Source: Herbidospora galbida (lineage in GTDB: Bacteria > Actinomycetota > Actinomycetes > Streptosporangiales > Streptosporangiaceae). From it: a stretch of DNA of 64,000 nt. The first letter of the stretch is position 1. Each line of letters opens with the position of its first letter. The translations under genes and the position numbers were made by a program. The DNA lies in assembly GCF_005233835.1 (NCBI RefSeq), contig NZ_SZQA01000002.1, positions 124,001 through 188,000 of the forward strand. Direction: 5' to 3'. This document shows positions 1-64,000 of this stretch, in pieces. The notes beneath the pieces are model-generated. The model saw only the letters and a list, made by a program, of their open reading frames with translations, made no database searches and was not told the DNA's origin.

Positions 1-168
1 GACGACGACGCCAGGGAGATCCTGCACACGATGGGCTCCCACAAGATCCGCCGACTGCCGGTGATCGACGATCACACGCTGGTGGGCATGGTGGCCCTGG
101 CCGACGTGGCCAAGGCGCTGCCCGACACCCCGGTGGGCGAGCTGATGGACGCGCTGACCACCGACTGA
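1..168 (+). CDS. CBS domain protein, C-terminal fragment (cut by window edge)
   Basis: The first 55 codons are open from the window edge to a TGA at 166-168. The peptide shows the end of a CBS motif: a helix and strand with IRRLPVIDD, then LVGMVALADVAKAL. This is the typical second half of an adenosyl-nucleotide-binding CBS repeat. Stand-alone CBS-pair proteins are common in actinobacterial stress gene clusters, which suits the neighbours (SDR, hemerythrin, ChaB). The start and the first CBS repeat lie outside the window, so the full architecture is unknown. Confidence 0.75.
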   Translation, partial: DDDAREILHTMGSHKIRRLPVIDDHTLVGMVALADVAKALPDTPVGELMDALTTD

Positions 169-410
169 CCGTTCGCCAGTCGCCTCCGAGCCGCATTCGA
201 CCGGGGTCCGGAGAGCGCCGGACGAGCCCCGGTGGCCGCCGACGGGATGACCGGTTCGCCGAAGGCGGCGATGGCGGCCGGTGGCGTGGCGGGCGTCCTG
301 GTGGGCCGCGCCAAGGGCGACATGAAGCGCTGCGCGGAGTTCATCGAGAAGCGGGGCGGCGAGACCGGCGCCTGGCGTGGCGACGTGCCCCGCCCGGGGG
401 CGCGACGTTG

Positions 411-930
411 TCAGTCGGCCCGGACCACGCGCATGCTGCGCAATGACGCGTCCATGGCGTCCGGTACTACCATCCCGGCGGCGACCCCGCTGTGGAGGTA
501 GGCCGGCACGTCCTCGGTGAGGCGTTCACCCGGCAGTGCCGCCGGAACGCCCGGCGGACAGGGCGTCAGCATCTCGGCGGCGATCCGCCCCGCCGCCTTG
601 TCGACGGGCACCTGCTCGGTTGGCGGCGAAGAACGCCTCCCGGGGCGGCATGGCCTGTTCCCGGCGCATGACCTCGGGCCCCCGCACGTCGGCGGCGGGG
701 ATGTCGGCCACGTGCGCGGCCAGGCTGTCAGCGCGTCCAGCAGCACCTGCGCCGACTCGTCGTTGGCGCGGCGTAGCCCGACGCGCCGGACGCACGCACG
801 TCGATGATGATCTGGAGCGGGACGCCGATCCGACGGCGTTGTGGGCGTCGCGGCCGATCAGCAGCTTCTCGCCCGGACCGGCCGCCGCCCATGATGGCCG
901 TCTTCACCGACAAGGAGCTGCCGCTTCCCC
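411..930 (-). pseudogene. Remnant of an Orn/Lys/Arg decarboxylase, frameshifted and internally deleted
   Basis: Pieces of one PLP-dependent decarboxylase are readable on the minus strand in different frames. From upstream to downstream they are GSSLSVKTAIM (near 900-930), GPGEKLLIGRDAHNAVG (near 845-895), VPLQIIIDVRASGASGY (near 775-830), HVADIPAADVRGPEVMRR (near 660-725), and a long C-terminal stretch with EQVPVDKAAGRIAAEML and PAALPGERL, ending at the TGA at 411-413. The pieces follow the order of the family, but most of the catalytic core between DAHNAV and the C-terminal domain is missing, including the PLP lysine. At least three frame changes make it non-functional. The remnant begins directly after the stop of the dehydrogenase gene at 934. 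Confidence 0.75.
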
Positions 931-933
931 CGA

Positions 934-2079
934 TCAGCCCAATTCGATGGCGACCTTGGTCCAGCCGGGCTCACGCCGGTCGAAGGCCTGGTACGCCTCC
1001 AGCACGCCGGGCATCGTCTCCTGCCGGGTGAGGATGGTGGTCGGATCGGCGGCACCGGCCGCGATCTTGCTGAGCAGGCCGGGCGCGTAGCGGCGGTGGT
1101 GGCAGTTGCCCATCTTGATCGTGAGATTGCGGTTCATGGCCGTACCCAGCGGAAACCTGTCGAAGCCCTGCGGGTAGACGCCGACGATGCCGATCGTCCC
1201 GGCCTTGTCGACCATCTCGACGGCCCAGCGCAACGCCTGGTCGGGCGCCTCCCTGGGCTGCCACAGCTCGTGCTCGGACCGCTCACGTTCACCGGCGGGC
1301 GGTTCGGCGTCGATGCCCACTGCGTCGATCACCCGGTCGGCGCCCACGCCGCCGGTCAGGTCCTTGACCGCCGCGACCGGGTCTTCGGCGTTGAAGTCGA
1401 CGGTCTCGGCGTTCTGGAGCCGGGCGGTCTCCAGGCGGTCGGCGTTGCCGTCCACGATGATGACGCGGCCTGCTCCCTGCATGCGCGCCGACAGGGCGGC
1501 GAGCTGACCGACCGGGCCCGCGCCCAGGACGACGACCACGTCCCCGGGGCCGACCTCGGCCAGGCGGGCACCGAACCAGGCGGTCGGGAAGATGTCGCTG
1601 ACCGTGATGGCCTGCTCGTCGCCGACCCCCGGCGGGATGGCGACCAGACCGGTGTGGGCGTAGGGGACGCGGGCGTACTCGGCCTGGAGCCCGTCGAAGG
1701 GACCGGTCGCCTCGGGACCGCCGAAGAACGCGGTCCCGGCCGCCGGGCCGTTGGGGTTGGCGACGTCACACTGGGCGTGGTAGCCCGCGCGGCAGTAGAC
1801 GCAGCGTCCGCAGCTGATCGTGGAACAGACGAGCACGCGGTCGCCGGGGTTGAAGTTGCGGACCTTCGAGCCGGTCGCCTCGACGACCCCGACCGCCTCG
1901 TGACCCAGGATCGTGCCGGGCCGCATGCCCGGCATGGTGCCGCGCACCATGTGCAGGTCGGTGCCGCAGATGGCGCTGGTCGTGATGCGGATGACCGCGT
2001 CCTCGGGATCCTGGATCTCCGGGTCGGGGACCTGGTCCAGCGAGATCTTTCCGGTGTCGTGCCAGACGACTGCCTTCAT
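934..2079 (-). CDS. Zinc-dependent alcohol dehydrogenase, formaldehyde-dehydrogenase-like
   Basis: This is a 381-residue medium-chain dehydrogenase. Catalytic zinc ligands are visible at C38 (SAICGTDLHM) and H60/E61 (GHEAVG). A structural-zinc cluster follows at C90, C93, C96 and C104. The Rossmann glycine motif GAGPVG sits at about 186-191. An insertion with PAGERERSEHELWQP precedes the C-terminal half, as in glutathione-independent formaldehyde-dehydrogenase-like members that oxidise alcohols or aldehydes with NAD. A strong ribosome site (GGAGGAGAA) precedes the ATG. It follows the SDR gene after 57 bp on the same strand and is probably co-transcribed with it. The exact substrate is not evident. 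Confidence 0.88.
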   Translation of the reverse strand: MKAVVWHDTGKISLDQVPDPEIQDPEDAVIRITTSAICGTDLHMVRGTMPGMRPGTILGHEAVGVVEATGSKVRNFNPGDRVLVCSTISCGRCVYCRAGYHAQCDVANPNGPAAGTAFFGGPEATGPFDGLQAEYARVPYAHTGLVAIPPGVGDEQAITVSDIFPTAWFGARLAEVGPGDVVVVLGAGPVGQLAALSARMQGAGRVIIVDGNADRLETARLQNAETVDFNAEDPVAAVKDLTGGVGADRVIDAVGIDAEPPAGERERSEHELWQPREAPDQALRWAVEMVDKAGTIGIVGVYPQGFDRFPLGTAMNRNLTIKMGNCHHRRYAPGLLSKIAAGAADPTTILTRQETMPGVLEAYQAFDRREPGWTKVAIELG

Positions 2080-2136
2080 GGTTCTCCTCCTTCATCGCGG
2101 TAGGCGTCCGGGCCGCCGCCGGACGCGGTTCCGTCA

Positions 2137-3000
2137 TCAGCCGGGGAGGGTCTCGCCGCCGATCGGGGCCAGGACCTCGCCCGTGTAGTAGGACGAGAGG
2201 CGCCCGGAGGCGAAGAAGACGTAGGAGGGCGCGATCTCGTCGGGGTCGGCGGCCCGTTTCATCGGGGTCTGCTTGCCGAACTCGTCCACCTTCTCGGGCG
2301 GGAACGTGGCCGGGATGAGCGGCGTCCAGACCGGCCCCGGCGCGACCGCGTTGACGCGGATGCCCTTGTCGACGAGGTTCTGCGCCATCGCCTGGGTGAA
2401 GGCGTTGATCGCGCCCTTGGTCGCCGAGTAGTCGATCAGGGTCTTGTTTCCGCGCAGCCCGTTGATCGAGGAGGTGTTGACGATCGCCGCCCCGTCGCCC
2501 ATGTGCCGCAGGGCGGCCTTGGTCACCCGGAAGTAGCTGTGGATGTTGACCGCGAAGGTGTGCTGCCACTGCTCGTCGTCCAGTTCGTCGAGCGAGTCGA
2601 CCGGCTGCTGGTAGGCGACGTTGTTGACCAGCACGTCGAGACCGCCCAGCTCGCCCACGGTCTGCTCGACCACGTGGACGCACTGGTCGGCCCGGCTCAG
2701 GTCGCCCGGCAGCAGCAGGCAGCGCCGCCCCTCCTGCTCGACCAGTTTGCGGGTGTGCTCGGCGTCCTCGCTCTCGGACAGGTAGGCGATCGCGACGTCG
2801 GCGCCTTCTTTGGCGAAGGCCACCGCGACGGCCCTGCCGATCCCCGAGTCGCCGCCGGTGATCAGGGCACGCTTGCCCTTGAGCAGGTCACGGCCCTGGT
2901 AGTCGCGCATCTCGTCCCGCGGCTCCGGAGTCATCTCCCCGCTGGTGCCCGGGTAGGTCTGGGTCTGGCCAGGTGGAGTCTGGTTGCGTTCCTCAGGCAT
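2137..3000 (-). CDS. SDR family oxidoreductase, YdaD/YghA-like general stress type
   Basis: This is a 287-residue classical-type short-chain dehydrogenase. The cofactor motif TGGDSGIG is at residues 48-55, NNVA near 126, the catalytic Ser at 177-178, and Y191-x3-K195. An unstructured N-terminal extension of about 40 residues (PPGQTQTYPG, Pro/Gln-rich) is characteristic of the Bacillus YdaD / E. coli YghA group, which are general-stress SDRs with uncertain substrates. The gene diverges from the hemerythrin gene at 3093 across a 92-bp intergenic region and heads a likely operon with the zinc dehydrogenase. Confidence 0.88.
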   Translation of the reverse strand: MPEERNQTPPGQTQTYPGTSGEMTPEPRDEMRDYQGRDLLKGKRALITGGDSGIGRAVAVAFAKEGADVAIAYLSESEDAEHTRKLVEQEGRRCLLLPGDLSRADQCVHVVEQTVGELGGLDVLVNNVAYQQPVDSLDELDDEQWQHTFAVNIHSYFRVTKAALRHMGDGAAIVNTSSINGLRGNKTLIDYSATKGAINAFTQAMAQNLVDKGIRVNAVAPGPVWTPLIPATFPPEKVDEFGKQTPMKRAADPDEIAPSYVFFASGRLSSYYTGEVLAPIGGETLPG

Positions 3001-3092
3001 CTTCTTCCCGTGCCCGTGACGTCGATCGCCTAACAGCTCCGTCAGTGGGTAGTGATGGGGCCGTTTTGGAGCGAGCGCGAGAGAGACCCATC

Positions 3093-3536
3093 ATGAACGC
3101 ACGCGAGACCGACGTCGTGGCCTTACTTACCGGACAGCACGAGGAGATCATCGCCCTCTTCCCTCAGGCCGCGGAGAGCGAGCAGGCCTTTCGCCGACTG
3201 GCGCGCCTGCTCACCGCGCACGAGGCGGCGGAGCAGGAGGTCGTCCACCCCCACGTCCGGCGCCAAGGCGGCGGCCGGGACTCGATGATCGACGACCGGC
3301 TGCGCGAAGAGCACGAGATCAAGCGGCAACTGTCGGCCCTGGACGAGATGGGCACCGGCCATCCCGACTTCCCGGCGCAGCTGGAGTCGTTGCGCATCGA
3401 GGTCCTGGCCCACGCCCGGGCCGAGGAACGCTATGAGTTCTCCTGCCTGGCGACGCTGGAAGAGCAGGCCCGGACATCGATGATCATCGCCCTGACGGCT
3501 ACCACCAGTCGAGCAGCCGTCGGCGAGAACGCGTGA
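3093..3536 (+). CDS. Hemerythrin domain-containing protein
   Basis: The product is about 147 residues with hemerythrin HHE-type metal ligands: H16 (TGQHEEI), H43 and E47 (TAHEAAEQEVVHPH), H74 (REEHEIKR) and a late HARAEERYEF. The fold is expected to bind a di-iron centre and sense or carry O2 or reactive species. I chose ATG 3093; the frame is open upstream to 2973 but that extension looks non-coding. A purine-rich stretch (GAGAGA) precedes the start. It diverges from the SDR operon, and ChaB lies 65 bp downstream, which together suggest a stress regulon. Confidence 0.85.
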   Translation: MNARETDVVALLTGQHEEIIALFPQAAESEQAFRRLARLLTAHEAAEQEVVHPHVRRQGGGRDSMIDDRLREEHEIKRQLSALDEMGTGHPDFPAQLESLRIEVLAHARAEERYEFSCLATLEEQARTSMIIALTATTSRAAVGENA

Positions 3537-3601
3537 CATCGCCGCCGATCCGGGCACCGAATCTCGTATCGAGCCGAACACGACAGAGGAGAGTGACGAT
3601 C

Positions 3602-4000
3602 ATGCCGGCCCGCCAGGAGCTCCCGGACACCCTGAAGCGCTCCCCCAAGAAGGCCCAGCGGACGTGGATCAAAGCACACGACGCCGCTGTCGAGCAGTAC
3701 GGCGAAGGCGAGCGGGCCCACCGCACCGCGAACTCCGCCCTCAAGCACTCCTTCGAGAAGGTCGGCGACCACTGGGAGCCCAAGGCCGAGAAGGGCCCCT
3801 CGGACGCCCAGGCGGCGAAGAGCACCCCCAAGCCCGGCAAGACCGCGGAAGGCGTCGACGCCAACGCCTCCAAACAGCACCTCTATGACATCGCGAAGCG
3901 TCTCGACGTACCGGGAAGATCGTCCATGAGCAAGAAGGAGCTGGTGGAGGCGATCAAGAAGGCGAATAGGCGGGCGTCCGCCAAAGCCCGTTCCCAATGA
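3602..4000 (+). CDS. ChaB family protein with C-terminal Rho_N-like domain
   Basis: This 132-residue basic protein begins with a ChaB domain (LPDTLKRSPKKAQRTW and ALKHSFEKVGDHWEPK, about residues 6-65). It continues through a Lys/Pro linker to a SAP/Rho_N-like helix-loop-helix (KQHLYDIAKRLDVPG and SKKELVEAIKKAN) near residues 98-125. ChaB was named from a cation-transport locus, but in actinobacteria these short proteins are usually nucleic-acid-associated stress proteins of unclear role. ATG 3602 has a good ribosome site (GAGGAGAG) 7-8 nt upstream; an in-frame start at 3533 would overlap the preceding gene. Confidence 0.87.
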   Translation: MPARQELPDTLKRSPKKAQRTWIKAHDAAVEQYGEGERAHRTANSALKHSFEKVGDHWEPKAEKGPSDAQAAKSTPKPGKTAEGVDANASKQHLYDIAKRLDVPGRSSMSKKELVEAIKKANRRASAKARSQ

Positions 4001-4114
4001 CACGCCGGCGAGTGTGCTACCGCGACCAGGCCGGGCGGTCATCGTCTGATCATGGGTGGCCGCGTTCGTCGTTGAGGTAGCCGGGGCCAAGGATACGGAC
4101 CATCCGGACGCCCG

Positions 4115-4534
4115 GTGTCACGATCGGCGGGCGGGGTAGCACCGCGGATCGTGACGAGCCGATTCGCGCAGTGGACGCTTGACGTGATCGACAGCCGGAA
4201 AATGGCGGCCTTCTGGTCTCAGACACTGGGCTACGAGATCGAGCACGACGGCCCCAGCCCCCACTTGTGGCCGCCCCGGGACGCGCCGCCCGGTTCTCTG
4301 ACGGTCTGGCTTCAGGAGACGGGCGAGCCCAAGCGCGGCAAGAACCGTAACCACCCCGACCTGTACGTACCGGCTGGTGGAGAGGTGGACGCCGAGGTGG
4401 AGCGGTTGATCGGGCTGGGGGCCCGCCGGGTCGACGTCGGGCAGAAGGGGGATGAGGGGTTCGTCGTGCTGGCCGACCCTGAAGGCAACGAGTTCTGCCT
4501 GCTTCACCGGAGGCATCCCCAGGGATCCGAGTAG
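4115..4534 (+). CDS. VOC (glyoxalase-like) family protein
   Basis: A single vicinal-oxygen-chelate domain: WTLDVIDSRKMAAFWSQTLGYE at the N-terminus and GDEGFVVLADPEGNEFCLL at the C-terminus give the paired beta-alpha-beta-beta-beta modules. The terminal EFCLL strand carries a usual metal-ligand Glu. These small Glyoxalase_6-type proteins are frequent in actinomycetes and mostly uncharacterised. The annotated start is GTG 4115. GTG 4151 (V-T-S-R-F) would remove a 12-residue extension and matches usual family N-termini better, so the true start is uncertain. Neither start has a convincing ribosome site. Confidence 0.8.
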   Translation: MSRSAGGVAPRIVTSRFAQWTLDVIDSRKMAAFWSQTLGYEIEHDGPSPHLWPPRDAPPGSLTVWLQETGEPKRGKNRNHPDLYVPAGGEVDAEVERLIGLGARRVDVGQKGDEGFVVLADPEGNEFCLLHRRHPQGSE

Positions 4535-4703
4535 AGGCCTTTCGTCCTTATCGGTGTCAGCTCACCAGCGGCTCCGCCTGGGCCTATGGGCAACCACCCG
4601 GGTCATAGGTGATGGGGCGCCGGGGATTCGCGGATCTTGCGCTGTTCTGAACAGTTCAATGCAGGTCAGCGGGCATGCTGTTTGTCTGGTGTGACACTCG
4701 CTT

Positions 4704-5012
4704 ATGTTTGCGCGTATGGACAGACATTCTGGACGTGACGCGGTGAAGATGAGCCCGGCAATCGGCAAGTCGAAGTACGTCACGCCGGCTCTCGCCACGG
4801 TCCCTCTTCTGCTTGCCAATTGGTTCATCGTCGCCTCCATCCTGGGGCGCGGCTGCGTCCTGCCGTACGAGGGCGGCAACATCACCGAATGCGGTGGCGG
4901 CCTTTCGGAGGAGATGATGTCCGCCGCATCGGGACTGATCGCGCTGGTATTGCTCGTTATCCAGCTGGGGCTGATCGTTCTGGTACGCCGGCGTCGCCCG
5001 TCCGCCCAGTGA
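4704..5012 (+). CDS. Small membrane protein of unknown function
   Basis: An open frame of 102 codons. A hydrophobic segment (TPALATVPLLLANWFIVAS) lies near residues 26-45 and a second (LIALVLLVIQLGLIVLV) near 78-95, followed by a basic tail RRRRP. Between them is a short loop with two cysteines (GRGCVLPYEGG, ITECGGG) that could form a disulphide outside the membrane. ATG 4704, 4716 and 4749 are all possible starts. I do not recognise the family. The gene marks the left edge of the accessory region and is less GC-biased than its neighbours. Confidence 0.5.
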   Translation: MFARMDRHSGRDAVKMSPAIGKSKYVTPALATVPLLLANWFIVASILGRGCVLPYEGGNITECGGGLSEEMMSAASGLIALVLLVIQLGLIVLVRRRRPSAQ

Positions 5013-5315
5013 GGTAACAGAGGCGCCCTACTGAAGTCTCGCTGGCCCACGTAGACGCATCCGGTCCATGCCCGCCGGTATTGAACCCCGGATAAGGAGC
5101 CAAAAGGGAGCGAGGCGACGCCCCGCCAGAACCGCGAGGGCGGCGCCCTTTCTGAAGCGCGCCGCGTTCGGCGGAGGCGCTGGCGTTACCGGCTTCCGTG
5201 GAGTCGGCCTGGCAGGCTGGTCCCGCTGGAAATCCTGCTCACCAGGCCGGAACTCGGGAGTCCTCGAAGCGGGAGACGCGCTGTCCATCCAGGCGTTATA
5301 GGGCATGATCGCCGC
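5013..5315. other. Intergenic stretch without a recognised gene
   Basis: About 300 bp between two small genes. A minus-strand open frame with a Pro/Arg-rich translation runs through it but has no recognisable domain or ribosome site. A short segment near 5070-5100 (GTATTGAACCCCGG) faintly resembles a T-arm but does not fold into a tRNA and does not match the tRNA-Gly att core. I see no other feature. Confidence 0.4.
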
Positions 5316-5594
5316 GTGCGGAGGGATAGTGATGCGCTGGTCCGGACACTGGCCGAGCTGATTGTGGACCTGACCTGGTTCTTGGAATCGTGTGATGACA
5401 CGGTCGTCAATCCGGATGATGCTGTGAAGCAGTTGGAGTGGATAAGTCATAAGCTCGGCGCGTTGCCGACTGAGGACCGGCTCAGACTGATCACCATCAT
5501 CCGAGAGAGGGCGCAGTCCGAGACCGAGCCCGAGTTCCGTGCGTTCCTGGTGACCTTCGCGGCGACCAGCGGACTGATTGACGAAGATGGCTGA
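5316..5594 (+). CDS. Hypothetical protein, 92 residues
   Basis: A GTG-initiated frame encoding a small acidic, helical protein (LVRTLAELIVDLTWFLESC, then KQLEWISHKLGALPTEDR, then EFRAFLVTFAATSGLIDEDG). Codon positions behave like real coding sequence and the C-terminus is strongly acidic. I cannot assign a family. Its size, acidity and place in a genomic island would suit an immunity- or antitoxin-like protein, but that is only inference. A short purine stretch (GGAGGGA) lies just inside the start rather than before it, so the start is uncertain. Confidence 0.5.
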   Translation: MRRDSDALVRTLAELIVDLTWFLESCDDTVVNPDDAVKQLEWISHKLGALPTEDRLRLITIIRERAQSETEPEFRAFLVTFAATSGLIDEDG

Positions 5595-5726
5595 GCTCGG
5601 GGTGCCGATTTCGCCACGCATTTTAAAATAACCACACGGAGATCAAATAGCCCTACCAGACCCAGATCTTCGTCTCCGCGGCACTGGCACGCTGATGTCA
5701 ATATGATCAAGCCACGGCCTGCGGCT

Positions 5727-5936
5727 CTACCACTCCTTGCCCTCGGCCAGGCGTTTGCTCTTCATCGTGCTGACGGAGTCGCCGATGGCTCGCAGGACAG
5801 CACGCGCATGGTCGGGCTCGACACCCATCCGAGGATGGAGATGAGAGCGTCATCTGGACTGAGATCCACGGTGATCACGTCAGCGGTCTCGCGCGCACCG
5901 CGCACATCCCTGATCGTCCCGTCTGCCTCCGACATC
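5727..5936 (-). pseudogene. Possible relic of a small minus-strand gene (frameshifted)
   Basis: On the minus strand an ATG near 5936 opens a peptide with ETADVITVDLSPDDALISIL. In another frame the same strand continues as GVEPDHARAVLRAIGDSVST and KSKRLAEGKEW, ending at a TAG at 5727-5729. The two halves together look like one protein of about 70 residues broken by a single frameshift near 5820. I do not recognise the family. The assignment rests only on codon texture and on the join of the two halves. Confidence 0.3.
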
Positions 5937-6053
5937 GTTGCGGCTGTCAGGCCGTGGGCAGCAGGCGCTACGGAAACCTGTAGGGATCACGTCGAAGACG
6001 AGCCGGGCTGCACTGCTCTTCCCGAATTGGAGGCCAGGAACAGAGTGGACTGC

Positions 6054-6434
6054 ATGATCGAGATCGACGGTCCCTTCTACCGTGTGAGCGAGTCCGGTTT
6101 CGAGATGCTGATCCCTCGGTGGGAAGGGTATGAACCTGAGACCGCCGAGGAGGCCGATGCGACGATCGTGTTTCCCGACGGCTCCCGGCGATATGCGACT
6201 TTCATGACCTTGGACGTAGTAAGACGGATCATGGACAAGGACGTGCGCACGGGTGAGTCTCTCGGCGGCCGGTACTTCTGGTGCTCAGACTTGATCATCA
6301 TCAGGGATGTCGGGTTCGAAAGCATGGCGGCGGTGATCCGGGACCTGATCTCCTCGGGAGACATCGAAGGAGCCTGTGGTCTCCTCGACCCTCTTGACGG
6401 GGACGACGAGGAGATCGAAATCAGGAGGAGCTGA
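6054..6434 (+). CDS. Hypothetical protein, 126 residues
   Basis: The translation from ATG 6054 (IEIDGPFYRVSESGFEMLIP) has convincing coding texture: SRRYATFMTLDVVRRIMDKD, GGRYFWCSDLIIIRDVGFES, and an acidic end DGDDEEIEIRRS. The frame is open upstream to 5703, but that part lacks coding character and overlaps the minus-strand relic, so I start at 6054, which has a purine-rich stretch (AGGCCAGGA) upstream. The alternating strand/helix pattern resembles small immunity-type proteins of actinomycete islands; no family is recognised. Its stop is only about 20 bp from the leftmost tRNA-Gly fragment. Confidence 0.5.
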   Translation: MIEIDGPFYRVSESGFEMLIPRWEGYEPETAEEADATIVFPDGSRRYATFMTLDVVRRIMDKDVRTGESLGGRYFWCSDLIIIRDVGFESMAAVIRDLISSGDIEGACGLLDPLDGDDEEIEIRRS

Positions 6435-6455
6435 GGCGAACTTCGGCACCGTTGG

Positions 6456-6496
6456 AGCGGGTGCCGGGAATCGAATCCGCGCTGTCAGCTTGAGAA
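6456..6496 (-). repeat. Degenerate copy of the tRNA-Gly(CCC) 3' half (oldest att remnant)
   Basis: 41 bp match the 3' half of the intact tRNA-Gly at 15821 (anticodon loop to discriminator base) with three mismatches. Matching landmarks are the T-loop region (AATCGAA) and the anticodon-stem stretch (CTGTCAGCTT). The match ends at the anticodon-loop boundary, as in the other copies. I interpret it as an att site left by an old integration event. Confidence 0.6.
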
Positions 6497-6587
6497 GTGT
6501 AGGGAACATATCTCGTGGCATCGCTGACCTGCGCTGGAAGCCAGTGATGAAGAGAATGATCTTGACTTGTTGTGGTGAACATCGAGA

Positions 6588-6986
6588 TCAGAGGCTTCCC
6601 GTTGATCGCCAGGGTAATGCCTTCGCATCGGAATAGAGCCGCGATATCTCGTCCAGAACTTCCTGCATGGTCGTCTCCACGTCCCACCACGTGCTGTCCA
6701 GGGCGCGAATCGTGAGATCCACAGTCGACCCATCCGCATCGTGAGCAGTCAACTCACCGTCAATGAGCTGAGCATCGTCTCCGAACATTGCGACAAGCTG
6801 CTGAGTACTCATGAGGAAGCTTTCTGCAGTTTCGGTGATCTCCCGGTAGCGGGGGCTGAACAGTTCGTCTATCTCCAACCGCCACCGGTATCCCTCGACC
6901 ATCGGACCCAGAGATGTAAGGAGACCTGCGAGGGTGACGAGGCCCTCCTCGCGCCAACATCGGAAGGTCAAACCGCTTTCCGCCAC
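6588..6986 (-). CDS. Hypothetical protein, 132 residues
   Basis: GTG start at 6986 with GAGAGG about 10 nt upstream. The protein is acidic, with LAGLLTSLGPMVEGYRWRLEI, ETAESFLMSTQQLVAMFGDD and DSTWWDVETTMQEVLDEISR. No signal peptide or membrane segment is visible. This composition (acidic, Trp-rich, under 150 residues) resembles actinobacterial immunity-like proteins, but I do not recognise a family. It is the only intact gene between the att remnants at 6456 and 7363. Confidence 0.5.
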   Translation of the reverse strand: MAESGLTFRCWREEGLVTLAGLLTSLGPMVEGYRWRLEIDELFSPRYREITETAESFLMSTQQLVAMFGDDAQLIDGELTAHDADGSTVDLTIRALDSTWWDVETTMQEVLDEISRLYSDAKALPWRSTGSL

Positions 6987-7088
6987 TTGATGGCCGCCTC
7001 TCGAACATGTGTGGACGTTGCCACACGGCCAAGGCTGCCTCCGCCGCTGCGACTCTGACTGCGCAAGGTCCTCAAGGTTATGGGCCTG

Positions 7089-7178
7089 GCGGTGTGGACG
7101 AACACTGATTACCAGGGCTGGCGGGGTCTACGCCTTAAGTTTTGTCGGCGACTGAATAACCGCTGCTCGCGGGGGCGC
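7089..7178 (+). pseudogene. Decayed copy of the small island ORF seen at 15443
   Basis: The sequence starts like the ORF at 15443 (VWTN..) and keeps blocks corresponding to its VY...VGDY..AAR part at the DNA level (GTCTAC, GTCGGCGACT, GCTGCTCGC). Indels destroy the frame and a stop follows near 7188. It lies about 190-270 bp left of an att copy, the same relative place as the better-preserved version left of the intact tRNA-Gly. This supports related element ends. Confidence 0.4.
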
Positions 7179-7230
7179 CACCAGACATGACCTCGTCGGC
7201 CCACAGCGATTGGGCGGCCGAAGTCGATTG

Positions 7231-7403
7231 GCCGGGGACTAGGCGAAGCCGTAAAGAAAAGAAAGTCTTGACGAGCGAAGCGAACAGCGGAGCGGGGGAG
7301 CGTGAGGGGGCGAAGCTCCCTGACAGCGGGGGTCTGGGGGTCGTCCCGCAGAGTAACCAAAGAGCGGGTGACGGGGATCGAACCCGCGCTGTCAGCTTGG
7401 GAA
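7231..7403. repeat. att-linked flank repeat R1 with truncated tRNA-Gly 3' half (7363-7403)
   Basis: The left part shares GGCGAAGCCGTAA, CGAGCGAAGCGA and GGGGGTCTGGGGGTCG with the repeats at about 12690 and 15634. At 7363-7403 it ends in a 41-bp copy of the tRNA-Gly 3' half with one mismatch, oriented as a minus-strand tRNA. Sequence after 7403 diverges at once. It is an att copy plus downstream flank. Translating it gives nonsense peptides such as GDGDRTRAVSLG that are not genes. Confidence 0.7.
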
Positions 7404-7573
7404 TCCACAAGTGATCTACCCTCTGCGAGCTGGGAACAAGGGGTGCGGTTCCCCCCCATCTCCCCGGCAGGGGTCTGAGGCGGAGCGGAGCCCATCTCGG
7501 TTCTGGACACCTGTCATCCGAATGCGCCTCCCAGACGGTAATCATCGCCGGAGACAACGATCGGAGATGGTGG

Positions 7574-7963
7574 ATGGACGACGGGTTCGCCGAGTATGTG
7601 GCGCACCGGCACTTACGGCTGTGCCGGATGGCCTATCTCCTCACCCGGGATTGGGGCACGGCCGAGGATTTGGTGCAAACCGCGCTGTCGAAGGCATGGC
7701 TCGCCTGGCGGCGGGTCGAGGGCAATCCCGACCCCTACGTCTATCGGATTATCGTGAACACCCATGCCTCGTGGTGGCGCAGGCGCTGGCGCGGTGAGGT
7801 GCCGGCCGCGCACATACCTGAGGCCGCCGATCCACGCGACGCGTCCGCCGAGGTAGCCGATCAGGCCGCACTGTGGAGCGCGATCGGCGCACTTTCCCCG
7901 CGCCAACGTGCGGTGATCGTTCTGCACTACTTCGAGGGACGGACGCTCACCCAGGTCGCGGAC
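7574..7963 (+). pseudogene. SigE-family RNA polymerase sigma factor, truncated by IS insertion
   Basis: ATG 7574 opens a sigma-70 region 2 protein of the actinobacterial SigE-like ECF type: MAYLLTRDWGTAEDLVQTAL, then PYVYRIIVNTHASWWRRR. Region 4 begins (LSPRQRAVIVLHYFEGRTLT) but is cut after QVAD, where the IS3 left end begins at 7964. A stop two codons later (7970-7972) lies inside the IS. The recognition helix of region 4.2 is missing and I do not find it on the far side of the element, so flanking DNA was lost as well. The truncated product should not recognise a -35 element. Confidence 0.8.
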
Positions 7964-8359
7964 TGGGCTTGATCCGGTTTGACGGACACCTGAGATCAGG
8001 GGTTCGTCCCCGGAAAGGGTGTCCATCATGGAGACCATGGGCAAGAAGAGACGTCCACGACGGTCGTTCACCCCGGAGTTCAAAGCCGAGATCGTCGAGC
8101 TGTGCCGGCGGGGTGAGCGTTCGGTTGGGCAGGTGGCCAGGGACTTCGATCTGACCGAGACCGCGGTGCGGGACTGGGTCCGCCAGGCCGAGATCGACAC
8201 CGGGCAGCGCGATGGGCTGACCAGCGCCGAGCGGGAGGAACTGGCCGCCCTGCGGCGGGAGAACCGCCGGTTGCGCGAGGACGTCGACGTCCTCAAGCGG
8301 GCCACGGCTTTCTTCGTGCGGGAGACCCGGTGAACGTGGACCCGTTCATCGAGGCGGAG
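7964..8359 (+). mobile_element. Partial duplicate of the IS3-family left end (396 bp)
   Basis: These 396 bp repeat, with no difference I can see, the first 396 bp of the complete element that starts at 8360. They hold the left inverted repeat (beginning TGGGCTTGATCC), a full orfA and the first codons of orfB, ending at ATCGAGGCGGAG. The sigma-factor gene stops exactly at its left edge. It is either a first IS copy whose right part was lost when a second copy inserted or recombined, or a tandem duplication. Identity implies a recent event. Confidence 0.85.
8028..8333 (+). CDS. IS3-family OrfA (duplicate copy)
   Basis: A 101-residue helix-turn-helix protein (RRSFTPEFKAEIVELCRRGE, QVARDFDLTETAVRDWVRQA) followed by a leucine-zipper-like helix (EELAALRRENRRLREDVDVL), typical for OrfA of IS3 elements. 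ATG 8028 is chosen because AAAGGG lies about 8 nt upstream; an in-frame GTG at 8019 exists. It is identical to the OrfA at 8424 and has lost its orfB partner in cis. Confidence 0.88.
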   Translation: METMGKKRRPRRSFTPEFKAEIVELCRRGERSVGQVARDFDLTETAVRDWVRQAEIDTGQRDGLTSAEREELAALRRENRRLREDVDVLKRATAFFVRETR

Positions 8360-8423
8360 TGGGCTTGATCCGGTTTGACGGACACCTGAGATCAGGGGTT
8401 CGTCCCCGGAAAGGGTGTCCATC

Positions 8424-8729
8424 ATGGAGACCATGGGCAAGAAGAGACGTCCACGACGGTCGTTCACCCCGGAGTTCAAAGCCGAGATCGTCGAGCTGTG
8501 CCGGCGGGGTGAGCGTTCGGTTGGGCAGGTGGCCAGGGACTTCGATCTGACCGAGACCGCGGTGCGGGACTGGGTCCGCCAGGCCGAGATCGACACCGGG
8601 CAGCGCGATGGGCTGACCAGCGCCGAGCGGGAGGAACTGGCCGCCCTGCGGCGGGAGAACCGCCGGTTGCGCGAGGACGTCGACGTCCTCAAGCGGGCCA
8701 CGGCTTTCTTCGTGCGGGAGACCCGGTGA
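8424..8729 (+). CDS. IS3-family transposase OrfA
   Basis: Same 101-residue HTH_Tnp_1 protein as the copy at 8028. Its stop TGA (8727-8729) overlaps the GTG start of orfB at 8726 in the arrangement GTGA. In IS3 elements programmed -1 frameshifting between OrfA and OrfB produces the active OrfAB transposase; here translational coupling through GTGA is also possible. The zipper-like helix near the C-terminus supports multimerisation. Confidence 0.88.
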   Translation: METMGKKRRPRRSFTPEFKAEIVELCRRGERSVGQVARDFDLTETAVRDWVRQAEIDTGQRDGLTSAEREELAALRRENRRLREDVDVLKRATAFFVRETR

Positions 8730-9598
8730 ACGTGGACCCGTTCATCGAGGCGGAGAAGCAAAACGGTCACAACGTCAAACGGGCGTGTGAGCTGCTGGAG
8801 GTCTCCCGAACCGCCTTCTACGCGCGTCGCGCCGCCGTTCCTGGGCCTCGTGCCGTCCGCGATGGGGAACTGAGTGAGCGGATCGGCGGTGTGCACCGCG
8901 AGTCGCGGGGAACCTACGGCGCGCCACGTATCCACGCCGCTCTGCGGGAGGAGGGTGAGCGGTGCGGGCGTCGGCGGGTGGCCCGGCTGATGCGCGGGCT
9001 GGGATTACAGGGCAGGCATCGGCGGCGCCGGCAGATCACCACGATCCCCGATCCGGCCGCCGCCGGGCGGCCCGATCTGATCGGCCGAACCTTCGAGCCC
9101 GACCCCGGCGGGCTGGACACGCGCTGGTGCGGCGACATCACGTATGTCAGAACCGATGAGGGCTGGTTGTATCTGGCGACCGTCATCGATATCGCCTCCC
9201 GCCGCGTGGTCGGGTGGGCGACCGCCGACCATCTGCGCACCAAACTGGTCACCGACGCCCTGCGGCAGGCCTGGCGCAACCGCCGCCCCACCCAGCCGGT
9301 GATCTTCCATTCCGACCGTGGCTGTCAATACACCAGCGCCGCCTACGCCCGCCTGGCCGAGCGGCTCGACGTCCGGCTGTCGGTCGGCCGCACAGGCCAA
9401 TGCTGGGACAACGCCCTGGCCGAGTCGTTCTTCGCCACGATCAAGGGCGAACTGCTGGACGAGCGCCGCTGGCCCACGCGAGCCGCCGCCCGCAGCGCGA
9501 TCTTCGAGTTCATCGAGAGCTGGTACAACCTGCATCGTCTGCACAGCAGCCTCGGCTACGTTAGCCCCGCTGCCTACGAAGAAGCTCGCGCGGCCTGA
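8726..9598 (+). CDS. IS3-family transposase OrfB (DDE integrase core)
   Basis: A 290-residue rve-type catalytic protein. An HTH_21 region (RGTYGAPRIHAALREEGERC) precedes the core with the DDE triad: D in RWCGDITYV, D in FHSDRGCQYTS and E in ALAESFFATIKGEL. The C-terminus has the usual YNLHRLHSSLGYVSPAAYEE. All motifs are intact, so the element may still be active together with OrfA. Confidence 0.93.
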   Translation: MNVDPFIEAEKQNGHNVKRACELLEVSRTAFYARRAAVPGPRAVRDGELSERIGGVHRESRGTYGAPRIHAALREEGERCGRRRVARLMRGLGLQGRHRRRRQITTIPDPAAAGRPDLIGRTFEPDPGGLDTRWCGDITYVRTDEGWLYLATVIDIASRRVVGWATADHLRTKLVTDALRQAWRNRRPTQPVIFHSDRGCQYTSAAYARLAERLDVRLSVGRTGQCWDNALAESFFATIKGELLDERRWPTRAAARSAIFEFIESWYNLHRLHSSLGYVSPAAYEEARAA

Positions 9599-9638
9599 CC
9601 ACCACAACAACGGTGTCCGTCAAAGCGGAACAAGCTCA

Positions 9639-10025
9639 GAGATCGATTGTGGACTCCGAACACCACCCCTATGACCTATGACTCAGCCCCGGGCCGGTTC
9701 CCCGAGGTGACTTCAAACGTCTCATGTCTGGGCGGAATCAAGTCTGGCCATCCGCAGAGGTGAAGGAAGCGTTCAAGCCCATCGGATGGTGGAGCGGTTG
9801 CCCATCTCCACCGCCACCGATCCGTTTGACGGACTTCACCGGCCCCCTGCTATGGGTGAACCCCATGTGGTGTGGCGGCGGATCGGAACCCACTCAGTAT
9901 TCACGCCCCCACCCGGCCCGTAGCGTTGCCGCATATGCGCGGAGGGAGTTGACCCGCACGTGGTCGGGGGACACCGATGTTCACATTGGTACCGGGCAAC
10001 ACAGCCATTGGGGTGGCTTCGGCGT
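9639..10025. other. Intergenic stretch without a recognised gene
   Basis: About 390 bp to the right of the IS. The missing end of the interrupted sigma-factor gene is not here. One short piece at about 9819-9836 (GATCCGTTTGACGGAC) resembles the IS terminal repeat and could be a relic of another end or chance. No convincing ORF is seen; open frames on the plus strand are antisense to the SRPBCC gene. Confidence 0.4.
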
Positions 10026-10523
10026 TCACCGCGCGATGCACAGTTCGGCGAGGCGTTCCAGAGTGCTCGCCATCTGCGTCTGCCACCATGCGCGCCCACT
10101 GTCCACTTCCGCGCGTTTGTCCTCCGGTATGCGAGAGCCGTCGAAGATCTCGGTCACGGCCGTCGCCCCAGCCCCGTCAGGTCGCAGGTCGAAGATCCAC
10201 CGGTGACCCCATGCGGTCCCGGGCTCGGTGGCGTCCGGGTGCCCTCGACCGGGTCTCGGCTCCCAGCCGATGCGGCGGTCCCGCTCGAACTCGACGACGT
10301 GGTTGTTCATTTCGTAGTCGCCATAGCGCTCGTAGTGCATCCGCATCACGAAGACATCCCCGACGCCCGAGACCGCGGCGTCGCGGACGCAGCCTCGCAG
10401 CATCCCCGATCCGTCGAGGTCCGGGTGCCGTTGGGGGTCGGTCAGGATCCGGAAGATGTCCTCCGCCGGGACCTTGATGCGCCGGGACACCACCACCACG
10501 GCCTCGCCTGTCGTGCTCGTCAT
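10026..10523 (-). CDS. SRPBCC family protein
   Basis: A 165-residue START/Bet v1-like lipid-binding fold. It opens with VVVSRRIKVPAEDIFRILTD, typical of a polyketide-cyclase-type SRPBCC N-terminus, followed by RHPDLDGSG, then MNNHVVEFERDRRIGWEPRP and a C-terminal helix RAWWQTQMASTLERLAELC. ATG 10523 is selected because GGAGG lies 8 nt upstream. Such single-domain proteins bind small hydrophobic ligands; no specific function can be given. It appears intact inside otherwise decaying island DNA. Confidence 0.82.
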   Translation of the reverse strand: MTSTTGEAVVVVSRRIKVPAEDIFRILTDPQRHPDLDGSGMLRGCVRDAAVSGVGDVFVMRMHYERYGDYEMNNHVVEFERDRRIGWEPRPGRGHPDATEPGTAWGHRWIFDLRPDGAGATAVTEIFDGSRIPEDKRAEVDSGRAWWQTQMASTLERLAELCIAR

Positions 10524-10639
10524 CCGCGCGCCTCCGTCAATCGCAGAGCATGAGCCTGACTCCGGGCTGAACGCTACACCGGGGGTATGACAACGCCTGA
10601 ACACGTACGAGCCCCAACCGGCATGAAGCCGCAGGGGAA

Positions 10640-10717
10640 CACCAGAGCCTCCATCAGAACCGGATCGCTTCACTCCATGACCTGCGGCACACGGGTATCA
10701 CCCTTGTCGCCGCCTAA
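10640..10717 (+). pseudogene. Tyrosine recombinase (integrase) relic, catalytic box II
   Basis: In one frame 10670-10714 reads SLHDLRHTGITLVAA and is stopped by TAA at 10715. HDLRHTG is the hallmark box II of tyrosine recombinases (catalytic H and R). Upstream (about 10640) LHQNRIA may continue the same protein. No catalytic tyrosine segment follows in frame. The relic lies about 160 bp left of the att copy at 10877, the expected place for an integrase next to its att site. Confidence 0.6.
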
Positions 10718-10876
10718 GCATCTCGCCCCGAAGTTGATGATGCGGATGGGCTGAACGCGCTCCTCCAAGCGGATGAGGAGGGTGGTGCTCTCGCGCCAAC
10801 CATGTGGCGATCTGAGCTGAGAGCGATCAGGGCCCATGTTCGAGATCATGTCCCGGACCTGGGCCTTTAGCATGAG

Positions 10877-10917
10877 AGCGGGTGACGGGAATCGAACCCG
10901 CGCTGTCCGCTTGGGAA
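10877..10917 (-). repeat. Truncated tRNA-Gly 3' half (att copy)
   Basis: A 41-bp copy of the 3' half of the tRNA-Gly at 15821 with a single mismatch (CTGTCCGCTT for CTGTCAGCTT). After the anticodon-loop boundary it continues TCGCATGGATCA, exactly as the copy at 12957 does. The two copies therefore mark related element ends. Unlike the copies at 7363, 12957 and 15821 it lacks the GC-rich flank repeat on its left. Confidence 0.75.
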
Positions 10918-11015
10918 TCGCATGGATCACAGTCCCAGACAGGGCGTTCCGTGCTGTCGGACCTCTGATCTACGGTGTGCCATCACGACTGTCCTTGGTG
11001 ATGGGAGTGATGAGC

Positions 11016-11888
11016 ATGGGGCTGACGACGCCCTCGGCGCCGTTCGATATAGCGGCTGTCTTTCCTGAGCTGGCAGGCCAAAGCAGGACCACCGTTCGGC
11101 TGCACCCGCGCCGAGGTGAGCCGGCCATCACGGACAGTTCTATCGGCGGCCCGCTGTTGTGGCCTGCTGATGAACCCTGGCCCATCTGCCCGGAGCCCCT
11201 GACTCATCATCCGTCGGAGGGGTGGGATCCGCTTCCGCTGGTTCCGGTCCTTCAGCTCTTCGCCTGCGATGTTCCGGAAGTGCCCTTCCCCGAGGGCGCC
11301 GACGCTCTCCAGGTGTTGTGGTGCCCGCTCGATCATGAACCCTACTTTCAGCCTCACACGACTGCGCGCTGGCGGAAGGCGGAAGCGGCCGGGAGCGTCC
11401 TCATTGAGGCCCCTACACCAGATCCCGACAGCGACGAGTCTTATCTCCCTATGGCTTGTGTGCTGTCGCCGGAGCGTGTGGAGGAGTATCCGGCGGGCTG
11501 GGGTCTTCCGGCTGAGCTCAGAAATCGGATCTGGGCCTGGGAGGATGAATTCCCGAATCCTGACAATTGGAGATACTTCTCGCACCTTTCGAGTGCCCCA
11601 GGCAGCAAGGTCGGAGGCTGGGTGCGCTGGATCCAGGATCCGGTGGAAATCGAATGCGGTGAAGGCCACATAATGGCGCATTTGTTGACGATTGCCAGCT
11701 GGGAATTTGACATTAAGAGTGGAAAGCGTTGGCCTCCCATCGAGGAGCGTTCTCTGCTCACTCCGCACGCCCCTCCCGAAATTCAAAATCCAACTGATCT
11801 CATGATTCAGGACGCTGGATCACTCTATCTGTTCGTCTGTCAGGAGTGCCCTGAACGCCCGGTCGACTCTTACAGCCAGGGGTCATGA
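11016..11888 (+). CDS. DUF1963 (YwqG-like) protein
   Basis: A 290-residue protein with the DUF1963 pattern: GGPLLWPADEPWPICPEPLT near the N-terminus, PLVPVLQLFACDVPEVPFPE in the middle, an acidic region, GGWVRWIQDPVEIECGEGH, and a late LMIQDAGSLYLFVCQECPE. ATG 11016 is chosen because GGGAG sits 8 nt upstream; two further in-frame ATGs lie just before it. The family is common in bacteria, sometimes linked to toxin immunity or cell-envelope stress, but has no established role. A second, truncated copy of its start region is found near 13197. Confidence 0.75.
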   Translation: MGLTTPSAPFDIAAVFPELAGQSRTTVRLHPRRGEPAITDSSIGGPLLWPADEPWPICPEPLTHHPSEGWDPLPLVPVLQLFACDVPEVPFPEGADALQVLWCPLDHEPYFQPHTTARWRKAEAAGSVLIEAPTPDPDSDESYLPMACVLSPERVEEYPAGWGLPAELRNRIWAWEDEFPNPDNWRYFSHLSSAPGSKVGGWVRWIQDPVEIECGEGHIMAHLLTIASWEFDIKSGKRWPPIEERSLLTPHAPPEIQNPTDLMIQDAGSLYLFVCQECPERPVDSYSQGS

Positions 11889-11949
11889 GGTTAAGGCCCG
11901 AACCCGCTGGGTGGACGTCGTGAAGGGGGTAGTCACGTCCGGCCCCCAT

Positions 11950-12053
11950 GTCCACGACCTCTGTCACACGGGCGACGTGGCTCGCTGCCGAGTCCTCCGG
12001 CCCTGGGCCTCGGAGACCTCGTGACGAGGATGGGCCACGATGACGTCAGAGCT
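11950..12053 (+). pseudogene. Tyrosine recombinase (integrase) relic with Arg-to-Cys box II
   Basis: At 11950-11973 one frame reads VHDLCHTG, the integrase box HDLRHTG with the catalytic Arg changed to Cys. About 33 bp later, in another frame, 12006-12053 reads GLGDLVTRMGHDDVRA, the conserved block that precedes the second catalytic His and the Tyr in these enzymes. The order is right, but a frameshift and the lost Arg make it inactive. It sits between the att copies at 10877 and 12957. Confidence 0.6.
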
Positions 12054-12147
12054 TGTTCCGAGTGCGACGGTGGACGAGATGATCTCCCCGCACGACGGTC
12101 ATCCCGCAGCCTGAGGACCCCGTCGGAGGCAAGTTGGGACCCGCGCA

Positions 12148-12594
12148 GTGTATGTGGTCGGAATTAACGCCGAAGAACAGTCCGCGATTCTTAGGCCTCT
12201 TCTCGTGATCAGTTCCATAGAAGTGAAAGAAGCGCTAAGCCGGTTCGGAGTGGTCGAATGGTATCGCATCTCCATCGGCACCGATCCGCGGGACGGACTT
12301 CACCGGCCGCCGTTGATCGTGTGGCGCTACTCCTCGCCGGCCGACCATGTCCGGGAGTTGATTCACGGCGCCGTCTCGGGCCTGCTGAGCTCTGTCGACT
12401 GGGATGTCGACACGTCTGGAAAGAACTGGACGATACTGCCGTCGAGACTGCGCCAGGAGTACGCCCGCCACGCAGGAAATCCGTATACCGGAGTATTGGG
12501 CGATCTGAAGCGTTCGGATCAGCTATTTTGCGAGAAGGCGAACGCCGACATGGTGCTGTTCCTGTGCAGACTTAACGACACTGCGGCTTTCTGA
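12148..12594 (+). CDS. Hypothetical protein, 148 residues
   Basis: A GTG-initiated frame with good coding character: EEQSAILRPLLVISSIEVKE, then RYSSPADHVRELIHGAVSGL and SSVDWDVDTSGKNWTILPSR. No signal peptide or membrane segment is seen, and codon use is less GC-extreme than core genes, supporting an acquired origin. I recognise no family. No clear ribosome site precedes the GTG. Confidence 0.45.
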   Translation: MYVVGINAEEQSAILRPLLVISSIEVKEALSRFGVVEWYRISIGTDPRDGLHRPPLIVWRYSSPADHVRELIHGAVSGLLSSVDWDVDTSGKNWTILPSRLRQEYARHAGNPYTGVLGDLKRSDQLFCEKANADMVLFLCRLNDTAAF

Positions 12595-12689
12595 CACCTG
12601 CAGACACAAGCAAATCCGGGAAGAACCTCCTCAGGCATGGCCTTGTCGGCCGCAGTAGTCGGGTCGCCGGAGTTGGTCGTGTGGCCGGC

Positions 12690-12997
12690 GAGGCGAAGCC
12701 GTAACGGAAGAAAGCTTGAACGAGCGAAGCGAGCAGCAGTCCGAGCGAAGCGAGGCCTGTCCAGGGAGCGCGAGGGGCGGAGCCCTTCGCCAGGAGCGCA
12801 GCGACCCGGAGCGAGAGCGACGCCGGGACGCGACAGCGGCCAGGGGGAGCGCGAGGGGGCGCAAGCCCTCTCGCATCGGGGGTCTGGGGGTCGCCCCCGG
12901 AAACGAAAAGAGCCCCGCGAAGGTGGTCCGAAGGCCACCGAGCAGGGCTCGCCGAGAGCGGGTGACGGGAATCGAACCCGCGCTGTCAGCTTGGGAA
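12690..12997. repeat. att-linked flank repeat R2 with truncated tRNA-Gly 3' half (12957-12997)
   Basis: Shares GGCGAAGCCGTAAC, CGAGCGAAGCGAG, GGGGGTCTGGGGGTCGCCCCC and the GGTGGTCCGAAGGCCACC hairpin with the region left of the intact tRNA at 15821, plus about 95 bp found only here (12800-12880). At 12957-12997 it carries a perfect copy of the tRNA 3' 41 nt. It therefore includes the tRNA terminator and downstream flank as well as the att core. Confidence 0.75.
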
Positions 12998-13366
12998 TCG
13001 CATGGATCATGCGACGTAGGGGCGGTGACCTGCGACTGGGGGCGGTCGTAGGTGACCGTGGTTGCCCCCTCGTTACCCCGGTTAATGGCACGCTAATGGC
13101 ACGACGATCACAGTTCTGAGCAGAGCGTTCCGTGCTGTCGGACCTCTGCCCTACGGTGTGCCATCACGACGTTCTCCCTGATGATCGGAGAGATGAGCAT
13201 AGGGCTGACGACGCCCTCGGCACCGGGGTGGCGGCTGTCGAGGGCGCGGATGTCCTCCCGCGTGAACACCTTCTCCTCCTTGCTGCCTGGATCGCCGCAC
13301 GCCGAACCCCTGGACGCCATGGCCGACCCTGCGATCAGGCTCCACGCGGGCTGGTACAAATACGTC
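12998..13366. other. Duplicated element left end with broken start of a DUF1963 gene
   Basis: TCGCATGGATCA after the att core, then GCGTTCCGTGCTGTCGGACC, CTACGGTGTGCCATCACGAC and GGGCTGACGACGCCCTCGGC repeat the sequence at 10918-11050. The DUF1963 start codon ATG of that copy is ATA here (near 13199) and homology ends after about ten codons. About 100 bp with two AATGGCACG direct repeats (13084-13103) are inserted in this copy. No intact gene is present before 13367. Confidence 0.55.
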
Positions 13367-13663
13367 ATGAACGATCTCGCCGGCTATCCTCCACGGCCGA
13401 ACGTGCGGCCGGTTCGGCGGGTCTACAGCCGGACGTACCGTGTGTGGGCCCACGTGCTCCTGTGGACGCCGATCGCGATCACGGTGATCGGTGTCATCCT
13501 CGGCTTGGGGCTGTTCGCAGCCGCTGATGCCGACCCGACGCACAGTTCGTCCGCGCTCGGCTATTTCGGCCTCGTCGTGTGGGGCGGCCTCGCGGTCCTG
13601 TCGCCGGTCCTGCTCGGGTCGTTCATTGCCGGGCTGGTCATGCTGATCCGCGCGCGCAGCTGA
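13367..13663 (+). CDS. Small two-TM membrane protein
   Basis: ATG 13367 opens a 98-residue protein: basic N-terminus (RPNVRPVRRVYSRTYRV), then two hydrophobic segments (VLLWTPIAITVIGVILGLGL and GGLAVLSPVLLGSFIAGLVM) and a short basic tail. The topology suggests both termini are cytoplasmic. The frame is open further upstream but that part is duplicated element-end sequence. No ribosome site stands out and no family is recognised. Confidence 0.5.
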   Translation: MNDLAGYPPRPNVRPVRRVYSRTYRVWAHVLLWTPIAITVIGVILGLGLFAAADADPTHSSSALGYFGLVVWGGLAVLSPVLLGSFIAGLVMLIRARS

Positions 13664-13776
13664 GGCCGAGGCTTGCTGCCTGGACGATGTCAGGGCACGC
13701 CGACGGTCACCGTCTCGGCGGAATACCGAGCCTGTACCTCACCGGCTCGAAGAGCCGATCGATGAAGGCGGGCAGG

Positions 13777-14349
13777 TCATCCTGCCCTGAGGTCCGGCCG
13801 TGGTCGGCCGTTGTGACGCAGCCGGAGCCGACGCCGGGGGTGCGAGCGCAGCACCGGGTGGAGGTTCCAGCCCTGCTCCGAGGCGATGCGCAGGGCGTAA
13901 CCGGCCCCGGCGCCCCGGAAGTAGTGTGCGCCGAGTTCCAGGTCGCGGTGGTACTCGCGACGGTACTGGGAGGTCTCCACGCGTCGGGTCTGCTTCTCGA
14001 TGCGCCGGTCCACGCGCGCTTGGTAGTACGCCGTGTCGCCCTCCCGCACCAGCGCCACCGGGGTCACGCACCAGAGCGGGACGAACGGTATTCGGCCCAA
14101 TGTGGCGTCCAGCATTCGTATCGCGCCGTTCTCGGCACGCGGTGCCATGTCGACGATCAGCTGGACCACCGGCGCTACGCAGTGTAAGCAGATCGCGAGG
14201 ACGACCCACACCACCCACCACAGCGGCAGAAACACCAAGGTCAGAGGGAGAAGCAGCAGCCAGCGCAGTGCCCCCGGGCGGACGGGAAGCGGCCCCCAGG
14301 TCAGGTTGTCGGAGTCATGCACGGACAGTGTTTCCTCTCGGCTCGCCAT
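13777..14349 (-). CDS. Hypothetical membrane-associated protein, 190 residues
   Basis: The N-terminal part is polar. A strong hydrophobic stretch follows (WLLLLPLTLVFLPLWWVVWV, about residues 30-60), then a soluble region with TAYYQARVDRRIEKQTRRVE and SQYRREYHRDLELGAHYFRG. The C-terminus is Arg-rich (SHPRRRLRLRHNGRP). It has coding texture on the minus strand and a usable ATG at 14349. I do not recognise a family. The mixed hydrophobic/Arg-rich layout suggests a membrane-anchored cytoplasmic domain. Confidence 0.5.
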   Translation of the reverse strand: MASREETLSVHDSDNLTWGPLPVRPGALRWLLLLPLTLVFLPLWWVVWVVLAICLHCVAPVVQLIVDMAPRAENGAIRMLDATLGRIPFVPLWCVTPVALVREGDTAYYQARVDRRIEKQTRRVETSQYRREYHRDLELGAHYFRGAGAGYALRIASEQGWNLHPVLRSHPRRRLRLRHNGRPRPDLRAG

Positions 14350-14563
14350 CGCTCGACGGTGCGCCCGTGAGCCTACGCCGAAGGCCGATCGACCCGCACG
14401 AAGCGGCGGGCCACGCCGGCCCCGGCATCAGCGAGGGTCCGGCCGGTGTCTCTCACCATGACCGAGCACCGAGATCGGAGAGGTCGAGGAACAAGGATCG
14501 GTATGGCGGTGACGGTCCCGACCATGTCTCGTTTACTGATCAGTCGTTAGACCGGTTGTTACG

Positions 14564-14908
14564 ACGTTCTTGGACCGGCTGGTTCCTGGTGAACTGCGGG
14601 ACTTATTCCAGCGGGTGGTCCCCCCGTCGCACTCGGCACCAGGGAGGCGGCCGGCGGCGAGCGGATGGCTGCCTGATTCTGGCGGCGATCGTGTTCGTGG
14701 TGCCTCCGGCTCCACCTGGCGGCAGCTCCCGCCGGTGTTCGGGGCCTCCGGGCAGACCGTGCACCCCCGCTTCGCCGAGTGGAGCGGCGGGTGGGTGTGG
14801 GCCGAGCTGTACCGGATCTTGCTGGACGAGGTCGGCTCGCGCGGGGAGTTGACTGGGCGCTGAGTGCGATCGACTCGGTCAGCCTGCACGCCATGAAAGG
14901 GCGGAGCC
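14564..14908 (+). pseudogene. IS5-family transposase N-terminal relic
   Basis: The peptide LDRLVPGELRDLFQRVVPP, then STWRQLPPVFGASGQTVHPR and FAEWSGGWVWAELYRILLDE, matches the DUF4096 N-terminal domain of IS5-type transposases. After ELTG a -1 shift is needed to continue as VDWALSAIDSVSLHAMKG. Nothing of the DDE core remains, no start codon is evident and no terminal repeats were found. It is an old fragment abutting the PIN-domain gene. Confidence 0.7.
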
Positions 14909-15375
14909 TCGTGGCGGGGGGAGCCGCCTTCTCCGTCATCCCTGACGGCACCTTGGTGCTCGACAGTGAGGGACTGGCCAAGGCGGTCCTGCGTGATCGT
15001 GCTGTCATGGCATGGCTCGCCCTCGCTCGCGCCGACGACCTCCGCGTGATCACCTCTGCCGCCACCCTTGTTGAGGTAGTGCGCCCCCGTGTCAACCGGC
15101 CGGCCTTGGAGTGGATACTGTCGCGCCTTGTCGTGGAACCGGTCACCGAACTGATCGCCCGCCACTCCGCCAGACTTCTGTCTGACGCAGGCCTGCACGG
15201 ACATAAGTACGCCATTGATGCCATGCTCTGTGCCACTGCTCTCGCTGCCCCTGGCCCCGTGACGGTTCTCACTTCCGACCCGGGCGACTTGGCCGCTCTG
15301 TGGCGGACGCGTCATCGTCATGAAGGTCTAGAAGGTCCGCGACGAGCGCGGCCCAGAACAATCCCCTGTGAGTGA
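14893..15375 (+). CDS. PIN-domain protein (VapC-like), orphan, probably damaged at both ends
   Basis: The core is a PIN ribonuclease fold: first acidic site in GTLVLDSEGLAKAV, Glu in SAATLVEVVRPR, Asp in HKYAIDAMLCATAL and late Asp in TVLTSDPGDLAAL. All four acidic positions of a VapC toxin appear present. The expected family start (M-P-D-G) is ATC-CCT-GAC here, so translation would have to begin upstream in IS5-relic sequence (ATG 14893). The last codons are frame-shifted relative to the likely ancestral ending RVIVMKV, readable in another frame. No antitoxin gene is adjacent. Whether it is expressed is uncertain. Confidence 0.5.
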   Translation: MKGRSLVAGGAAFSVIPDGTLVLDSEGLAKAVLRDRAVMAWLALARADDLRVITSAATLVEVVRPRVNRPALEWILSRLVVEPVTELIARHSARLLSDAGLHGHKYAIDAMLCATALAAPGPVTVLTSDPGDLAALWRTRHRHEGLEGPRRARPRTIPCE

Positions 15376-15442
15376 CCGGCCTCGTTCAGGAACGCTGCGG
15401 CGCTGGTCGGACTCGTGATCCCTGCCAGTCTGATACGGCCTG

Positions 15443-15598
15443 GTGGTGTGGACGAACGGTCACTGGTACCGCTGGCAATCCGGCCGGAGATCAAAGTCGG
15501 GTCGGCCGGTCTACCCCTTTCGCCCTGTCGGCGACTACGTGACAGCTGCTCGCCGAGTCGCCAAGAGGTATGAGCAGATCCGACCGGATTCTTCATAG
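15443..15598 (+). CDS. Small actinobacterial island protein, 51 residues
   Basis: GTG 15443 or 15446 opens VVWTNGHWYRWQSGRR, then VYPFRPVGDYVTAARRVAKR and YEQIRPDSS before TAG 15596-15598. Tiny basic Trp-rich proteins of this pattern occur in actinomycete accessory regions; function unknown. A decayed version at 7089 lies at a similar distance from its att copy, so the gene was probably part of the integrated elements' right end. Confidence 0.45.
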   Translation: MVWTNGHWYRWQSGRRSKSGRPVYPFRPVGDYVTAARRVAKRYEQIRPDSS

Positions 15599-15633
15599 TT
15601 ACGACCAGTCAGCCGGAGTTAGCGGGTTGCAGG

Positions 15634-15820
15634 CTAGGCGAAGCCGTAACAGAAGAATGTTCTAACGAGCGAAGCGAGCAGCATCCCGAGCGAAGCGAGG
15701 CCTTGCCAGGGAGCGCGAGGGGACGGAGTCCCTTCGCATCGGGGGTCTGGGGGTCGCCCCCCCAGAAATACGAAAGTCCCGCGAAGGTGGTCCGAAGGCC
15801 ACCGAGCAGGGCTCGCCGAG
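15634..15820. repeat. att-linked flank repeat R3 next to the intact tRNA-Gly
   Basis: Same blocks as R1 and R2: GGCGAAGCCGTAAC, CGAGCGAAGCGAGC, GGAGCGCGAGGGG and GGGGGTCTGGGGGTCGCC, followed by the tRNA terminator hairpin. The repeat is the downstream flank of tRNA-Gly and was copied together with the tRNA 3' half at earlier insertion events. Confidence 0.65.
15772..15815 (-). terminator. Intrinsic terminator of tRNA-Gly
   Basis: Read on the minus strand just beyond the tRNA: a long hairpin with arms AGCCCTGC...GCGGGACT around GGTGG/CCACC and a short TTCGGA-containing loop, followed by TTTCGT. The same hairpin accompanies the truncated tRNA copy at 12957. Confidence 0.65.
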
Positions 15821-15891
15821 AGCGGGTGACGGGAATCGAACCCGCGCTGTCAGCTTGGGAAGCTGATGTTCTGCCATTGAACTACACCCGC
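15821..15891 (-). tRNA. tRNA-Gly (anticodon CCC)
   Basis: On the minus strand 71 nt fold as a tRNA: acceptor GCGGGTG/CACCCGC, D-arm with GTTCAATGGCAGAAC, anticodon stem TCAGC/GCTGA with loop TTCCCAA (anticodon CCC), and T-arm GCGGG-TTCGATT-CCCGT. CCA is not encoded. Four partial copies of its 3' 41 nt lie to the left, all ending at the anticodon-loop boundary, so the gene is an integration hot spot. Confidence 0.95.
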
Positions 15892-15958
15892 GAGGTGCTC
15901 CGCCTACTCTACATGATCCACGCCAAGCCCACGTCCCCATTCCCACTACCCTGTCGTC

Positions 15959-16534
15959 GTGCTGCTTTCAGATCGCGACATCAAAGCCGAGGTGGACAGG
16001 GGCAGAGTCCGGCTCACCCCCTACGACCCCGACATGATCCAACCGTCCAGCATCGACGTCCGGCTCGACCGGATGTTCCGGGTCTTCGAGAACCACCGCT
16101 ACCCGCACATCGACCCGTCCTGCGAGCAGCCCGACCTGACGAGGCTCGTCGAGCCGGACAAGGACGAACCGTTCATCCTCCACCCGGGGGAGTTCGTCCT
16201 GGCCAGCACCTACGAGGTCATCAAGCTCCCCGACGACATCGCCAGCCGCCTGGAGGGCAAGTCGAGCCTGGGCAGGCTGGGGCTTCTCACCCACTCGACG
16301 GCCGGCTTCATCGACCCCGGTTTCGAGGGCCACGTCACTCTGGAGCTCAGCAACGTCGCCACGCTCCCCATCAAGCTGTGGCCCGGCATGAAGATCGGTC
16401 AGCTCTGTCTGTTCCGGCTGAGCAGCCCCGCCGAGCACCCGTACGGCTCGGCCGCGTACGGTTCGAGGTACCAGGGGCAGCGTGGGCCCACGCCGTCGCG
16501 GTCTTTCCTCAACTTCCACCGCACCAAGATCTAA
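15959..16534 (+). CDS. dcd: dCTP deaminase
   Basis: A 191-residue trimeric dCTP deaminase/dUTPase-fold protein. [17 protein letters not shown] is near the N-terminus, [20 protein letters not shown] and [20 protein letters not shown] form the active-site region with the catalytic Glu segment, and the nucleotide-binding C-terminal tail is [14 protein letters not shown]. It supplies dUMP/dUTP for thymidylate synthesis; some actinobacterial homologues also hydrolyse the triphosphate. GTG 15959 follows TACCCT at 15947-15952 by 6 nt, indicating a leaderless mRNA and supporting this start. Confidence 0.95.
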
Positions 16535-16669
16535 AAAACGAGCAAAGCACCTTATGTGTCAGGGGAAGACCGTTGGGCAACCATTAGGTGACATCTGCCT
16601 TAAGTTCACGTTCTGCCTGGTTGCCTCTACTCTTCTCTGCGGACAGTCCCCGCACATCTGGAGATCCAC

Positions 16670-17287
16670 GTGCGTCTGCGTCTCACGCCCCGTGAGGACA
16701 GTTACTACGACTTGTTCGCCGACTCGGCGAACAACCTCGTCACAGCGTCACGGCTGCTGGTCGAGATCATCAGTGACGGTTCCGACCGTGAGGCTCTCGC
16801 TGAGAAGATGCGCGCGTGTGAGCACGCGGGCGACGAGCGTACTCACGCCATCCTGAACCGGTTGAACGAGAGCTTCATCACACCGTTCGACCGGGAAGAC
16901 ATCTACAAGCTCGCCTCCAACCTCGATGACGTCATGGACTTCATGGAGGCGGCGGCCGATCTGATCGTGCTCTACCAGATCGACCACCTGCCGAAGGAAG
17001 TCGTGCGGCAGGTCGAGGTGCTCGAACGCGCGGCCGAGCTGACCGCCGAGGCGATGCCGCGGCTGCGGTCGCTCAACAACATGAACGAGTACTGGATCGA
17101 GATCAACCGTCTCGAGAACCAGGCCGACCAGGTCTACCGGCGGTTGCTGGCCAAGCTGTTCTCCGGCGAGTACGACGCCCTGACCGTCCTCAAGATGAAA
17201 GAGGTCATCGACCAGCTCGAGTCCGCCGCTGACGCGTTCGAGCATGTCGCCAACACGGTCGAGTCGATTGCGGTCAAGGAAAGTTAA
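16670..17287 (+). CDS. DUF47 family protein, Pit accessory/regulator
   Basis: A 205-residue all-helical PhoU-like protein (YYDLFADSANNLVTASRLLV, HAGDERTHAILNRLNESFIT, LASNLDDVMDFMEAAADLIV). DUF47 proteins are encoded next to Pit phosphate transporters and are thought to modulate them. Here the stop is followed directly by the transporter's GTG at 17288, so the two are translationally coupled. A GTTCAC at 16604-16609 upstream might be part of a PHO box, but I cannot see a convincing array of repeats. GTG 16670 follows a modest GGAG. Confidence 0.9.
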   Translation: MRLRLTPREDSYYDLFADSANNLVTASRLLVEIISDGSDREALAEKMRACEHAGDERTHAILNRLNESFITPFDREDIYKLASNLDDVMDFMEAAADLIVLYQIDHLPKEVVRQVEVLERAAELTAEAMPRLRSLNNMNEYWIEINRLENQADQVYRRLLAKLFSGEYDALTVLKMKEVIDQLESAADAFEHVANTVESIAVKES

Positions 17288-18286
17288 GTGGAGCTTGCGC
17301 TCGTCATCAGTGTGGTCGTCATCGCACTGGTGTTTGACTACACGAACGGCTTCCATGACGCCGCGAACGCGATCGCGACCTCGGTCTCGACGCGCGCGCT
17401 GACGCCCAGGGCCGCCCTGCTGATGGCCGCCGTCATGAACTTCATCGGCGCCCACCTGGGGGAGCAGGTCGCCAAGACGGTCGGCAGCGGCATCATCGAG
17501 CCGCCCGAAGGCACTCACGGTCTGGTCATCGTGGGGGCCGGGCTGGTCGGCGCGATCACGTGGAACCTGATCACGTGGTACTTCGGTCTGCCCTCGTCAT
17601 CGTCCCACGCGCTCATCGGCGGGCTCGTGGGGGCGGCGCTGGCGGCCAGCACGACCGTCCACTGGGACGGGGTGCTGGAGAAGGTCGTGGTGCCGATGAT
17701 CCTGTCGCCGCTCGTGGGGTTCTCCCTCGCGGGTGGCATCATGATCGCCATTTTGTGGATCTTCCGCAAATCGAACCCGCACACCACCGGCCGCGGTTTC
17801 CGCTACGCCCAGACGGTGTCGGCCGCCGCCATGGCCCTCGGCCACGGGCTGCAGGACGCGCAGAAGACCATGGGCGTGATCTTCCTCGCGCTGGTCGTCG
17901 GCGGCTACAACCAGCCCGGCGACAGCATCCCGCAGTGGGTCATCCTGGCCGCCGCGGCGGCGATCTCCCTGGGCACCTACGCGGGCGGCTGGCGCATCAT
18001 GCGGACCCTCGGCCGGCGCATCATCGCCCTCAACCCACCCCAGGGCTTCGCCGCGGAGAGCGCCGCCGCGACGGTCCTCTACGTGGCGGCGATCGGCTTC
18101 CAGGCCCCGATCTCCACCACCCACACCATCACCAGCGCGATCATGGGCGTCGGCGCGACCAAGCGCCTGTCGGCCGTCCGCTGGGGCGTCGCGGGCAACA
18201 TCGTCACCGCCTGGGTCCTCACGATCCCGGCGGCGGGCATCGTCGCGGCGATCACCTACTGGATCGCCCACGCGATCATCGAGTAA
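17288..18286 (+). CDS. Inorganic phosphate transporter, PiT family
   Basis: A 332-residue PiT permease with the duplicated signature: FDYTNGFHDAANAIATSVST near the N-terminus and QAPISTTHTITSAIMGVGAT near the C-terminus. At least eight hydrophobic segments are visible. PSSSSHALIGGLVGAALA and GHGLQDAQKTMGVIFLAL are further family blocks. It imports phosphate, usually as a metal-phosphate complex driven by protons or sodium. It forms an operon with the DUF47 gene and is followed by a good intrinsic terminator. Confidence 0.95.
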   Translation: MELALVISVVVIALVFDYTNGFHDAANAIATSVSTRALTPRAALLMAAVMNFIGAHLGEQVAKTVGSGIIEPPEGTHGLVIVGAGLVGAITWNLITWYFGLPSSSSHALIGGLVGAALAASTTVHWDGVLEKVVVPMILSPLVGFSLAGGIMIAILWIFRKSNPHTTGRGFRYAQTVSAAAMALGHGLQDAQKTMGVIFLALVVGGYNQPGDSIPQWVILAAAAAISLGTYAGGWRIMRTLGRRIIALNPPQGFAAESAAATVLYVAAIGFQAPISTTHTITSAIMGVGATKRLSAVRWGVAGNIVTAWVLTIPAAGIVAAITYWIAHAIIE

Positions 18287-18298
18287 CCCTCTGCCGAA

Positions 18299-18340
18299 AG
18301 AACAGGCGCGCGATCCCACGATCACGCGCCTGTTTCCTTT
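18299..18340 (+). terminator. Intrinsic terminator after the Pit operon
   Basis: Hairpin arms AACAGGCGCG and CGCGCCTGTTT around CGATCCCACGATCA, followed by CCTTTT. It sits 13 bp after the transporter stop. Confidence 0.85.
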
Positions 18341-18493
18341 TCTGCTCCGTTACGGCTCCGCCCACCCCGGCACCGCCCGCCGCCCAACGGTGCTCCCCGG
18401 CATCCGGCGCCAGGCCCGCGCTCCCGGCACCGCGCCGTCACGAGCAACTGAGACGCCACGAAAAGCCTCAGGGCCACGCCTCACCAGGTCGGC

Positions 18494-19402
18494 TCACCGG
18501 GACGGCGCGTACATCACGTCGACGTCCCACCGGCTGAAGCCCAGGCCCTCGTACAGCCGGATCGCGGCCCGGTTCTCCTCGTCCACGTAGAGCATCACCT
18601 GCGACAGCCCCAGCGACCGCAGGTGCGCGAGCCCCGTCAGGGTCAGCGCCTTCCCCAGGCCCGAACCCTGCTCCGCGGGGTCGACGCCGACGACGTACAC
18701 CTCGCCGATGGGCTCGTGCCCGTGGCCGCCGTCGCCGTGGACCTTCGTCCAGTGGAAGCCCGTCATGGTCCCGTCGCGGAAGGCCAGGAAGAAGCCCGCG
18801 GGGTCGAACCAGGGCTCCCGTTCCCGGCGCCGCACGTCGTCGACGGTCCAGGCACCCTGCTCGGGGTGGTGGGCGAACGCGCGGGCGTTGAGCGCGACCC
18901 ACTCCTTCTCGTCGCGTCCGGTCTCGAACGTGGTGATCCGCACGCCCTCCGGCACCCGCGCGGCCGGGAACGGCGCGAACAGGCTGCGCCGCATCTGCCA
19001 CAGCGAGCGCACCCGCTCGAACCCGGACGAGGAGGCCAGCCGCCCGGCCCCGGGGTGGTCGCCGTGGGCCCACAGGCGCAGCCGTCCGCCGGTCTCTATG
19101 AGGATCGCGTCGAGGAGCATCCGGCCGTATCCCCGGCGGCGGGCGGCGGGGTCGATCACGAGTTCGCCGCTGGGCCCTTCGACCTCGTCGGTCGGGTCCA
19201 CATGAGCAAATCCTGACAAAACGCCCGATTCATACAAAAGTGCCGTCTTGGCTCCCGGGTCGCCTCCGTACCGCAGATGGAGCATGACGTGCTCGTTCAG
19301 CGGGCGGACGCCGTCGGCGTCGGTCGCGGCCTGGACGAGCCGCCTGACCTCGGCAACCGTGTCGTCATCGAGTCGTTCCCTGATCTCCACGTGCGCGTTC
19401 AT
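18494..19402 (-). CDS. mshD: Mycothiol synthase
   Basis: 302 residues with two GNAT acetyltransferase domains. The N-terminal one contains GELVIDPAARRRGYGRMLLD and the C-terminal one EVYVVGVDPAEQGSGLGKAL with DEENRAAIRLYEGLGF. MshD acetylates Cys-GlcN-Ins to mycothiol, the last step of the pathway begun by MshA (here at 51091). A linker with RVPEGVRITTFE separates the domains. ATG 19402 is the first start that yields a family-like N-terminus; an upstream in-frame ATG at 19450 adds a poor extension. It is convergent with the Pit operon. Confidence 0.93.
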   Translation of the reverse strand: MNAHVEIRERLDDDTVAEVRRLVQAATDADGVRPLNEHVMLHLRYGGDPGAKTALLYESGVLSGFAHVDPTDEVEGPSGELVIDPAARRRGYGRMLLDAILIETGGRLRLWAHGDHPGAGRLASSSGFERVRSLWQMRRSLFAPFPAARVPEGVRITTFETGRDEKEWVALNARAFAHHPEQGAWTVDDVRRREREPWFDPAGFFLAFRDGTMTGFHWTKVHGDGGHGHEPIGEVYVVGVDPAEQGSGLGKALTLTGLAHLRSLGLSQVMLYVDEENRAAIRLYEGLGFSRWDVDVMYAPSR

Positions 19403-19512
19403 GGAAGGCACTCTACGTACCCCCGACTGGCAAATCCCGCCAGGTGTCACCGAGGGGAATCGTTACCTTTGCGCCATTGGACGGCCAGGTGGTCACTCTA
19501 GGCTCATTTACC

Positions 19513-21252
19513 ATGACCCCTGCATCCCTCAAGAGACTCGCCGTGGCCACGGTCGCCACGGCGGGTGTCATCGCTCTCGCCATCGGCCCCGCCGGGGCCA
19601 GCGCGAGCGGCTCGGAGAAGAAGAAAGACGACGAGCTGATCCCGGTCCGGATCCTCTCGATCAACGACCTTCACGGCAACCTGGAGCCCCCGACGGGGTC
19701 CAGCGGCCGGATCGCCGACGAGAGCGGCACCATCGTCGACGGCGCCGGCGGCGCGGCCTACCTGGCCACCTACGTCAAGCAGCAGCGCAACCGCGACACC
19801 GTCCTGGTCGCGGCCGGCGACCTGATCGGCGCCTCCCCGCTGCTGTCGGCCGCCTTCCACGACGAGCCCACGGTCGCGTTCCTCGACTCGCTGGAGCTGG
19901 CCACCTCCAGCGCCGGCAACCACGAGTTCGACGAGGGCTACGCCGAGCTCAAGCGCGTCATGGAGGGCAAGTGCCACCCGGTCGACGGGTGCTCACCCGC
20001 CGGCAAGTGGAAGGGCACCGACTTCGAGTTCATCGTGGCCAACGTGATCGACACGAAGAAGGACAAGCCGGCCCTCGCGCCCTACTATGTGGAACGCATC
20101 AACGGCGAGAAGGTCGCCTTCATCGGCCTGGTCACCAAGACCACCCCGTCGATCGTGACCGCCTCCGGCATCGCCGGCCTCGAGTTCACCGACGAGGTCG
20201 CCGCCGCCAACGAGACCTCCGAGTACCTCCGCGACGTCAAGGGCATCAAGGCCCAGGTCGTCCTGGTGCACGAGGGTGACCAGGTCACCCCGAACCAGAG
20301 CCCCGACGCCTGCCCGATCACCAAGGGCGCCGGCTCGCGCATCGCCGAGGGCATCGACCCCGAGATCGACATCGTCATCAGCGGCCACTCGCACCAGGCC
20401 TACATCTGCAAGGCCACCGACCCGGCCGGCCAGCAGCGCGTCTACACGCAGGGCTCGTCGTTCGGCCGCGTGCTGACCCAGATCGACTTCACGATCGACA
20501 AGGGCACCGGCGACATCGTCCGCTCGTCGGTCGTCGCCGACAACACCGTCGTGCGCCGCACCGTCACGCCCGACCCGGCCACCGTGTCGTTCATCAACGA
20601 CTGGAAGGCCCGCGTCGCGACCGTCGCCAACAAGAAGGTCGGCGACATCACCGCCGACATCACCAACGTCGCGGTCCCGTCGGGCGAGTCCCCGCTGGGC
20701 AACCTGATCGCCGACTCGCAGCTGGAGGCCGCCAAGACCGGCGGCAACGCCCAGATCGCCCTGATGAACCCGGGCGGCATCCGCACCACCCTCACCTACG
20801 CCAGCTCGCCGGCCGGCGAGGGCCCCGGCGTGACCACCTACGGCGAGATCTTCGCGGTCCAGCCGTTCAACAACCTCGTGCAGGTCGTCACGCTGACCGG
20901 CGCCCAGCTCAAGCTGGTGCTGGAGCAGCAGTGGGTGGGCGGCCCGAACAACCAGGCCTTCACCAAGATCCTGCAGCCGTCGTCGAACCTCACCTACTCC
21001 TACAGCAACAGCGCGGCGTGGGGCTCGAAGGTGTCCGACATCAAGATCGACGGTGTGCCGGTGACCCCGACCCAGTCGATCCGCGTCGCGGCCAACAACT
21101 TCCTCGTCGGCGGCGGTGACGCCTTCGCGGCCTTCACCCAGGGCGCCGACCTGTGGAGCGGCCCGCTCGACATCGACGCGTTCGAGGACTATCTGACCGC
21201 CAACTCCCCGGTGGCCCCCCCGGTCCCCAACCACATCACTGTGCTGCCGTAA
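19513..21252 (+). CDS. Secreted bifunctional metallophosphatase/5'-nucleotidase
   Basis: 579 residues. Signal peptide LKRLAVATVATAGVIALAIG, likely cut after GASA. The metallophosphatase domain shows the di-metal motifs ILSINDLHGNLEP, AAGDLIGASP, SSAGNHEFDEGY and VISGHSHQ. The C-terminal 5'-nucleotidase substrate domain has LMNPGGIRTTL, GEIFAVQPFNNLV and NNFLVGGGDAF. It should release phosphate and nucleosides from extracellular nucleotides, fitting the neighbouring phosphate genes. TAGGCT at 19499-19504, 8 nt before the ATG, suggests a leaderless message and supports this start over 19444. Confidence 0.94.
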   Translation: MTPASLKRLAVATVATAGVIALAIGPAGASASGSEKKKDDELIPVRILSINDLHGNLEPPTGSSGRIADESGTIVDGAGGAAYLATYVKQQRNRDTVLVAAGDLIGASPLLSAAFHDEPTVAFLDSLELATSSAGNHEFDEGYAELKRVMEGKCHPVDGCSPAGKWKGTDFEFIVANVIDTKKDKPALAPYYVERINGEKVAFIGLVTKTTPSIVTASGIAGLEFTDEVAAANETSEYLRDVKGIKAQVVLVHEGDQVTPNQSPDACPITKGAGSRIAEGIDPEIDIVISGHSHQAYICKATDPAGQQRVYTQGSSFGRVLTQIDFTIDKGTGDIVRSSVVADNTVVRRTVTPDPATVSFINDWKARVATVANKKVGDITADITNVAVPSGESPLGNLIADSQLEAAKTGGNAQIALMNPGGIRTTLTYASSPAGEGPGVTTYGEIFAVQPFNNLVQVVTLTGAQLKLVLEQQWVGGPNNQAFTKILQPSSNLTYSYSNSAAWGSKVSDIKIDGVPVTPTQSIRVAANNFLVGGGDAFAAFTQGADLWSGPLDIDAFEDYLTANSPVAPPVPNHITVLP

Positions 21253-21320
21253 AGCGAGACGCGGCCGGCCGGAGGCCGGTCGTGGCTCGTGTGCTTGGAA
21301 TCTGCCCAAAGACACAGCAG

Positions 21321-21356
21321 GAAGCCCCCGGTCAACGGAGACCGGGGGCTTTCCCA
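21321..21356. terminator. Bidirectional terminator between nucleotidase gene and glnR
   Basis: Inverted repeat GCCCCCGGTC...GACCGGGGGC with AA on the left and TTTCCC on the right, lying between the convergent stops at 21252 and 21370. Confidence 0.8.
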
Positions 21357-21369
21357 TGCATGGAGGGAC

Positions 21370-22083
21370 CTAGCGGCGGGCGGTCTCCAGTTCCTGGGCC
21401 ATCTCGTTGCCGCGGTCGGGCACGAAGCGGTAGCCGACGTTGCGGACCGTGCCGATCAGCGCCTCGTACTCGGCGCCCAGCTTGGCGCGCAGCCGCCGCA
21501 CGTGGACGTCGACCGTCCGGGTGCCGCCGAAGTAGTCGTAGCCCCAGACCTCCTGGAGGAGCTGGGCCCGGGTGAACACCCGGCCCGGGTGCTGGGCCAG
21601 GTACTTGAGCAGCTCGAACTCCTTGAAGGTGAGGTCGAGCGCCCGGCCGCGCAGGCGGGCCGTGTAGGTCGCCTCGTCGATCGCCAGATCGCCGCTGCGG
21701 ATCTCGTCGGGCACCTCTTCGGCGGCGGCCAGCGACAGCTTGCCGATCGCCATGCGCAGGCGCGCCTCGACCTCGGCCGGGCCTGCGGTGTCGAGGATCA
21801 CGTCGTCCGCACCCCACTCGGCGGTCATCGCCGCGAGGCCGCCCTCGGTCACGATGACCAGGAGCGGGCAGTCGATCCCCGTGGTCCGCAGCAGCCGGCA
21901 CAGGCTCTTGGCCTGCACGAGCTCACGCCGCGCGTCGACCATGATGGCGTCGGCGGGTGGGGCGTCGAGCAGCGCCGTCCCCTCGGCGGGTGCGACCCGG
22001 ACCGAGTGAAGCAGCAGCCCGAGCGCCGGCAGGACTTCGGCGGATGGTTCCAGTGCGTTGGTCAGCAGAAGCAGATTGCTCAT
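21370..22083 (-). CDS. glnR: GlnR, OmpR-type orphan nitrogen regulator
   Basis: 237 residues. The N-terminal receiver-like domain ([20 protein letters not shown]) keeps an Asp at position 50 but lacks the usual acidic pocket. This is the hallmark of actinobacterial GlnR, which works without a partner kinase. The C-terminal winged helix is highly conserved: [40 protein letters not shown] and [10 protein letters not shown]. GlnR controls nitrogen assimilation genes and in several actinomycetes interacts with phosphate control. ATG 22083 has GAGGAGG 6 nt upstream. Confidence 0.94.
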
Positions 22084-22352
22084 GAGGCCTCCTCGCCAAA
22101 CGGGCGGGCGTGCCGGGAGAGCACCGCGCTGTGCACGATCACAGGCTCGCCTCCTTCGATCCGCGTCAACGGCAGGGCCGTAGAAACACGTAAGGACCCG
22201 GGGGCTACGTCGCCCAGGTCCCGTTGCTCGTAGATTAGCCCACAGCAACTTTGCGTCCAATGTGCGTCCACCGTGTGAACAGCACTTCACGTGGAGAATC
22301 ACCGTATCCGAACGCTCACTGTGAGTGTAAGGATCTGGGGCTGGAGAGGCGT

Positions 22353-22601
22353 ATGGCTACGGGAACGGTGCGCTTTTGGGCCGCGGCGAAGGAAGCGGCC
22401 GGAGTCGCCGAGGAGACTTTCGACGCGGAAACCCTTGGAGAGCTTGTTACCAAAATCACAAGGAACGACGCGCTGGCCAGGGTGCTTCCGCGCTGCTCGT
22501 TCCTGGTCGACGGGAATCCGGCCGGCACCCGTGATCCCCACACCGTGGAGCTGCCCGAAGGCGCCACGGTTGAGGTTTTGCCGCCGTTTGCCGGCGGATA
22601 G
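22353..22601 (+). CDS. MoaD/ThiS-family ubiquitin-like sulfur carrier
   Basis: 82 residues with a beta-grasp fold. The C-terminal GG needed for thiocarboxylate formation is present (LPPFAGG). [19 protein letters not shown] opens the protein and VLVDG-like [12 protein letters not shown] follows. It could be the small subunit of molybdopterin synthase or a sulfur carrier for another pathway; no moa genes are nearby, so the partner is unknown. ATG 22353 has GGAGAGG 5 nt upstream, which decides the start. Confidence 0.85.
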
Positions 22602-22636
22602 GCTGATCCGAAACCCCCCGGCCAACGGAGGATGCG

Positions 22637-23326
22637 GTGCGCAAGCTGGTGGTGGCGCTGCTCGTGCTCGTCGTGCTGGCCGTGGTGCTCGACCGCGTGG
22701 CCGTCGCCGGCGTGCAGCGGGAGATCGCCAAGCAGGTCCAGGCCAGTGCCGATCTCGACGCCCCGCCGACCGTGCAGGTCAGGGGCGTGCCGTTCCTGAC
22801 CCAGGCGATCGGCGGGCGCTACGAGGAGATCGCCATCGACATCGGTGACATCCAGCGCGAGGGGATCCGGCTCAGCGACGTACAGGCGACCCTCTTCGGG
22901 GTCGAGGCGCCGCTGATGGACCTGATTCAGAACGCCACAGGCACCAAGATCGTCGCCGAGCGCGTCACCGGCACGGTGACCATCTCCGAGGAGACCCTCA
23001 ACTCCCGCGCCCCGCGCGGCATCAAGATCGAGGGCGGCGGCGGCGACGGCACGGTCCGCGTCTCCGGCGAGGTGACCGCGATGGGCAACAAGGTGCCGGT
23101 GACCGCCGACATGAAGGTCGAGGTCAAAGACGGGGTGCTGCGGCTCACCCCGGCCAAGGTGACGATCGCGGGCGGGTTCACCGTGCCCAACGCCGAGCGC
23201 CTGGTCACCTTCACCGTGCCCGTGCAGGGCCTCCCGCTCGATCTGAAGATCACCGAGGTCCGGTCCGCCCCCGGGGGTGGCCTGGCCATCGACGCGACGG
23301 CGACCGATGTCCCTCTTTCGCGGTGA
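22637..23326 (+). CDS. DUF2993 (LmeA-like) secreted/membrane-anchored protein
   Basis: 229 residues. An N-terminal hydrophobic segment (LVVALLVLVVLAVVLDRVAV) serves as a signal peptide or anchor. The rest is a beta-rich DUF2993 domain with VQVRGVPFLTQAIGGRYEEI and GVEAPLMDLI. The mycobacterial relative LmeA acts in lipomannan elongation in the periplasm, but in this lineage the ligand is unknown. GTG 22637 has GGAGG upstream. The end overlaps the start of the sigma-factor gene if ATG 23307 is used. Confidence 0.85.
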   Translation: MRKLVVALLVLVVLAVVLDRVAVAGVQREIAKQVQASADLDAPPTVQVRGVPFLTQAIGGRYEEIAIDIGDIQREGIRLSDVQATLFGVEAPLMDLIQNATGTKIVAERVTGTVTISEETLNSRAPRGIKIEGGGGDGTVRVSGEVTAMGNKVPVTADMKVEVKDGVLRLTPAKVTIAGGFTVPNAERLVTFTVPVQGLPLDLKITEVRSAPGGGLAIDATATDVPLSR

Positions 23327-23864
23327 ACCGAAGCGCCGCCGGTTGCGTTCTGAGGATGTGAGCAGAGCCGGTACGGCCGACGAGGAGCTCGTCAGGGCCC
23401 TTTTCGACGACCATGCCGGGCCGCTCTACGGTTACGTGCTGCGATTGACCGGTGACCCGGGGAGGGCGGAGGACATCGTGCAGGAGACCATCCTCCGGGC
23501 CTGGAAGAACCCGATCGCCGACCGCCCGGTCCGGGCGTGGTTGTTCACCGTGGCCCGCAACCTGGTCGTCGACCAGGCCAGGGCGCGCAAGTCCCGCCCG
23601 CAGGAGACCGGCGACGAGGCGCTGGCGATCCTCCCGGCCGACGACGAGCTCGACAAGGCCGTCGAGTCATGGGCCATCGCCGACGCGCTGGCCTCGCTCC
23701 GGCCCGACCACCGTGAGGTCCTGCTGGCCGTCTACTACGGCGGCCAGTCGGTCAAGGAGGCCTCCGAGTCGCTCGGCATCCCGCCGGGCACCGTCAAGTC
23801 GCGCACCTACTACGCGCTGCGCGCGCTCAAGCTGGCGCTGGAGGAGCGGGGGCTCGCGCCGTGA
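23307..23864 (+). CDS. ECF RNA polymerase sigma factor
   Basis: About 185 residues. Region 2 is ELVRALFDDHAGPLYGYVLR with DPGRAEDIVQETILRAWKNP and VRAWLFTVARNLVVDQARAR. Region 4 is LRPDHREVLLAVYYGGQSVK with EASESLGIPPGTVKSRTYYA. The partner anti-sigma gene overlaps its stop by 4 nt (GTGA). ATG 23307 would overlap the preceding gene by 20 nt; GTG 23358 (V-S-R-A-G-T) is an alternative that resembles family N-termini. Group membership resembles SigL/SigK-type with a zinc anti-sigma factor. Confidence 0.93.
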   Translation: MSLFRGEPKRRRLRSEDVSRAGTADEELVRALFDDHAGPLYGYVLRLTGDPGRAEDIVQETILRAWKNPIADRPVRAWLFTVARNLVVDQARARKSRPQETGDEALAILPADDELDKAVESWAIADALASLRPDHREVLLAVYYGGQSVKEASESLGIPPGTVKSRTYYALRALKLALEERGLAP

Positions 23865-24805
23865 ACCACGACGACGTCAAGATCTCTCTTGGGGTGTACG
23901 CCCTGGGCGCCCTCGACGCCCGGGAGACCGCCATGGTCGAGGCCCACCTCGACACCTGCGACGAGTGCACGGCCGAACTCGCCGAGTTGTCCGGCCTGCC
24001 GCCGATGCTGGCCCGAGTGTCGGCCGCCGACGTCGAGCACGCCGCGGCCCCGCCCCGGGCGGTGCTCGACCGGCTGCTGGCCGACTCGGCCAGGCGCCGC
24101 AGGCGCGGCCGGATCACCCGCACGATGCTGGGCCTGGCCGCCGGCGTGGCGATCGTCGGCTGGGGCGGCGCGGTCCTCATCGACAGCGCCCCCGAGATGG
24201 GGACGTCCACGGCCGCCGGGGGCGCCCCCGAATCGGCCCAGATCCCCGCCGCCCAAGACCGGACCGAGGGCTACTCCGCCGCCGAGGCCCGGCCGCTGAT
24301 GACCGAGGAGCCCTCGCCCGAGGGCGCGGCGGCGGGCACGGGCCCGTCCGAGATCGACGTCGCCCCGTCCAGCGCGTCGGCGACGGCCCCGTCGAACCGC
24401 AGGCCGCCCGCCACCGAGCCTCCGCAGCCCGAAGAGAGCGCACCGGCCGCCGACGCCTCCGCGGCCGACGAGCCGGCGACCACCAAGCTGGCCCCCGAGA
24501 GCACGACGGTCGAGGGCTCGCGCGGGAAGGTCACGCTGCGGCTCGACCTGACCGCGGGCGAGGGCGGCACCGAGGTGGCGGCGACCATGACCGGCGTGCC
24601 CGTCGACACCAAGTGCGAGCTGTTCGCGATCCCGCGTCAGGGCCCGGAGACGCCGGTGGCGAGCTGGGACGTCCAGGCCGGCGGCGAATACCAGGAGGGC
24701 ACGGCCACCTTCCGGGGCTCGACGAGCCTGCCGGTCGCCGAGATCGCCCGGTTCGAGCTGCGCGCCGCCAACGGGCAGCGGCTCATCACGATCCCCGTCG
24801 GCTGA
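23861..24805 (+). CDS. Zinc-finger transmembrane anti-sigma factor
   Basis: 314 residues. The anti-sigma domain carries HLDTCDECTAEL near residues 28-39, a ZAS-type H-x3-C-x2-C zinc site that often responds to oxidation. A transmembrane helix follows (MLGLAAGVAIVGWGGAVLID, about 88-108). The extracytoplasmic part has a long Pro/Ala/Glu/Ser linker and a C-terminal beta domain (KVTLRLDLTAGEGGTEVAAT, TKCELFAIPRQGPETPVASW) like the anti-sigma-K C-terminal domain. Its GTG start overlaps the sigma-factor stop, indicating coupled translation. Confidence 0.92.
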   Translation: MNHDDVKISLGVYALGALDARETAMVEAHLDTCDECTAELAELSGLPPMLARVSAADVEHAAAPPRAVLDRLLADSARRRRRGRITRTMLGLAAGVAIVGWGGAVLIDSAPEMGTSTAAGGAPESAQIPAAQDRTEGYSAAEARPLMTEEPSPEGAAAGTGPSEIDVAPSSASATAPSNRRPPATEPPQPEESAPAADASAADEPATTKLAPESTTVEGSRGKVTLRLDLTAGEGGTEVAATMTGVPVDTKCELFAIPRQGPETPVASWDVQAGGEYQEGTATFRGSTSLPVAEIARFELRAANGQRLITIPVG

Positions 24806-24845
24806 GTGGGGAATTACCGGAGACGCGCCGTGGTTGCCCCCGTCG

Positions 24846-25256
24846 ATGACCGGTTTCGTCGTGCTCGCGGTGACGCTCGCGGCGGGGGCCCTGGCGGGGT
24901 TCCTGCTGAAGCGGCGCGCGGGCGCGTTCCGTGCGAAAGACGGGGCCAGAATGGATCTTGGTGAGCCGCTGGGCGAGCGGGCCACGCTCGTCCAGTTCTC
25001 GACGGCCTTCTGCCAGCCGTGCCGGGCGACCCGGCGGGTGCTCGCGGAGGTGGCGGAGATGGTGCCCGGCGTACGCCATGTGGAGATCGACGCCGAGTCG
25101 CGGCTGGACCTCGTGCGGGCGCACGACGTGATGCGTACGCCGACCGTTTTCGTTCTCGACAAATCCGGGAAAATCGTCAAAAAGGCCTCTGGCCAGCCCA
25201 GGAAAGCCGACGTCATCGCGGCGCTCGCGCTGGCCGTGGACACTCCGTCTCAGTAA
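24846..25256 (+). CDS. Membrane-anchored thioredoxin-like protein
   Basis: 136 residues. An N-terminal hydrophobic helix (FVVLAVTLAAGALAGFLL) anchors a thioredoxin domain with active site FCQPC (C56 and C59), VQFSTAFCQPCR, then DVMRTPTVFVLDKSGKIV with the cis-Pro segment. It may reduce membrane-proximal or secreted disulphides, and its position after a zinc anti-sigma factor suggests redox-linked regulation (inference). ATG 24846 is preferred; an in-frame TTG at 24834 exists. Confidence 0.85.
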   Translation: MTGFVVLAVTLAAGALAGFLLKRRAGAFRAKDGARMDLGEPLGERATLVQFSTAFCQPCRATRRVLAEVAEMVPGVRHVEIDAESRLDLVRAHDVMRTPTVFVLDKSGKIVKKASGQPRKADVIAALALAVDTPSQ

Positions 25257-25267
25257 CCGGACGGCAT

Positions 25268-25303
25268 GTGACAGATGGCGAGACGAAAGGTACTGTCGTG
25301 CTC
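25268..25303 (+). promoter_or_regulatory. Predicted promoter of the leaderless leader peptide
   Basis: GTGACA at 25268-25273 and TACTGT at 25291-25296 are spaced by 17 bp and resemble -35 and -10 elements. The -10 ends 7 nt before ATG 25304, so the transcript would start at or next to the A of the start codon. Confidence 0.6.
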
Positions 25304-25387
25304 ATGACTCCCACGACAGAGAAGCTGACGAAGCGGCGGGCGGTTGACTTCTGCCGCGTCGCGACGGCTCTCTGTCGCATGGCCTGA
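25304..25387 (+). CDS. Leaderless cysteine-containing leader peptide upstream of the sulfur operon
   Basis: 27 codons: after ATG the peptide contains KLTKRRAVDFCRVATALCRM and ends MA-stop. Two Cys codons lie close to the stop. Short actinobacterial leaders with Lys/Arg-rich starts and C-terminal cysteines precede cysteine and sulfur-transfer genes. In mycobacteria leaderless cysteine-rich uORFs upstream of cysA2-sseC type operons mediate cysteine-responsive attenuation. Here the next genes are DUF4395, a CysA2-like rhodanese and SseC, which fits. A GTG at 25298 is an alternative start with AAAGG upstream. Confidence 0.65.
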   Translation: MTPTTEKLTKRRAVDFCRVATALCRMA

Positions 25388-25446
25388 GGGTGATTCCAGC
25401 GGCATTCACCGCCGCAATGATCGAACCCCTTTAGGGAGCATCACCG

Positions 25447-25857
25447 ATGCAGGTTGATCCCCGAGGTCCTCGCTTCGGCGCGGCCGTCACAACTCTGGTT
25501 CTCGCGATCGTGCTCGTCACGGGCGCCGTCTGGCTGCTCGCACTCCAGGCGATCGTGTTCGCGTTCGGCGCCTACGGGCACCCGCCCTACGGACTGGTCT
25601 TCAAGAAGTTCCTGAAGCCACGTCTCGGGCCGCCGAAAGAACTGGAAGACGCACGGCCGCCCCGGTTCGCGCAGGGCGTAGGCATGGCCTTCGCCATCGT
25701 CGCCCTGATCGGGTTCGCCACCGGAATCGTCCCTCTGGCCCTGGGTGCGACAGCAGCGGCACTGCTGGCCGCCTTCCTCAACGCAGCCTTCGGCGTCTGC
25801 CTGGGTTGCGACATGTATCTGCTCATCCGCCGTCTACAACCTGGGAGAATTTCATGA
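25447..25857 (+). CDS. DUF4395 membrane protein
   Basis: 136 residues with about four hydrophobic segments (AAVTTLVLAIVLVTGAVWLL, ALQAIVFAFGAYG, MAFAIVALIGFATGIVPLAL, TAAALLAAFLNAAFGV) and a GVCLGCDMYLL motif with two cysteines near the C-terminus. DUF4395 proteins are commonly linked to rhodanese genes and may handle sulfur species at the membrane. GGGAG precedes ATG 25447. The stop overlaps the ATG of the rhodanese gene (ATGA). Confidence 0.88.
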   Translation: MQVDPRGPRFGAAVTTLVLAIVLVTGAVWLLALQAIVFAFGAYGHPPYGLVFKKFLKPRLGPPKELEDARPPRFAQGVGMAFAIVALIGFATGIVPLALGATAAALLAAFLNAAFGVCLGCDMYLLIRRLQPGRIS

Positions 25858-26693
25858 GTCGCTCCGCCGCACTGGTCGACGCCGACTGGGTCGAGGCCAA
25901 CCTCGACACGCCCGGTGTCGTCCTGGTCGAGGTCGACGAAGACGCCAGCGCCTACGACAAGGGTCACATCCGCGGTGCCGTCAAGGTCGACTGGCGCGAC
26001 GATCTGCAGGACCCGGTCCGCCGTGACTTCGTCGACAAGGCCGGTTTCGAGGCGCTGCTCTCGTCGCGCGGCATCGGCAACGACGACACCGTGGTCCTCT
26101 ACGGTGGCAACAACAACTGGTTCGCCGCCTACGCCTACTGGTACTTCAAGCTCTACGGCCACGAGAACGTCAAGCTGCTCGACGGCGGTCGCAAGAAGTG
26201 GGAGCTCGACTCCCGTGAACTGGTGAAGGACGTGCCGAGCCGCGAGGCCACCACCTACACCGCCCAGGAGCAGGACCTGTCGATCCGCGCGTTCCGCGAC
26301 GAGGCCGTGGCCGCGATCGGCAAGCTCAACCTGGTCGACGTCCGGTCGCCCGACGAGTTCACCGGCAAGCTGCTCGCCCCGGCCCACCTTCCGCAGGAGC
26401 AGGCGCAGCGCGCGGGGCACATCCCGACCGCCCGCAACATCCCGTGGAGCAAGGCCGCCAACGACGACGGCACCTTCCGTTCCGACGACGAGCTCAAGAC
26501 CCTCTACGCCGACGCGGGGGTCGATTTCGGCAAGGACACCATCGCCTACTGCCGTATCGGGGAGCGCTCGGCGCACACCTGGTTCGTGCTGCACGAGCTG
26601 CTCGGCCAGGCCAACGTCAAGAACTACGACGGTTCGTGGACCGAATACGGCTCGCTCGTGGGCGTGCCGGTGGAACTGGGAGAGGCCCGATGA
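25854..26693 (+). CDS. Thiosulfate sulfurtransferase (tandem rhodanese, CysA2-like)
   Basis: 279 residues with two rhodanese domains. The N-terminal inactive domain includes VLVEVDEDASAYDKGHIRGA and VVLYGGNNNWFAAYAYWYF. The C-terminal domain has LVDVRSPDEFTGKL and the active-site loop AYCRIGERSAHTWF with C233. It moves sulfane sulfur from thiosulfate or similar donors to acceptors. It is coupled by ATGA to DUF4395 and to the SseC gene, matching the CysA2-SseC pair of mycobacteria. Confidence 0.94.
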   Translation: MSRSAALVDADWVEANLDTPGVVLVEVDEDASAYDKGHIRGAVKVDWRDDLQDPVRRDFVDKAGFEALLSSRGIGNDDTVVLYGGNNNWFAAYAYWYFKLYGHENVKLLDGGRKKWELDSRELVKDVPSREATTYTAQEQDLSIRAFRDEAVAAIGKLNLVDVRSPDEFTGKLLAPAHLPQEQAQRAGHIPTARNIPWSKAANDDGTFRSDDELKTLYADAGVDFGKDTIAYCRIGERSAHTWFVLHELLGQANVKNYDGSWTEYGSLVGVPVELGEAR

Positions 26694-26992
26694 CGACCAC
26701 TCAGGGGTGCGCCGCGCCCGAGCAGACCGTGGCGCTGCCGACCGGAATCGATCTGTCCAAGCAGGCTGTGATCCAGGGCGTCGTCACCGGCGCCGGCACC
26801 GCCTACGCCCGCCTCCTCGACCACTCCGGTGAGTTCACCGGCGAGGTCGTCGTCTCCGACGAGGGCATCTTCCGCTTCTTCGCCGCTCCCGGCTCCTGGA
26901 CCGTCCGCATCATCGCGGGCGGCGGCCGGACCAAGGACGTCGCGGTCGAGGCCAAGCTGGGCGAGGTCTCCCAGCTCGCCGTCGCCGTCTGA
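26690..26992 (+). CDS. sseC: SseC family protein (DUF1416)
   Basis: 100 residues. GCAAPEQTVALPTGIDLSKQ, then VIQGVVTGAGTAYARLLDHS and TGEVVVSDEGIFRFFAAPGS show a small beta-sandwich of the DUF1416 family. SseC is always paired with a CysA2-type rhodanese and was named for sulfur metabolism, but its reaction is unknown. Its ATG overlaps the rhodanese TGA, so the three genes form one tight operon under the leader peptide, closed by a terminator at 27005. Confidence 0.92.
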   Translation: MTTTQGCAAPEQTVALPTGIDLSKQAVIQGVVTGAGTAYARLLDHSGEFTGEVVVSDEGIFRFFAAPGSWTVRIIAGGGRTKDVAVEAKLGEVSQLAVAV

Positions 26993-27004
26993 CGCCCGAG
27001 ACAC

Positions 27005-27035
27005 CGAGCCCGGCCTCTTCGGAGGCCGGGCTTTC
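27005..27035. terminator. Terminator between the sulfur operon and the MarR gene
   Basis: Hairpin GAGCCCGGCCTC-TTC-GGAGGCCGGGCTTTCT located between convergent genes. The T-rich tail is on the plus side, serving the sulfur operon. Confidence 0.85.
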
Positions 27036-27476
27036 TCAGTTCACCCCGGCCAGTTGCTCCAGCACGTCGATGAGCGCGTTGTGCTCGCCGGCGACCTTGA
27101 AGAACTCGCGGTCGACCTTCTCGACGACCCCGGCGGCGCGCTCGGCCAGCCGGCGGCCCTCGTCGGTGATCACCAGCACCTTCTTGCGCATGTCGGCGGG
27201 GTCGTCCTCGCGGCCGAGCAGACCCTTGACCTCCAGCACCCTGACCACCTGGCTGGTCATCATCACGTCGACGGTGGCGTGTTCGGCCAGTTCGCGCTGG
27301 CTGGGGCGGACGCCCTGACTGTCGAACCACCACAGGTCGACGAGCAGGGCGAACTGCACGTGGGTCAGGCCCATCGTCTTCAGCGCCGTGGTGATCTCCC
27401 GCTGCCATCGAAGGGTCGCCCGCCACAGCAGGAAACCCGGGCTCCGGCCTGGACCGGCGTCCCGTTCCGCGCTCAC
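27036..27476 (-). CDS. MarR-family transcriptional regulator
   Basis: 146 residues with a winged-helix MarR fold: LTHVQFALLVDLWWFDSQGV, then PSQRELAEHATVDVMMTSQV, RVLEVKGLLGREDDPADMRK with the beta-wing and VLVITDEGRRLAERAAGVVE. No Cys redox switch is seen. The target is unknown; divergent transcription with the membrane protein gene at 27601 suggests that gene as a candidate. The 124-bp intergenic region could hold its operator. Confidence 0.9.
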   Translation of the reverse strand: MSAERDAGPGRSPGFLLWRATLRWQREITTALKTMGLTHVQFALLVDLWWFDSQGVRPSQRELAEHATVDVMMTSQVVRVLEVKGLLGREDDPADMRKKVLVITDEGRRLAERAAGVVEKVDREFFKVAGEHNALIDVLEQLAGVN

Positions 27477-27562
27477 TGTCTGATTCCCCGATCTACGACT
27501 TCAGGGAGTGTCCCACCTCGCCTCCCGCATATCCGTCGTTGACCAGCCTGGACGGCCGATCT

Positions 27563-27600
27563 TTGACCTTTCCGGCTCCTTGACCGCTAGCATGCGCAAG
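27563..27600 (+). promoter_or_regulatory. Predicted promoter of the membrane protein gene
   Basis: TTGACC at 27563-27568 and TAGCAT at 27588-27593 (19-bp spacer). The -10 ends 7 nt before ATG 27601, the pattern of a leaderless transcript, which decides the start codon. Confidence 0.55.
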
Positions 27601-28845
27601 ATGTCCGGTACGTCCATCAAGACCGCGCGCCTGCCCCTCGACGCGTTACGGATCGCCGGGTCGTGCGCCCTGCCGCTGATCATGTGGTTCTCGCTCGGCC
27701 GGTTCGTGCGCTGGGCGCTGCTCTACGCCGCCGCGCACCTGTCCCACGGCTCGTGGTACCAGCTCCGGATCGTCGGCGTGCTGTTCATCTTCACCCTGGT
27801 CGTCATGGTGTCGCTGGCGACCGTGGTCGGGATGCTCTACACCGTCCGGGAGGCGCTGGCCGAGACGCGGGCCCGCCGCGCGGGCGACGAGGCGCAGGAG
27901 ACGATCTTCGGGGCGCTCAACCGCACCGCTCTGACGTTCGCCGGTCTCTACATGACCTGGGGCCTGGTCGACCAGGACATGCGCGACTTCGAGAACATCG
28001 ACCGCACCCTCAACCCCGACCAGCAGATCGTCGACCAGGTGCAGGGGGTGCAGAGCACCATCGGCGACGGTCTGACCGGCCTCGACGTGCGGATCTCGAT
28101 CGCCGCCATGGTCGTCGCCTTCGCGATCAAGTGGTTCGCCGGCCGCCGCCACGAGAACAAGCCCGGGAAGTTCACCGGCCTGCTGACCACCTTCGGGGAA
28201 CTGGCCTTCGTCTTCTACGGCCTGACCGCCACCGTCGCCGCCCTGAAGCTCCGCGAAGACTGGATCGAGCACCGGGCGCTCATCATGGGCGTGAGCGACG
28301 CCACCGAGGACGTGCGCGAGTCGCCGTTCTTCGAGTGGCTCGGCGACGTGTGGCCGCTGCTCGTCGACGCGCTGGTGCTTCCGCTGGCCTGGCTGACCGT
28401 CGGCATCCTCGTGTACGGCGCCTACGCGGAGGACACCCAGACCACGATCAGGGGTACCCGCCTGGAGGGCGTCGGCGCCCGCGTCGAGCGCAGCCACAAC
28501 TGGACCCAGCTCACCCTGGCCAAGCTGACCGGCGGGTTCACCTCCCGCTGGATCCCGCTGCTCAACTCCCTGCGCCTGACCGCCAAGGCGGGCCCCGCCC
28601 TCTTCGGCCTGTACGCCCTGCTCTACGTCGGCATTCACGTCGGCGGCGACTACCTGGGCAGACTCCTCGACTACGCCACCGCCGGCGGCCCCTACCTGTG
28701 GATCGTCACCACCGTGCCGACGACGTTCGTCGTCGACCTGCTGGTGACCGTGCTGTCGATGTGCCTGATCGCGGCCACCTACGACCAGGCCGCGACCCGC
28801 AAGCGGCTAACGGAGGAACCGGAGGACGTCGAGGTCGGCGCTTAG
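27601..28845 (+). CDS. Polytopic membrane protein of unknown function
   Basis: About 414 residues from ATG 27601, with some eight hydrophobic segments: SCALPLIMWFSLGRFV, IVGVLFIFTLVVMVSLATVV, TALTFAGLYMTWGLV, IAAMVVAFAIKWFAG, GELAFVFYGLTATVAAL, LLVDALVLPLAWLTVGILVY, LFGLYALLYVGIHVG and FVVDLLVTVLSMCLIAATY. Soluble loops include an acidic DATEDVRESPFFEW. I do not recognise a family. Its 3' end overlaps the convergent gene at 28807 by 39 bp. It is the first member of a membrane/ATPase gene group reaching 36120. Confidence 0.75.
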   Translation: MSGTSIKTARLPLDALRIAGSCALPLIMWFSLGRFVRWALLYAAAHLSHGSWYQLRIVGVLFIFTLVVMVSLATVVGMLYTVREALAETRARRAGDEAQETIFGALNRTALTFAGLYMTWGLVDQDMRDFENIDRTLNPDQQIVDQVQGVQSTIGDGLTGLDVRISIAAMVVAFAIKWFAGRRHENKPGKFTGLLTTFGELAFVFYGLTATVAALKLREDWIEHRALIMGVSDATEDVRESPFFEWLGDVWPLLVDALVLPLAWLTVGILVYGAYAEDTQTTIRGTRLEGVGARVERSHNWTQLTLAKLTGGFTSRWIPLLNSLRLTAKAGPALFGLYALLYVGIHVGGDYLGRLLDYATAGGPYLWIVTTVPTTFVVDLLVTVLSMCLIAATYDQAATRKRLTEEPEDVEVGA

Positions 28846-29715
28846 GTCGTCGGTCAGGTCCTCGGTCGGGGTGTCGGAGCGGTAGTTCAGGGGGCGGATG
28901 AACAGCTCGGCCGTGTCGGCCACGTCGGTCGGCACGACGGCGTAGATCTCGATCGGGAAGGCCTTGCCGATCTGGTCGTCCGACGGGTCGAGCGGGGTGG
29001 CGTTCTCGAGCACCTCGGTCCGCCACTTGCGCCCGGCGGCGTCGCGGATCTCCACGTCGGGGACGCCGGTCAGGAAGGTGCCGTCGCGGTCGAGGGCGGT
29101 GCGGGTCAGCACGATCTTCATCCACTGGCGGCCGGGCTTCTCGGCCGCACCCGCCGGGTTGGCGATGCGCTCCATCGTCGACCGCCAGGCGACGTGCTCG
29201 AACTCGTAGGTCTCGCCCGCCGGTATGACGTGGACGATGTCGGGCTCGCCGGTGCCGTACACATAGGTCGACCAGTTGGCGGCGGCGGGCGCGCCGACGG
29301 CGAGCACCACCGACCCGGCGGCCCCGGCGAAGAACCGGCCCCAGCCCTTCTTCTTCCGCTCGGGCTCCGGCTCGCTCGCCTCGGGCGAAGCGGGCGGGGG
29401 CTCCTCCCGGACGGGCGGCGGATCGGGGAACGGCGGATAGGGCTCCGGGTCCTGGAACGACGGCCGGGGGCGCGGCAGCGGCCGGCCCGCCGCGATGGCC
29501 GGGAAGGGCTGGGTCGAGAAGCCCTCGTCGTCCTCCTCGGGCGCCGGGGGAGGCGGCGGGGGCGGCCACACCAGCACGTCGCTGGGCGGCGCCAGCGGCG
29601 GGATGTAGGCCGGGATCATCGGCGGGAGCGGTCCCGAATAGGTCGTGTCGTCGATCTCGGTCGGCTGCGACGGCGGCGGGGAAAACCAGTCGCGGGGTGG
29701 CTCTTGCTGGTTCAC
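28807..29715 (-). CDS. Proline-rich single-pass membrane protein
   Basis: 302 residues from GTG 29715. The first 150 residues are Pro/acid-rich and likely disordered (PPPSQPTEIDDTTYSGPLPP, then a run of eight prolines). A basic KKKGWGR precedes one transmembrane helix (FFAGAAGSVVLAVGAPAAAN). The C-terminal domain is beta-rich and outside: VHVIPAGETYEFEHVAWRST and AAGRKWRTEVLENATPLDPS. A long intracellular Pro-rich tail suggests protein-protein contacts. It overlaps the preceding gene of the operon by 4 nt (GTGA). Confidence 0.75.
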   Translation of the reverse strand: MNQQEPPRDWFSPPPSQPTEIDDTTYSGPLPPMIPAYIPPLAPPSDVLVWPPPPPPPAPEEDDEGFSTQPFPAIAAGRPLPRPRPSFQDPEPYPPFPDPPPVREEPPPASPEASEPEPERKKKGWGRFFAGAAGSVVLAVGAPAAANWSTYVYGTGEPDIVHVIPAGETYEFEHVAWRSTMERIANPAGAAEKPGRQWMKIVLTRTALDRDGTFLTGVPDVEIRDAAGRKWRTEVLENATPLDPSDDQIGKAFPIEIYAVVPTDVADTAELFIRPLNYRSDTPTEDLTDDLSADLDVLRFLR

Positions 29716-30302
29716 GTGCCCTCCGGGGCCAGCGAGTAGTGCTCGACCGGCGACTCGCCGCCGGTCAGCCCGAGATCGATCTGCGCTTCCGGGGCGAGGA
29801 CGTCGACGACGAGGGCGTCGCTGGCCGAGAAGAGCACCAGCTCGGATCCCCGAAGCGCCTCCTTGGGCACCTCGAACACGAGCGGTGCATCGATCCACCA
29901 ACCGGCCTGCACCCACTTGCCCAGGAGCGTGGCGTCTTCGGCCACCTTGTCGGTGGCCTTGTATGTCTTGTCGGCTTCGGTCAGCAGCCAGGCGGTGTGC
30001 GGCCGGAACCGGAAGGGCTCAGCCGGAGAGGTCGCCGAGACGTGCACGACGAGGAACAGGTTCCCCGTCTCGATGGTGGCGTCGGGCAGGTCGACGCTGG
30101 TCGCCAGCGCCGTCTTGGTCACCTTGACCGAGAACCGGCTCGTGACGACCTCCTCCCCGAGCGCTCCCGAGGTCGTGAGGTTGGCGCTCTTCTCCTCGGG
30201 GTCCAGCGCCAGGGTCTGTGCGTAAACGGCGGCGGCGGCGAGGCTCAGACCGAGCGCCGACGCGCCTAAGCGGCGGAGGAATCCGCGTCGGGGGGCCGCC
30301 AT
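29712..30302 (-). CDS. Exported protein with Tat-like signal
   Basis: 196 residues. The N-terminus RRGFLRRLGASALGLSLAAA resembles a twin-arginine signal, cut near VYAQ. The mature part is beta-rich (FSVKVTKTALATSVDLPDAT, NLFLVVHVSATSPAEPFRFR, KWVQAGWWIDAPLVFEVPKE), like a Telomeric_repeat/DUF4352-type immunoglobulin-like domain. It shares style with its downstream neighbour's external domain (tKxALa...dG), suggesting related folds. It starts 1 nt into the stop of the upstream gene and overlaps the downstream one. Confidence 0.7.
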   Translation of the reverse strand: MAAPRRGFLRRLGASALGLSLAAAAVYAQTLALDPEEKSANLTTSGALGEEVVTSRFSVKVTKTALATSVDLPDATIETGNLFLVVHVSATSPAEPFRFRPHTAWLLTEADKTYKATDKVAEDATLLGKWVQAGWWIDAPLVFEVPKEALRGSELVLFSASDALVVDVLAPEAQIDLGLTGGESPVEHYSLAPEGT

Positions 30303-30940
30303 CAGGCCTCCTCGGGCCGGATGGGCAGGGTGACCTGGGCGATGACCTTGGGCTTGATGGGGGCCATCTCGTCGCCGGCGCCGGTGGGCAGGTCCTTCTC
30401 GGGCTCGACCTGCCAGTACTCCACGGGGTCCCGGCGGCTGATCGGCTCCTTGACGAAGCCGCCGACGTCGATCGTCACCTTCTCCGGGGGAGTGGCGCCC
30501 GCCGGCATGTCGTAGCGGATGACGACGGTGTGGGTGATGCCCGGATGGAGCTGCGCGCTGCGGACGCCGTGGCTCCACACGCCGATGTCCGGGTAGGTGT
30601 CGGGCTTGCCGAGCTGCGGGGTGGTCTTGAGGATCGTCGAGCCGATGCGTCCGTACCGGCTGACCATGGGGCCGGTCGCCATCCCGCCGACGCTCTCGGT
30701 CGTGTCGCCCTCGTTGGTGACCTTGAGAACTAATTCCACCGCGTGGCGGTCGCCCTCGGCAATGTCGACCGCCTTGACGAACTGGGTCTTGAAGAGCTTC
30801 TGATCGATCGTCGCGCCGGCCTGGTACTGCTTCGGAGGCGAGTCGGGTTCGGTGTCGAGACCGCCGGTCCCGGCCGTGACCCCGAGGCCGGACACGGACA
30901 GCAGCGCCACCACGGGCACGAGCACCGGTCGCCGACTCAT
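30302..30940 (-). CDS. Exported protein, first gene of a three-gene operon
   Basis: 212 residues. Signal peptide (RPVLVPVVALLSVSGLGVTA) followed by a polar linker with EPDSPPKQYQAG. The domain that follows (TIDQKLFKTQFVKAVDIAEG, AVELVLKVTNEGDTTESVGG, THTVVIRYDMPAGATPPEKV) has the same beta-sandwich look as the next two products. TACCAT 8 nt before ATG 30940 (minus strand) fits a leaderless mRNA. The three gene products are probably all outside the membrane. Confidence 0.7.
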   Translation of the reverse strand: MSRRPVLVPVVALLSVSGLGVTAGTGGLDTEPDSPPKQYQAGATIDQKLFKTQFVKAVDIAEGDRHAVELVLKVTNEGDTTESVGGMATGPMVSRYGRIGSTILKTTPQLGKPDTYPDIGVWSHGVRSAQLHPGITHTVVIRYDMPAGATPPEKVTIDVGGFVKEPISRRDPVEYWQVEPEKDLPTGAGDEMAPIKPKVIAQVTLPIRPEEA

Positions 30941-31097
30941 GGCAATGGATGGTAGTACGCCCACACGTGACCCATCCGCCGCAATCGTCCCTATCTTTGG
31001 TGGGAAACCCGTCCGAATGCCGAGAACCCTGCCCTGACGGGGTACCTAGCTCCTACGCTTTGACCTTACGACGAATACGGAGGGGCCAGGCGCGACC

Positions 31098-33011
31098 ATG
31101 GCGAGGTTGACCGACGCGCACCCCGAGCACGCGGAGCTGCGCGCCGACCGCATCTACCTGGGGTGGCAGTACCTTCTGCTGCACCCCGACCCCGGCCCGC
31201 CTCCGAAACGCCCGCCGCGCGCCGACGCCGAGCTCCCGCCCGATCCCGGTCCCGAACTGTTACGCAACGAACGGCTACAGGAAGACCTCCTGAACCGTCC
31301 GGTCAAGTTGTTCCGCAACGTGGTGGCCGGGCTCGCCGTGGTGGTCGCCCTCCTCGGGTTCGCCGGGGTGATCGGCTGGCCGTTCGTGGGCATGGGCGTG
31401 CTGGCCGCCGCCGGGGTCACCGGGGTCTGCTCGTTCGCGATCCACCAGGGCAACCGGGCGGTCCGCTTCCGCGTACAGGAACGCCTCGCCCAGACCGAGC
31501 GCGACCGGGCCAAGCGCGAGCGCGAGCACATCCGCGCCCAGGAGGAGCACGCCGCCCGCTACCGCGACTGGGCCGAGCGCAAGGCCGTCTACGACAAGCA
31601 GATCAGCTGGTACGCCGTCGCCGTCCCCGACGACATCGACCGCGTCGACGTGGCCGGGGGCACCCTGCCCGGCTGGTCGGCCCTGATCACCCTGATCGGC
31701 GCCACCCGCCTCTACAGCGGCGGCCACCTCACCGTGCTCGACCTGTCCGAGGGCGTGATCGCCAACGACCTGATCCAGCTCGCGAAACGGGGCGGCGACG
31801 ACCCGCTCGTCTGGGTGCTCCCCTCCGACCTGCCCAAACTCGACCTCGGGGCGACGCTGAAGCCCGAGGCGTTCGCCGACGTGCTGGCCCATGTGGTCAG
31901 CGTCAGCGAGGAGACCAGCCGCGACATAGGGTTCGACAACGCGATCCTCGAACGCGTCCTGGAAGTGCTCGGCGAGACCGCCACGATCAGCCAGGTCACC
32001 GCCGCGCTGCGGGCCCTCGCCCAGGTCGGCGACCCGCGCGAAGACCTCAAGTCGGGGCGGCTGACCGCGATCCAGCTGGAACGCATCGGCACCCTCTTCG
32101 GCCGGGGCGTGGCCGACCGCGTCGTCATCGAACGGGCCTGGGCGCTGGAGTCGCAGCTGCGCAAGCTGGAGACCCTCGGATCCGACGCCGTGCGGCTGCC
32201 CCCGGCGCGCCTGCGCGTGGTCAGCATGGACCGCCAGGCCGGGGTGTTCGGCAACCGGGTGCTCGGCACCTACGTGGCGACCGCGCTGACCCACATCCTG
32301 CGGCAGTCGCCGGCCAGCGAACGGCCCTGGTATCACACGATCATCGTGGCCGGGGCCGACAAGTTACGCGGCGACGTCCTCGACCGGCTCATGGACGCCT
32401 GCGAGACGTCGCGCACCGGTCTGGTCCTCACCTACCGTTCCCTCACCCCGACCGTCAGGGAGCGGCTGGGCCGGGGCCACGCGGCCGTCGCGTTCATGCG
32501 CCTGGGCAACGCCGAAGACGCCCGGGTCGCCAGCGAGCACGTCGGCACCGAGCACCGGCTCGAACTGGCCCAGCTCACCGAGTCGGTCAGTTCCGTGGTG
32601 AACGGGGCCGGGGGCAGTTATACCTCGACGGTGGGCGAGGGGCGTACCGAGATGGAGGCCCTCGCCGAGAGCGACCTGAAAGAGGGCATCACCGAGTCGA
32701 CCGAGTGGGGCCGCAGCGCCGGGAGGGTCGCCGAGGGGGTCATGCAGCGGTCACGGGAGTTCCTGGTCGAGCCCCATCAGCTGCAGCAGCTCCCGACCAC
32801 CTCGGTGATCGTCACCCACGCCACCGCCGACGGCCGCGAGGTGCGGCTCGCCGACGCCAACCCGGCCATCCTGACCTTTCCCAAGACCACGCTGGAGGAG
32901 GTCAAGTCGCTGGCGGTGACCCCGCCGGTGGTGGCCCCCGAAACCGATGAGTCGGCCCCTCCGCCGAACCTCGGTCCGCCGCCGCCCCGACTCGACTGGC
33001 GCAAACCCTGA
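31098..33011 (+). CDS. VirD4/TraG-like membrane protein lacking a P-loop
   Basis: 637 residues. Two hydrophobic helices (FRNVVAGLAVVVALLGFAGV and FVGMGVLAAAGVTGVCSFAI, about 70-115) are followed by a charged coiled coil (ERLAQTERDRAKREREHIRA). The cytoplasmic part reads like a conjugation-type coupling ATPase: HLTVLDLSEGVIANDLIQLA, then VVSMDRQAGVFGNRVLG, TGLVLTYRSLTPTVRERLG and AFMRLGNAEDARVASEHVGT followed by LAQLTESVSS. I find no GxxxxGK[ST], so it is probably not an ATPase on its own. It precedes the HerA-type ATPase gene by 85 bp on the same strand. Confidence 0.7.
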   Translation: MARLTDAHPEHAELRADRIYLGWQYLLLHPDPGPPPKRPPRADAELPPDPGPELLRNERLQEDLLNRPVKLFRNVVAGLAVVVALLGFAGVIGWPFVGMGVLAAAGVTGVCSFAIHQGNRAVRFRVQERLAQTERDRAKREREHIRAQEEHAARYRDWAERKAVYDKQISWYAVAVPDDIDRVDVAGGTLPGWSALITLIGATRLYSGGHLTVLDLSEGVIANDLIQLAKRGGDDPLVWVLPSDLPKLDLGATLKPEAFADVLAHVVSVSEETSRDIGFDNAILERVLEVLGETATISQVTAALRALAQVGDPREDLKSGRLTAIQLERIGTLFGRGVADRVVIERAWALESQLRKLETLGSDAVRLPPARLRVVSMDRQAGVFGNRVLGTYVATALTHILRQSPASERPWYHTIIVAGADKLRGDVLDRLMDACETSRTGLVLTYRSLTPTVRERLGRGHAAVAFMRLGNAEDARVASEHVGTEHRLELAQLTESVSSVVNGAGGSYTSTVGEGRTEMEALAESDLKEGITESTEWGRSAGRVAEGVMQRSREFLVEPHQLQQLPTTSVIVTHATADGREVRLADANPAILTFPKTTLEEVKSLAVTPPVVAPETDESAPPPNLGPPPPRLDWRKP

Positions 33012-33096
33012 AGCTCAGCTGGGTAAGAGGTTCGTCAACGGGGATGTGTGAGCATGATCGGCAAAGGACCGTGAAAGCCTGGCAGAGAGGGGTCTC

Positions 33097-36000
33097 ATGC
33101 AACCGTTCCCCCTGAGCGGGCCGTGGTATCGGATCCAGGCGATCACCGCTCCGTCCCGCACGTCGTCGGCCGAGTGGGACTTCGTGAACGTGCTGCCCGC
33201 CGTGCTGTCCGCCGCGCAGCGCGACCGGCCCTTCGTCATCGGCTGGCTGTCCCGGGGGTCCGGGGCGCCGCTCGAACTGATCACCAACGCCGGGCCGCTG
33301 ACCCCGCCGCGGGCCCCGCGCCGGGCGGCCGTCGCGGCGATCGAGGTGGTGCCGACCGGGCCGCAGCCGCTGCTGTTCCCCGGTGGCGCGCGGGGCGTCG
33401 AGATCGGCGACGACTGGCTCGCCGACCTCGCCGATCTGGTCTGGACGCCGTGCCCGGGCCGCCAGGCCCCGCCGCTGAACGGGCGGCGCGAGCCGGAGCC
33501 CGACGAGCCGAAGCAGCCGACCCTGTTCGAGTCGACCCTGACGACGCTGATGTCGCGCCCGTTCGGCTGGGTCGTCGTCGCCGAGCCGACCGACCTGCTC
33601 GACCAGGAGGTCAGCCACCTCCGCACCCAGCTCAACGTGCTCCGCCAGTACGGCGACGCCTCCGAGCGCTCCCGCTACGACGCCGAACGCGCCGAGCGCC
33701 GCATGCAGGAACTCGACGCCTTCCGCGAGGCGGGGCTGTGGAACGTCCGGGTCCTGGCGGGCGCGGCGGGCCCGGAGGAGCTGCGCCAGATCGCGCCCGT
33801 CCTGGTGGGCTCGGTGGAGATGAGCCACCACCCCTACCGGTTGCGCAGCGCGATGGCCGGCCCGGCCCGGCCGAGCGCCCAGGAACCCGTCTACAGCTTC
33901 ACCGAGGCCCTCAACGTCAACTTCCAGGACCCGACCGACAGCGCCGCCGCCCCCTTCGCCGCGACGGCGGGCGCGCTCGCGGCCCTGGCCGGGCTGCCCC
34001 GGCGCGAGGTCCCGGGGGTACGCGTCCTCGACACCGGCTTCTTCGACGTCACCAGCGAGGCCGACTCGACCGGCGGCGACATGCTCGACCTGGGCGCCAT
34101 CGTCGACGGCCAAGACCGGGCGGTCGGCACCTTCCGCGTCCCGCTGGCCACCCTGAACCGGCACGCCTTCGTCACCGGCGCGACCGGGTCGGGCAAGTCG
34201 CAGACCGTCCGCCACCTGCTCGAACAGCTCACCAAGGCGGGCATCCCTTGGCTGGCCATCGAACCGGCCAAGTCCGAGTACGCCGCCATGGCCGGCCGGG
34301 TCGAGAGCCTGGCCCCGCTGACGGTGATCAACCCGTCGGCCCCCGACGCCGTGCCGTTCAGCGTCAACCCGCTGGCCCCCGAGCCCGGCTATCCGGTGCA
34401 GGCCCACATCGACATGGTCCGGGCCCTGTTCATGGCCGCCTTCGACGCCGAAGAGCCGTTCCCGCAGATCATGTCCCTGGCCCTCCAGCGGGTCTACGAG
34501 GCCAACGGCTGGGACGTCGTCACCGGCGGCGGCATCCCCGGCGCGGCCGTCCAGCCGCAGGTGCCGACCCTCGAACAGCTCCAGCAGCACGCCCTGGAGG
34601 TCATCGAGGAGATCGGCTACGGCAACGAGGTCCAGGCCGACGTCGAGGGCTTCATCTCGCTGCGCCTGCGGTCGCTGCGGGTCGGCTCGGCCGGCCGGTT
34701 CTTCGAGGGCGGCCACCCCGCCGACATCGGCGGCCTGCTCCAGCGCAACGTGGTGCTCGCGATCGAGGACGTCGCCAACGACGAGGACAAGGCGTTCCTC
34801 ATGGGCACCCTCATCATCCGCATCGTCGAGCACCTGCGGATGCGCGCCCGCCAGCAGAAGTCGACCGGGCTCCAGCACGTCATCGTGATCGAGGAGGCCC
34901 ACCGGCTGCTGCGCGACCGTGGCGCCCAGCGGGCCTCCACCCACGCGGTCGAGCTGCTCGCGGGCATGCTGGCCGAGATCCGCGCCTACGGCGAGGGCAT
35001 CGTGGTGGCCGAGCAGATCCCCACCAAGCTCGTCTCGGACGTCGTGAAGAACACCGCACTCAAGGTGGTGCACCGGCTGCCGGCCGAAGACGACCGGCTG
35101 CTGGTCGGGGCGGCGATGAACCTGTCGGAGGAGCAGTCGCGTCAGGTGGTCTCGCTGCAGCCGGGGTTCGCGGCCGTCTTCGCCGACGGCATGGACCGGC
35201 CGCTGCGGATCCAGGTGCCGCTGGGGGAGGACCGGGAGCACGTGCTCCAGAGTCCGGCCCCGCCGATCAAGGGGCGCCGGTCGGCCGCCTGCGGGCGCGA
35301 ATGCCGTACCGGAAAAGCCTGCACGCTCTTCGAGGTCCGCGAAGCGGACCTGCTCGCCGTCGCGCCCGAGTGGGCGTGGCTGCGGATCTGGACCGACACC
35401 GTCATCCTGTCGTTCGTCGCCAACCGGTCGCTGCCGGGGGTGCCGCGCATCCTGTCCGACATCTGGTCGGAGCTGCCGCCGCGCCGTCGCGAGTGCCTGC
35501 TGGCCACGCTCGTGGAGCGCAGCGTCGCCCGCCGCGCCTGGTCGCTGCGCACCTGGTTCGACCCGACCCTGCTGACCGAGAAGGCCGCGGAGGTCGCGGC
35601 CGGGCTGCTGGCCGGCTCGCCCGCCGGCGACAAGCCCGGCCCGGCGTGGGTGATCCCGCAGATCCGCTGGCTCCACGAGGTCGACCGGCTGTTCCCCTAC
35701 GGCCACCCGGCGCCCAACCTGCGCAGCCCGGCCCCGGCGATGGAATACGCCCTCTTCGGTACGGACCCCTCCGGCCGCCCCTACCTGCACGCCGGGGTCA
35801 GCGGCGGCGGGGTCGCCGTGGAGACCAGGACCGAGCTGCTCGGCCACCGCGCCAAGGCGCTGCGCCACCACCCGCTGTCGATGGAGGTCGACCGCAACCG
35901 CCCGCTGGCCTGGCGGGTGATCCTCGGCGACGACGAGCACGAGGGCATCCAGCGCGACATCGCGACCGTCGCGGTCGGCGTCGAACCACGGGAGCGCATC

Positions 36001-36120
36001 CGGCATGTCGCCCACACGATGGGAGCGGCGTGGCTGGAGACGGTACTCTCCTGGCCGCGCCGGTTCGTTCTCCCGTTCGACGGCGACGCCCCTGCCGAGC
36101 TGTCCTTCACCGACCCTTAG
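33097..36120 (+). CDS. HerA/VirB4-type DUF87 ATPase
   Basis: 1007 residues. Residues 1-350 form an N-terminal region with a helix-rich middle (HLRTQLNVLRQYGDASERSR). Walker A GATGSGKS is at 361-368, then PWLAIEPAKSEYAAM. Walker B VIVIEEAHRLLRD is near 595. The arginine-finger-side motif EIRAYGEGIVVAEQIPTKLV and NTALKVVHRLPAEDDRLLVG follow, all typical of HerA/DUF87 translocases. A Cys cluster (CGRECRTGKAC, about 730-740) and a 270-residue C-terminal region of unknown fold complete it. No NurA nuclease or SIR2 gene is adjacent. ATG 33097 follows GAGAGGGG. Confidence 0.85.
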   Translation: MQPFPLSGPWYRIQAITAPSRTSSAEWDFVNVLPAVLSAAQRDRPFVIGWLSRGSGAPLELITNAGPLTPPRAPRRAAVAAIEVVPTGPQPLLFPGGARGVEIGDDWLADLADLVWTPCPGRQAPPLNGRREPEPDEPKQPTLFESTLTTLMSRPFGWVVVAEPTDLLDQEVSHLRTQLNVLRQYGDASERSRYDAERAERRMQELDAFREAGLWNVRVLAGAAGPEELRQIAPVLVGSVEMSHHPYRLRSAMAGPARPSAQEPVYSFTEALNVNFQDPTDSAAAPFAATAGALAALAGLPRREVPGVRVLDTGFFDVTSEADSTGGDMLDLGAIVDGQDRAVGTFRVPLATLNRHAFVTGATGSGKSQTVRHLLEQLTKAGIPWLAIEPAKSEYAAMAGRVESLAPLTVINPSAPDAVPFSVNPLAPEPGYPVQAHIDMVRALFMAAFDAEEPFPQIMSLALQRVYEANGWDVVTGGGIPGAAVQPQVPTLEQLQQHALEVIEEIGYGNEVQADVEGFISLRLRSLRVGSAGRFFEGGHPADIGGLLQRNVVLAIEDVANDEDKAFLMGTLIIRIVEHLRMRARQQKSTGLQHVIVIEEAHRLLRDRGAQRASTHAVELLAGMLAEIRAYGEGIVVAEQIPTKLVSDVVKNTALKVVHRLPAEDDRLLVGAAMNLSEEQSRQVVSLQPGFAAVFADGMDRPLRIQVPLGEDREHVLQSPAPPIKGRRSAACGRECRTGKACTLFEVREADLLAVAPEWAWLRIWTDTVILSFVANRSLPGVPRILSDIWSELPPRRRECLLATLVERSVARRAWSLRTWFDPTLLTEKAAEVAAGLLAGSPAGDKPGPAWVIPQIRWLHEVDRLFPYGHPAPNLRSPAPAMEYALFGTDPSGRPYLHAGVSGGGVAVETRTELLGHRAKALRHHPLSMEVDRNRPLAWRVILGDDEHEGIQRDIATVAVGVEPRERIRHVAHTMGAAWLETVLSWPRRFVLPFDGDAPAELSFTDP

Positions 36121-36129
36121 GATCACTGC

Positions 36130-37371
36130 ATGAGTCAGTTGCCGTTGCGCGCCCAGCTCGCCAGCGCGCTCGGACGAACCGCCGCGACGCTCTCCCGGGC
36201 GACCGGGCGCGGCGACGGGTCCGTGATCGGCGGGCGGGTGGGCCTGCTGCTGGAGCCCGACCTCCTGCGCAAACTCGCCCACGAGAAGAAGCTCGCACTG
36301 GTCAGCGCCACCAACGGCAAGACCACGACGACCCGCCTGATCGCCTCGGCGCTCCAGGAGCTCGGAGAGGTGGCCACCAACGCGTTCGGCGCCAACATGC
36401 CCGCCGGTCACGTCTCGGCCCTCTCGTCCAACAAGGCCGCCCCCTACGGCGTGCTGGAGGTCGACGAGAAGTACCTCCCCGAGGTGCTGAGCACCACCGA
36501 GGCCGGGGTCGTCACGCTGATGAACCTCAGCCGCGACCAGATGGACCGCGCGGCCGAGATCTGGCTGCTGGCCCAGAAGTGGCGCCGCGCCCTGGCCGGC
36601 AAGCCCGCCCACGTGATCGCCAACTGCGACGACCCGCTGGTCACCTGGGGCGCCTCCACGGCCGCCCGGGTGACCTGGGTCGCGGGCGGCCAGCGCTGGC
36701 ACGAGGACTCGTGGTGCTGCCCCGAGTGCGGCGGCCCGCTCGACCGCGCCGAGGGCATCGTCAACGCCGACTGGGCCTGCCGCGAGTGCACCTTCAGCCG
36801 TCCCGAGCCCAACTGGATCCTCGACGGCGAAGACGCGGTCGACCCGCGCGGCGACCGCTGGCGGCTCAACCTCCAGCTCCCCGGCACCGCCAACCGCTCC
36901 AACGCCGTCATCGCCCTGGCCACCGCCGCCGCCTTCGGCCTGGAGCCGCAGCGCGCCCTGCCGAGGCTGCGCGAGGTCAAGTCGGTGGCCGGCCGCTACA
37001 CCACCGTCGAGCGCGACGGCCGCGTGATGAAGCTGCTGCTGGCCAAGAACCCGGCCGGCTGGCTCGAGGCCTTCGACGTCACCCGCCCCGACCGCCCGAT
37101 CGTGCTGTCGGTCAACGCGCAGGGCCCCGACGGCCGCGACACCTCATGGCTGTGGGACGTCGACTACCGCATCCTCACCGGCCGCCACGTCTACGTGACC
37201 GGCGAGCGCCGCCTCGACCTGGCCCTGCGGCTCGACGTCGCCGGAGTCGGCTTCACCCTGGTCGACACCTTCGGCCAGGCGGTGACCGCGCTCCCGCCGG
37301 GCGACATCGACGTCATCGCCAACTACACCGCGTTCCAGTCGATCCGGACGGAGTTCGGCCGTGCAGTCTAG
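36130..37371 (+). CDS. murT: Lipid II isoglutaminyl synthase, MurT subunit
   Basis: 413 residues of Mur-ligase fold. The P-loop SATNGKTTTTRL is at about 59-70, LMNLSRDQMDRAAEIWLLAQ follows, and a zinc ribbon CCPECGG...CRECTF lies near 196-220, characteristic of MurT. The C-terminal DUF1727 region carries RYTTVERDGRVMKLLLAKNP. With GatD it amidates the D-Glu of lipid II. TAGGAT at 36118-36123, 6 nt before ATG, indicates a leaderless start even though the upstream ATPase gene ends only 9 bp away. Confidence 0.95.
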   Translation: MSQLPLRAQLASALGRTAATLSRATGRGDGSVIGGRVGLLLEPDLLRKLAHEKKLALVSATNGKTTTTRLIASALQELGEVATNAFGANMPAGHVSALSSNKAAPYGVLEVDEKYLPEVLSTTEAGVVTLMNLSRDQMDRAAEIWLLAQKWRRALAGKPAHVIANCDDPLVTWGASTAARVTWVAGGQRWHEDSWCCPECGGPLDRAEGIVNADWACRECTFSRPEPNWILDGEDAVDPRGDRWRLNLQLPGTANRSNAVIALATAAAFGLEPQRALPRLREVKSVAGRYTTVERDGRVMKLLLAKNPAGWLEAFDVTRPDRPIVLSVNAQGPDGRDTSWLWDVDYRILTGRHVYVTGERRLDLALRLDVAGVGFTLVDTFGQAVTALPPGDIDVIANYTAFQSIRTEFGRAV

Positions 37372-38068
37372 TCTCCGCATCGTCTGGATCTACCCCGACC
37401 TGCTGTCGACCTACGGCGACCAGGGCAACGTGCTCGTGCTCGAACAGCGCGCCCGCCGCCGGGGCATCCCCGTCGAGGTCGTCCACGTACGCTCCTCCGA
37501 CCCGGTCCCCGAGCAGGGCGACATCTACCTGATCGGCGGCGGCGAAGACCGCCCCCAGATCCTCGGCGCCGAGCGCCTGCGCCGTGACGGCGGCCTCCAC
37601 CGGGCCATCCAGCGGGGCGCGTCGCTGCTCGCGGTGTGCGCCGGCTACCAGATCATGGGCTCGGTCTTCGGCGGCGAGGAGGGCCAGCCGGTGCCCGGCA
37701 TCGGCCTGCTCGACATCAGCTCGGGCCGCGGCGAGCGCCGCTCGGTCGGCGAACTGGCCGCCGAGGTCGACCCGTCGCTGGGCCTGCCGACCCTGACCGG
37801 CTTCGAGAACCACATGGGCGTCACCAGGCTGGGCCCGGGGGTCACCCCGCTGTCGCGCACCCTCGTCGGCACCGGCAACGGCGACGGCACCGAGGGCTGC
37901 TTCGCCGGCAAGATCATCGGCACGTACCTCCACGGCCCGGCCCTCGCCCGCAACCCGGCCCTGGCCGACCTCCTGCTCCGCTGGGCCGCCGGCCCGCTGC
38001 CCGCCATCGACGACAGCTGGTACGAACGCCTCCGCAACGAACGGCTCGGCGCGGTCCTCAAGCCCTGA
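37361..38068 (+). CDS. gatD: Lipid II isoglutaminyl synthase, GatD glutaminase subunit
   Basis: 235 residues of class I glutamine amidotransferase type. IYPDLLSTYGDQGNVLVLEQ at the N-terminus, catalytic Cys in LLAVCAGYQIMG (about residue 93) and His in GTYLHGPALARNP (about 190). It supplies ammonia to MurT. GTG 37361 overlaps the end of murT by 11 nt, so translation is coupled. A small hairpin with a T-run (AGGCC-TAAT-GGCCT...TTTT) follows the stop near 38074. Confidence 0.95.
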   Translation: MQSSLRIVWIYPDLLSTYGDQGNVLVLEQRARRRGIPVEVVHVRSSDPVPEQGDIYLIGGGEDRPQILGAERLRRDGGLHRAIQRGASLLAVCAGYQIMGSVFGGEEGQPVPGIGLLDISSGRGERRSVGELAAEVDPSLGLPTLTGFENHMGVTRLGPGVTPLSRTLVGTGNGDGTEGCFAGKIIGTYLHGPALARNPALADLLLRWAAGPLPAIDDSWYERLRNERLGAVLKP

Positions 38069-38101
38069 ACAGGCCTAATGGCCTTTGCGTTTTCTTAAGC
38101 A
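38069..38101 (+). terminator. Probable terminator after murT-gatD
   Basis: Short hairpin AGGCC-TAAT-GGCCT at 38073-38086 followed by TTGCGTTTTCTT; the stem is only 5 bp but is T-rich on its 3' side. Confidence 0.5.
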
Positions 38102-38111
38102 TTTATTTCTA

Positions 38112-38143
38112 TTGACTTGAATTTGTATGGGTGCGTAATGTCG
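38112..38143 (+). promoter_or_regulatory. Possible promoter of the small secreted protein gene
   Basis: An AT-rich island unusual for the window contains TTGACT and, 18 bp later, TAATGT, resembling -35 and -10 hexamers. The predicted transcript would have an untranslated leader of about 35-40 nt with the AGGAG ribosome site. Confidence 0.45.
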
Positions 38144-38182
38144 CCGGTAAGCAACAATCGACATGCGACAGGAGACGTATTC

Positions 38183-38449
38183 TTGCGAGCTCTCAAAAGA
38201 GTGTCGGCATTCATCGGTGGCGTTGCCTTGGTAGCGGCCGTGTCGGCGGCTCCGGCCCAGGCGGGACCCATTCTGGTGGACTACGGGACGATGCAGTATT
38301 ACTGCGACCTGCGGCCACTCAACGCCAGCGAACTCGAATCGTTGCGTTCGATGCTGAGAAGCTGGCCTCCTTTCAGGGGTTACGCCTCGCTCCCCGACAA
38401 CCAGCTCCGGGCCCTCTGGGACAATTCCTGCAGGGCGGGAGGGTTCTAG
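38183..38449 (+). CDS. Small secreted protein of unknown function
   Basis: 88 residues from TTG 38183, selected because AGGAG lies 8 nt upstream and because it gives a clean signal peptide (ALKRVSAFIGGVALVAAVSA, cut after AQA). The mature part, about 60 residues, has two Cys (YYCDLRPLNASELESLR and WDNSCRAGGF) likely to form a disulphide. Codon use is less GC-rich than its neighbours. I recognise no family. Confidence 0.6.
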   Translation: MRALKRVSAFIGGVALVAAVSAAPAQAGPILVDYGTMQYYCDLRPLNASELESLRSMLRSWPPFRGYASLPDNQLRALWDNSCRAGGF

Positions 38450-38501
38450 TCGGGGCTCGCGGTGAACCGATCCCGGCGACCGCGATCGGCTGTGCGCCGC
38501 G

Positions 38502-38864
38502 TCAGTAGACCAGCGCCTGAACGCCTTCCTGGGTGATCTCCTCCACGAACGTGGGCGCCCCGGCGATGCGGATTCCGTCGAGCACGTCGTCGACGGTGAT
38601 GCCTCGCCGGGCCGCGCACTGGGTGCACAGCGTCACCCGGCCGCCGGCCAGCACCGCCGCCAGCAGGTCTTCGAGGGGGGCCGCCTCGGCCAGCTCGAAC
38701 TCCGCGGCCCGGCCGGGCAGGGCGAACCACGACGATTCGCCGGTCAGCCACAGCGACACCCCGACCCCGCTGACGATCGCCGCCCCGGCGACGTTGAAGG
38801 CCTGGTTGCACCGTTCGGGGGCCTCGGCGCCCGCGGTCACTTTGATCACCAGTTGGCGTGCCAT
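38502..38864 (-). CDS. DsrE-family protein
   Basis: 120 residues of the DsrE/DsrF/TusD-like fold: LVIKVTAGAEAPERCNQAFN, then GVGVSLWLTGESSWFALPGR, and a C-terminal CTQCAARRGIT with two cysteines at the position used for sulfur transfer in relatives. The gene diverges from the nitrobindin-like gene; TAGGCT 6 nt before ATG 38864 on the minus strand suggests a leaderless mRNA. A role in sulfur trafficking is family inference. Confidence 0.85.
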   Translation of the reverse strand: MARQLVIKVTAGAEAPERCNQAFNVAGAAIVSGVGVSLWLTGESSWFALPGRAAEFELAEAAPLEDLLAAVLAGGRVTLCTQCAARRGITVDDVLDGIRIAGAPTFVEEITQEGVQALVY

Positions 38865-38898
38865 GCCCGCAGCCTAAACCCGCACTAGCCTTATCGGC

Positions 38899-39381
38899 AT
38901 GGACGTACATCCCGATCTTGAGCCGATCGCGTTCCTGCTGGGCCACTGGGAGGGTGCCGGGGTCATCGGCTACCCGACGATGGAGAGCGCCAACTTCGGC
39001 CAGGAGATCATCTTCGAGCACAACGGCAAGCCGTTCCTCAGCTACCGCAGCCGCACCTGGCTGCTCGACCAGCAGGGCCAGAAGGTCCGCCCCCTCGCCA
39101 GCGAGTCGGGTTTCTGGCGGGTCCAGCCCGAGCGCCAGATCGAGGTCATGCTGGCCCACCCGACCGGCATCATCGAGATCTACGTGGGCGAGGTCGTCTT
39201 CCACAAGATCGAACTGATCACCGACGTCGTGGCCCGCACCGTCACCTCGAAGGACTATTCGGCGGGCAAGCGCCTCTACGGCCTGGTCAACGGCAATCTC
39301 ATGTACGCCTACGAGATGGCCGCCGTGGGCCACCCGCTGCAGGACCACGCCTCGGCGGAGCTCAAGAAGGTCGCCGACTAG
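38899..39381 (+). CDS. FABP/nitrobindin-like heme-binding beta-barrel protein
   Basis: 160 residues. DLEPIAFLLGHWEGAGVIGY is the signature N-terminus of this family, followed by a 10-stranded barrel pattern (EIIFEHNGKPFLSYRSRTWL, GFWRVQPERQIEVMLAHPTG). Actinobacterial members (THAP4-like nitrobindins) bind ferric heme and can act on peroxynitrite or nitric oxide. TAGCCT at 38886-38891 ends 7 nt before the ATG, so the mRNA is probably leaderless. Next comes DUF2470, another heme-associated domain. Confidence 0.9.
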   Translation: MDVHPDLEPIAFLLGHWEGAGVIGYPTMESANFGQEIIFEHNGKPFLSYRSRTWLLDQQGQKVRPLASESGFWRVQPERQIEVMLAHPTGIIEIYVGEVVFHKIELITDVVARTVTSKDYSAGKRLYGLVNGNLMYAYEMAAVGHPLQDHASAELKKVAD

Positions 39382-39392
39382 GATCGGGCGCC

Positions 39393-39683
39393 ATGAGCAC
39401 CCCGCTGACCCCGGACGCGGTCGAGGCGATCAAGAAGCACATGAACGACGACCATGCGGCCGACGCGCTGCTGATCGTGCGGGCCCTCGGCGGCAAGCCT
39501 GACGCCACGTCGGCCCGCACGACCGACGTCGACACCGAGGCGATCCACTTCGAGGCCGACGGCGAGCCGGTCACGGTGAAATGGCCCGCGCCCATCGTGG
39601 AGCGGGCGCAGGTGCGCAAAGAGGTCGTCGTGCTCTACCGGCAGGCGTGCGAGATCCTGGGCGTGGAAGCACGAGGGCATTGA
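39393..39683 (+). CDS. DUF2470 protein
   Basis: 96 residues: AVEAIKKHMNDDHAADALLI with conserved HMNDDH, then DVDTEAIHFEADGEPVTVKW and ERAQVRKEVVVLYRQACEIL. DUF2470 is found at the C-terminus of HugZ-like heme-degrading enzymes; stand-alone copies are probably heme- or flavin-associated. TAGGAT at 39379-39384, overlapping the upstream stop region, lies 8 nt before the ATG, so it may have its own leaderless promoter. Confidence 0.88.
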   Translation: MSTPLTPDAVEAIKKHMNDDHAADALLIVRALGGKPDATSARTTDVDTEAIHFEADGEPVTVKWPAPIVERAQVRKEVVVLYRQACEILGVEARGH

Positions 39684-39684
39684 G

Positions 39685-39777
39685 AAACCCCGGGCGCGTT
39701 CCGCTCGGTTGAGCGGGCCGGCTGGACCAATGGGAGAGGGTCTGCGCCCTGCACCCGCCGGCTGCCCGGGGTTCCGG
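39685..39777. other. Strong long-range inverted repeat, possible structured RNA
   Basis: AACCCCGGGC at the left and GCCCGGGGTT at the right enclose about 70 nt that contain further pairing (CCGCTC/GAGCGG and GCCGGC/GCCGGC). No T-run follows, so it is not a simple terminator. It does not match tRNA, SRP RNA or a riboswitch class I can name. Confidence 0.35.
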
Positions 39778-39862
39778 TGTCTGCCTGGATCTGCGCTCTG
39801 ACGCGCCGACCCGGAGTCGGTCCGGATCGGGTTGTCCTAGCGGACAGCCACCTCGCTAGCCC

Positions 39863-39884
39863 AATCATGACTAATCATTATTCG
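39863..39884. promoter_or_regulatory. AT-rich direct repeat upstream of the Fur-family gene
   Basis: AATCATGACT followed directly by AATCATTATT gives two AATCAT units 10 bp apart, in an otherwise GC-rich region about 85 bp before the fur-type gene. It could be an auto-regulatory operator, but this is inference. Confidence 0.3.
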
Positions 39885-39967
39885 GACCACCTCCTCTCTG
39901 CGTGCTTCGTACGCTAGGCGCTCTTCTCCGGGGTGGGCAAGTCAATATCGGGCCGTAGGATCTCGTC

Positions 39968-40378
39968 ATGACCGACACCTGGCACGACGAGCTCCGGGCC
40001 CGCGGCTACCGGGTCACTCCGCAGCGCCAGCTCGTCCTCGAGGCGGTCAGCGCGCTCACCCACGCCACTCCCGAGGAGATCTGCGCCAAGGTCCAGGAGA
40101 CCGCGCGCGGGGTGAACATCTCGACCGTCTACCGCACGCTCGAACTGCTCGAAGAGCTCGGCCTGGTCACCCACACCCATCTCGGGCACGGCGCCCCGAC
40201 CTACCATCTGGCCGCCGACGCCGACCACGTCCACCTGGTCTGCCGGAGTTGCGGCCAGATCATCGAGGCGCCTCCCGAGCTGGTCGGCGACATGGTGGCC
40301 CGGCTCGACCAGGACATGGGCTTCCAGACCGACGTCCACCATCTGACGATCTTCGGGCGGTGCCGCGACTGCCGCTGA
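39968..40378 (+). CDS. Fur-family metalloregulator
   Basis: 136 residues: winged helix with GYRVTPQRQLVLEAVSALTH and VNISTVYRTLELLEELGLVT; dimerisation part with HVHLVCRSCGQIIEAPPEL and terminal CRDC. Both CxxC pairs are present, so a structural zinc site is expected. Zur, Fur or PerR type cannot be told reliably. TAGGAT at 39956-39961 ends 6 nt before the ATG, a leaderless arrangement. Neighbouring heme-associated genes suggest iron or zinc control. Confidence 0.92.
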   Translation: MTDTWHDELRARGYRVTPQRQLVLEAVSALTHATPEEICAKVQETARGVNISTVYRTLELLEELGLVTHTHLGHGAPTYHLAADADHVHLVCRSCGQIIEAPPELVGDMVARLDQDMGFQTDVHHLTIFGRCRDCR

Positions 40379-40398
40379 GCGGGCATAGCCTGAGGGGT

Positions 40399-41427
40399 AT
40401 GCGCAGCCCTTTGCTCGACGTCCCCGGGGCGGTTCCCGGCGCGTCGCCCGACGACACCGTCGCGGCCCACTACGGCGACCCCTACGCCGAACAGCGCGCC
40501 CTCGCGGCCGGCCGGGCCGTGGTCGACCGGAGCAACCGTCCCGTGATCACCGTGTCCGGGCCCGACCGGTTGAGCTGGCTCAACAGCCTGAGCTCCCAGA
40601 AGCTCGACGACCTGCCCCCCGGCGTCTGGACGCAGACGCTGTTCCTCGACCCGCAGGGGCGGCTCGAACACCACCTCCACCTGCGCGACGACGGCGAGAC
40701 GACCTGGATCCACGTCGAGCCGGGCACGTCCGAAGAGCTGATCACGTGGCTCGAGAAGATGCGGTTCATGCTCCGCGTCGAGATCACCGACGTGTCGGCC
40801 GACTGGGCCGTGGTCTCCGGCGTCCCGGGTGACGACCGGCTGATCCCGCGCTCGGAGCTGGCCGCGCAGGGGCCGCTGGCGGGGCTCTGGGCCTACGAGG
40901 CGCTGCGCATCGAGGCGCACATCCCCCGCTACGGCTTCGACACCGACCACAAGACGATCCCCCACGAGCTGGGGCTGATCGAGACGGCCGTGCACCTGAA
41001 GAAGGGCTGCTACCGGGGCCAGGAGACGGTCGCCCGCGTCCACAACCTGGGCCACCCGCCCCGCCGTCTGGTCTTCCTGCACCTCGACGGCAGCGTCGAC
41101 GAGCTGCCGCCCCACGGCACCCCGGTGACGCTGGGCGTGAGCACCCCGCTGGAGGCCGACCCCGAGGCGGCCGTCGAGGGCTCGGCGACCCCGGGCCAGA
41201 TCGGCTTCGTGGGCTCGTCGGCCCGCCATTACGAACTCGGCCCGATCGCCCTCGCGGTGGTCAAGCGGACCGTCCCGGTCGACATCGACCTGGTGGCCGG
41301 CCACGTGGCGGCCACGCAGGAGGTCATCGTTCCGCAGGACGCCGGCCGCAACGTCCAGGTCGACCCGGAACTGCGCCGGCAGGCCGCGATGATGGCCCGT
41401 GACCGGAAGCGCCCGAATCTGATGTAG
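40399..41427 (+). CDS. ygfZ: YgfZ/GcvT-like folate-binding protein
   Basis: 342 residues. GPDRLSWLNSLSSQKLDDLP near the N-terminus, LGLIETAVHLKKGCYRGQET with the invariant KGCYRGQE, and a GcvT-like barrel C-terminal domain. YgfZ assists assembly or repair of some Fe-S enzymes with tetrahydrofolate. ATG 40399 has TGAGGGG just upstream. It follows the Fur gene after 20 bp. Confidence 0.93.
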   Translation: MRSPLLDVPGAVPGASPDDTVAAHYGDPYAEQRALAAGRAVVDRSNRPVITVSGPDRLSWLNSLSSQKLDDLPPGVWTQTLFLDPQGRLEHHLHLRDDGETTWIHVEPGTSEELITWLEKMRFMLRVEITDVSADWAVVSGVPGDDRLIPRSELAAQGPLAGLWAYEALRIEAHIPRYGFDTDHKTIPHELGLIETAVHLKKGCYRGQETVARVHNLGHPPRRLVFLHLDGSVDELPPHGTPVTLGVSTPLEADPEAAVEGSATPGQIGFVGSSARHYELGPIALAVVKRTVPVDIDLVAGHVAATQEVIVPQDAGRNVQVDPELRRQAAMMARDRKRPNLM

Positions 41428-41443
41428 GCACTAGCCTGCTCGC

Positions 41444-42901
41444 GTGGGACGCGCGCTGGTGTCGATGGTGATGTTGTGCGGCCTGGTGGGCGTGGCTGCC
41501 GCGCAGCTCACCGGGTTCGTCGTGCTGTTACGGGCGATACCCCCGGGGAGGGTCGCGCCCGTCGGCTTCGTGACGCTCGTCCTGGTCATGTTCGGCTGGG
41601 CCGGCTGCCTGGTCTACGCGCTGGGGCGCGGATCGTGGCGGGCGCTGCGGCAGCGCGACGAGCGGTCGACCGGCCCGGCCCTCGACGCCGATCAGGCTCC
41701 GGGGTTGTGGCAGCTGGTGCGGGAGGTGGCCGAGGAGGCAGGCACCCGCCCTCCCCACGAGGTCCGGCTCATGTCGGAGCCCAATGTCCGGTACACCCAC
41801 GCCTTCCTGCGGGGCCGCCGCGTCCTGTACGTCGGCCTGCCGCTCCTCCAGACGATGACGGTCGGCCAGGCCCGGTTCGGGCTGGCGCATTTCATGGCGC
41901 ACTTCGCCGCAGGGCACACCCGCTGGGTCGGGTTCGCCATCCGGGCCGACACGGCCATCGTCACCACCGCCGAGGCCCTCCGGCCGACCAACCCGGCCGC
42001 GTGGGCGTTCCGCGGGTACAGATGGGTGTACCGGCTGATCGACAACGCCGTCTGCCGCCGCTGGGAGTTCCGCGCCGACGCCGTCGGCGTGCGGGTGGCC
42101 GGGTCGGCCGACGCGGTCGGCGCGATGCACGAGATCTGGGCGGTCATTGAAGCGTGGAACTCCTTCTATGACTTCCACCTGCTGCCGGGCTCTGAGGCGG
42201 GGCACCTGCCCGATGACTTGTACGGCGGCTTCGCCGAATTCGTGGCCGCGCGCAAGGACGAGCTCGACGCCCTGCGGGCCAAACCGCTCCCGGCCAACCC
42301 GTCACGGTGGGACCCGTTTCCGTCGTCGGCCACCCGCGCCGCGCGTTTCCCCGAGTCCCTCGCCGTGTCTGACGGAAGGCCCGCCACGTCGCTGATCCTC
42401 GACCTGGCCGCCGCCCAGGCGGCGCTGCGGGCCGTCGAACTGGAGGCCACCCGGGCGGCGTTGCACGCCCTCGGACGGGAGATGGAAGACGACATGGTGC
42501 TCGCCTGGCCCGAGTTCACCCACGCGGCCACCACCGCGCAGCTCGAGCGCGAGGCCGACGGCATTCTGCACACCATCGGGCTCACCGGGCCGGGGCTGCC
42601 CCAGGTGTTGCAGATGCTGGAGGACGGCGACCTCGACGAGGTCGCCCGGCCGCTGTTCCCGGACGCCGCCCCCGAGGAGCTGCCGGAGCTGTTCCTGACC
42701 CCGCTGGAGGTGCTGCTGAACCTGGCCGCCGTCCGCGCGGGCCAGGCCGTCTTCCGGCATTCGTGGAGCGAACCGGCCGAACTGGTCGCCTCCGACGGCA
42801 GCCCCCTCGACCTGACCAAGGCGGCCGAACGCGCGATCAGCGACCCGCGTGGGGCCACCGCCGAACTGGCCGAGCTGGGCATCGGGATCTGGCGGGCCTG
42901 A
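41444..42901 (+). CDS. M48-like membrane peptidase homologue without catalytic Glu
   Basis: 485 residues. Two N-terminal transmembrane helices (VSMVMLCGLVGVAAAQLTGF and VGFVTLVLVMFGWAGCLVYA). The peptidase-like domain has VRLMSEPNVRYTHAF and VLYVGLPLLQTMTVGQ, then GLAHFMAHFAAGHTR at the HEXXH position and WEFRADAVGVRVAG at the third-ligand region. The expected HELGH reads HFMAH, so both His remain but the catalytic Glu is Phe. The protein is probably inactive as a protease. A helical C-terminal region of about 200 residues follows. TAGCCT 6 nt before GTG suggests a leaderless mRNA. Confidence 0.8.
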   Translation: MGRALVSMVMLCGLVGVAAAQLTGFVVLLRAIPPGRVAPVGFVTLVLVMFGWAGCLVYALGRGSWRALRQRDERSTGPALDADQAPGLWQLVREVAEEAGTRPPHEVRLMSEPNVRYTHAFLRGRRVLYVGLPLLQTMTVGQARFGLAHFMAHFAAGHTRWVGFAIRADTAIVTTAEALRPTNPAAWAFRGYRWVYRLIDNAVCRRWEFRADAVGVRVAGSADAVGAMHEIWAVIEAWNSFYDFHLLPGSEAGHLPDDLYGGFAEFVAARKDELDALRAKPLPANPSRWDPFPSSATRAARFPESLAVSDGRPATSLILDLAAAQAALRAVELEATRAALHALGREMEDDMVLAWPEFTHAATTAQLEREADGILHTIGLTGPGLPQVLQMLEDGDLDEVARPLFPDAAPEELPELFLTPLEVLLNLAAVRAGQAVFRHSWSEPAELVASDGSPLDLTKAAERAISDPRGATAELAELGIGIWRA

Positions 42902-42906
42902 CCGCG

Positions 42907-43332
42907 TCAGACGTCGATGACCAGCGTGATCGGGCCGTCGTTGATCAGGGCGACCTTCATGTCGGCGCCGAAGCGGCCGGTCTCCACCCGCGCGCCCAGC
43001 CTGCGCAGTTCCTCCTGCACCGCGATCACCAGCGGTTCTGCCACCGGGCCCGGGGCCGCGGCCTGCCACGTGGGGCGGCGGCCCTTCCTGGTGTCGGCGT
43101 AGAGGGTGAACTGGCTGATCACCAGGAGCGGTGCCCCGACGTCGGAGCACGACTTCTCGCCGTCGAGGATGCGCAGCCCCCACAACTTCGCGGCCAGTTT
43201 CGCGGCCTCGGCCGGGCCGTCGGTGTGGGTCACCCCCACCAGGACCATCAGGCCGGGCTCGTCGATGGCGCCGACCACCGTCCCGTCGACCGTCACCGAT
43301 GCCTGGCTCACCCTCTGGACCACCGCGCGCAT
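42907..43332 (-). CDS. dtd: D-aminoacyl-tRNA deacylase
   Basis: 141 residues: [17 protein letters not shown] at the start, catalytic-site motifs [17 protein letters not shown] and [12 protein letters not shown]. It hydrolyses D-amino acids from mischarged tRNAs. It lies convergent to the M48-like gene (5 bp apart) and diverges from the asparaginase gene. Confidence 0.95.
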
Positions 43333-43365
43333 GGCGGGATTCTGCCATGCCCTACAGTCGACGGC

Positions 43366-44274
43366 ATGTCCGAATTGCTGGTCGAGGTGGTCCGCTCCGG
43401 GTTCGTGGAGTCGGTCCACCGCGCCCGGGTCGTCGCCGTCGACGCCGAAGGTTCCCCCGTCCTGGTCCACGGCGACGTCCAGGCCCCCTCCTCACCCCGT
43501 TCGTCGATGAAGCCGCTGCAGGCGGCCGGCATGCTGCACGCCGGGCTCGACCTCGACGGCGAGCTGCTGGCGCTGGCCTGCGGCAGCCACGCGGGCGAGC
43601 CCATCCACGTCGAGGGCGCCCGCCGGATCCTGCGCGAGGCCGGGCTCGACGAGAGCGCTCTGCGGTGCCCCGAGGACTACCCCGACGACCGGACCTCCCT
43701 CGACTTCGGCCGCGTCTACATGAACTGCTCCGGCAAGCACTCGGCCATGCTCGCGACCTGCGCGGTCAACGACTGGCCGACCGAGGGCTACCTCGACCCC
43801 ACCCACCCGCTGCAGAAGTCGATCCGCACCACCGTCGAGGAGCTCACCTCCGAGCGGATCGCCGCCACGGGCGTCGACGGCTGCGGCGCGCCGCTGTTCT
43901 ACGTGTCGATGGTGGGGGTCGTGCGGGCCTTCCGGCGGATCGTCACCGCTCCCGAAGGCTCCAAGGAGCGCCGGATCGCCGACGCGATGCGCGCCCACCC
44001 CGAATACACGAGCGGCACGACCCGGCCCGAGGCGGCCCTGATGCGTGCCGTCCCCGGGCTGATGCTGAAGGCGGGGGCCGAGGCGTTCGACGCGTTCGCG
44101 CTGGCCGACGGCCGGGCCGCCGCCGTGAAGATCGTCGACGGCGGCCAGCGGGCCAGGGTCGCGGTCACCGCCCACGCCCTGAAGGCCCTGGGCGAGGACG
44201 TCCCCGACGACCTGGTGCCGCCGATCAAGGGCGGCGGCCGGCCCGTGGGCGAGCTCCGGGTCAGAACGATCTGA
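43366..44274 (+). CDS. Asparaginase (thermolabile type)
   Basis: 302 residues of the Asparaginase_II family: [20 protein letters not shown], then [55 protein letters not shown] and [14 protein letters not shown]. It differs from the classical E. coli type. TACAGT at 43353-43358 lies 7 nt before ATG 43366. The 3' end overlaps the convergent DUF2207 gene by 14 bp. Confidence 0.92.
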
Positions 44275-45835
44275 ACTGGCGGGCCGCCGAGATCGCACCC
44301 GACGTGGTCATCACGAACGTGCGCATCGAGTCGGCGAACTTCGACAGGTCCCACTCGGCGGGCCCGTGGTACCAGTACAGGTTGTCGCCCTCGGTCGTGA
44401 TCGACGACACCACGCGGGCCCACCGGTCGACGCTGTCGAAGATCACCGCGTACGGCAGGTAGCGGGAGAACAGCTCGACCCGCTGGCCCTCCGGCAGCCC
44501 GTTCACGTCGCCCGAGATGAGGAACTGGCGGAAGCCCAGCGTGTGGGCGAGCGCCGCGGCGCCCTTGGCGGTCTTGGCCGGCATGTGCTGCCCGCCGACC
44601 GTCAGGGCCGCACCGGCGATGATCACCGCCAGCCCGACCAGGCCGTAGGTGGTCTGCCAGGCCAGCACGACCGTCCCGGCCAGGCCGAGCACGGTCAGCA
44701 GGACGCCGAGGACGGTCCACCGCGACCGCACCGAGTCGGGCCGCCGGGCGAACCAGCCCTGCTTGACGACGTCGCGGTAGAGGGCGTCGCGGACCCGGGC
44801 CAGGCCGGCCGAGAAGCCGCCGTGGAGCTGGGACAGCAGGATGTCGTCGCGGAGGTCGAACATGGCGTCGTACAGGGCGCGCTCGTAGGGGAGCAGGGCC
44901 TGCACGGGGGCCTTGGGCAGCTTCACCAGGAGCCAGTCGGGGGCGTCGTAGGCGCCGCGCGGCTGTTCGTCGATGCGCAGGTAGCCGCGTACCGCCAGGT
45001 CCACGATGGTGGCCGTCACGTCGATCACGTCGGCCTGTTCGTCGATCAGGGTGCCGATCTGGCCGGGGCGCACCCCGTCGGGCGGGGCGAAGCGGCCGTC
45101 TTCGATGGGGGCGTACAGCCCCGACTCCGACTCGACCACCCGGGCGTCGCGGCCGCGCGAGCGGTAGAGGCCGTAGAGGCCGCCGAGCAGCAGCACCAGC
45201 AGGACGACCAGCGAGCCGCCGGTCCACACGTCGACGGTGAAGGCGGTGGCCAGGTCGAAGCGGCGCTCCAGGATCGGCTGGGCGCCGGTCGACCCGGCGG
45301 GGTAGGCGACCACGACCGTGAGCTGCTCGCCCTCGGCGAGGCCGGTCTGCTCGAAGGCGGCGTTCTCGGCCGACTCGTCCATGCTCGCGGCGGTGCAGCC
45401 GACCGCCGAGGCGGCCGGTCCGGCGAAGCAGGCGAGGCTCTGGATCTGGCCGGGGCCGCGCACCGACACCGTCACGGCGTCGAGCGGCCCGCCGGCCGCG
45501 AACCAGCGCAGTTCCTCGGTGCCGTCGGGCATCGGCGTGACCGCGCCGGTGACGTCGTACCCGACGGTCCCGGCGGCCGGGACGGTCAGCGTGTCGCCGT
45601 CGAGGGTTGCGCCCTTGACGTTGGTGATGCGGTAGACCCGGTCGGAGCCGTCGTCATGGCGGGTCCGGGTGGTCACGGTACGGCTCAGCGGCCCGTCGGC
45701 CCTCTCGACCACGTGCAGCACCCCGTCGGGACGCAACTGCATGGTCACCTCGCTCGTCCCGGCGGCACGGGCCGGAGCGGCGAACAGGACGATCAACAAG
45801 AGGGCCAGCCCTAACGGGCGTGCCAGAGATGTCAT
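44261..45835 (-). CDS. DUF2207 membrane protein
   Basis: 524 residues. Signal peptide LARPLGLALLLIVLFAAPAR; an extracytoplasmic beta domain (EVTMQLRPDGVLHVVERADG, RWFAAGGPLDAVTVSVRGPG); a transmembrane helix (GGSLVVLLVLLLGGLYGLYR); a cytoplasmic winged-helix-like region (VIDVTATIVDLAVRGYLRID) and two more TM helices (TVLGVLLTVLGLAGTVVLAW, YGLVGLAVIIAGAALTVGGQ). The C-terminal part has LGFRQFLISGDVNGLPEGQR and a Trp-rich end. Function unknown but widespread. TATCGT lies 8 nt before ATG 45835. Confidence 0.9.
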   Translation of the reverse strand: MTSLARPLGLALLLIVLFAAPARAAGTSEVTMQLRPDGVLHVVERADGPLSRTVTTRTRHDDGSDRVYRITNVKGATLDGDTLTVPAAGTVGYDVTGAVTPMPDGTEELRWFAAGGPLDAVTVSVRGPGQIQSLACFAGPAASAVGCTAASMDESAENAAFEQTGLAEGEQLTVVVAYPAGSTGAQPILERRFDLATAFTVDVWTGGSLVVLLVLLLGGLYGLYRSRGRDARVVESESGLYAPIEDGRFAPPDGVRPGQIGTLIDEQADVIDVTATIVDLAVRGYLRIDEQPRGAYDAPDWLLVKLPKAPVQALLPYERALYDAMFDLRDDILLSQLHGGFSAGLARVRDALYRDVVKQGWFARRPDSVRSRWTVLGVLLTVLGLAGTVVLAWQTTYGLVGLAVIIAGAALTVGGQHMPAKTAKGAAALAHTLGFRQFLISGDVNGLPEGQRVELFSRYLPYAVIFDSVDRWARVVSSITTEGDNLYWYHGPAEWDLSKFADSMRTFVMTTSGAISAARQFRSF

Positions 45836-45873
45836 GACCCGTCACGATAGTGCCATCGGAGTACGCTGAGCCG

Positions 45874-46845
45874 ATGGCACGTACCAGGCTTTACCGCAAG
45901 GGGAAGCTCGAAGCCGAGGGCTTCCCCATCGCCGACGTCTCCGACCACCTGGGCGAGCCCGACGCGGTCGTCTGGTTCGACCTGTGCACGCCGACCCGCG
46001 CCGACCTCGACGCGATCAGCGAGGAGCTGGGCCTCCACCCGCTGGCCATCGAAGACGCCCTGCACGCGAGCCAGCGCCCCAAGCTCGACGTCTACGACAG
46101 CCACATGTTCCTGAACGTCTACGCCACCCACTTCGACGGCGACACCGGCCGCCTCGAGTCGGTCGAGGCGTCGGCGTTCGTCACCGAACGGGCCCTGGTC
46201 ACCGTGCGGACCAGCGAGTCGTTCTCGATCGACCAGGTGCAGCGGCGATGGGACTCCGGCGGCGCCCTGGCCGAGCACGGGGTGGCGTTCCTGCTCCACG
46301 GCCTGCTCGACTACGTCGTCGACACCCACTTCGAGGTCGTCGAGGCCATGGACGACCAGATCGAGAAGCTGGAGGAGGGACTCTTCCACGAGACCCTGCC
46401 GGGCCCCGACGAGCAGCGCCGGACCTTCGAGCTGCGCAAGAGCCTGGTCAACCTGCGGCGGGTGGTCGCCCCGATGCGGGAGGTGGTCAACACCCTGTTC
46501 CGCCGCAACGAGATCATCCGCGACAGCACGCTGGCGCCCTACTTCCAGGACGTCTACGACCACGCCGTGCGCGCCGCCGAATGGACCGACTCGCTGCGCG
46601 ACCTGGTGGGCAACATCCGCGAGGCCCACATGACCATGGCGAACAACAAGATGAACCTGATCATGAAGCGGGTGACCAGCTGGGCGGCGATCATCGCCGT
46701 GCCCACCATGATCACCGGCTTCTACGGCCAGAACGTGCCCTATCCGGGCTCAGGCCAGCCATGGGGGTTCTGGACGTCGACGGGCCTGTGGGTGGTCGCC
46801 GCCGTCGTCCTCTACACCCAGTTCAAGAAGCGCGATTGGCTCTGA
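45874..46845 (+). CDS. CorA-family magnesium/cobalt transporter, GQN variant
   Basis: 323 residues with a long N-terminal cytoplasmic domain (LGLHPLAIEDALHASQRPKL, ASAFVTERALVTVRTSESFS), stalk helix (LEEGLFHETLPGPDEQRRTF) and two C-terminal TM helices. The pore signature, normally YGMN, is YGQN here (MITGFYGQNVPYPG). The GQN change is shared by an actinobacterial subgroup and may alter ion choice. TACGCT at 45862-45867 lies 6 nt before ATG 45874, which favours this start over 45850. Confidence 0.92.
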   Translation: MARTRLYRKGKLEAEGFPIADVSDHLGEPDAVVWFDLCTPTRADLDAISEELGLHPLAIEDALHASQRPKLDVYDSHMFLNVYATHFDGDTGRLESVEASAFVTERALVTVRTSESFSIDQVQRRWDSGGALAEHGVAFLLHGLLDYVVDTHFEVVEAMDDQIEKLEEGLFHETLPGPDEQRRTFELRKSLVNLRRVVAPMREVVNTLFRRNEIIRDSTLAPYFQDVYDHAVRAAEWTDSLRDLVGNIREAHMTMANNKMNLIMKRVTSWAAIIAVPTMITGFYGQNVPYPGSGQPWGFWTSTGLWVVAAVVLYTQFKKRDWL

Positions 46846-47181
46846 TCACCAGGGGCCGTAGGGGCCCTGGTTGCCGCCGCCGCCCTTGTATTCGCTGACG
46901 GCCGGCTTCACGTCGGCCAGGTAGATGCCCGACGCGATCACCGAGGCGATGGTGAAGATGTTCAGCATGTTCAGCCCGCCGCCCATGTATCCGGCGGCGG
47001 AGGCGAGCGTGAAGATCGTGGCGAGGCCGGTGAAGAGCATCCACAGGTTCTTGTTGAGCTTGCCGGCGGCCTGGAAGGCGCGGGCGGGGGTGCGGATCGC
47101 GTGGATCAGGGCCCACACCGACATCCCGAACGCCGCGATGGCGAGGCCCAGGAAGATGAGGTCCAGTACGCCGTAGAGCAT
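46846..47181 (-). CDS. DUF2516 membrane protein
   Basis: 111 residues: LDLIFLGLAIAAFGMSVWAL and LWMLFTGLATIFTLASAAGY plus a third segment NIFTIASVIASGIYLADVKP, ending in a Gly/Tyr-rich tail (GGGGNQGPYGPW). Three TM helices. DUF2516 is actinobacteria-specific with no assigned role. It abuts the convergent corA gene with no gap, and is downstream of the HbhA-like/XRE pair on the same strand. Confidence 0.88.
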   Translation of the reverse strand: MLYGVLDLIFLGLAIAAFGMSVWALIHAIRTPARAFQAAGKLNKNLWMLFTGLATIFTLASAAGYMGGGLNMLNIFTIASVIASGIYLADVKPAVSEYKGGGGNQGPYGPW

Positions 47182-47249
47182 CTCGTCACTCCCGCGGGGT
47201 CAATGTCGGAATGTCCACCAGCCTAGTGTCTGGTTTCCGTGGTGTGCAG

Positions 47250-47296
47250 GCCGAGAAAGCCGCGGCCCCGGTGGGGAATCTCCCACCGGGGCCGCG
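47250..47296 (-). terminator. Terminator after the HbhA-like gene
   Basis: Perfect 15-bp stem CGCGGCCCCGGTGGG / CCCACCGGGGCCGCG with a 6-nt loop at 47261-47296; on the minus strand it is followed by GCTTTCTC. Confidence 0.85.
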
Positions 47297-47306
47297 AACT
47301 GTGGTG

Positions 47307-47693
47307 TTACGAGACCTTCGACGCGGTGGACCGGCGGGCGGCCGGGCGCTTCGTCGAGGTGGTGGCCTTGGCGGCGACGGCGGGCTCGGCGGCCTCGGAG
47401 ACCTCGGTGAGCTCCAGCGCGGCCTCGCCGCTGGCCTGGCTGACGACCTTGCGGCCGCGCTTGGCCATCTCCTCGTAGAGGGCGTTCAGCCGCTCGGCGA
47501 CGGTGTTGGCGTAGTCTTCGGCCTTGCCCTGCACGCGACCGGCGTAGGCGAAGGCCTCCTCGCGGCGGGCCTGCAGCTGGATGACCCGGTCGGGGAGCTC
47601 GCGCAGCTTCTCCACCGCGAAGTCGCCGGCGCCGGTCAGGGCGTAGAACGGCTTGGACTCAGTGATCTTCTTGACCTCGGTGGCGAGGGTCAT
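47307..47693 (-). CDS. Heparin-binding hemagglutinin-like helical protein
   Basis: 128 residues. A predicted coiled-coil (LPDRVIQLQARREEAFAYAG, VAERLNALYEEMAKRGRKVV) and an Ala/Lys/Thr-rich C-terminal tail (KATTSTKRPAARRSTASKVS). This resembles the arrangement of mycobacterial HbhA (coiled coil plus basic tail) in a shorter form. Its ATG overlaps the stop of the XRE regulator by 4 nt. Mycobacterial HbhA also lies next to an XRE-like gene and DUF2516, so the locus is conserved. Confidence 0.78.
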   Translation of the reverse strand: MTLATEVKKITESKPFYALTGAGDFAVEKLRELPDRVIQLQARREEAFAYAGRVQGKAEDYANTVAERLNALYEEMAKRGRKVVSQASGEAALELTEVSEAAEPAVAAKATTSTKRPAARRSTASKVS

Positions 47694-48130
47694 GGCAGGT
47701 TGTACCCTTCTGACGTGGCGTGACCGTTAAGTGAAGCCGCATCCAGGGGCTCGGCCGGTTGCGTCGGCTGGGCCCCTTCGTTCTCCGCGGCCTTGTTCTC
47801 CTTGCGGAACGACTCGTATATGTCGACCAGAACCTGGCGCTGCCGTCCGGTGATCGTGACGTCGGCCCGGATGGCGGCCAATACGTCGCTGTCGGGCTCG
47901 CGCTCGTCGATCAGACCGGCCTGCACATAGAGCGCCTGGGACGAGATCCGCAGCCCTTTGGCGATCTGGTTGAGGATCTCGGCACTCGGCTTGCGTACTC
48001 CCCGCTCGACCTGGCTGAGGTAAGGAAAGGACACCCCGGCCTGGGCCGCGAGCTGACGCAGCGAGATCTTCGCCTGCGTGCGCTGCTCGCGGATGTATTC
48101 ACCGATCGAGCCGACCTTCGGGAGTTCCAT
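47690..48130 (-). CDS. XRE-family transcriptional regulator
   Basis: 146 residues. HTH: SIGEYIREQRTQAKISLRQL, AAQAGVSFPYLSQVERGVRK and PSAEILNQIAKGLRISSQAL. The C-terminal half (RQRQVLVDIYESFRKENKAA) is helical and acidic. ATG 48130 (MELPKVG) is chosen because GGGAG precedes it; in-frame ATGs at 48160 and 48172 exist. It is translated with the HbhA-like gene. Confidence 0.9.
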   Translation of the reverse strand: MELPKVGSIGEYIREQRTQAKISLRQLAAQAGVSFPYLSQVERGVRKPSAEILNQIAKGLRISSQALYVQAGLIDEREPDSDVLAAIRADVTITGRQRQVLVDIYESFRKENKAAENEGAQPTQPAEPLDAASLNGHATSEGYNLP

Positions 48131-48190
48131 GTCTCCCAGACTGCCAGAGCGTGTATGCATTTGCAAACGCACTGGTTAACGATAGCTAAC

Positions 48191-49090
48191 TCACTGGGGC
48201 AAGAACCACAAAAGGGGCGCCGACGTGGTTAGTAGGGCAGCCCCGGCGACGATGCCGTAGCGGTAGCGCCTGCGCATGGCCGGACCAGGCTTGACCAGCC
48301 GGTTCACCCGGGCCATCACGTTCTCGGCGCCCATGCCGAGCGCCCCGTGGGGAGTGGCGAACGCGCCGGCCGTGCCGAACCGCAGCAGCGCCGTGGCCAG
48401 CCGCTTCGGCGGCACCCGCAGCCTGGCGTGGTCGTCGGCGGCCATCTCGACCAGCAGCGCGACCGACGCGTGGGCGTCGCGCACCACCTTCGACCAGGGC
48501 AGCACCCAGCGCAGCGCGGCGAACGGCAGCAGCACCAGATCGTGGCGCTCGCGCGCGTGGGCGTCTTCGTGGGCGAGCACCGCGGCGAGCTCGTCGCGTG
48601 AGAGCAGGCTCAGGGTGCCCTCGCTGATCACGACCTGCGACTTCAGCCCGGGTACGCAGTAGGCCGCGGCCCCGGGGTGGTCGACGACCCGTACGCCGGG
48701 CACGGCCGGCTCGTCGCGGGCCACCAGTGACAGCAGCAGCCGGTGGCGGCGGCGGGCCTGGGTGGTCTGCGCCATGGCCACCACGACCACGGCCAGCAGC
48801 ACGGTCAGCAGCGCCAGCCCGGCGGCCAGCGCGCCCACCCGCTGCAGCCCGGCGGGCTCACGCCAGTGGGTGACCAGATAGACCAGCCCGTGGATCACCC
48901 CGCGCCCCCACGGTTCGAGGGCGTACGCCAGCAGCGCGCCGACGGAGGCCAGCCCCCAGGTCAGGCCGAGGGCCTGCCACAGGGCGATCGCGGCCCGGGG
49001 AGCGCGCCACGTCCAGCGGACGGACGTCATCCGCCACGCGGACACCGCGCAGACGGCGGCGAGCGCGGCGAGCGCGACGGCCGCGATCAC
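48191..49090 (-). CDS. M56-family (BlaR1-like) membrane metallopeptidase
   Basis: 299 residues. At least three TM helices and a zinc peptidase motif in DELAAVLAHEDAHARERHDL (HEDAH fits HEXXH) with VEMAADDHARL as third-ligand segment. It keeps HEXXH, unlike the M48-like protein at 41444. There is no extracellular beta-lactam sensor domain. The pairing with a BlaI-like repressor, whose stop overlaps its start by 4 nt, is the standard operon in actinomycetes; the protease presumably cleaves the repressor. Confidence 0.92.
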   Translation of the reverse strand: MIAAVALAALAAVCAVSAWRMTSVRWTWRAPRAAIALWQALGLTWGLASVGALLAYALEPWGRGVIHGLVYLVTHWREPAGLQRVGALAAGLALLTVLLAVVVVAMAQTTQARRRHRLLLSLVARDEPAVPGVRVVDHPGAAAYCVPGLKSQVVISEGTLSLLSRDELAAVLAHEDAHARERHDLVLLPFAALRWVLPWSKVVRDAHASVALLVEMAADDHARLRVPPKRLATALLRFGTAGAFATPHGALGMGAENVMARVNRLVKPGPAMRRRYRYGIVAGAALLTTSAPLLWFLPQ

Positions 49091-49443
49091 TCCTCCTCCA
49101 GCTCCGTGAGAGCTTTTCGGAGCACGTCGGCCTCGGTGCCGGACACGGCCTGCGCGAACCTGGTCAGCGCGGCGGAACGGTCTCCGGTCATCTCGAGGGC
49201 CTCCAGCATCAGCTCGGCGATGTAGGCGTCACGGCTCGCGGCCGGTTCGTAGCGCCACGCACGGCCGTCGCGGACCCGCGTCAGGAAGCCCTTCCGGGTG
49301 AGCCGGTCGAGCACGGTCATGACGGTCGTCGGCGCCAGATCGCGATCGGCGATCAGCCGCCCCACCTCGCGGGCGGTCAACGGACCACCCTCCGCCCACA
49401 GAACGTCCATGATGCTGCGCTCAAGCTCGCCAAGACCCTTCAC
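49087..49443 (-). CDS. BlaI/MecI/CopY-family repressor
   Basis: 118 residues with a winged helix: LGELERSIMDVLWAEGGPLT, AREVGRLIADRDLAPTTVMT and VLDRLTRKGFLTRVRDGRAW. The C-terminal helical part mediates dimerisation. GTG 49443 follows TAGGCT (minus strand) by 7 nt, so the mRNA is likely leaderless and the operator at 49462-49473 lies in the promoter spacer. Confidence 0.93.
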   Translation of the reverse strand: MKGLGELERSIMDVLWAEGGPLTAREVGRLIADRDLAPTTVMTVLDRLTRKGFLTRVRDGRAWRYEPAASRDAYIAELMLEALEMTGDRSAALTRFAQAVSGTEADVLRKALTELEEE

Positions 49444-49461
49444 GACATTCAGCCTACCCGG

Positions 49462-49473
49462 CGTAGTACTACG
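49462..49473. promoter_or_regulatory. Palindromic BlaI-type operator
   Basis: CGTAGTACTACG is a perfect 12-bp palindrome with the TAGTACTA core typical of BlaI-family operators. It lies just upstream of the -10 hexamer TAGGCT (49451-49456 on the minus strand) of the blaI-type gene, where repressor would block RNA polymerase. Confidence 0.7.
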
Positions 49474-49500
49474 TCTCGTAGAGGAGGGTGGGGTACAACC

Positions 49501-50283
49501 TCAGCTTACAAGCGCCGACCAGGGCAGGGACAGCTCGCCGAGGCGCCACCGGGCTGTTCCCCCGTAGGGGGCGGAGGTGTGGAGAGGCCATGAGTCGCTC
49601 AGCAGGAGCGCCGCCCGGATCCAGCGCTGCCGCGCCCCGTACGCCCCGAAAGGGGCGGACACGGCCCAGGCGCGGTCCCAGTCGGTGAGGAAGGCGTGCA
49701 CCCGCTCGCCGGGCACGTTCCGGTGGATGAGCGTCTTGGGCAGCCGTTCGGCCAGGTCCGAGGGCTTGTCGATGCCGCCGAAGCGGGCCGCGAAGGTCAG
49801 CGTGCGGGGGCCGGCGGGGTCGAGGCCGACCCAGACCGCCCGGTGGCCGATCTCCGAGCAGGTGCCCTCGACGATCAGCCCGCCGGGCTGCAGCCGGGAG
49901 GCCATCAGCTCCCAGTACCGCCAGGCCTCGGCCTCGGGATACTGCCGCAGCACGTTGAAGGCCCGGATCACCAGCGGCGGCCGGCCGGGGATCTCGAAGC
50001 CGCCCCGGCGGAAGTCCAGGCCGGGTTTCCGGTACGCCGACGCCGCCGCCACCCGCTCGGGGTCGATCTCGACCCCCACCACCTCCAGGTCGCGCCGGAC
50101 CATCCGCAGCCGGGCGAACAGCTCCAGGGTGGTGACGGGGGAGGCGCCGTACCCGAGGTCGACCACCAGCGGGTCGGCGGCCGACCGCAGCAGGCCCTCG
50201 TGGACGGCGGCCAGCCACCGGTCGGCCCGCCGGAGCCGGTTGTGGCCGGTGGTGCCCCTCGTGATGGCCCCGACCGGTCTCAC
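49501..50283 (-). CDS. Class I SAM-dependent methyltransferase-like protein
   Basis: 260 residues. LVVDLGYGASPVTTLELFAR is a motif I SAM-binding loop, VVGVEIDPERVAAA motif post-I, and PLVIRAFNVLRQYPE with LQPGGLIVEGTCSE resemble later motifs. An N-terminal GTTGHNRLRRADRW precedes the fold. Substrate unknown; it overlaps the downstream end of the SDR gene by 4 nt, implying one transcription unit. Confidence 0.82.
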   Translation of the reverse strand: MRPVGAITRGTTGHNRLRRADRWLAAVHEGLLRSAADPLVVDLGYGASPVTTLELFARLRMVRRDLEVVGVEIDPERVAAASAYRKPGLDFRRGGFEIPGRPPLVIRAFNVLRQYPEAEAWRYWELMASRLQPGGLIVEGTCSEIGHRAVWVGLDPAGPRTLTFAARFGGIDKPSDLAERLPKTLIHRNVPGERVHAFLTDWDRAWAVSAPFGAYGARQRWIRAALLLSDSWPLHTSAPYGGTARWRLGELSLPWSALVS

Positions 50284-51017
50284 ACGCGGTGCACCTTGTG
50301 CTGGGCGGCCTGGGCGCGGGGGCGGATCACCAGGCGGTCGATGTTGACATGGGCCGGACGGGTCACCGCGAACGCGATCACGTCGGCCACGTCGTCGGCG
50401 GTCAGGGGGTCGGGGACGCCTTCGTACACCTTCTTGGCCTTGTCGGCGTCGCCCCGGAAGCGGTTGAGCGAGAACTCCTCGGTCTCCACCATCCCGGGCG
50501 CGATCTCGATGATCCGGACCGGCTCGCCGACGAGTTCGAGGCGGAGCGTCTCGGTCATGGAGGTCTGGCCGTGCTTGGCCGCGCAGTAACCGCCGCCGCC
50601 CTCGTAGGAGACCAGCCCGGCCACCGAGGTCAGCATGACCAGCACGCCGTCGCCGCTGGAGACCAGCTTCGGCAGCAGCGCCTGGGTCATCCGGAGGGCG
50701 CCCAGGACGTTGACCTCGTACATCGTGCGCCAGTCGTCGAGCAGGCCGTAGGCGACCGGTTCGAGGCCGACCGCGCCGCCCGCGTTGTTGACCAGCACGT
50801 CGACCGTCGGGACGGCGGCGTTGAAGGCGTCGACGGACTCCTGGGAGGTGACGTCGAGGGTCATCGGGACGATTCCCGGGTGCTCGGCGGCCAGTTCGTC
50901 GAGCCGTTCGCGGCGGCGGGCGGCCGCCACAACCTGGAACCCCTCTTTCGCCAGCCTGCGGGCCGTCGCGGCACCGATTCCGCTGCTGGCCCCCGTGACC
51001 ACGGCTGTTTTCGTCAT
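50280..51017 (-). CDS. SDR family oxidoreductase
   Basis: 245 residues: TGASSGIG at the N-terminus, NNAGG, catalytic S-Y-K with YCAAKHGQTSM. A classical SDR of unknown substrate. TAGGAT 7 nt before ATG 51017 on the minus strand suggests leaderless transcription, diverging from mshA. Confidence 0.9.
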   Translation of the reverse strand: MTKTAVVTGASSGIGAATARRLAKEGFQVVAAARRRERLDELAAEHPGIVPMTLDVTSQESVDAFNAAVPTVDVLVNNAGGAVGLEPVAYGLLDDWRTMYEVNVLGALRMTQALLPKLVSSGDGVLVMLTSVAGLVSYEGGGGYCAAKHGQTSMTETLRLELVGEPVRIIEIAPGMVETEEFSLNRFRGDADKAKKVYEGVPDPLTADDVADVIAFAVTRPAHVNIDRLVIRPRAQAAQHKVHRV

Positions 51018-51090
51018 GGTCGCAATCCTAGTGAGAGCGGGAATCTCGGGCTGAGTGTCATGGTTAGTCGTTGTTTGGAGGTGGTTGCGG

Positions 51091-52356
51091 GTGCGACGGG
51101 TGAACCGGGTCGCGACGATCAGCATGCACACGTCACCGCTCGACCAGCCGGGGACCGGCGACGCGGGCGGGATGAACGTCTACATCGTGGAGACGGCCAA
51201 ACGGCTGGCCGACCTCGGGGTCGAGGTCGAGATCTTCACCAGGCAGACGTCGCGCGACCTGCCCCCGATCGTGCAACTCGTGCCGGGCGTCTCCGTACGC
51301 CACGTCACCGCCGGCCCCTACGAGGAGCTCGACCGCTCCGACCTGCCGGGCCAGATGTGCGCGTTCCTGTCGGGCGTGCTGCGTACCGAGGCGATCTACG
51401 AACCCGGCCGCTACGACGTCATCCACTCCCACTACTGGCTGTCGGGCCAGGTCGGCTGGCTGGCCAAGGAGCGCTGGGGCGTGCCGCTCGTGCACACCAT
51501 GCACACCATGGCCAAGGTCAAGAACCTGCTCCTGGCCGAGGGCGACCGCCCCGAACCCCCGGCCCGCGTCTTCGGCGAGGAACAGGTCGTCGACGTGGCC
51601 GACCGCCTGGTCGCCAACACCGCCGCCGAGGCCGAAGAGCTCATCTCCCTGTACGCCGCCCCGCCCGCCCGCGTGAGCGTGGTGAACCCCGGGGTCAACC
51701 TCCAGGTGTTCCAGCCCGCGTCCAAGGGCGCCGCCCGCCACCGGCTGGGCCTGTCGCAGGACGCCCACGTGCTGCTGTTCGTCGGCCGCATCCAGCCGCT
51801 GAAGGCCCCCGACGTGCTGCTCCGGGCGGCCGCGAAGATGATCGCCGACGACCCCTCCTTAAGAGACCGCCTGGTGGTGGCCTGCGTCGGCGGCCCGAGC
51901 GGCAACGGACTGGCCCGCCCGTCCCTGCTCACCGACGTGGCCGCCGAACTGGGGCTCACCGATCTGGTCCACCTCGCCCCGCCGTGCCCGCAGCCCGAAC
52001 TGGCCGACTGGTACCGGGCCGCCGACGTCACGGTCGTGCCCTCCCACAACGAGTCCTTCGGCCTCGTCGCCCTGGAGTCGCAGGCGTGCGGCACCCCGGT
52101 CGTGGCGGCGTCGGTGGGTGGGCTGCGCACCGCCGTCGAGGACGGCGTCTCGGGTTTGCTGGTCGATAGTCACGACCCCGCCGAATGGGCGACCGCCCTG
52201 TCGGGCCTGCTCGACCGGCCCGCCTGGCGCGGCTTCCTCGCCGAGGGCGCCATCCGCCACGCCGCCGCGTTCGGCTGGCAGGCCACGGCCGGGCGGCTCG
52301 TGGAGGTGTATACCGGAGCAATGAGCCAGCTCCTGCCCGTGGCGGCCGCCCGATGA
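51091..52356 (+). CDS. mshA: D-inositol-3-phosphate glycosyltransferase
   Basis: 421 residues of GT4 fold. N-terminal [20 protein letters not shown] is diagnostic for MshA, followed by [41 protein letters not shown] and the E-x7-E motif in [20 protein letters not shown]. It makes GlcNAc-Ins-P, the first step of mycothiol synthesis. GTG 51091 has GGAGG 9 nt upstream; the in-frame GTG at 51055 lacks one. Coupled to the YbjN gene by ATGA. Confidence 0.96.
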
Positions 52357-52838
52357 GCCTCGCCGCCGTGATCGAAGCCGCCCTGACGTCGATGGAGCTG
52401 AGCTACGAGAGCCCCCGCAGCGGCTCCTACCTGGTGAAGCTCCCCGGCACCCACAAGCTCCAGACGATGACCTGGCTGGTCGTCGACGAGCAGGCCCTCA
52501 ACATCGAGGCGTTCTTCTGCCGCGGCCCCGACGAGAACCACCAGGAGTTCTACCGCTGGCTGCTGTCCAAGAACGGGTCGATGTACGGCGTCCACTTCGC
52601 CCTCGACCACCGGGGCGACGTCCACCTCGTCGGCCGGATCCCCCATGAAGGGGTCACCGAGGCCGAGGTCGACCGGCTGCTCGGCTGCGTGCTCACCTAC
52701 GCCGACGAGCTGTTCGACCCGGCCCTGGAGATCGGCTTCGCGACCTCGATCAGGCGCGAGTGGGAGTGGCGGCTCGAACGCGGCGAGTCGACTGCCAATT
52801 TGCAGGCTTTCGCCCGTTTCGCCGACCCGGAGCGTTAA
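52353..52838 (+). CDS. YbjN domain-containing protein
   Basis: 161 residues. [20 protein letters not shown], then [40 protein letters not shown] and [20 protein letters not shown] are characteristic of YbjN, a fold like type-III chaperones. It often follows mshA in actinobacteria; its function is unknown. The ATG overlaps the mshA stop (ATGA). Confidence 0.9.
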
Positions 52839-52862
52839 CCGTCCACCACTAAGATGCCGGTC

Positions 52863-53600
52863 ATGGCGACTTTGGTACTGCTCCGGCACGGCGAGAGCGA
52901 ATGGAACGTCAAGGGCCTGTTCACGGGCTGGGTCGACGTCAACCTCTCGGCTGCCGGTGAGGAGGAGGCCGCGCGCGGCGGCCGGCTGCTGCTTGAGGCG
53001 GGCGTGCGCCCCGACGTGGTGCACACGTCCCTGCTGACCCGCGCGATCCGCACCGCCCAGCTCGCGCTGGAGGCGGCCGACCTGCTCTGGCTCCCGGTCG
53101 AGCGGTCGTGGCGGCTCAACGAGCGCCACTACGGCGCCCTCCAGGGCAAGGACAAGGCGCAGACCCGCGCCGAGTTCGGCGACGAGCAGTTCATGCTCTG
53201 GCGCCGCTCCTACGACACCCCGCCGCCCCCCATCGCCGACGACGACGAGTTCTCCCAGTTCGCCGACGCGCGCTACGCGGGCCTGCCGAAGGAACTCCGC
53301 CCCAAGACCGAGTGCCTCAAAGACGTCGTCGACCGCATGCTGCCCTACTGGTACGACTCGATCGTCCCGCAGCTCGCCGCCGGCAAGACCGTCCTCGTGG
53401 CCGCCCACGGCAACTCCCTGCGCGCCCTGGTCAAGCACCTCGACAACATCAGCGACGCCGACATCGCCGGCCTGAACATCCCCACCGGCATCCCCCTGCG
53501 CTACGAACTCGACTCTGACTACAAGCCGACCAGCTCCGGCTACCTCGACCCCGAGGCCGCGGCAGCAGCCATCGAAGCAGTGGCCAACCAGGGCAAGTAA
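52863..53600 (+). CDS. gpmA: 2,3-bisphosphoglycerate-dependent phosphoglycerate mutase
   Basis: 245 residues: [20 protein letters not shown] with catalytic His 9, [35 protein letters not shown] and [18 protein letters not shown]. It interconverts 3- and 2-phosphoglycerate. TAAGAT at 52850-52855 ends 7 nt before ATG 52863, which favours that start over ATG 52854. The mshA-ybjN-gpm order is common in actinomycetes. Confidence 0.95.
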
Positions 53601-53610
53601 TCCCGGGCAT

Positions 53611-53645
53611 GAAAAATCCCCGGCCCCCCGAGGGCCGGGGATTTC
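53611..53645 (+). terminator. Terminator after the phosphoglycerate mutase gene
   Basis: AAATCCCCGGCCC-CCCGA-GGGCCGGGGATTT stem followed by CGCTTATT, between convergent gpm and phoU. Confidence 0.85.
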
Positions 53646-53687
53646 GCTTATTCGGGTCAACTTGTGCTTTGCCTGCGGAGCACGCGC

Positions 53688-54335
53688 CTATTCCTCGTCG
53701 CGGGAGCCGGTGACCAGGTAGACGACGTCACGGGCCACGCGGACGGCGTGGTCGGCGTAGCGCTCGTAGTAGCGGCCCGCCAGGGTGATGTCGATCGCGG
53801 CCTCGATGCCGTGGTTCCAGTTCGGCGAGAGCAGAACGCGGAACAGGCGGCGGTGCAGCAGGTCCATCGCGTCGTCGTCGGCCTCGAGCTCCTTGGAGAG
53901 CTCGACGTCGCGGGTCGCGATGCAGGTGCCGGTCTTGGTGATCAGGCGCTCGGCGATCTGGTCCATCTCGACGATGGTGTCGCGGAGCTCGGCCGGGATG
54001 GCCGACTCGGGGTGGCGCATCCGGGCGATCTTGGCGATGTGCTCGGCCAGGTCGCCCATGCGCTCAAGGTCGGCGGCCATGCGCAGCGCGGTGATGACCG
54101 TACGGAGGTCGACCGCGACGGGCTGCTGGGTGGCCATCAGCTCGTAGATGGAGGTCTCCACCTCGGCGTACAGCCGGTTGACCTCCTCATCCTGAGAGAT
54201 CACACTCTCGGAGAGGTGAAGATCGGCGTCAAGCAGGGCCGTGGTGGCCCGGGACATGGCCGAGCGAACCAGGCGGGTCATCTCGACCAGCTTGATCGTG
54301 AGTTTGTCCAGCTCGTCATGATAGGCGTCGCGCAT
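53688..54335 (-). CDS. phoU: PhoU phosphate signalling protein
   Basis: 215 residues, all helical with two PhoU repeats: YHDELDKLTIKLVEMTRLVR and DLERMGDLAEHIAKIARM in the first, TITLAGRYYERYADHAVRVA in the second. It couples phosphate uptake to SenX3/RegX3 signalling, encoded divergently. ATG 54335 (MRDAYHDEL) is the family start; upstream ATGs in frame fall inside or beyond the PHO box. No pst genes lie in the window. Confidence 0.94.
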   Translation of the reverse strand: MRDAYHDELDKLTIKLVEMTRLVRSAMSRATTALLDADLHLSESVISQDEEVNRLYAEVETSIYELMATQQPVAVDLRTVITALRMAADLERMGDLAEHIAKIARMRHPESAIPAELRDTIVEMDQIAERLITKTGTCIATRDVELSKELEADDDAMDLLHRRLFRVLLSPNWNHGIEAAIDITLAGRYYERYADHAVRVARDVVYLVTGSRDEE

Positions 54336-54354
54336 GCCCGTCACGGTAATCGTC

Positions 54355-54387
54355 GCTTCGTGAACGATCTCCGACCGGAAAGTGAAC
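54355..54387 (-). promoter_or_regulatory. PHO box between phoU and senX3
   Basis: On the minus strand three 11-bp units run in tandem: GTTCACTTTCC, GGTCGGAGATC and GTTCACGAAGC. The first and third carry the GTTCAC core of the actinobacterial PhoP direct repeat unit; the middle is weaker. The site is 20 bp upstream of phoU. Confidence 0.75.
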
Positions 54388-54459
54388 TCTTTCGGAAAGG
54401 CCATGGTCAGTAGGCATCCGGCCGTGAGGAACATGGGTATTCCCACCTAGCATCGAAGC

Positions 54460-55631
54460 GTGAATGAGTTGCTGGCGAGTCTTGCCGCGATGGGTGGGTT
54501 CCTGGTGGGCACCCTCGTCATGCTGGCGATCCGGCGGCAGTCCGAACCGTCCTCAGTGCCGGATTCCCCGCCGGAGGAGACCCTGTCTCCGGGCGTGGCC
54601 TCGCTCCTGGCGGTGCTGCCGTCATCGGCGGTCGTACTCGACAGGGAGGACCGCGTCCTGCGGGCCAGCTCGGCGGCCCGCGCCTACGGACTGGTCCGCG
54701 GCGACACGCTCATCTCGGCCGAACTGCTCGCGCTGGCCCGCAAGGTCCGCCGCGACGGCGAGATCCGCGAGGGCGAGATCGAGACGTCCGGCCGGAAGTT
54801 CGGCCAGGAGTCGACCTCGTTCGCGGTCCGCGTGGCCCCGCTGGGCTCCACGGGTCAGGTGCTGGTCCTGGCCGAAGACCAGACCGACCGGCTCCGCGTC
54901 GAGGCGGTCCGCCGCGACTTCGTCGCCAACGTCAGCCACGAGCTCAAGACCCCGGTCGGCGCGCTCAGCCTGCTCGCCGAGACGATCCAGGACGCCGCCG
55001 ACGACCCCGAGGCGGTCACCCGCTTCGCCGGCCGCATGCAGCACGAGGCGGCCCGGCTCACCTACCTCATCCAGGACCTGATCACACTGTCCCGCATCCA
55101 GGGCGCCGAGGAGATCCCGACCCCGGAGCCGGTCCCGGTCGACGAGGCCGTCCACGAGGCCATCGACCGGTGCAGCACCAAGGCCGCGTCGAAGGACATC
55201 ACGCTGGTCGCGGGCGGCACCGGCGGCCTCAACATCTGGGGCGACGACGAACTGCTCGTCACCGCCCTGCGCAACCTGATCGACAACGCGGTCGCCTACA
55301 GCCCCGAGCACACCCGCGTCGTGGTGAGCGCCCGCCCGGCCGGCGACTCGGTCGAGATCAGCATCAGCGACCAGGGCATCGGCATCCCCGAGAGCGCCCA
55401 GGAACGCATCTTCGAACGCTTCTTCCGGGTCGACGCGGCCCGCTCGCGCTCGACCGGCGGCACCGGCCTGGGCCTGGCCATCGTCAAACACGTCGCCGTC
55501 GCCCACGGCGGCGAGGTGTCGGTCTGGAGCAAGGAAGGCTCCGGCTCGACCTTCACTCTCCGCCTCCCCGCGTTCGGCGGGGTCGCGGTCGCCACACCCC
55601 GCACAACGTCAACTCCCCTGGAGGCGGCCAC

Positions 55632-55635
<4 letters not shown>
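54460..55635 (+). CDS. senX3: Sensor histidine kinase SenX3/PhoR
   Basis: 391 residues. N-terminal TM helix (LASLAAMGGFLVGTLVMLAI), PAS-like region (LPSSAVVLDREDRVLRASSA), HisKA with phospho-acceptor in NVSHELKTPVGAL (about H160), and HATPase: NLIDNAVAYSPEHTRVVV, ISDQGIGIPE, GGTGLGLAIVKH. It responds to phosphate together with RegX3. GTG 54460 is preceded by TAGCAT at 54448-54453 (gap 6 nt), a leaderless start. Only one TM helix is evident. Confidence 0.94.
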
Positions 55636-56324
<689 letters not shown>

Positions 56325-56436
56325 ACCCCCCTCGGCTCCGCCGGCCCGTGCAACAAAGACGCGCGGGTCGGCCATACGCCTGCTTCCAAAACTCCGCTCC
56401 GTTACGGAGCAGGAGCTTTTGCCTGTCTGGAAACGC

Positions 56437-56473
56437 GAAAACGACCGGCCGCTGAGAGCGGCCGGTCGTTTTC
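56437..56473. terminator. Bidirectional terminator after regX3
   Basis: GAAAACGACCGGCCGCT-GAGA-... stem with arms AAAACGACCGGCCGCT and AGCGGCCGGTCGTTTT-like, T- and A-tracts on both sides, between convergent genes. A second small hairpin (GCTCCG-TTA-CGGAGC) sits just before it. Confidence 0.88.
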
Positions 56474-56479
56474 GGTGGC

Positions 56480-57076
56480 TCAGTGGCCGGAGGACTCGCC
56501 GGCCGGGGTGGCGGCGGGTGACGGCTTCGGCGGGGCGGGGATGGCGCCCGGGACCGGGGGGAGGGTCGCGTATTCGCGGTTGCGGGTGATGACCGGGACG
56601 ACCATGGTCACCTCGCCCGCGTTCTGGAACTTGAGGGTCAGGGGGATGCTCTCGCCGCCGCGCAGGGCCGCCTTCACGCCCTGGATCTGGATCTGCGGGT
56701 TCGGGCCGGTGCCCGTGTGGACGAGGGTGCCCACCGGCAGCTGCACGCCGCCGCCCTGGGCCGCCGTGGCGGCGTTGGGGTCGGGGGTGACGCCTGTCAG
56801 GACGTCGGGCGCGGTGCCGTCGTTGGTGAGCGACAGGTAGAGCGGCACGGTGCCGCCGGCGGGGATCTGGCCGCCCGGGTCGGGGCCGAGCATGTATGCC
56901 TGGCTGACCTTCATGCCGTTCACGCCGTACTGTCCGTCGCGGATGAGAACCTGGGACTCGGTCGGCGCGTAGGGCTTGTTGGTGTTCGCGTCGGTCCCGG
57001 CGCCACACGCGGCCAGCGCGGGGGCGGCGGCCAGAAACGCGGCGATGGCGATCACCCTGCGGCTGGTCGTGGTCAC
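56480..57076 (-). CDS. Lipoprotein, LpqE-like
   Basis: 198 residues. Signal peptide RRVIAIAAFLAAAPALAACG with lipobox ALAAC. The rest is an immunoglobulin-like, copper-chaperone-type (PCuAC/DUF461) beta domain: VNGMKVSQAYMLGPDPGGQI, VPLYLSLTNDGTAPDVLTGV and NAGEVTMVVPVITRNREYAT, with a Pro/Ser tail. GTG 57076 has AGGAGA 8 nt upstream. Position upstream of carD matches mycobacterial lpqE, supporting the assignment. No Met/His copper motif is obvious. Confidence 0.78.
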   Translation of the reverse strand: MTTTSRRVIAIAAFLAAAPALAACGAGTDANTNKPYAPTESQVLIRDGQYGVNGMKVSQAYMLGPDPGGQIPAGGTVPLYLSLTNDGTAPDVLTGVTPDPNAATAAQGGGVQLPVGTLVHTGTGPNPQIQIQGVKAALRGGESIPLTLKFQNAGEVTMVVPVITRNREYATLPPVPGAIPAPPKPSPAATPAGESSGH

Positions 57077-57296
57077 GGTCGAGAATCTCCTTGCTAACGC
57101 GCGCGATCGTATGCGGGGATCACCATATCGGCGTGGCATGCCCGTCCGATAACCGCCCCGGGAACACTCGAGACGCAGGTCATCCCGCTTGTCGGACGGC
57201 GCGATTCACACAGTAGAGCTCTTGTCAAGTCCCAAAATGAGGCTTTGACCTGCAGTTATGGTGATTTCACTGTTCCGGGAGAGTGTTGGCGCGTGG

Positions 57297-57330
57297 TACC
57301 CTGGAGTACAGCGGAAGGGGTACTTGTCAC
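57297..57330 (+). promoter_or_regulatory. Possible carD promoter -10 and ribosome site
   Basis: TACCCT at 57297-57302 resembles an actinobacterial -10; GAAGGGG at 57313-57319 precedes ATG 57331. The -35 is unclear. Confidence 0.4.
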
Positions 57331-57813
57331 ATGACTTTCCAGGTCGGCGACACGGTCGTCTACCCCCATCACGGGGCTGCTCGGATCGAAGCCATCACCA
57401 CTCGGACGATTAAGGGTGAGGAAAAGACCTACCTGGTACTGAAGGTCGACAAGGGCGACCTCACCGTCCAGGTGCCTGCGGAGAACGCGGAGCTCGTCGG
57501 CGTGCGCGATGTGGTCGGTCAGGAGGGCCTCGAGAGGGTCTTCGACGTCCTGCGCATGCCTCACACCGAAGAGCCCACCAACTGGTCGCGCCGTTACAAG
57601 GCGAACCTTGAGAAGCTCGCGTCGGGTGACGTCAACAAGGTGGCCGAAGTGGTTCGGGACCTCTGGCGCCGCGACCGCGAGCGTGGACTCTCCGCAGGTG
57701 AGAAGCGGATGCTCGCGAAGGCTCGGCAGATTCTGGTCAGCGAACTCGCTCTGGCTGAGAAGACCAACGAGGACAAAGCGGAAGCCTTGCTCGACGAGGT
57801 GCTGAACTCCTGA
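57331..57813 (+). CDS. carD: CarD transcriptional regulator
   Basis: 160 residues. RNA-polymerase interaction domain ([40 protein letters not shown]) and DNA-binding helical domain with the conserved Trp ([20 protein letters not shown]). CarD stabilises open promoter complexes and is essential in mycobacteria. Neighbours (LpqE-like, IspF, CysS, RlmB) match the mycobacterial order with the exception of IspD. ATG 57331 has AAGGGG upstream. Confidence 0.96.
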
Positions 57814-57830
57814 GCGCAAAACTTCCGAGG

Positions 57831-58289
57831 GTGGGCGTCGGTGTCGACGTCCACCCTTTCGCTTCTGGGCGTGACCTTCACCTGGCGGGGTTGTTCTGGC
57901 CCGGGGAGACCGGTCTGGCCGGTCACTCCGACGGCGACGCGGCGGCGCACGCGTGCTGCGACGCGCTGCTGTCGGCGGCCGGGCTGGGAGACCTGGGCAA
58001 GGTCTTCGGCACGTCGGATCCCCGCTGGTCGGGGGCGTCCGGGGTGACGTTGCTGACCGAGACGGCGCGGCTGGTGCGTGAGGCCGGCTTCGAGATCGGC
58101 AACGTCGCGGTGCAGATCATCGGGAACCGGCCCAAACTTTCTCCGCGTCGCGGTGAGGCGGAGAAGGCGCTCGGTGCGGCGGTGGGGGCTGACGTGAGCG
58201 TCAGCGCGACCACGACCGACGGGCTGGGGCTGACGGGTCGCGGCGAGGGGATCGCGGCGATCGCCAATGCGTTGATCGTCGCCCTTTAG
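57831..58289 (+). CDS. ispF: 2-C-methyl-D-erythritol 2,4-cyclodiphosphate synthase
   Basis: 152 residues from GTG 57831: [20 protein letters not shown] with metal-binding D and [21 protein letters not shown], and [20 protein letters not shown]. The MEP-pathway cyclase. In frame upstream is CTG 57810 giving S-A-K-L-P-R-V-G, which resembles typical IspF N-termini and would overlap the carD stop as CTGA; the GTG is the conventional choice. IspD, usually between CarD and IspF, is absent from the window. Confidence 0.93.
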
Positions 58290-58706
58290 ACTTCGCGAAC
58301 CTCGGTGTGGCTTGGGTTTCTTTCGGTTCGCTGTCGCGGCTGATTGCGACTTGGGCTGCCCGTTTCGGCGTTGCGGGGCTTTGTATGAGCGGGCGAGGAG
58401 CGCCGGTTAGCGGCCGTCGCTCGGGCGGCTGGCGGTGCCGGGGTGGGCGGAGCCGTAACGGCGCGGGGTTCTGTTTGCCGCGTCTGTCACATCAGGCTCT
58501 TGGAGTTCGTTTTGTCGCAGGAGATGGCCGGCGGAGATAACGCTTTGGTTCGTTCCAAAGTGGATGGCAACCGGTGTCCGGGATGCGGCGTCTCATATGC
58601 GGTTGGGGCGGCGATTCCGTAACCAGGCGCGGTGCGTGGATCGCCGTCCCTTTTTGGGTACTTCATCCCCTAGAGGTGCAGATGTCACCTCGTCGGGGGG
58701 AATGTC
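58290..58706. other. Intergenic region after ispF
   Basis: About 417 bp with no recognisable gene. It contains GC-rich inverted repeats (e.g. near 58395-58460) and, at the right end, GGGTAC at 58666-58671, which may be part of a stress-sigma promoter for the next gene. ACCTCGTCGGGGGG is the ribosome-site area. Confidence 0.4.
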
Positions 58707-59021
58707 ATGATCGCTTCGATCCTTGGCGCCATCATCATCGGTGTGGTGATTGGGGCGCTGGCGCGCCTGATCCTGCCGGGGCGGCAGAACATCAGCATCG
58801 GGATGACGATCCTGGTGGGAATCGTCGCCGCGCTCATCGGGTCGCTCATCGCGGCGCTGTTCGGGTTCGCCAACACGCGGGGGTTCGACTGGTGGGAGCA
58901 CATCCTCCAGCTCGTGCTGGCCGTGATCGGCGTCGGCTTCGTCGCGGGGCGGGGCATCACCGCAGGTCGCGGGCGTGGGCACGGCGGGGCCACCGGCCGG
59001 CCTGGGCACAGCGGGATCTAA
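58707..59021 (+). CDS. GlsB/YeaQ/YmgE-family stress membrane protein
   Basis: 104 residues: three TM helices (ILGAIIIGVVIGALARLILP, GMTILVGIVAALIGSLIAAL, ILQLVLAVIGVGFVAGR) with the family's ALARLILPGRQ motif after the first helix and a Gly/Arg-rich tail. Small transglycosylase-associated proteins of this type are induced by stress. A GGGTAC and purine-rich ribosome site lie upstream. A paralogue follows at 59109. Confidence 0.9.
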   Translation: MIASILGAIIIGVVIGALARLILPGRQNISIGMTILVGIVAALIGSLIAALFGFANTRGFDWWEHILQLVLAVIGVGFVAGRGITAGRGRGHGGATGRPGHSGI

Positions 59022-59108
59022 AAAATTCCGGCGCCAGGCATATTTTGCCGTTACAGGGTATTCGACCGCTTGAGCGTGAAGGTGTCACCCTCAAGGGGAG
59101 GTCGAATA

Positions 59109-59378
59109 ATGACCATCGAGACCATTCTCGGCGCCATCGTCATCGGTGCCGTCATCGGTGTGCTGGGCCGACTGGTTCTGCCCGGCCGTCAGCCGATCGG
59201 TTGGATCCTGACCATCGTCGTCGGCATCGTCGCCGCCCTCATCGGCACGGCGATCGCCCAGTCTCTGGGTGTCGCGACGACCGATGGGATCGACTGGATC
59301 GAACTGGTCATGCAGGTCGTCCTGGCCGTCATCGGAGTCGGCGCCGTCGCCGCGCTGCGAGGCCGGACCAGGGTCTGA
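59109..59378 (+). CDS. GlsB/YeaQ/YmgE-family stress membrane protein (paralogue)
   Basis: 89 residues: ILGAIVIGAVIGVLGRLVLP, GWILTIVVGIVAALIGTAIA and LVMQVVLAVIGVGAVAALRG. Same three-helix layout as the gene before it; they differ in loop and tail. ATG 59109 has GGGGAGG 7 nt upstream, so the in-frame 59070 start is rejected. GGGTAT at 59056-59061 upstream mirrors GGGTAC before the first copy. Confidence 0.9.
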   Translation: MTIETILGAIVIGAVIGVLGRLVLPGRQPIGWILTIVVGIVAALIGTAIAQSLGVATTDGIDWIELVMQVVLAVIGVGAVAALRGRTRV

Positions 59379-59477
59379 CCTGCCCGCAGAGGTTGATGCC
59401 CGACGGCCGCACCGGCCGCCGGGCACCGGCCTTTTCCGAGAGACGTCGCCGAACCTGACACCGAAACCCGCACGAAG

Positions 59478-59525
59478 CGCCCGCTGTGGCTCCTCGATAG
59501 GAGCTGCGGCGGGCCTTCTGCTTTC
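59478..59525. terminator. Terminator between the GlsB paralogue and DUF2637 gene
   Basis: CCCGCTGTGGCTCCT-CGAT-AGGAGCTGCGGCGGG hairpin, followed by CCTTCTGCTTT, between convergent genes. Confidence 0.7.
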
Positions 59526-59530
59526 CGGGG

Positions 59531-60484
59531 TCAGGAGTCGCTCGGGGGGGTCGGGGTGCTGCGGAGGTGGCCCGAGGGAGGGGCGGGGACCTCGTCGTCG
59601 TAGGGCTCGCGCCTTGCGGCGGACTCGAACTCCTCCGGGTCGGCGGATTCCGGGCCGTGTTCCGGGTCGGGGTCGACCGGGAGGCTGCGCATCGGCTGGG
59701 TGTCGACCTCGGACTCGTCGCGGCGGCTCAGCTTCTCGGCGGCCTGGGCGGCGGCCTCGCCGTACTTCTTGTCGGTCTCGTCGTCGGGCTCGGGGAGCGG
59801 GTGGACGAGGACGTCGCCGACGTTGGGCCGGATCAGGTCGCCCCAGCGGGCGGGGCGCGGCGGCGGGGAGGGGGTGAGCGGGGGCGCCAGCTCCGGGGGA
59901 GCGACCGTTTCGGTCACCGGGCTCACCGGGGTCGGCGGGGTGTAGTCGGGGGGCGTGGTCACGTGGGCGGTGCGGACGAACGGGATCACGTCGTCGTCGG
60001 GGTCGTCGTCGAGGTCGGCGCTCTTCGTCTGGGCGTACCGGACGATCAGAAGTAACAGCCACAGGCCCACGACCAGCATGATCCAGGGCACCAGGGCCAC
60101 CACCACGGCGGCCGGACGGACGGCGATGACCGCGCCCGAGGCCACCACGACGTCGGCCGCGGCGGCGGCGATCAGCAGCAGGATGAGGATGAGGGCGGCC
60201 TGCAGGCGGATGACCAGCCGTCCGGGGCGCACCACCGGCACCGCCAGCAGGGCGACCACCAGCAGGGCGTCGAAGCCGGCGGGGTAGAGGTAGGCGAACT
60301 CGGGGTCGGCCTGGCCCTGGAGCGCGAGGGCCCGCAGGTCGTCGAAGGAGAGCACGCAGGCGGCTCCGGCGAGCACCGCGACCGCGAGACTCGCGGCGAT
60401 CACGGCCACGCGGCTCAGCAGGCGGGATCCGGAGGAAGACGGACGGGAGGCCGGGCCTGCCGTCGCGGGGGGAATCGCGTCCAT
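59531..60484 (-). CDS. DUF2637-like (SpdB-type) membrane protein
   Basis: 317 residues. Four hydrophobic helices in the N-terminal 160 residues (VAVIAASLAVAVLAGAACVL, AGFDALLVVALLAVPVVRPG, LQAALILILLLIAAAAADVV, VVVALVPWIMLVVGLWLLLL) with the typical FAYLYPAGFDALL. The C-terminal 150 residues are acidic/Pro-rich (PPDYTPPTPVSPVTETVAPP). DUF2637 resembles plasmid spread proteins of Streptomyces but chromosomal homologues are common; function unknown. Confidence 0.82.
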   Translation of the reverse strand: MDAIPPATAGPASRPSSSGSRLLSRVAVIAASLAVAVLAGAACVLSFDDLRALALQGQADPEFAYLYPAGFDALLVVALLAVPVVRPGRLVIRLQAALILILLLIAAAAADVVVASGAVIAVRPAAVVVALVPWIMLVVGLWLLLLIVRYAQTKSADLDDDPDDDVIPFVRTAHVTTPPDYTPPTPVSPVTETVAPPELAPPLTPSPPPRPARWGDLIRPNVGDVLVHPLPEPDDETDKKYGEAAAQAAEKLSRRDESEVDTQPMRSLPVDPDPEHGPESADPEEFESAARREPYDDEVPAPPSGHLRSTPTPPSDS

Positions 60485-60556
60485 GGCGTGTCGAGCCTAG
60501 CGACTCGGGCGCCCCCGGCCGTTTTATGACACGTACGAAATGGCATGATCGCTCCT

Positions 60557-60952
60557 ATGGGAGAGCAGACCTTGCCTGACGGCGTTCGTTCCTTGTTCGA
60601 CGGGGCGAATTTCGCCACCGTCTCCAGCGTCAACCCCGACGGAAGCCCGCAGGCCTCGGTGGTGTGGGTGCGCACGGACGGCGACGCGATTCTCTTCTCG
60701 ACGGTCAAGGGACGCCGAAAGCACCGCAACATGGAACGCGACCCGCGCGTCTCCATTCTGATCGTCGACCCGGCCGATCCCTACGTGTACGCCGAGGTCA
60801 GGGGCTCGGTGACGCTATTCGACGACCCCCACGGCGACCTCATCCAAGAGCTTTCGCACAAATACGCAGGGAAACCGTTCGTCGAGGGCTCTCCCGACAA
60901 CGAGCGCGTGATCGTGCGGATCGCCCCGGAGAAGGTGTATCTCCGAGGCTGA
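60557..60952 (+). CDS. PPOX-class F420-dependent oxidoreductase
   Basis: 131 residues of split-barrel FMN/F420-binding fold: LFDGANFATVSSVNPDGSPQ, VVWVRTDGDAILFSTVKGRR with KHRNMERDPRVSILIVDP. Family members bind F420 or biliverdin/heme. CATGAT at 60544-60549 lies 7 nt before ATG 60557, the leaderless pattern, so I prefer it over ATG 60545. Confidence 0.9.
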   Translation: MGEQTLPDGVRSLFDGANFATVSSVNPDGSPQASVVWVRTDGDAILFSTVKGRRKHRNMERDPRVSILIVDPADPYVYAEVRGSVTLFDDPHGDLIQELSHKYAGKPFVEGSPDNERVIVRIAPEKVYLRG

Positions 60953-61009
60953 CGCTCACGGTTTCTTAACTCGGCCTGTGCTGGCCGGGAAGGCGTTAGC
61001 CTTGCCTTT

Positions 61010-62404
<1,395 letters not shown>

Positions 62405-62441
62405 TCTGGGCTGCTCGAATTCACGGATAGGCTTTTCAGTT

Positions 62442-63386
62442 ATGGCAGCGGGACGTAAAAGGCAGGGCGCCACTCGGGGAACCGGGGGCAAGGTTCGGCG
62501 ATCTCTTGAGGGCAAGGGGCCTACGCCGCCCGCTGAGGCTCGGCACTGGTACAAGGACAAGGCTCGGGCCGAGCGGATCACGCGCGAGGAGCGCGGCGGG
62601 GCTTCGCCTCGGAAGGCTCCTGTGCGGGCTCGGAAGTCCGAGGACGCTCCTGAGTACATCGGCGGGCGGAATCCCGTGGTCGAGGCTCTGCGGGCCGGGG
62701 TGCCTGCTTCGGCTCTCTATATCGCGGCGCGGATCGAGAACGATGACCGGGTTCGGGAGTCGATCAAGATCGCGGCTGACAAGGGGATCGCGCTGCTCGA
62801 GGTCGACCGGGGGAAGCTTGACCGGTTGACCGAGGGTGGGGTGCACCAAGGGGTGGCCCTGCAGATTCCGGCTTATGAGTATGCGCATCCGATCGATCTG
62901 GTGCGGTTCGCTCAGGAAGCTGCTGAGGTGCCGCTGATCGTGGCTCTCGACGGGGTTACCGATCCTCGGAACCTGGGGGCTATCGCGCGGTCTGCGGCTG
63001 CGTTCGGGGCTCACGGCTTGTTGGTGCCTGGGCGGCGGTCTGCTGGGGTTACCGCGGGGGCTTGGAAGACTTCCGCTGGGACGCTGGCATCGCTTCCTGT
63101 TGCTCGGGGGGCCAACCTCACGCAGGCGTTGCAGGGGTATCGCGAGGACGGGCTCTTCGTTGTCGGGCTGGACGGGGAGTCTCGGACTGACATCGGGGAC
63201 ATGACGCTGGCTGCTGAGCCGCTGGTTGTCGTGGTGGGGTCCGAAGGGAAGGGGCTGTCTCGCCTTGTGCGGGAGGCCTGTGACCAGGTGGTTCGGATTC
63301 CCATGGGGGCTGCGGCCGAATCGCTGAACGCGGGTGTCGCGGCCGGCATCGCTCTCTACGAGGTGAGTCGCCTGCGCCGAGGGTAG
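62442..63386 (+). CDS. rlmB: 23S rRNA (guanosine-2'-O-)-methyltransferase RlmB
   Basis: 314 residues. Basic N-terminal tail (GATRGTGGKVRRSLEGKG), SpoU substrate-binding domain (YIGGRNPVVEALRAGVPASA), and SPOUT methyltransferase with LIVALDGVTDPRNLGAIARS, VVVGSEGKGLSRLVREACD and IPMGAAAESLNAGVAAGIAL forming the trefoil knot. TAGGCT at 62428-62433 lies 8 nt before ATG. Its coding sequence has notably less third-position C than its neighbours. Confidence 0.95.
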   Translation: MAAGRKRQGATRGTGGKVRRSLEGKGPTPPAEARHWYKDKARAERITREERGGASPRKAPVRARKSEDAPEYIGGRNPVVEALRAGVPASALYIAARIENDDRVRESIKIAADKGIALLEVDRGKLDRLTEGGVHQGVALQIPAYEYAHPIDLVRFAQEAAEVPLIVALDGVTDPRNLGAIARSAAAFGAHGLLVPGRRSAGVTAGAWKTSAGTLASLPVARGANLTQALQGYREDGLFVVGLDGESRTDIGDMTLAAEPLVVVVGSEGKGLSRLVREACDQVVRIPMGAAAESLNAGVAAGIALYEVSRLRRG

Positions 63387-63413
63387 GTGTGTACTAGACT
63401 AGCCATGGTTCCG

Positions 63414-63486
63414 GCCGCCTTAGCTCAATCGGCAGAGCATCTGTCTTGTAAACAGAAGGTCTGGGGTTCGATTCCCCAAGGCGGCT
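63414..63486 (+). tRNA. tRNA-Thr (anticodon TGT)
   Basis: 73 nt fold as a tRNA: acceptor GCCGCCT/AGGCGGC, D-arm GCTCAATCGGCAGAGC, anticodon stem TCTGT/ACAGA with loop CTTGTAA (anticodon TGT), T-arm CTGGGGTTCGATTCCCCAA. CCA is not encoded. A hairpin follows downstream. Confidence 0.96.
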
Positions 63487-63493
63487 CTGATTG

Positions 63494-63522
63494 TTCGGCC
63501 TCTCGTTGCGGGAGGCCGAAAT
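63494..63522 (+). terminator. Hairpin after tRNA-Thr
   Basis: TCGGCCTC-TCGTTGCG-GGAGGCCGA hairpin followed by AATTAGTTAT; T-rich but weak U-tract. Confidence 0.6.
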
Positions 63523-63605
63523 TAGTTATGGCTTCCTCCCGCAAGAAGCTTGTGTCGCGTTTTTGCCAAGTTTCGATGGAACGTTCCAATTGGGAGGAGA
63601 TAAAT

Positions 63606-63680
63606 ATGGGTAATCCTCCCATACGAGACGGTCCACAAGCAGGCCGAATCTCCGTTTTGGGGTCGATTTCCTGTGCCTGA
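63606..63680 (+). CDS. 24-codon ORF with strong ribosome site, possible leader peptide
   Basis: ATG 63606 follows GGGAGGAG at an ideal spacing. The peptide contains NPPIRDGPQAGRISVLGSIS and ends in Cys-Ala. The surrounding 63490-63750 is strikingly AT-richer than the rest of the window. It lies about 170 bp before the MFS transporter gene, with hairpins between (63699-63715; GGCAGAGA/TCTCTGCC at 63741-63772). This would suit an attenuation leader controlling the transporter, or a small peptide gene of its own. No precedent is recognised. Confidence 0.4.
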   Translation: MGNPPIRDGPQAGRISVLGSISCA

Positions 63681-63849
63681 CAATCTATTTGGCATCGTGC
63701 TTTAAGCGTTAGAAATATGACGCTAAAGTAAGAAATTTTAGGCAGAGAAGCCCCGCGGTGCCCGGGTCTCTGCCTCGCGTCGCTGGTGATCAGAGCGTTG
63801 CGACGAAGATGGGCCGACCGCGGGCTGAACGCTGAAAGGTGGTCCGCGG

Positions 63850-64000
63850 GTGGATCGGCGGCAGTCGCTGATGGGTTTCTGGATAGGTCTCACCAGCACA
63901 ACGGTCGTGGCGCGAACGTTGTCTCTGACGTATCCACTCCTTGCTCTCGACCATTCGGGCTCCCCCATGGCGGTCGGTTGGGCGAGTTTCATGCTCGCAC
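63850..64000 (+). CDS. MFS transporter, N-terminal fragment (cut by window edge)
   Basis: GTG 63850 with AAAGGTGG 7 nt upstream opens DRRQSLMGFWIGLTSTTVVA, then RTLSLTYPLLALDHSGSPMA and VGWASFMLA at the window edge. A first TM helix and the loop typical for MFS drug-type transporters are visible. The frame is closed upstream by a TGA at 63826. Substrate unknown. Confidence 0.65.
   Translation, partial: MDRRQSLMGFWIGLTSTTVVARTLSLTYPLLALDHSGSPMAVGWASFMLA

Follow-up and report, generated by a model that had tools for sequence, protein, structure and literature searches.

The window, a stretch of 64,000 nucleotides from Herbidospora galbida (Streptosporangiaceae), carries an intact tRNA-Gly(CCC) gene (15820-15891, minus strand, called by ARAGORN) with four partial copies of its 3′ half to the left, all in the same orientation. 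Each copy is a 42-nt core running from the discriminator to the anticodon loop, equivalent to 15820-15861 (minus) of the intact gene, which we call the attachment core. The partial cores, all on the minus strand, lie at 12956..12997, 10876..10917, 7362..7403 and, at the distal end of the array, 6455..6496; by realignment they differ from the intact gene at 0, 1, 1 and 3 of 42 positions. A preliminary description had reported the same truncated halves, orientation and mismatch counts, starting each of the five cores one base later and counting 41 nt. Its claim that the copies end at the anticodon-loop boundary also holds: similarity stops at TTGGGAA, and the following 29 nt show 20-24 mismatches. 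The core-to-core spacing is 907, 3514, 2080 and 2864 bp, in agreement with the units of about 0.9, 3.5, 2.1 and 2.9 kb described earlier. The conserved right flank holds dcd (dCTP deaminase-like, PF22769; 15959..16534, plus), our yardstick of core divergence.

Unit u1 (12998..15819), the newest by position, contains two ORFs without a family match, a PIN-like ORF and an intact P-arm direct repeat (13084..13103, plus), which lies 86 nt from the core and agrees with the AICE arm consensus at every position. It has no match to an AICE core gene. The PIN-like ORF (14779..15375, plus) scores 22.0 bits against a curated cut-off of 23.6, has no match in NCBIfam, and is a candidate VapC-like toxin by this weak similarity. 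Unit u2 (10918..12955) holds two further ORFs without a family match and a frame-disrupted remnant of a tyrosine-integrase C-terminus (11899..12056, plus). In two frames, this scar is 63% (27 aa) and 54% (24 aa) identical to the integrases of AICEs at the tRNA-Gly site (E 2.4e-9; the best reversed-query control, 0.017, falls elsewhere). The right end of u2 is a T repeat with a terminator-like hairpin (12678..12955); a similar copy occupies the right end of u1 (about 15623-15819), and pieces occur at 7229-7347.

Unit u3 (7404..10875) contains an SRPBCC-like ORF and a sigma-70-like gene interrupted by an insertion sequence of the IS3 type (7963..9639, plus). This element has rve domains and terminal inverted repeats, and part of it is duplicated internally (repeat D1, spacing 396). 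By eye, u3 also shows a terminator-like inverted repeat (about 10828-10869) and a weak integrase-like motif (about 10676-10715). Unit u4 (6497..7361), the oldest by position, has a single ORF (6588-6986, minus) without a family match and no detectable arm repeat. Of the seven window proteins, only the PIN-like one matched anything in Pfam or NCBIfam, through its weak Pfam similarity.

No unit in the window holds the complete AICE core gene set; the only trace is the disrupted scar in u2. The best P-arm matches in u2-u4 have at least 7 mismatches, leaving the arm in u1 as the only intact one in the window. The genome has 20 PF00589 matches, none on contig C29, and a search of it found no close relative of the H. 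daliensis integrase of the tRNA-Gly site. The window array appears to be old: one arm survives intact in u1, and u2-u4 are eroded. With no close integrase relative detected in the genome either, the array would probably stay static in the absence of an incoming AICE. Searching the genome contig collection, which may omit near relatives, for the junction particular to the window gave no match.

Arrays at tRNA-Gly(CCC) are found throughout the genus and family of these soil bacteria, in a set with one genome per species. All 7 Herbidospora genomes have core matches and at least one partial copy each: searching with the 42-mer at up to 3 mismatches gave 30 matches, of which 7 are intact genes and 23 partial. 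In six genomes, all matches lie on one contig and one strand; in the seventh, G006, three lie on the array contig and two on a separate 6.4-kb contig. Because the same pattern read backwards gave no match in these genomes, and because of this placement, the 30 matches are not due to chance. Across the family, 177 of 200 genomes have a core match, 112 have two or more, 58 have four or more and the maximum is 14; the longest array has 13 units. Outside Herbidospora, some matches lie on other contigs or on the opposite strand, an example being genus g6, where this holds for 7 of 16 genomes.

Nor is such an array general tRNA behaviour: the window's tRNA-Thr, our single control tRNA, has 3 partial 3′-end copies in the same 7 genomes against 23 for tRNA-Gly, a count read from match ranges of a DNA search (a method other than the pattern search) with further short matches taken as other tRNA genes. 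The copies are neither dispersed in the genus nor identical among relatives, either of which the preliminary description had named as contrary to its reading; comparison of the stretches shows that the arrays vary. It had proposed a comparison with a relative whose site is empty: G010, G013 and G018 each have an intact tRNA-Gly whose flanks, over about 17 kb, hold no partial copy, and no empty site was found among the Herbidospora genomes. G013 has a partial core match on another contig despite its clean flank.

To characterize the inserts, we analyzed 138 units from 38 stretches; these stretches were mostly picked for many copies on one contig, and the proportions that follow are therefore not unbiased. 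Most units are small: 75 are at most 2.5 kb (mostly 0.9-2 kb), 27 are 2.5-5 kb, 17 are 5-9 kb and 19 exceed 9 kb. The large units qualify as AICEs, with integrase, TraB and Xis matches together in 13 of 19 and Rep in 12 of 19. Such AICE-type units occupy the tRNA-Gly site in 12 arrays, and arrays holding one include those of Planomonospora sp. ID82291 and Herbidospora daliensis; for two of these units, the integrase was matched to PF00589, in support of the earlier proposal of tyrosine-recombinase integration at the tRNA 3′ half. Two cases are weaker: G164_u1 lacks Rep and its TraB is weak, and in G015_u1 the integrase match is split in two. AICE-type units sit nearest the tRNA: among the 10 arrays that combine such a unit with at least one other, none of 200000 shuffles was as extreme. 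The suggestion that the farthest copy is the oldest likewise gains support from 26 arrays, in which core mismatches rise with distance (rank correlation within arrays averaging 0.44; p 0.0004 by permutation). Compared with the nearest core, the farthest has more mismatches in 16 arrays, equal numbers in 8 and fewer in 2.

The small units are mostly free of AICE genes. At E 1e-5, 65 of 75 have no match to six AICE core proteins and so resemble CIMEs in lacking integration and transfer genes, while some of the 65, u2 included, keep degenerate integrase traces below this first threshold. Recognisable integrase pieces occur in 10 of the 75 small units and in 9 of the 27 medium ones, many of them at the 3′ end close to the core. 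A relaxed integrase search matched 27 small and 25 medium units, but its reversed-query control matched 14 and 23; we therefore excluded it from the counts.

Cores at both ends follow from how units were defined. A P-arm repeat (at most 3 mismatches within the first 200 nt) is present at a near-constant distance from the core in 12 of 13 AICE-type units and 45 of the 65 AICE-gene-free small units, against 1 of 65 in unit middles and 2 of 65 for the reversed consensus. It is not recognisable in the other 20, including u2 and u4, nor in u3, which is outside this set. A hairpin adjoining the core (z < -2, simple shuffles) accompanies 12 of 13 AICE-type and 38 of 65 small units, compared with 0 of 13 and 2 of 65 in unit middles. 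The P′-arm repeat is found in all 13 AICE-type units and in only 3 of the 65, a result that we count against the mobile-cassette explanation. As for cargo, toxin-antitoxin relatives occur in at least 21 of 75 small units, based on 160 mechanically picked ORFs that are not gene calls, 141 of which (19 omitted) were run on Pfam and PADLOC.

Several cassettes have core-to-core counterparts in another species or genus, with the similarity ending at the cores. For cassettes A, B and D, ORF dS is 0.10-0.15 against 0.48-0.74 for dcd, the single yardstick gene, or about 3.5 to 7.6 times less. The flanks of D are unrelated, as are one or both sides of A and B. This core-to-core likeness, together with dS far below that of dcd and unrelated flanks, argues that some cassettes moved as units between species and genera, which we consider probable from sequence comparison. 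Against this, in 6 of 17 comparisons cassette dS exceeds half the dcd value, and in 3 of these it exceeds dcd itself. Flanks were checked for 8 pairs; among these, C and E also have a neighbouring cassette in common, and the likeness of H and F is not full-length. Cargo dN/dS is 0.03-0.40 (16 comparisons).

These data point to serial insertion. Comparison supports a scheme in which AICE-family tyrosine integrases use the 3′ half of tRNA-Gly(CCC) as their attachment core; an incoming element supplies a new 3′ half that rebuilds the tRNA, often together with a terminator-like hairpin, and displaces the previous 3′ half outward, so that repetition yields an array whose youngest member adjoins the tRNA. 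Serial integrase-mediated accretion almost certainly built the array. Many inserts are not complete AICEs, whether through loss or from the start; these small cassettes are flanked by cores, frequently have a P arm and a hairpin, and carry one cargo gene or a few. They would be moved in trans by an integrase from an AICE that shares the genome or visits it, a step that we somewhat favor. The explanation as a whole, serial AICE-type accretion plus small cassettes mobile as units, seems quite likely. Compared with the preliminary description, it adds arrays across the family and small units mostly without a detected recombinase, some of which probably moved as units.

The strongest competitor is a graveyard of decayed AICEs, classical CIMEs whose core genes were lost in place, with vertical inheritance and immobile small units. 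The integrase pieces in small and medium units and the scar in u2 fit such decay, as do the P′-arm repeats that persist in 8 of 10 integrase-remnant units and the outward increase in core mismatches. Toxin-antitoxin cassette D in G146 has both an integrase piece and a P′-arm repeat, and its homologue in G049 retains only a trace; moreover, the divergence of cassette C and of one A pair equals or exceeds that of dcd in age. In contrast, the low synonymous divergence of A, B and D and their unrelated flanks speak against vertical inheritance, and only 5 of 65 small-unit interiors match any of 13 AICE-type units over at least 120 bp. Decay is likely the origin of many units and hardly their entire history, and we regard the graveyard as an unlikely full account.

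Homologous recombination between arrays, with the repeated cores, arms and T repeats as homology, is less likely still. In its favour, the 42-nt cores are nearly identical, and within Herbidospora a similar right end of about 340 bp is found repeatedly. For pairs B2 and D and for one side of A and B, however, the sequences beyond the cores are either dissimilar or share little besides the P arm, so only short homology remains. A dispersed tRNA-derived repeat or tandem duplication independent of integration, which repeated tRNA halves alone would resemble and which matches elsewhere in genomes of other genera might suggest, is practically excluded: the pattern search and its backwards control reject dispersal in the genus, AICE-type units with integrases sit at the same tRNA, relatives' arrays hold att arms, and the window units mostly differ in sequence except for their end repeats.

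A bolder reading, which we hold tentatively, is of an integron-like system at the Streptosporangiaceae tRNA-Gly(CCC), in which one-armed, recombinase-free cassettes of about 1 kb would be moved by the integrases of visiting AICEs and form a shuffled addiction and defence pool shared by the family. With every cassette would come a tRNA 3′ half and a terminator, along with one or two cargo genes, in many cases of a toxin-antitoxin or defence-like kind. Chromosomal integrons likewise hold arrays of short cassettes, commonly with toxin-antitoxin pairs and a recombinase provided separately; in the tRNA-Gly arrays, the boundaries are instead tRNA 3′ halves and cargo orientation is not fixed, with one inverted case. 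The pdif (dif) modules of Acinetobacter plasmids are also small; they lie between recombination sites, encode no recombinase themselves, and in some cases carry toxin-antitoxin genes. They use XerCD sites and are mainly plasmid-borne, whereas the cassettes here sit at a tRNA and would rely on an AICE integrase.

CIMEs and ICE/IME accretion arrays are att-flanked elements without integration or transfer genes, in tandem at one target where later elements accrete (PMC5704250). The tRNA-Gly arrays share the tandem arrangement and the accretion, and most of their small units share the lack of such genes, with a core at each end but a P arm in 45 and a P′-arm repeat in 3 of the 65. Set against that account, the tRNA-Gly arrays stand out by up to 13 units per genome, units often of about 1 kb, small units mostly without P′-arm repeats, a terminator-like hairpin that often co-travels, and several cassettes that appear to have crossed species or genus borders. 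The large units resemble AICEs, with a PF00589 integrase, RepSA, FtsK/SpoIIIE and GntR proteins (Pfam matches in G021) between tRNA 3′-end copies; tandem AICEs are known from Frankia and S. avermitilis, and the consulted part of this account does not describe long arrays of small integrase-less units (PMC3218068). The additive flexible genomic island of Ca. Methylopumilus (Methylophilaceae), where the final 20 nt of tRNA-Lys are repeated, is similar in its recurrent tRNA 3′ ends, additive inserts (330 bp to 42 kb) and many unknown genes, but attP arms, a helper element and unit transfer are absent from the relevant portion of the account (PMC10872708). The same portion covers tycheposons, tRNA-bordered cargo elements of 4-200 kb with a tyrosine recombinase (PMC10872708). 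The small tRNA-Gly units differ from these in both size and the absence of a detected recombinase of their own in 65 of 75.

If the explanation favored here is true, it would show how small genes without a recombinase can travel and accumulate at one tRNA through another element's integrase, and the arrays are a position-ordered record of insertion across an actinomycete family. Should one-armed attachment sites prove functional, they would be minimal substrates for integrases that target tRNA genes. The arrays also offer a compact hunting ground for toxin-antitoxin and defence genes.

Two candidate end signals were set aside. The right-end motif TGACCTGGGCCTT was considered as an integrase arm site; because it can pair with the nearby AAGGCCCGGGTC, we read it as part of a terminator-like hairpin. 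The T repeat is not a cassette-specific end, having 26 matches in the genome; of 13 retrieved stretches whose copies of it lie outside the array, 7 contain a tRNA or tmRNA gene.

The intact tRNA-Gly(CCC) gene was located by ARAGORN at 15820-15891 on the minus strand. Comparison with a 42-nt core, the 3' half of this tRNA, gave four partial copies in the same orientation, at 6455 (3 mismatches), 7362 (1 mismatch), 10876 (1 mismatch), and 12956 (0 mismatches), all of them cut off at the anticodon loop. From the outermost copy inward, the core-to-core spacing is 907, 3514, 2080, and 2864 bp. The preliminary description had reported four 3' halves in one orientation ending at this boundary, with units of roughly 0.9, 3.5, 2.1, and 2.9 kb between them; these statements hold, and its overall interpretation of the array is right.

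Across the genus (seven genomes), the 42-mer with up to 3 mismatches gave 30 matches, including 7 intact genes, whereas the backwards pattern gave none in the same genomes. The idea that the copies are a dispersed repeat does not fit the genus: in six of the seven genomes, every match lies on a single strand of a single contig, and in H. mongoliensis there are three matches on one contig and two on a separate 6.4-kb contig. For comparison, a DNA search with the window's tRNA-Thr in these genomes gave 3 partial 3'-end copies, judged from match ranges. A 38-nt version of the pattern (up to 3 mismatches) matched in 177 of 200 sampled genomes of the family, with at least two matches in 112, at least four in 58, and a maximum of 14; these counts take in the intact gene as well as matches distant from it, and are too low for genera whose tRNA has diverged. 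By NCBI taxonomy, Herbidospora, Acrocarpospora, and Planomonospora all belong to the Streptosporangiaceae. One genus (g6) has matches on both strands in 7 of 16 genomes, some of them distant or on other contigs. Examples remote from the rest or on the opposite strand are G217:C2:6782571, G142:C1:2098174, and G175:C7, which may represent secondary sites, inverted segments, or regional duplications.

We compared 42 stretches, the window's and 41 that were fetched, many of them picked for high copy number on one contig; 38 of these, from 37 genomes, yielded 138 units between neighbouring cores. The other four (G010, G013, G018, and G020) hold a single core copy. The flank of G020 is too short to judge, but G010, G013, and G018, with about 17 kb of flank lacking a partial copy, resemble relatives with an empty tRNA-Gly site, although a different contig of G013 contains a partial match.

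Unit sizes are skewed small: 75 are up to 2.5 kb, 27 are 2.5-5 kb, 17 are 5-9 kb, and 19 exceed 9 kb. Among these 19, Rep matches occur in 12, and Int, TraB, and Xis matches occur together in 13, which we label AICE-type. Two of the 13 are weak cases: G164_u1, without Rep and with a poor TraB match, and G015_u1, whose integrase match is in two pieces. Proteins of the AICE-type unit in Planomonospora sp. ID82291 (G021) match PF00589, RepSA of pSAM2, FtsK/SpoIIIE, GntR, and the HTH_17 domain in Pfam; another, which we take to be SCO3933-like, gave no match in the Pfam search. The integrase adjoins the core nearest the tRNA among the matches listed. When six AICE proteins were compared with the 75 small units at E 1e-5, 65 gave no match, and the remaining 10 gave integrase pieces.

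In all 10 arrays that have an AICE-type unit plus further units, such a unit adjoins the tRNA (in G015, a second stands behind the first), a placement matched in none of 200000 shuffles. This count leaves out G092_u2, which has Int, Rep, and Xis without TraB and lies second from the last core in a stretch lacking an intact tRNA. Mismatches of the partial copies increase outward, with a mean rank correlation of 0.44 over 26 arrays (permutation p 0.0004); the farthest copy has more mismatches than the nearest in 16, the same number in 8, and fewer in 2. Together, the placement and the gradient fit serial insertion at the tRNA. Two proposals of the preliminary description are supported: that the farthest copy is the oldest, by the gradient, and that a tyrosine recombinase integrated at the tRNA 3' half, by AICE-type units with a PF00589 integrase at the site.

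The ends of the units carry repeats that we take, from their position and repetition, to be putative integrase arm sites. AICE-type units carry two copies of a direct repeat with the form nnnGGCACGnnnnnGGCACG: one 86 or 102-103 nt inward of the left core (P arm), the other about 94 nt inward of the right core (P' arm). With four consensus forms and 3 mismatches allowed, 12/13 AICE-type units and 45/65 small units without AICE genes have the P-arm repeat, compared with 1/65 in unit middles and 2/65 with the reversed consensus. The P'-arm repeat is present in 13/13 AICE-type units and 8/10 integrase-remnant units, and in 3/65 small units without AICE genes. Beside the right core, in the direction of tRNA transcription, a hairpin (z below -2, from simple shuffles) occurs in 12/13 AICE-type and 38/65 small units, with 0/13 and 2/65 in unit middles; an insert therefore often appears to supply the tRNA 3' half plus a likely terminator. 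A repeat with a terminator-like hairpin, at 12678-12955, 15623-15819, and 7229-7347 in the window, has 26 matches in the H. galbida genome, 14 of them at least 110 bp long and outside the array; in 7 of 13 stretches fetched around these outside copies (L124-L136), the repeat lies near the 3' end of a tRNA or tmRNA gene.

Several small units (cassettes) resemble each other from core to core, and we compared the flanks of eight pairs. Pairs A (G021/G195), B (G021/G218), B2 (G204/G221), and D (G049/G164) are 89-95% identical from core to core, with the likeness ending at the cores. The flanks of B2 have no similarity; those of D share the P arm plus 33 bp; those of B have, on one side only, an older cassette in common; and those of A share a single 310-bp stretch on one side, more than 1 kb away. 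In the C and E pairs the adjoining cassette is also common to both genomes, and in the H and F pairs the likeness covers most but not all of the length.

The dS of cargo ORFs was set against that of dcd, a conserved right-flank gene, in the same genomes, leaving out B2, where dcd lies outside the G204 stretch. Cassette dS is less than half of dcd dS in 11 of 17 comparisons: 0.139 vs 0.480 (A), 0.151 vs 0.561 (B), 0.098 and 0.132 vs 0.741 (D), 0.078 vs 0.839 (H), 0.321 vs 1.363 (J), 0.038 vs 0.225 (I), and, between Acrocarpospora and Herbidospora, 0.36-0.43 vs 1.1-1.2 (F). Counter to unit movement, cassette dS exceeds that of dcd for C (two comparisons) and for A in G195/G221, equals it for an inverted B, and lies between half and equal for G and for F within Acrocarpospora. 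Comparison of units up to 5 kb between genera gave 43 matches 400 bp or longer; dcd is present in both genomes for 25, and 15 of these exceed dcd identity. That some cassettes moved as units is well supported by these comparisons. AICE decay is a likely source of many units, and a helper integrase acting in trans presumably moved the cassettes. One 3.6-kb unit, G002_u1 (L032), matches an Acrocarpospora cassette over bases 1306-2280, starting 6 nt past that cassette's core; no core with up to 15 mismatches was found at the joint, and the unit looks like two or more fused cassettes.

Among proteins of the cassette families, Pfam identified Gp49-like (A and B, with an HTH partner in B), PIN (C), PemK/MazF (D), SMI1/KNR4 (E), MazE-like (F), and DUF5615/PIN_10 (G), and 2 of the 10 cassette-family proteins submitted had no Pfam match. 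In tblastn, a relative of one of seven toxin-antitoxin queries turned up in 21 of the 75 small units, a figure that other types would raise. From 160 mechanically picked small-unit ORFs, 141 were taken to Pfam and PADLOC. Counting the best 25 of 44 and 25 of 29 families, Pfam gave HTH_3 (12), Gp49 (10), PIN (4), DUF433 (at least 3), DUF5615, Fic, and SMI1/KNR4 (at least 2 each), and PemK, MazE, HipA_C, and AbiEii (at least 1 each). In PADLOC, HTH regulators predominate, with SoFic, PDC-S04, PDC-S24, NsnC, and a pAgo model among others at 1-4 matches each. One ORF, of 71 in alignment A2, matches the Beta-lactamase family PF00144. Cargo dN/dS is 0.03-0.40 in 16 comparisons, in keeping with purifying selection. 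The same toxin-antitoxin genes are inverted relative to the core in G001_u1 (L031) compared with G021_u4, G218_u3, G204_u1, and G221_u1, so that cargo orientation is variable.

In the window, u1, which adjoins the tRNA, has a perfect P-arm repeat at 13084-13103, and searches of it for a P'-arm repeat and AICE proteins found neither; its cargo is a PIN-like ORF slightly below the curated cut-off, along with two ORFs that matched no family. Next to it, u2 contains an integrase scar at 11899-12056, with matches split over two frames, and two ORFs that matched no family. In u3, an insertion sequence that has a duplication within it breaks a sigma-70-like gene, and 472 bp of the region are 91.5% alike to a unit of another genus (G216). 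Within 7958-8653, the start of this insertion sequence is present in identical copies 396 bp apart, giving two identical 104-aa ORFs. The farthest unit, u4, has one ORF without a family match. A search of the genome with the site's H. daliensis integrase, which represents one of the two integrase classes, gave no close relative (32% identity in the longest match, and 47% in a fragment interrupted by a stop), and the window's contig has no PF00589 match; the array is thus probably static in this strain.

Passages of PMC3218068 describe tandem AICE copies in Frankia and S. avermitilis, passages of PMC5704250 treat IMEs, CIMEs (att-flanked elements lacking integration or transfer genes), and accretion, and passages of PMC10872708 describe tycheposons and additive islands in which the final 20 nt of tRNA-Lys recur. 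The arrays here are CIME-like accretion at a tRNA, but are unusual in their length, in their small one-armed cassettes, in the likely terminator travelling with them, and in the toxin-antitoxin cargo of many. Among the titles and abstract openings listed by searches of open-access literature, none dealt with Streptosporangiaceae arrays of integrase-less cassettes at tRNA-Gly, which is weak evidence of novelty.

Elsewhere in the H. galbida genome, an interrupted tyrosine-integrase gene has tRNA-Pro(TGG) and tRNA-Gly(TCC) in its vicinity (G000:C68:19000-24000, L137), which may mark a second decayed element. At G003:C2:441168-467731 and G006:C13:341571-347357, another tRNA-Thr has partial copies of its 3' end some 6-27 kb away, which suggests ordinary integrated elements at that tRNA.
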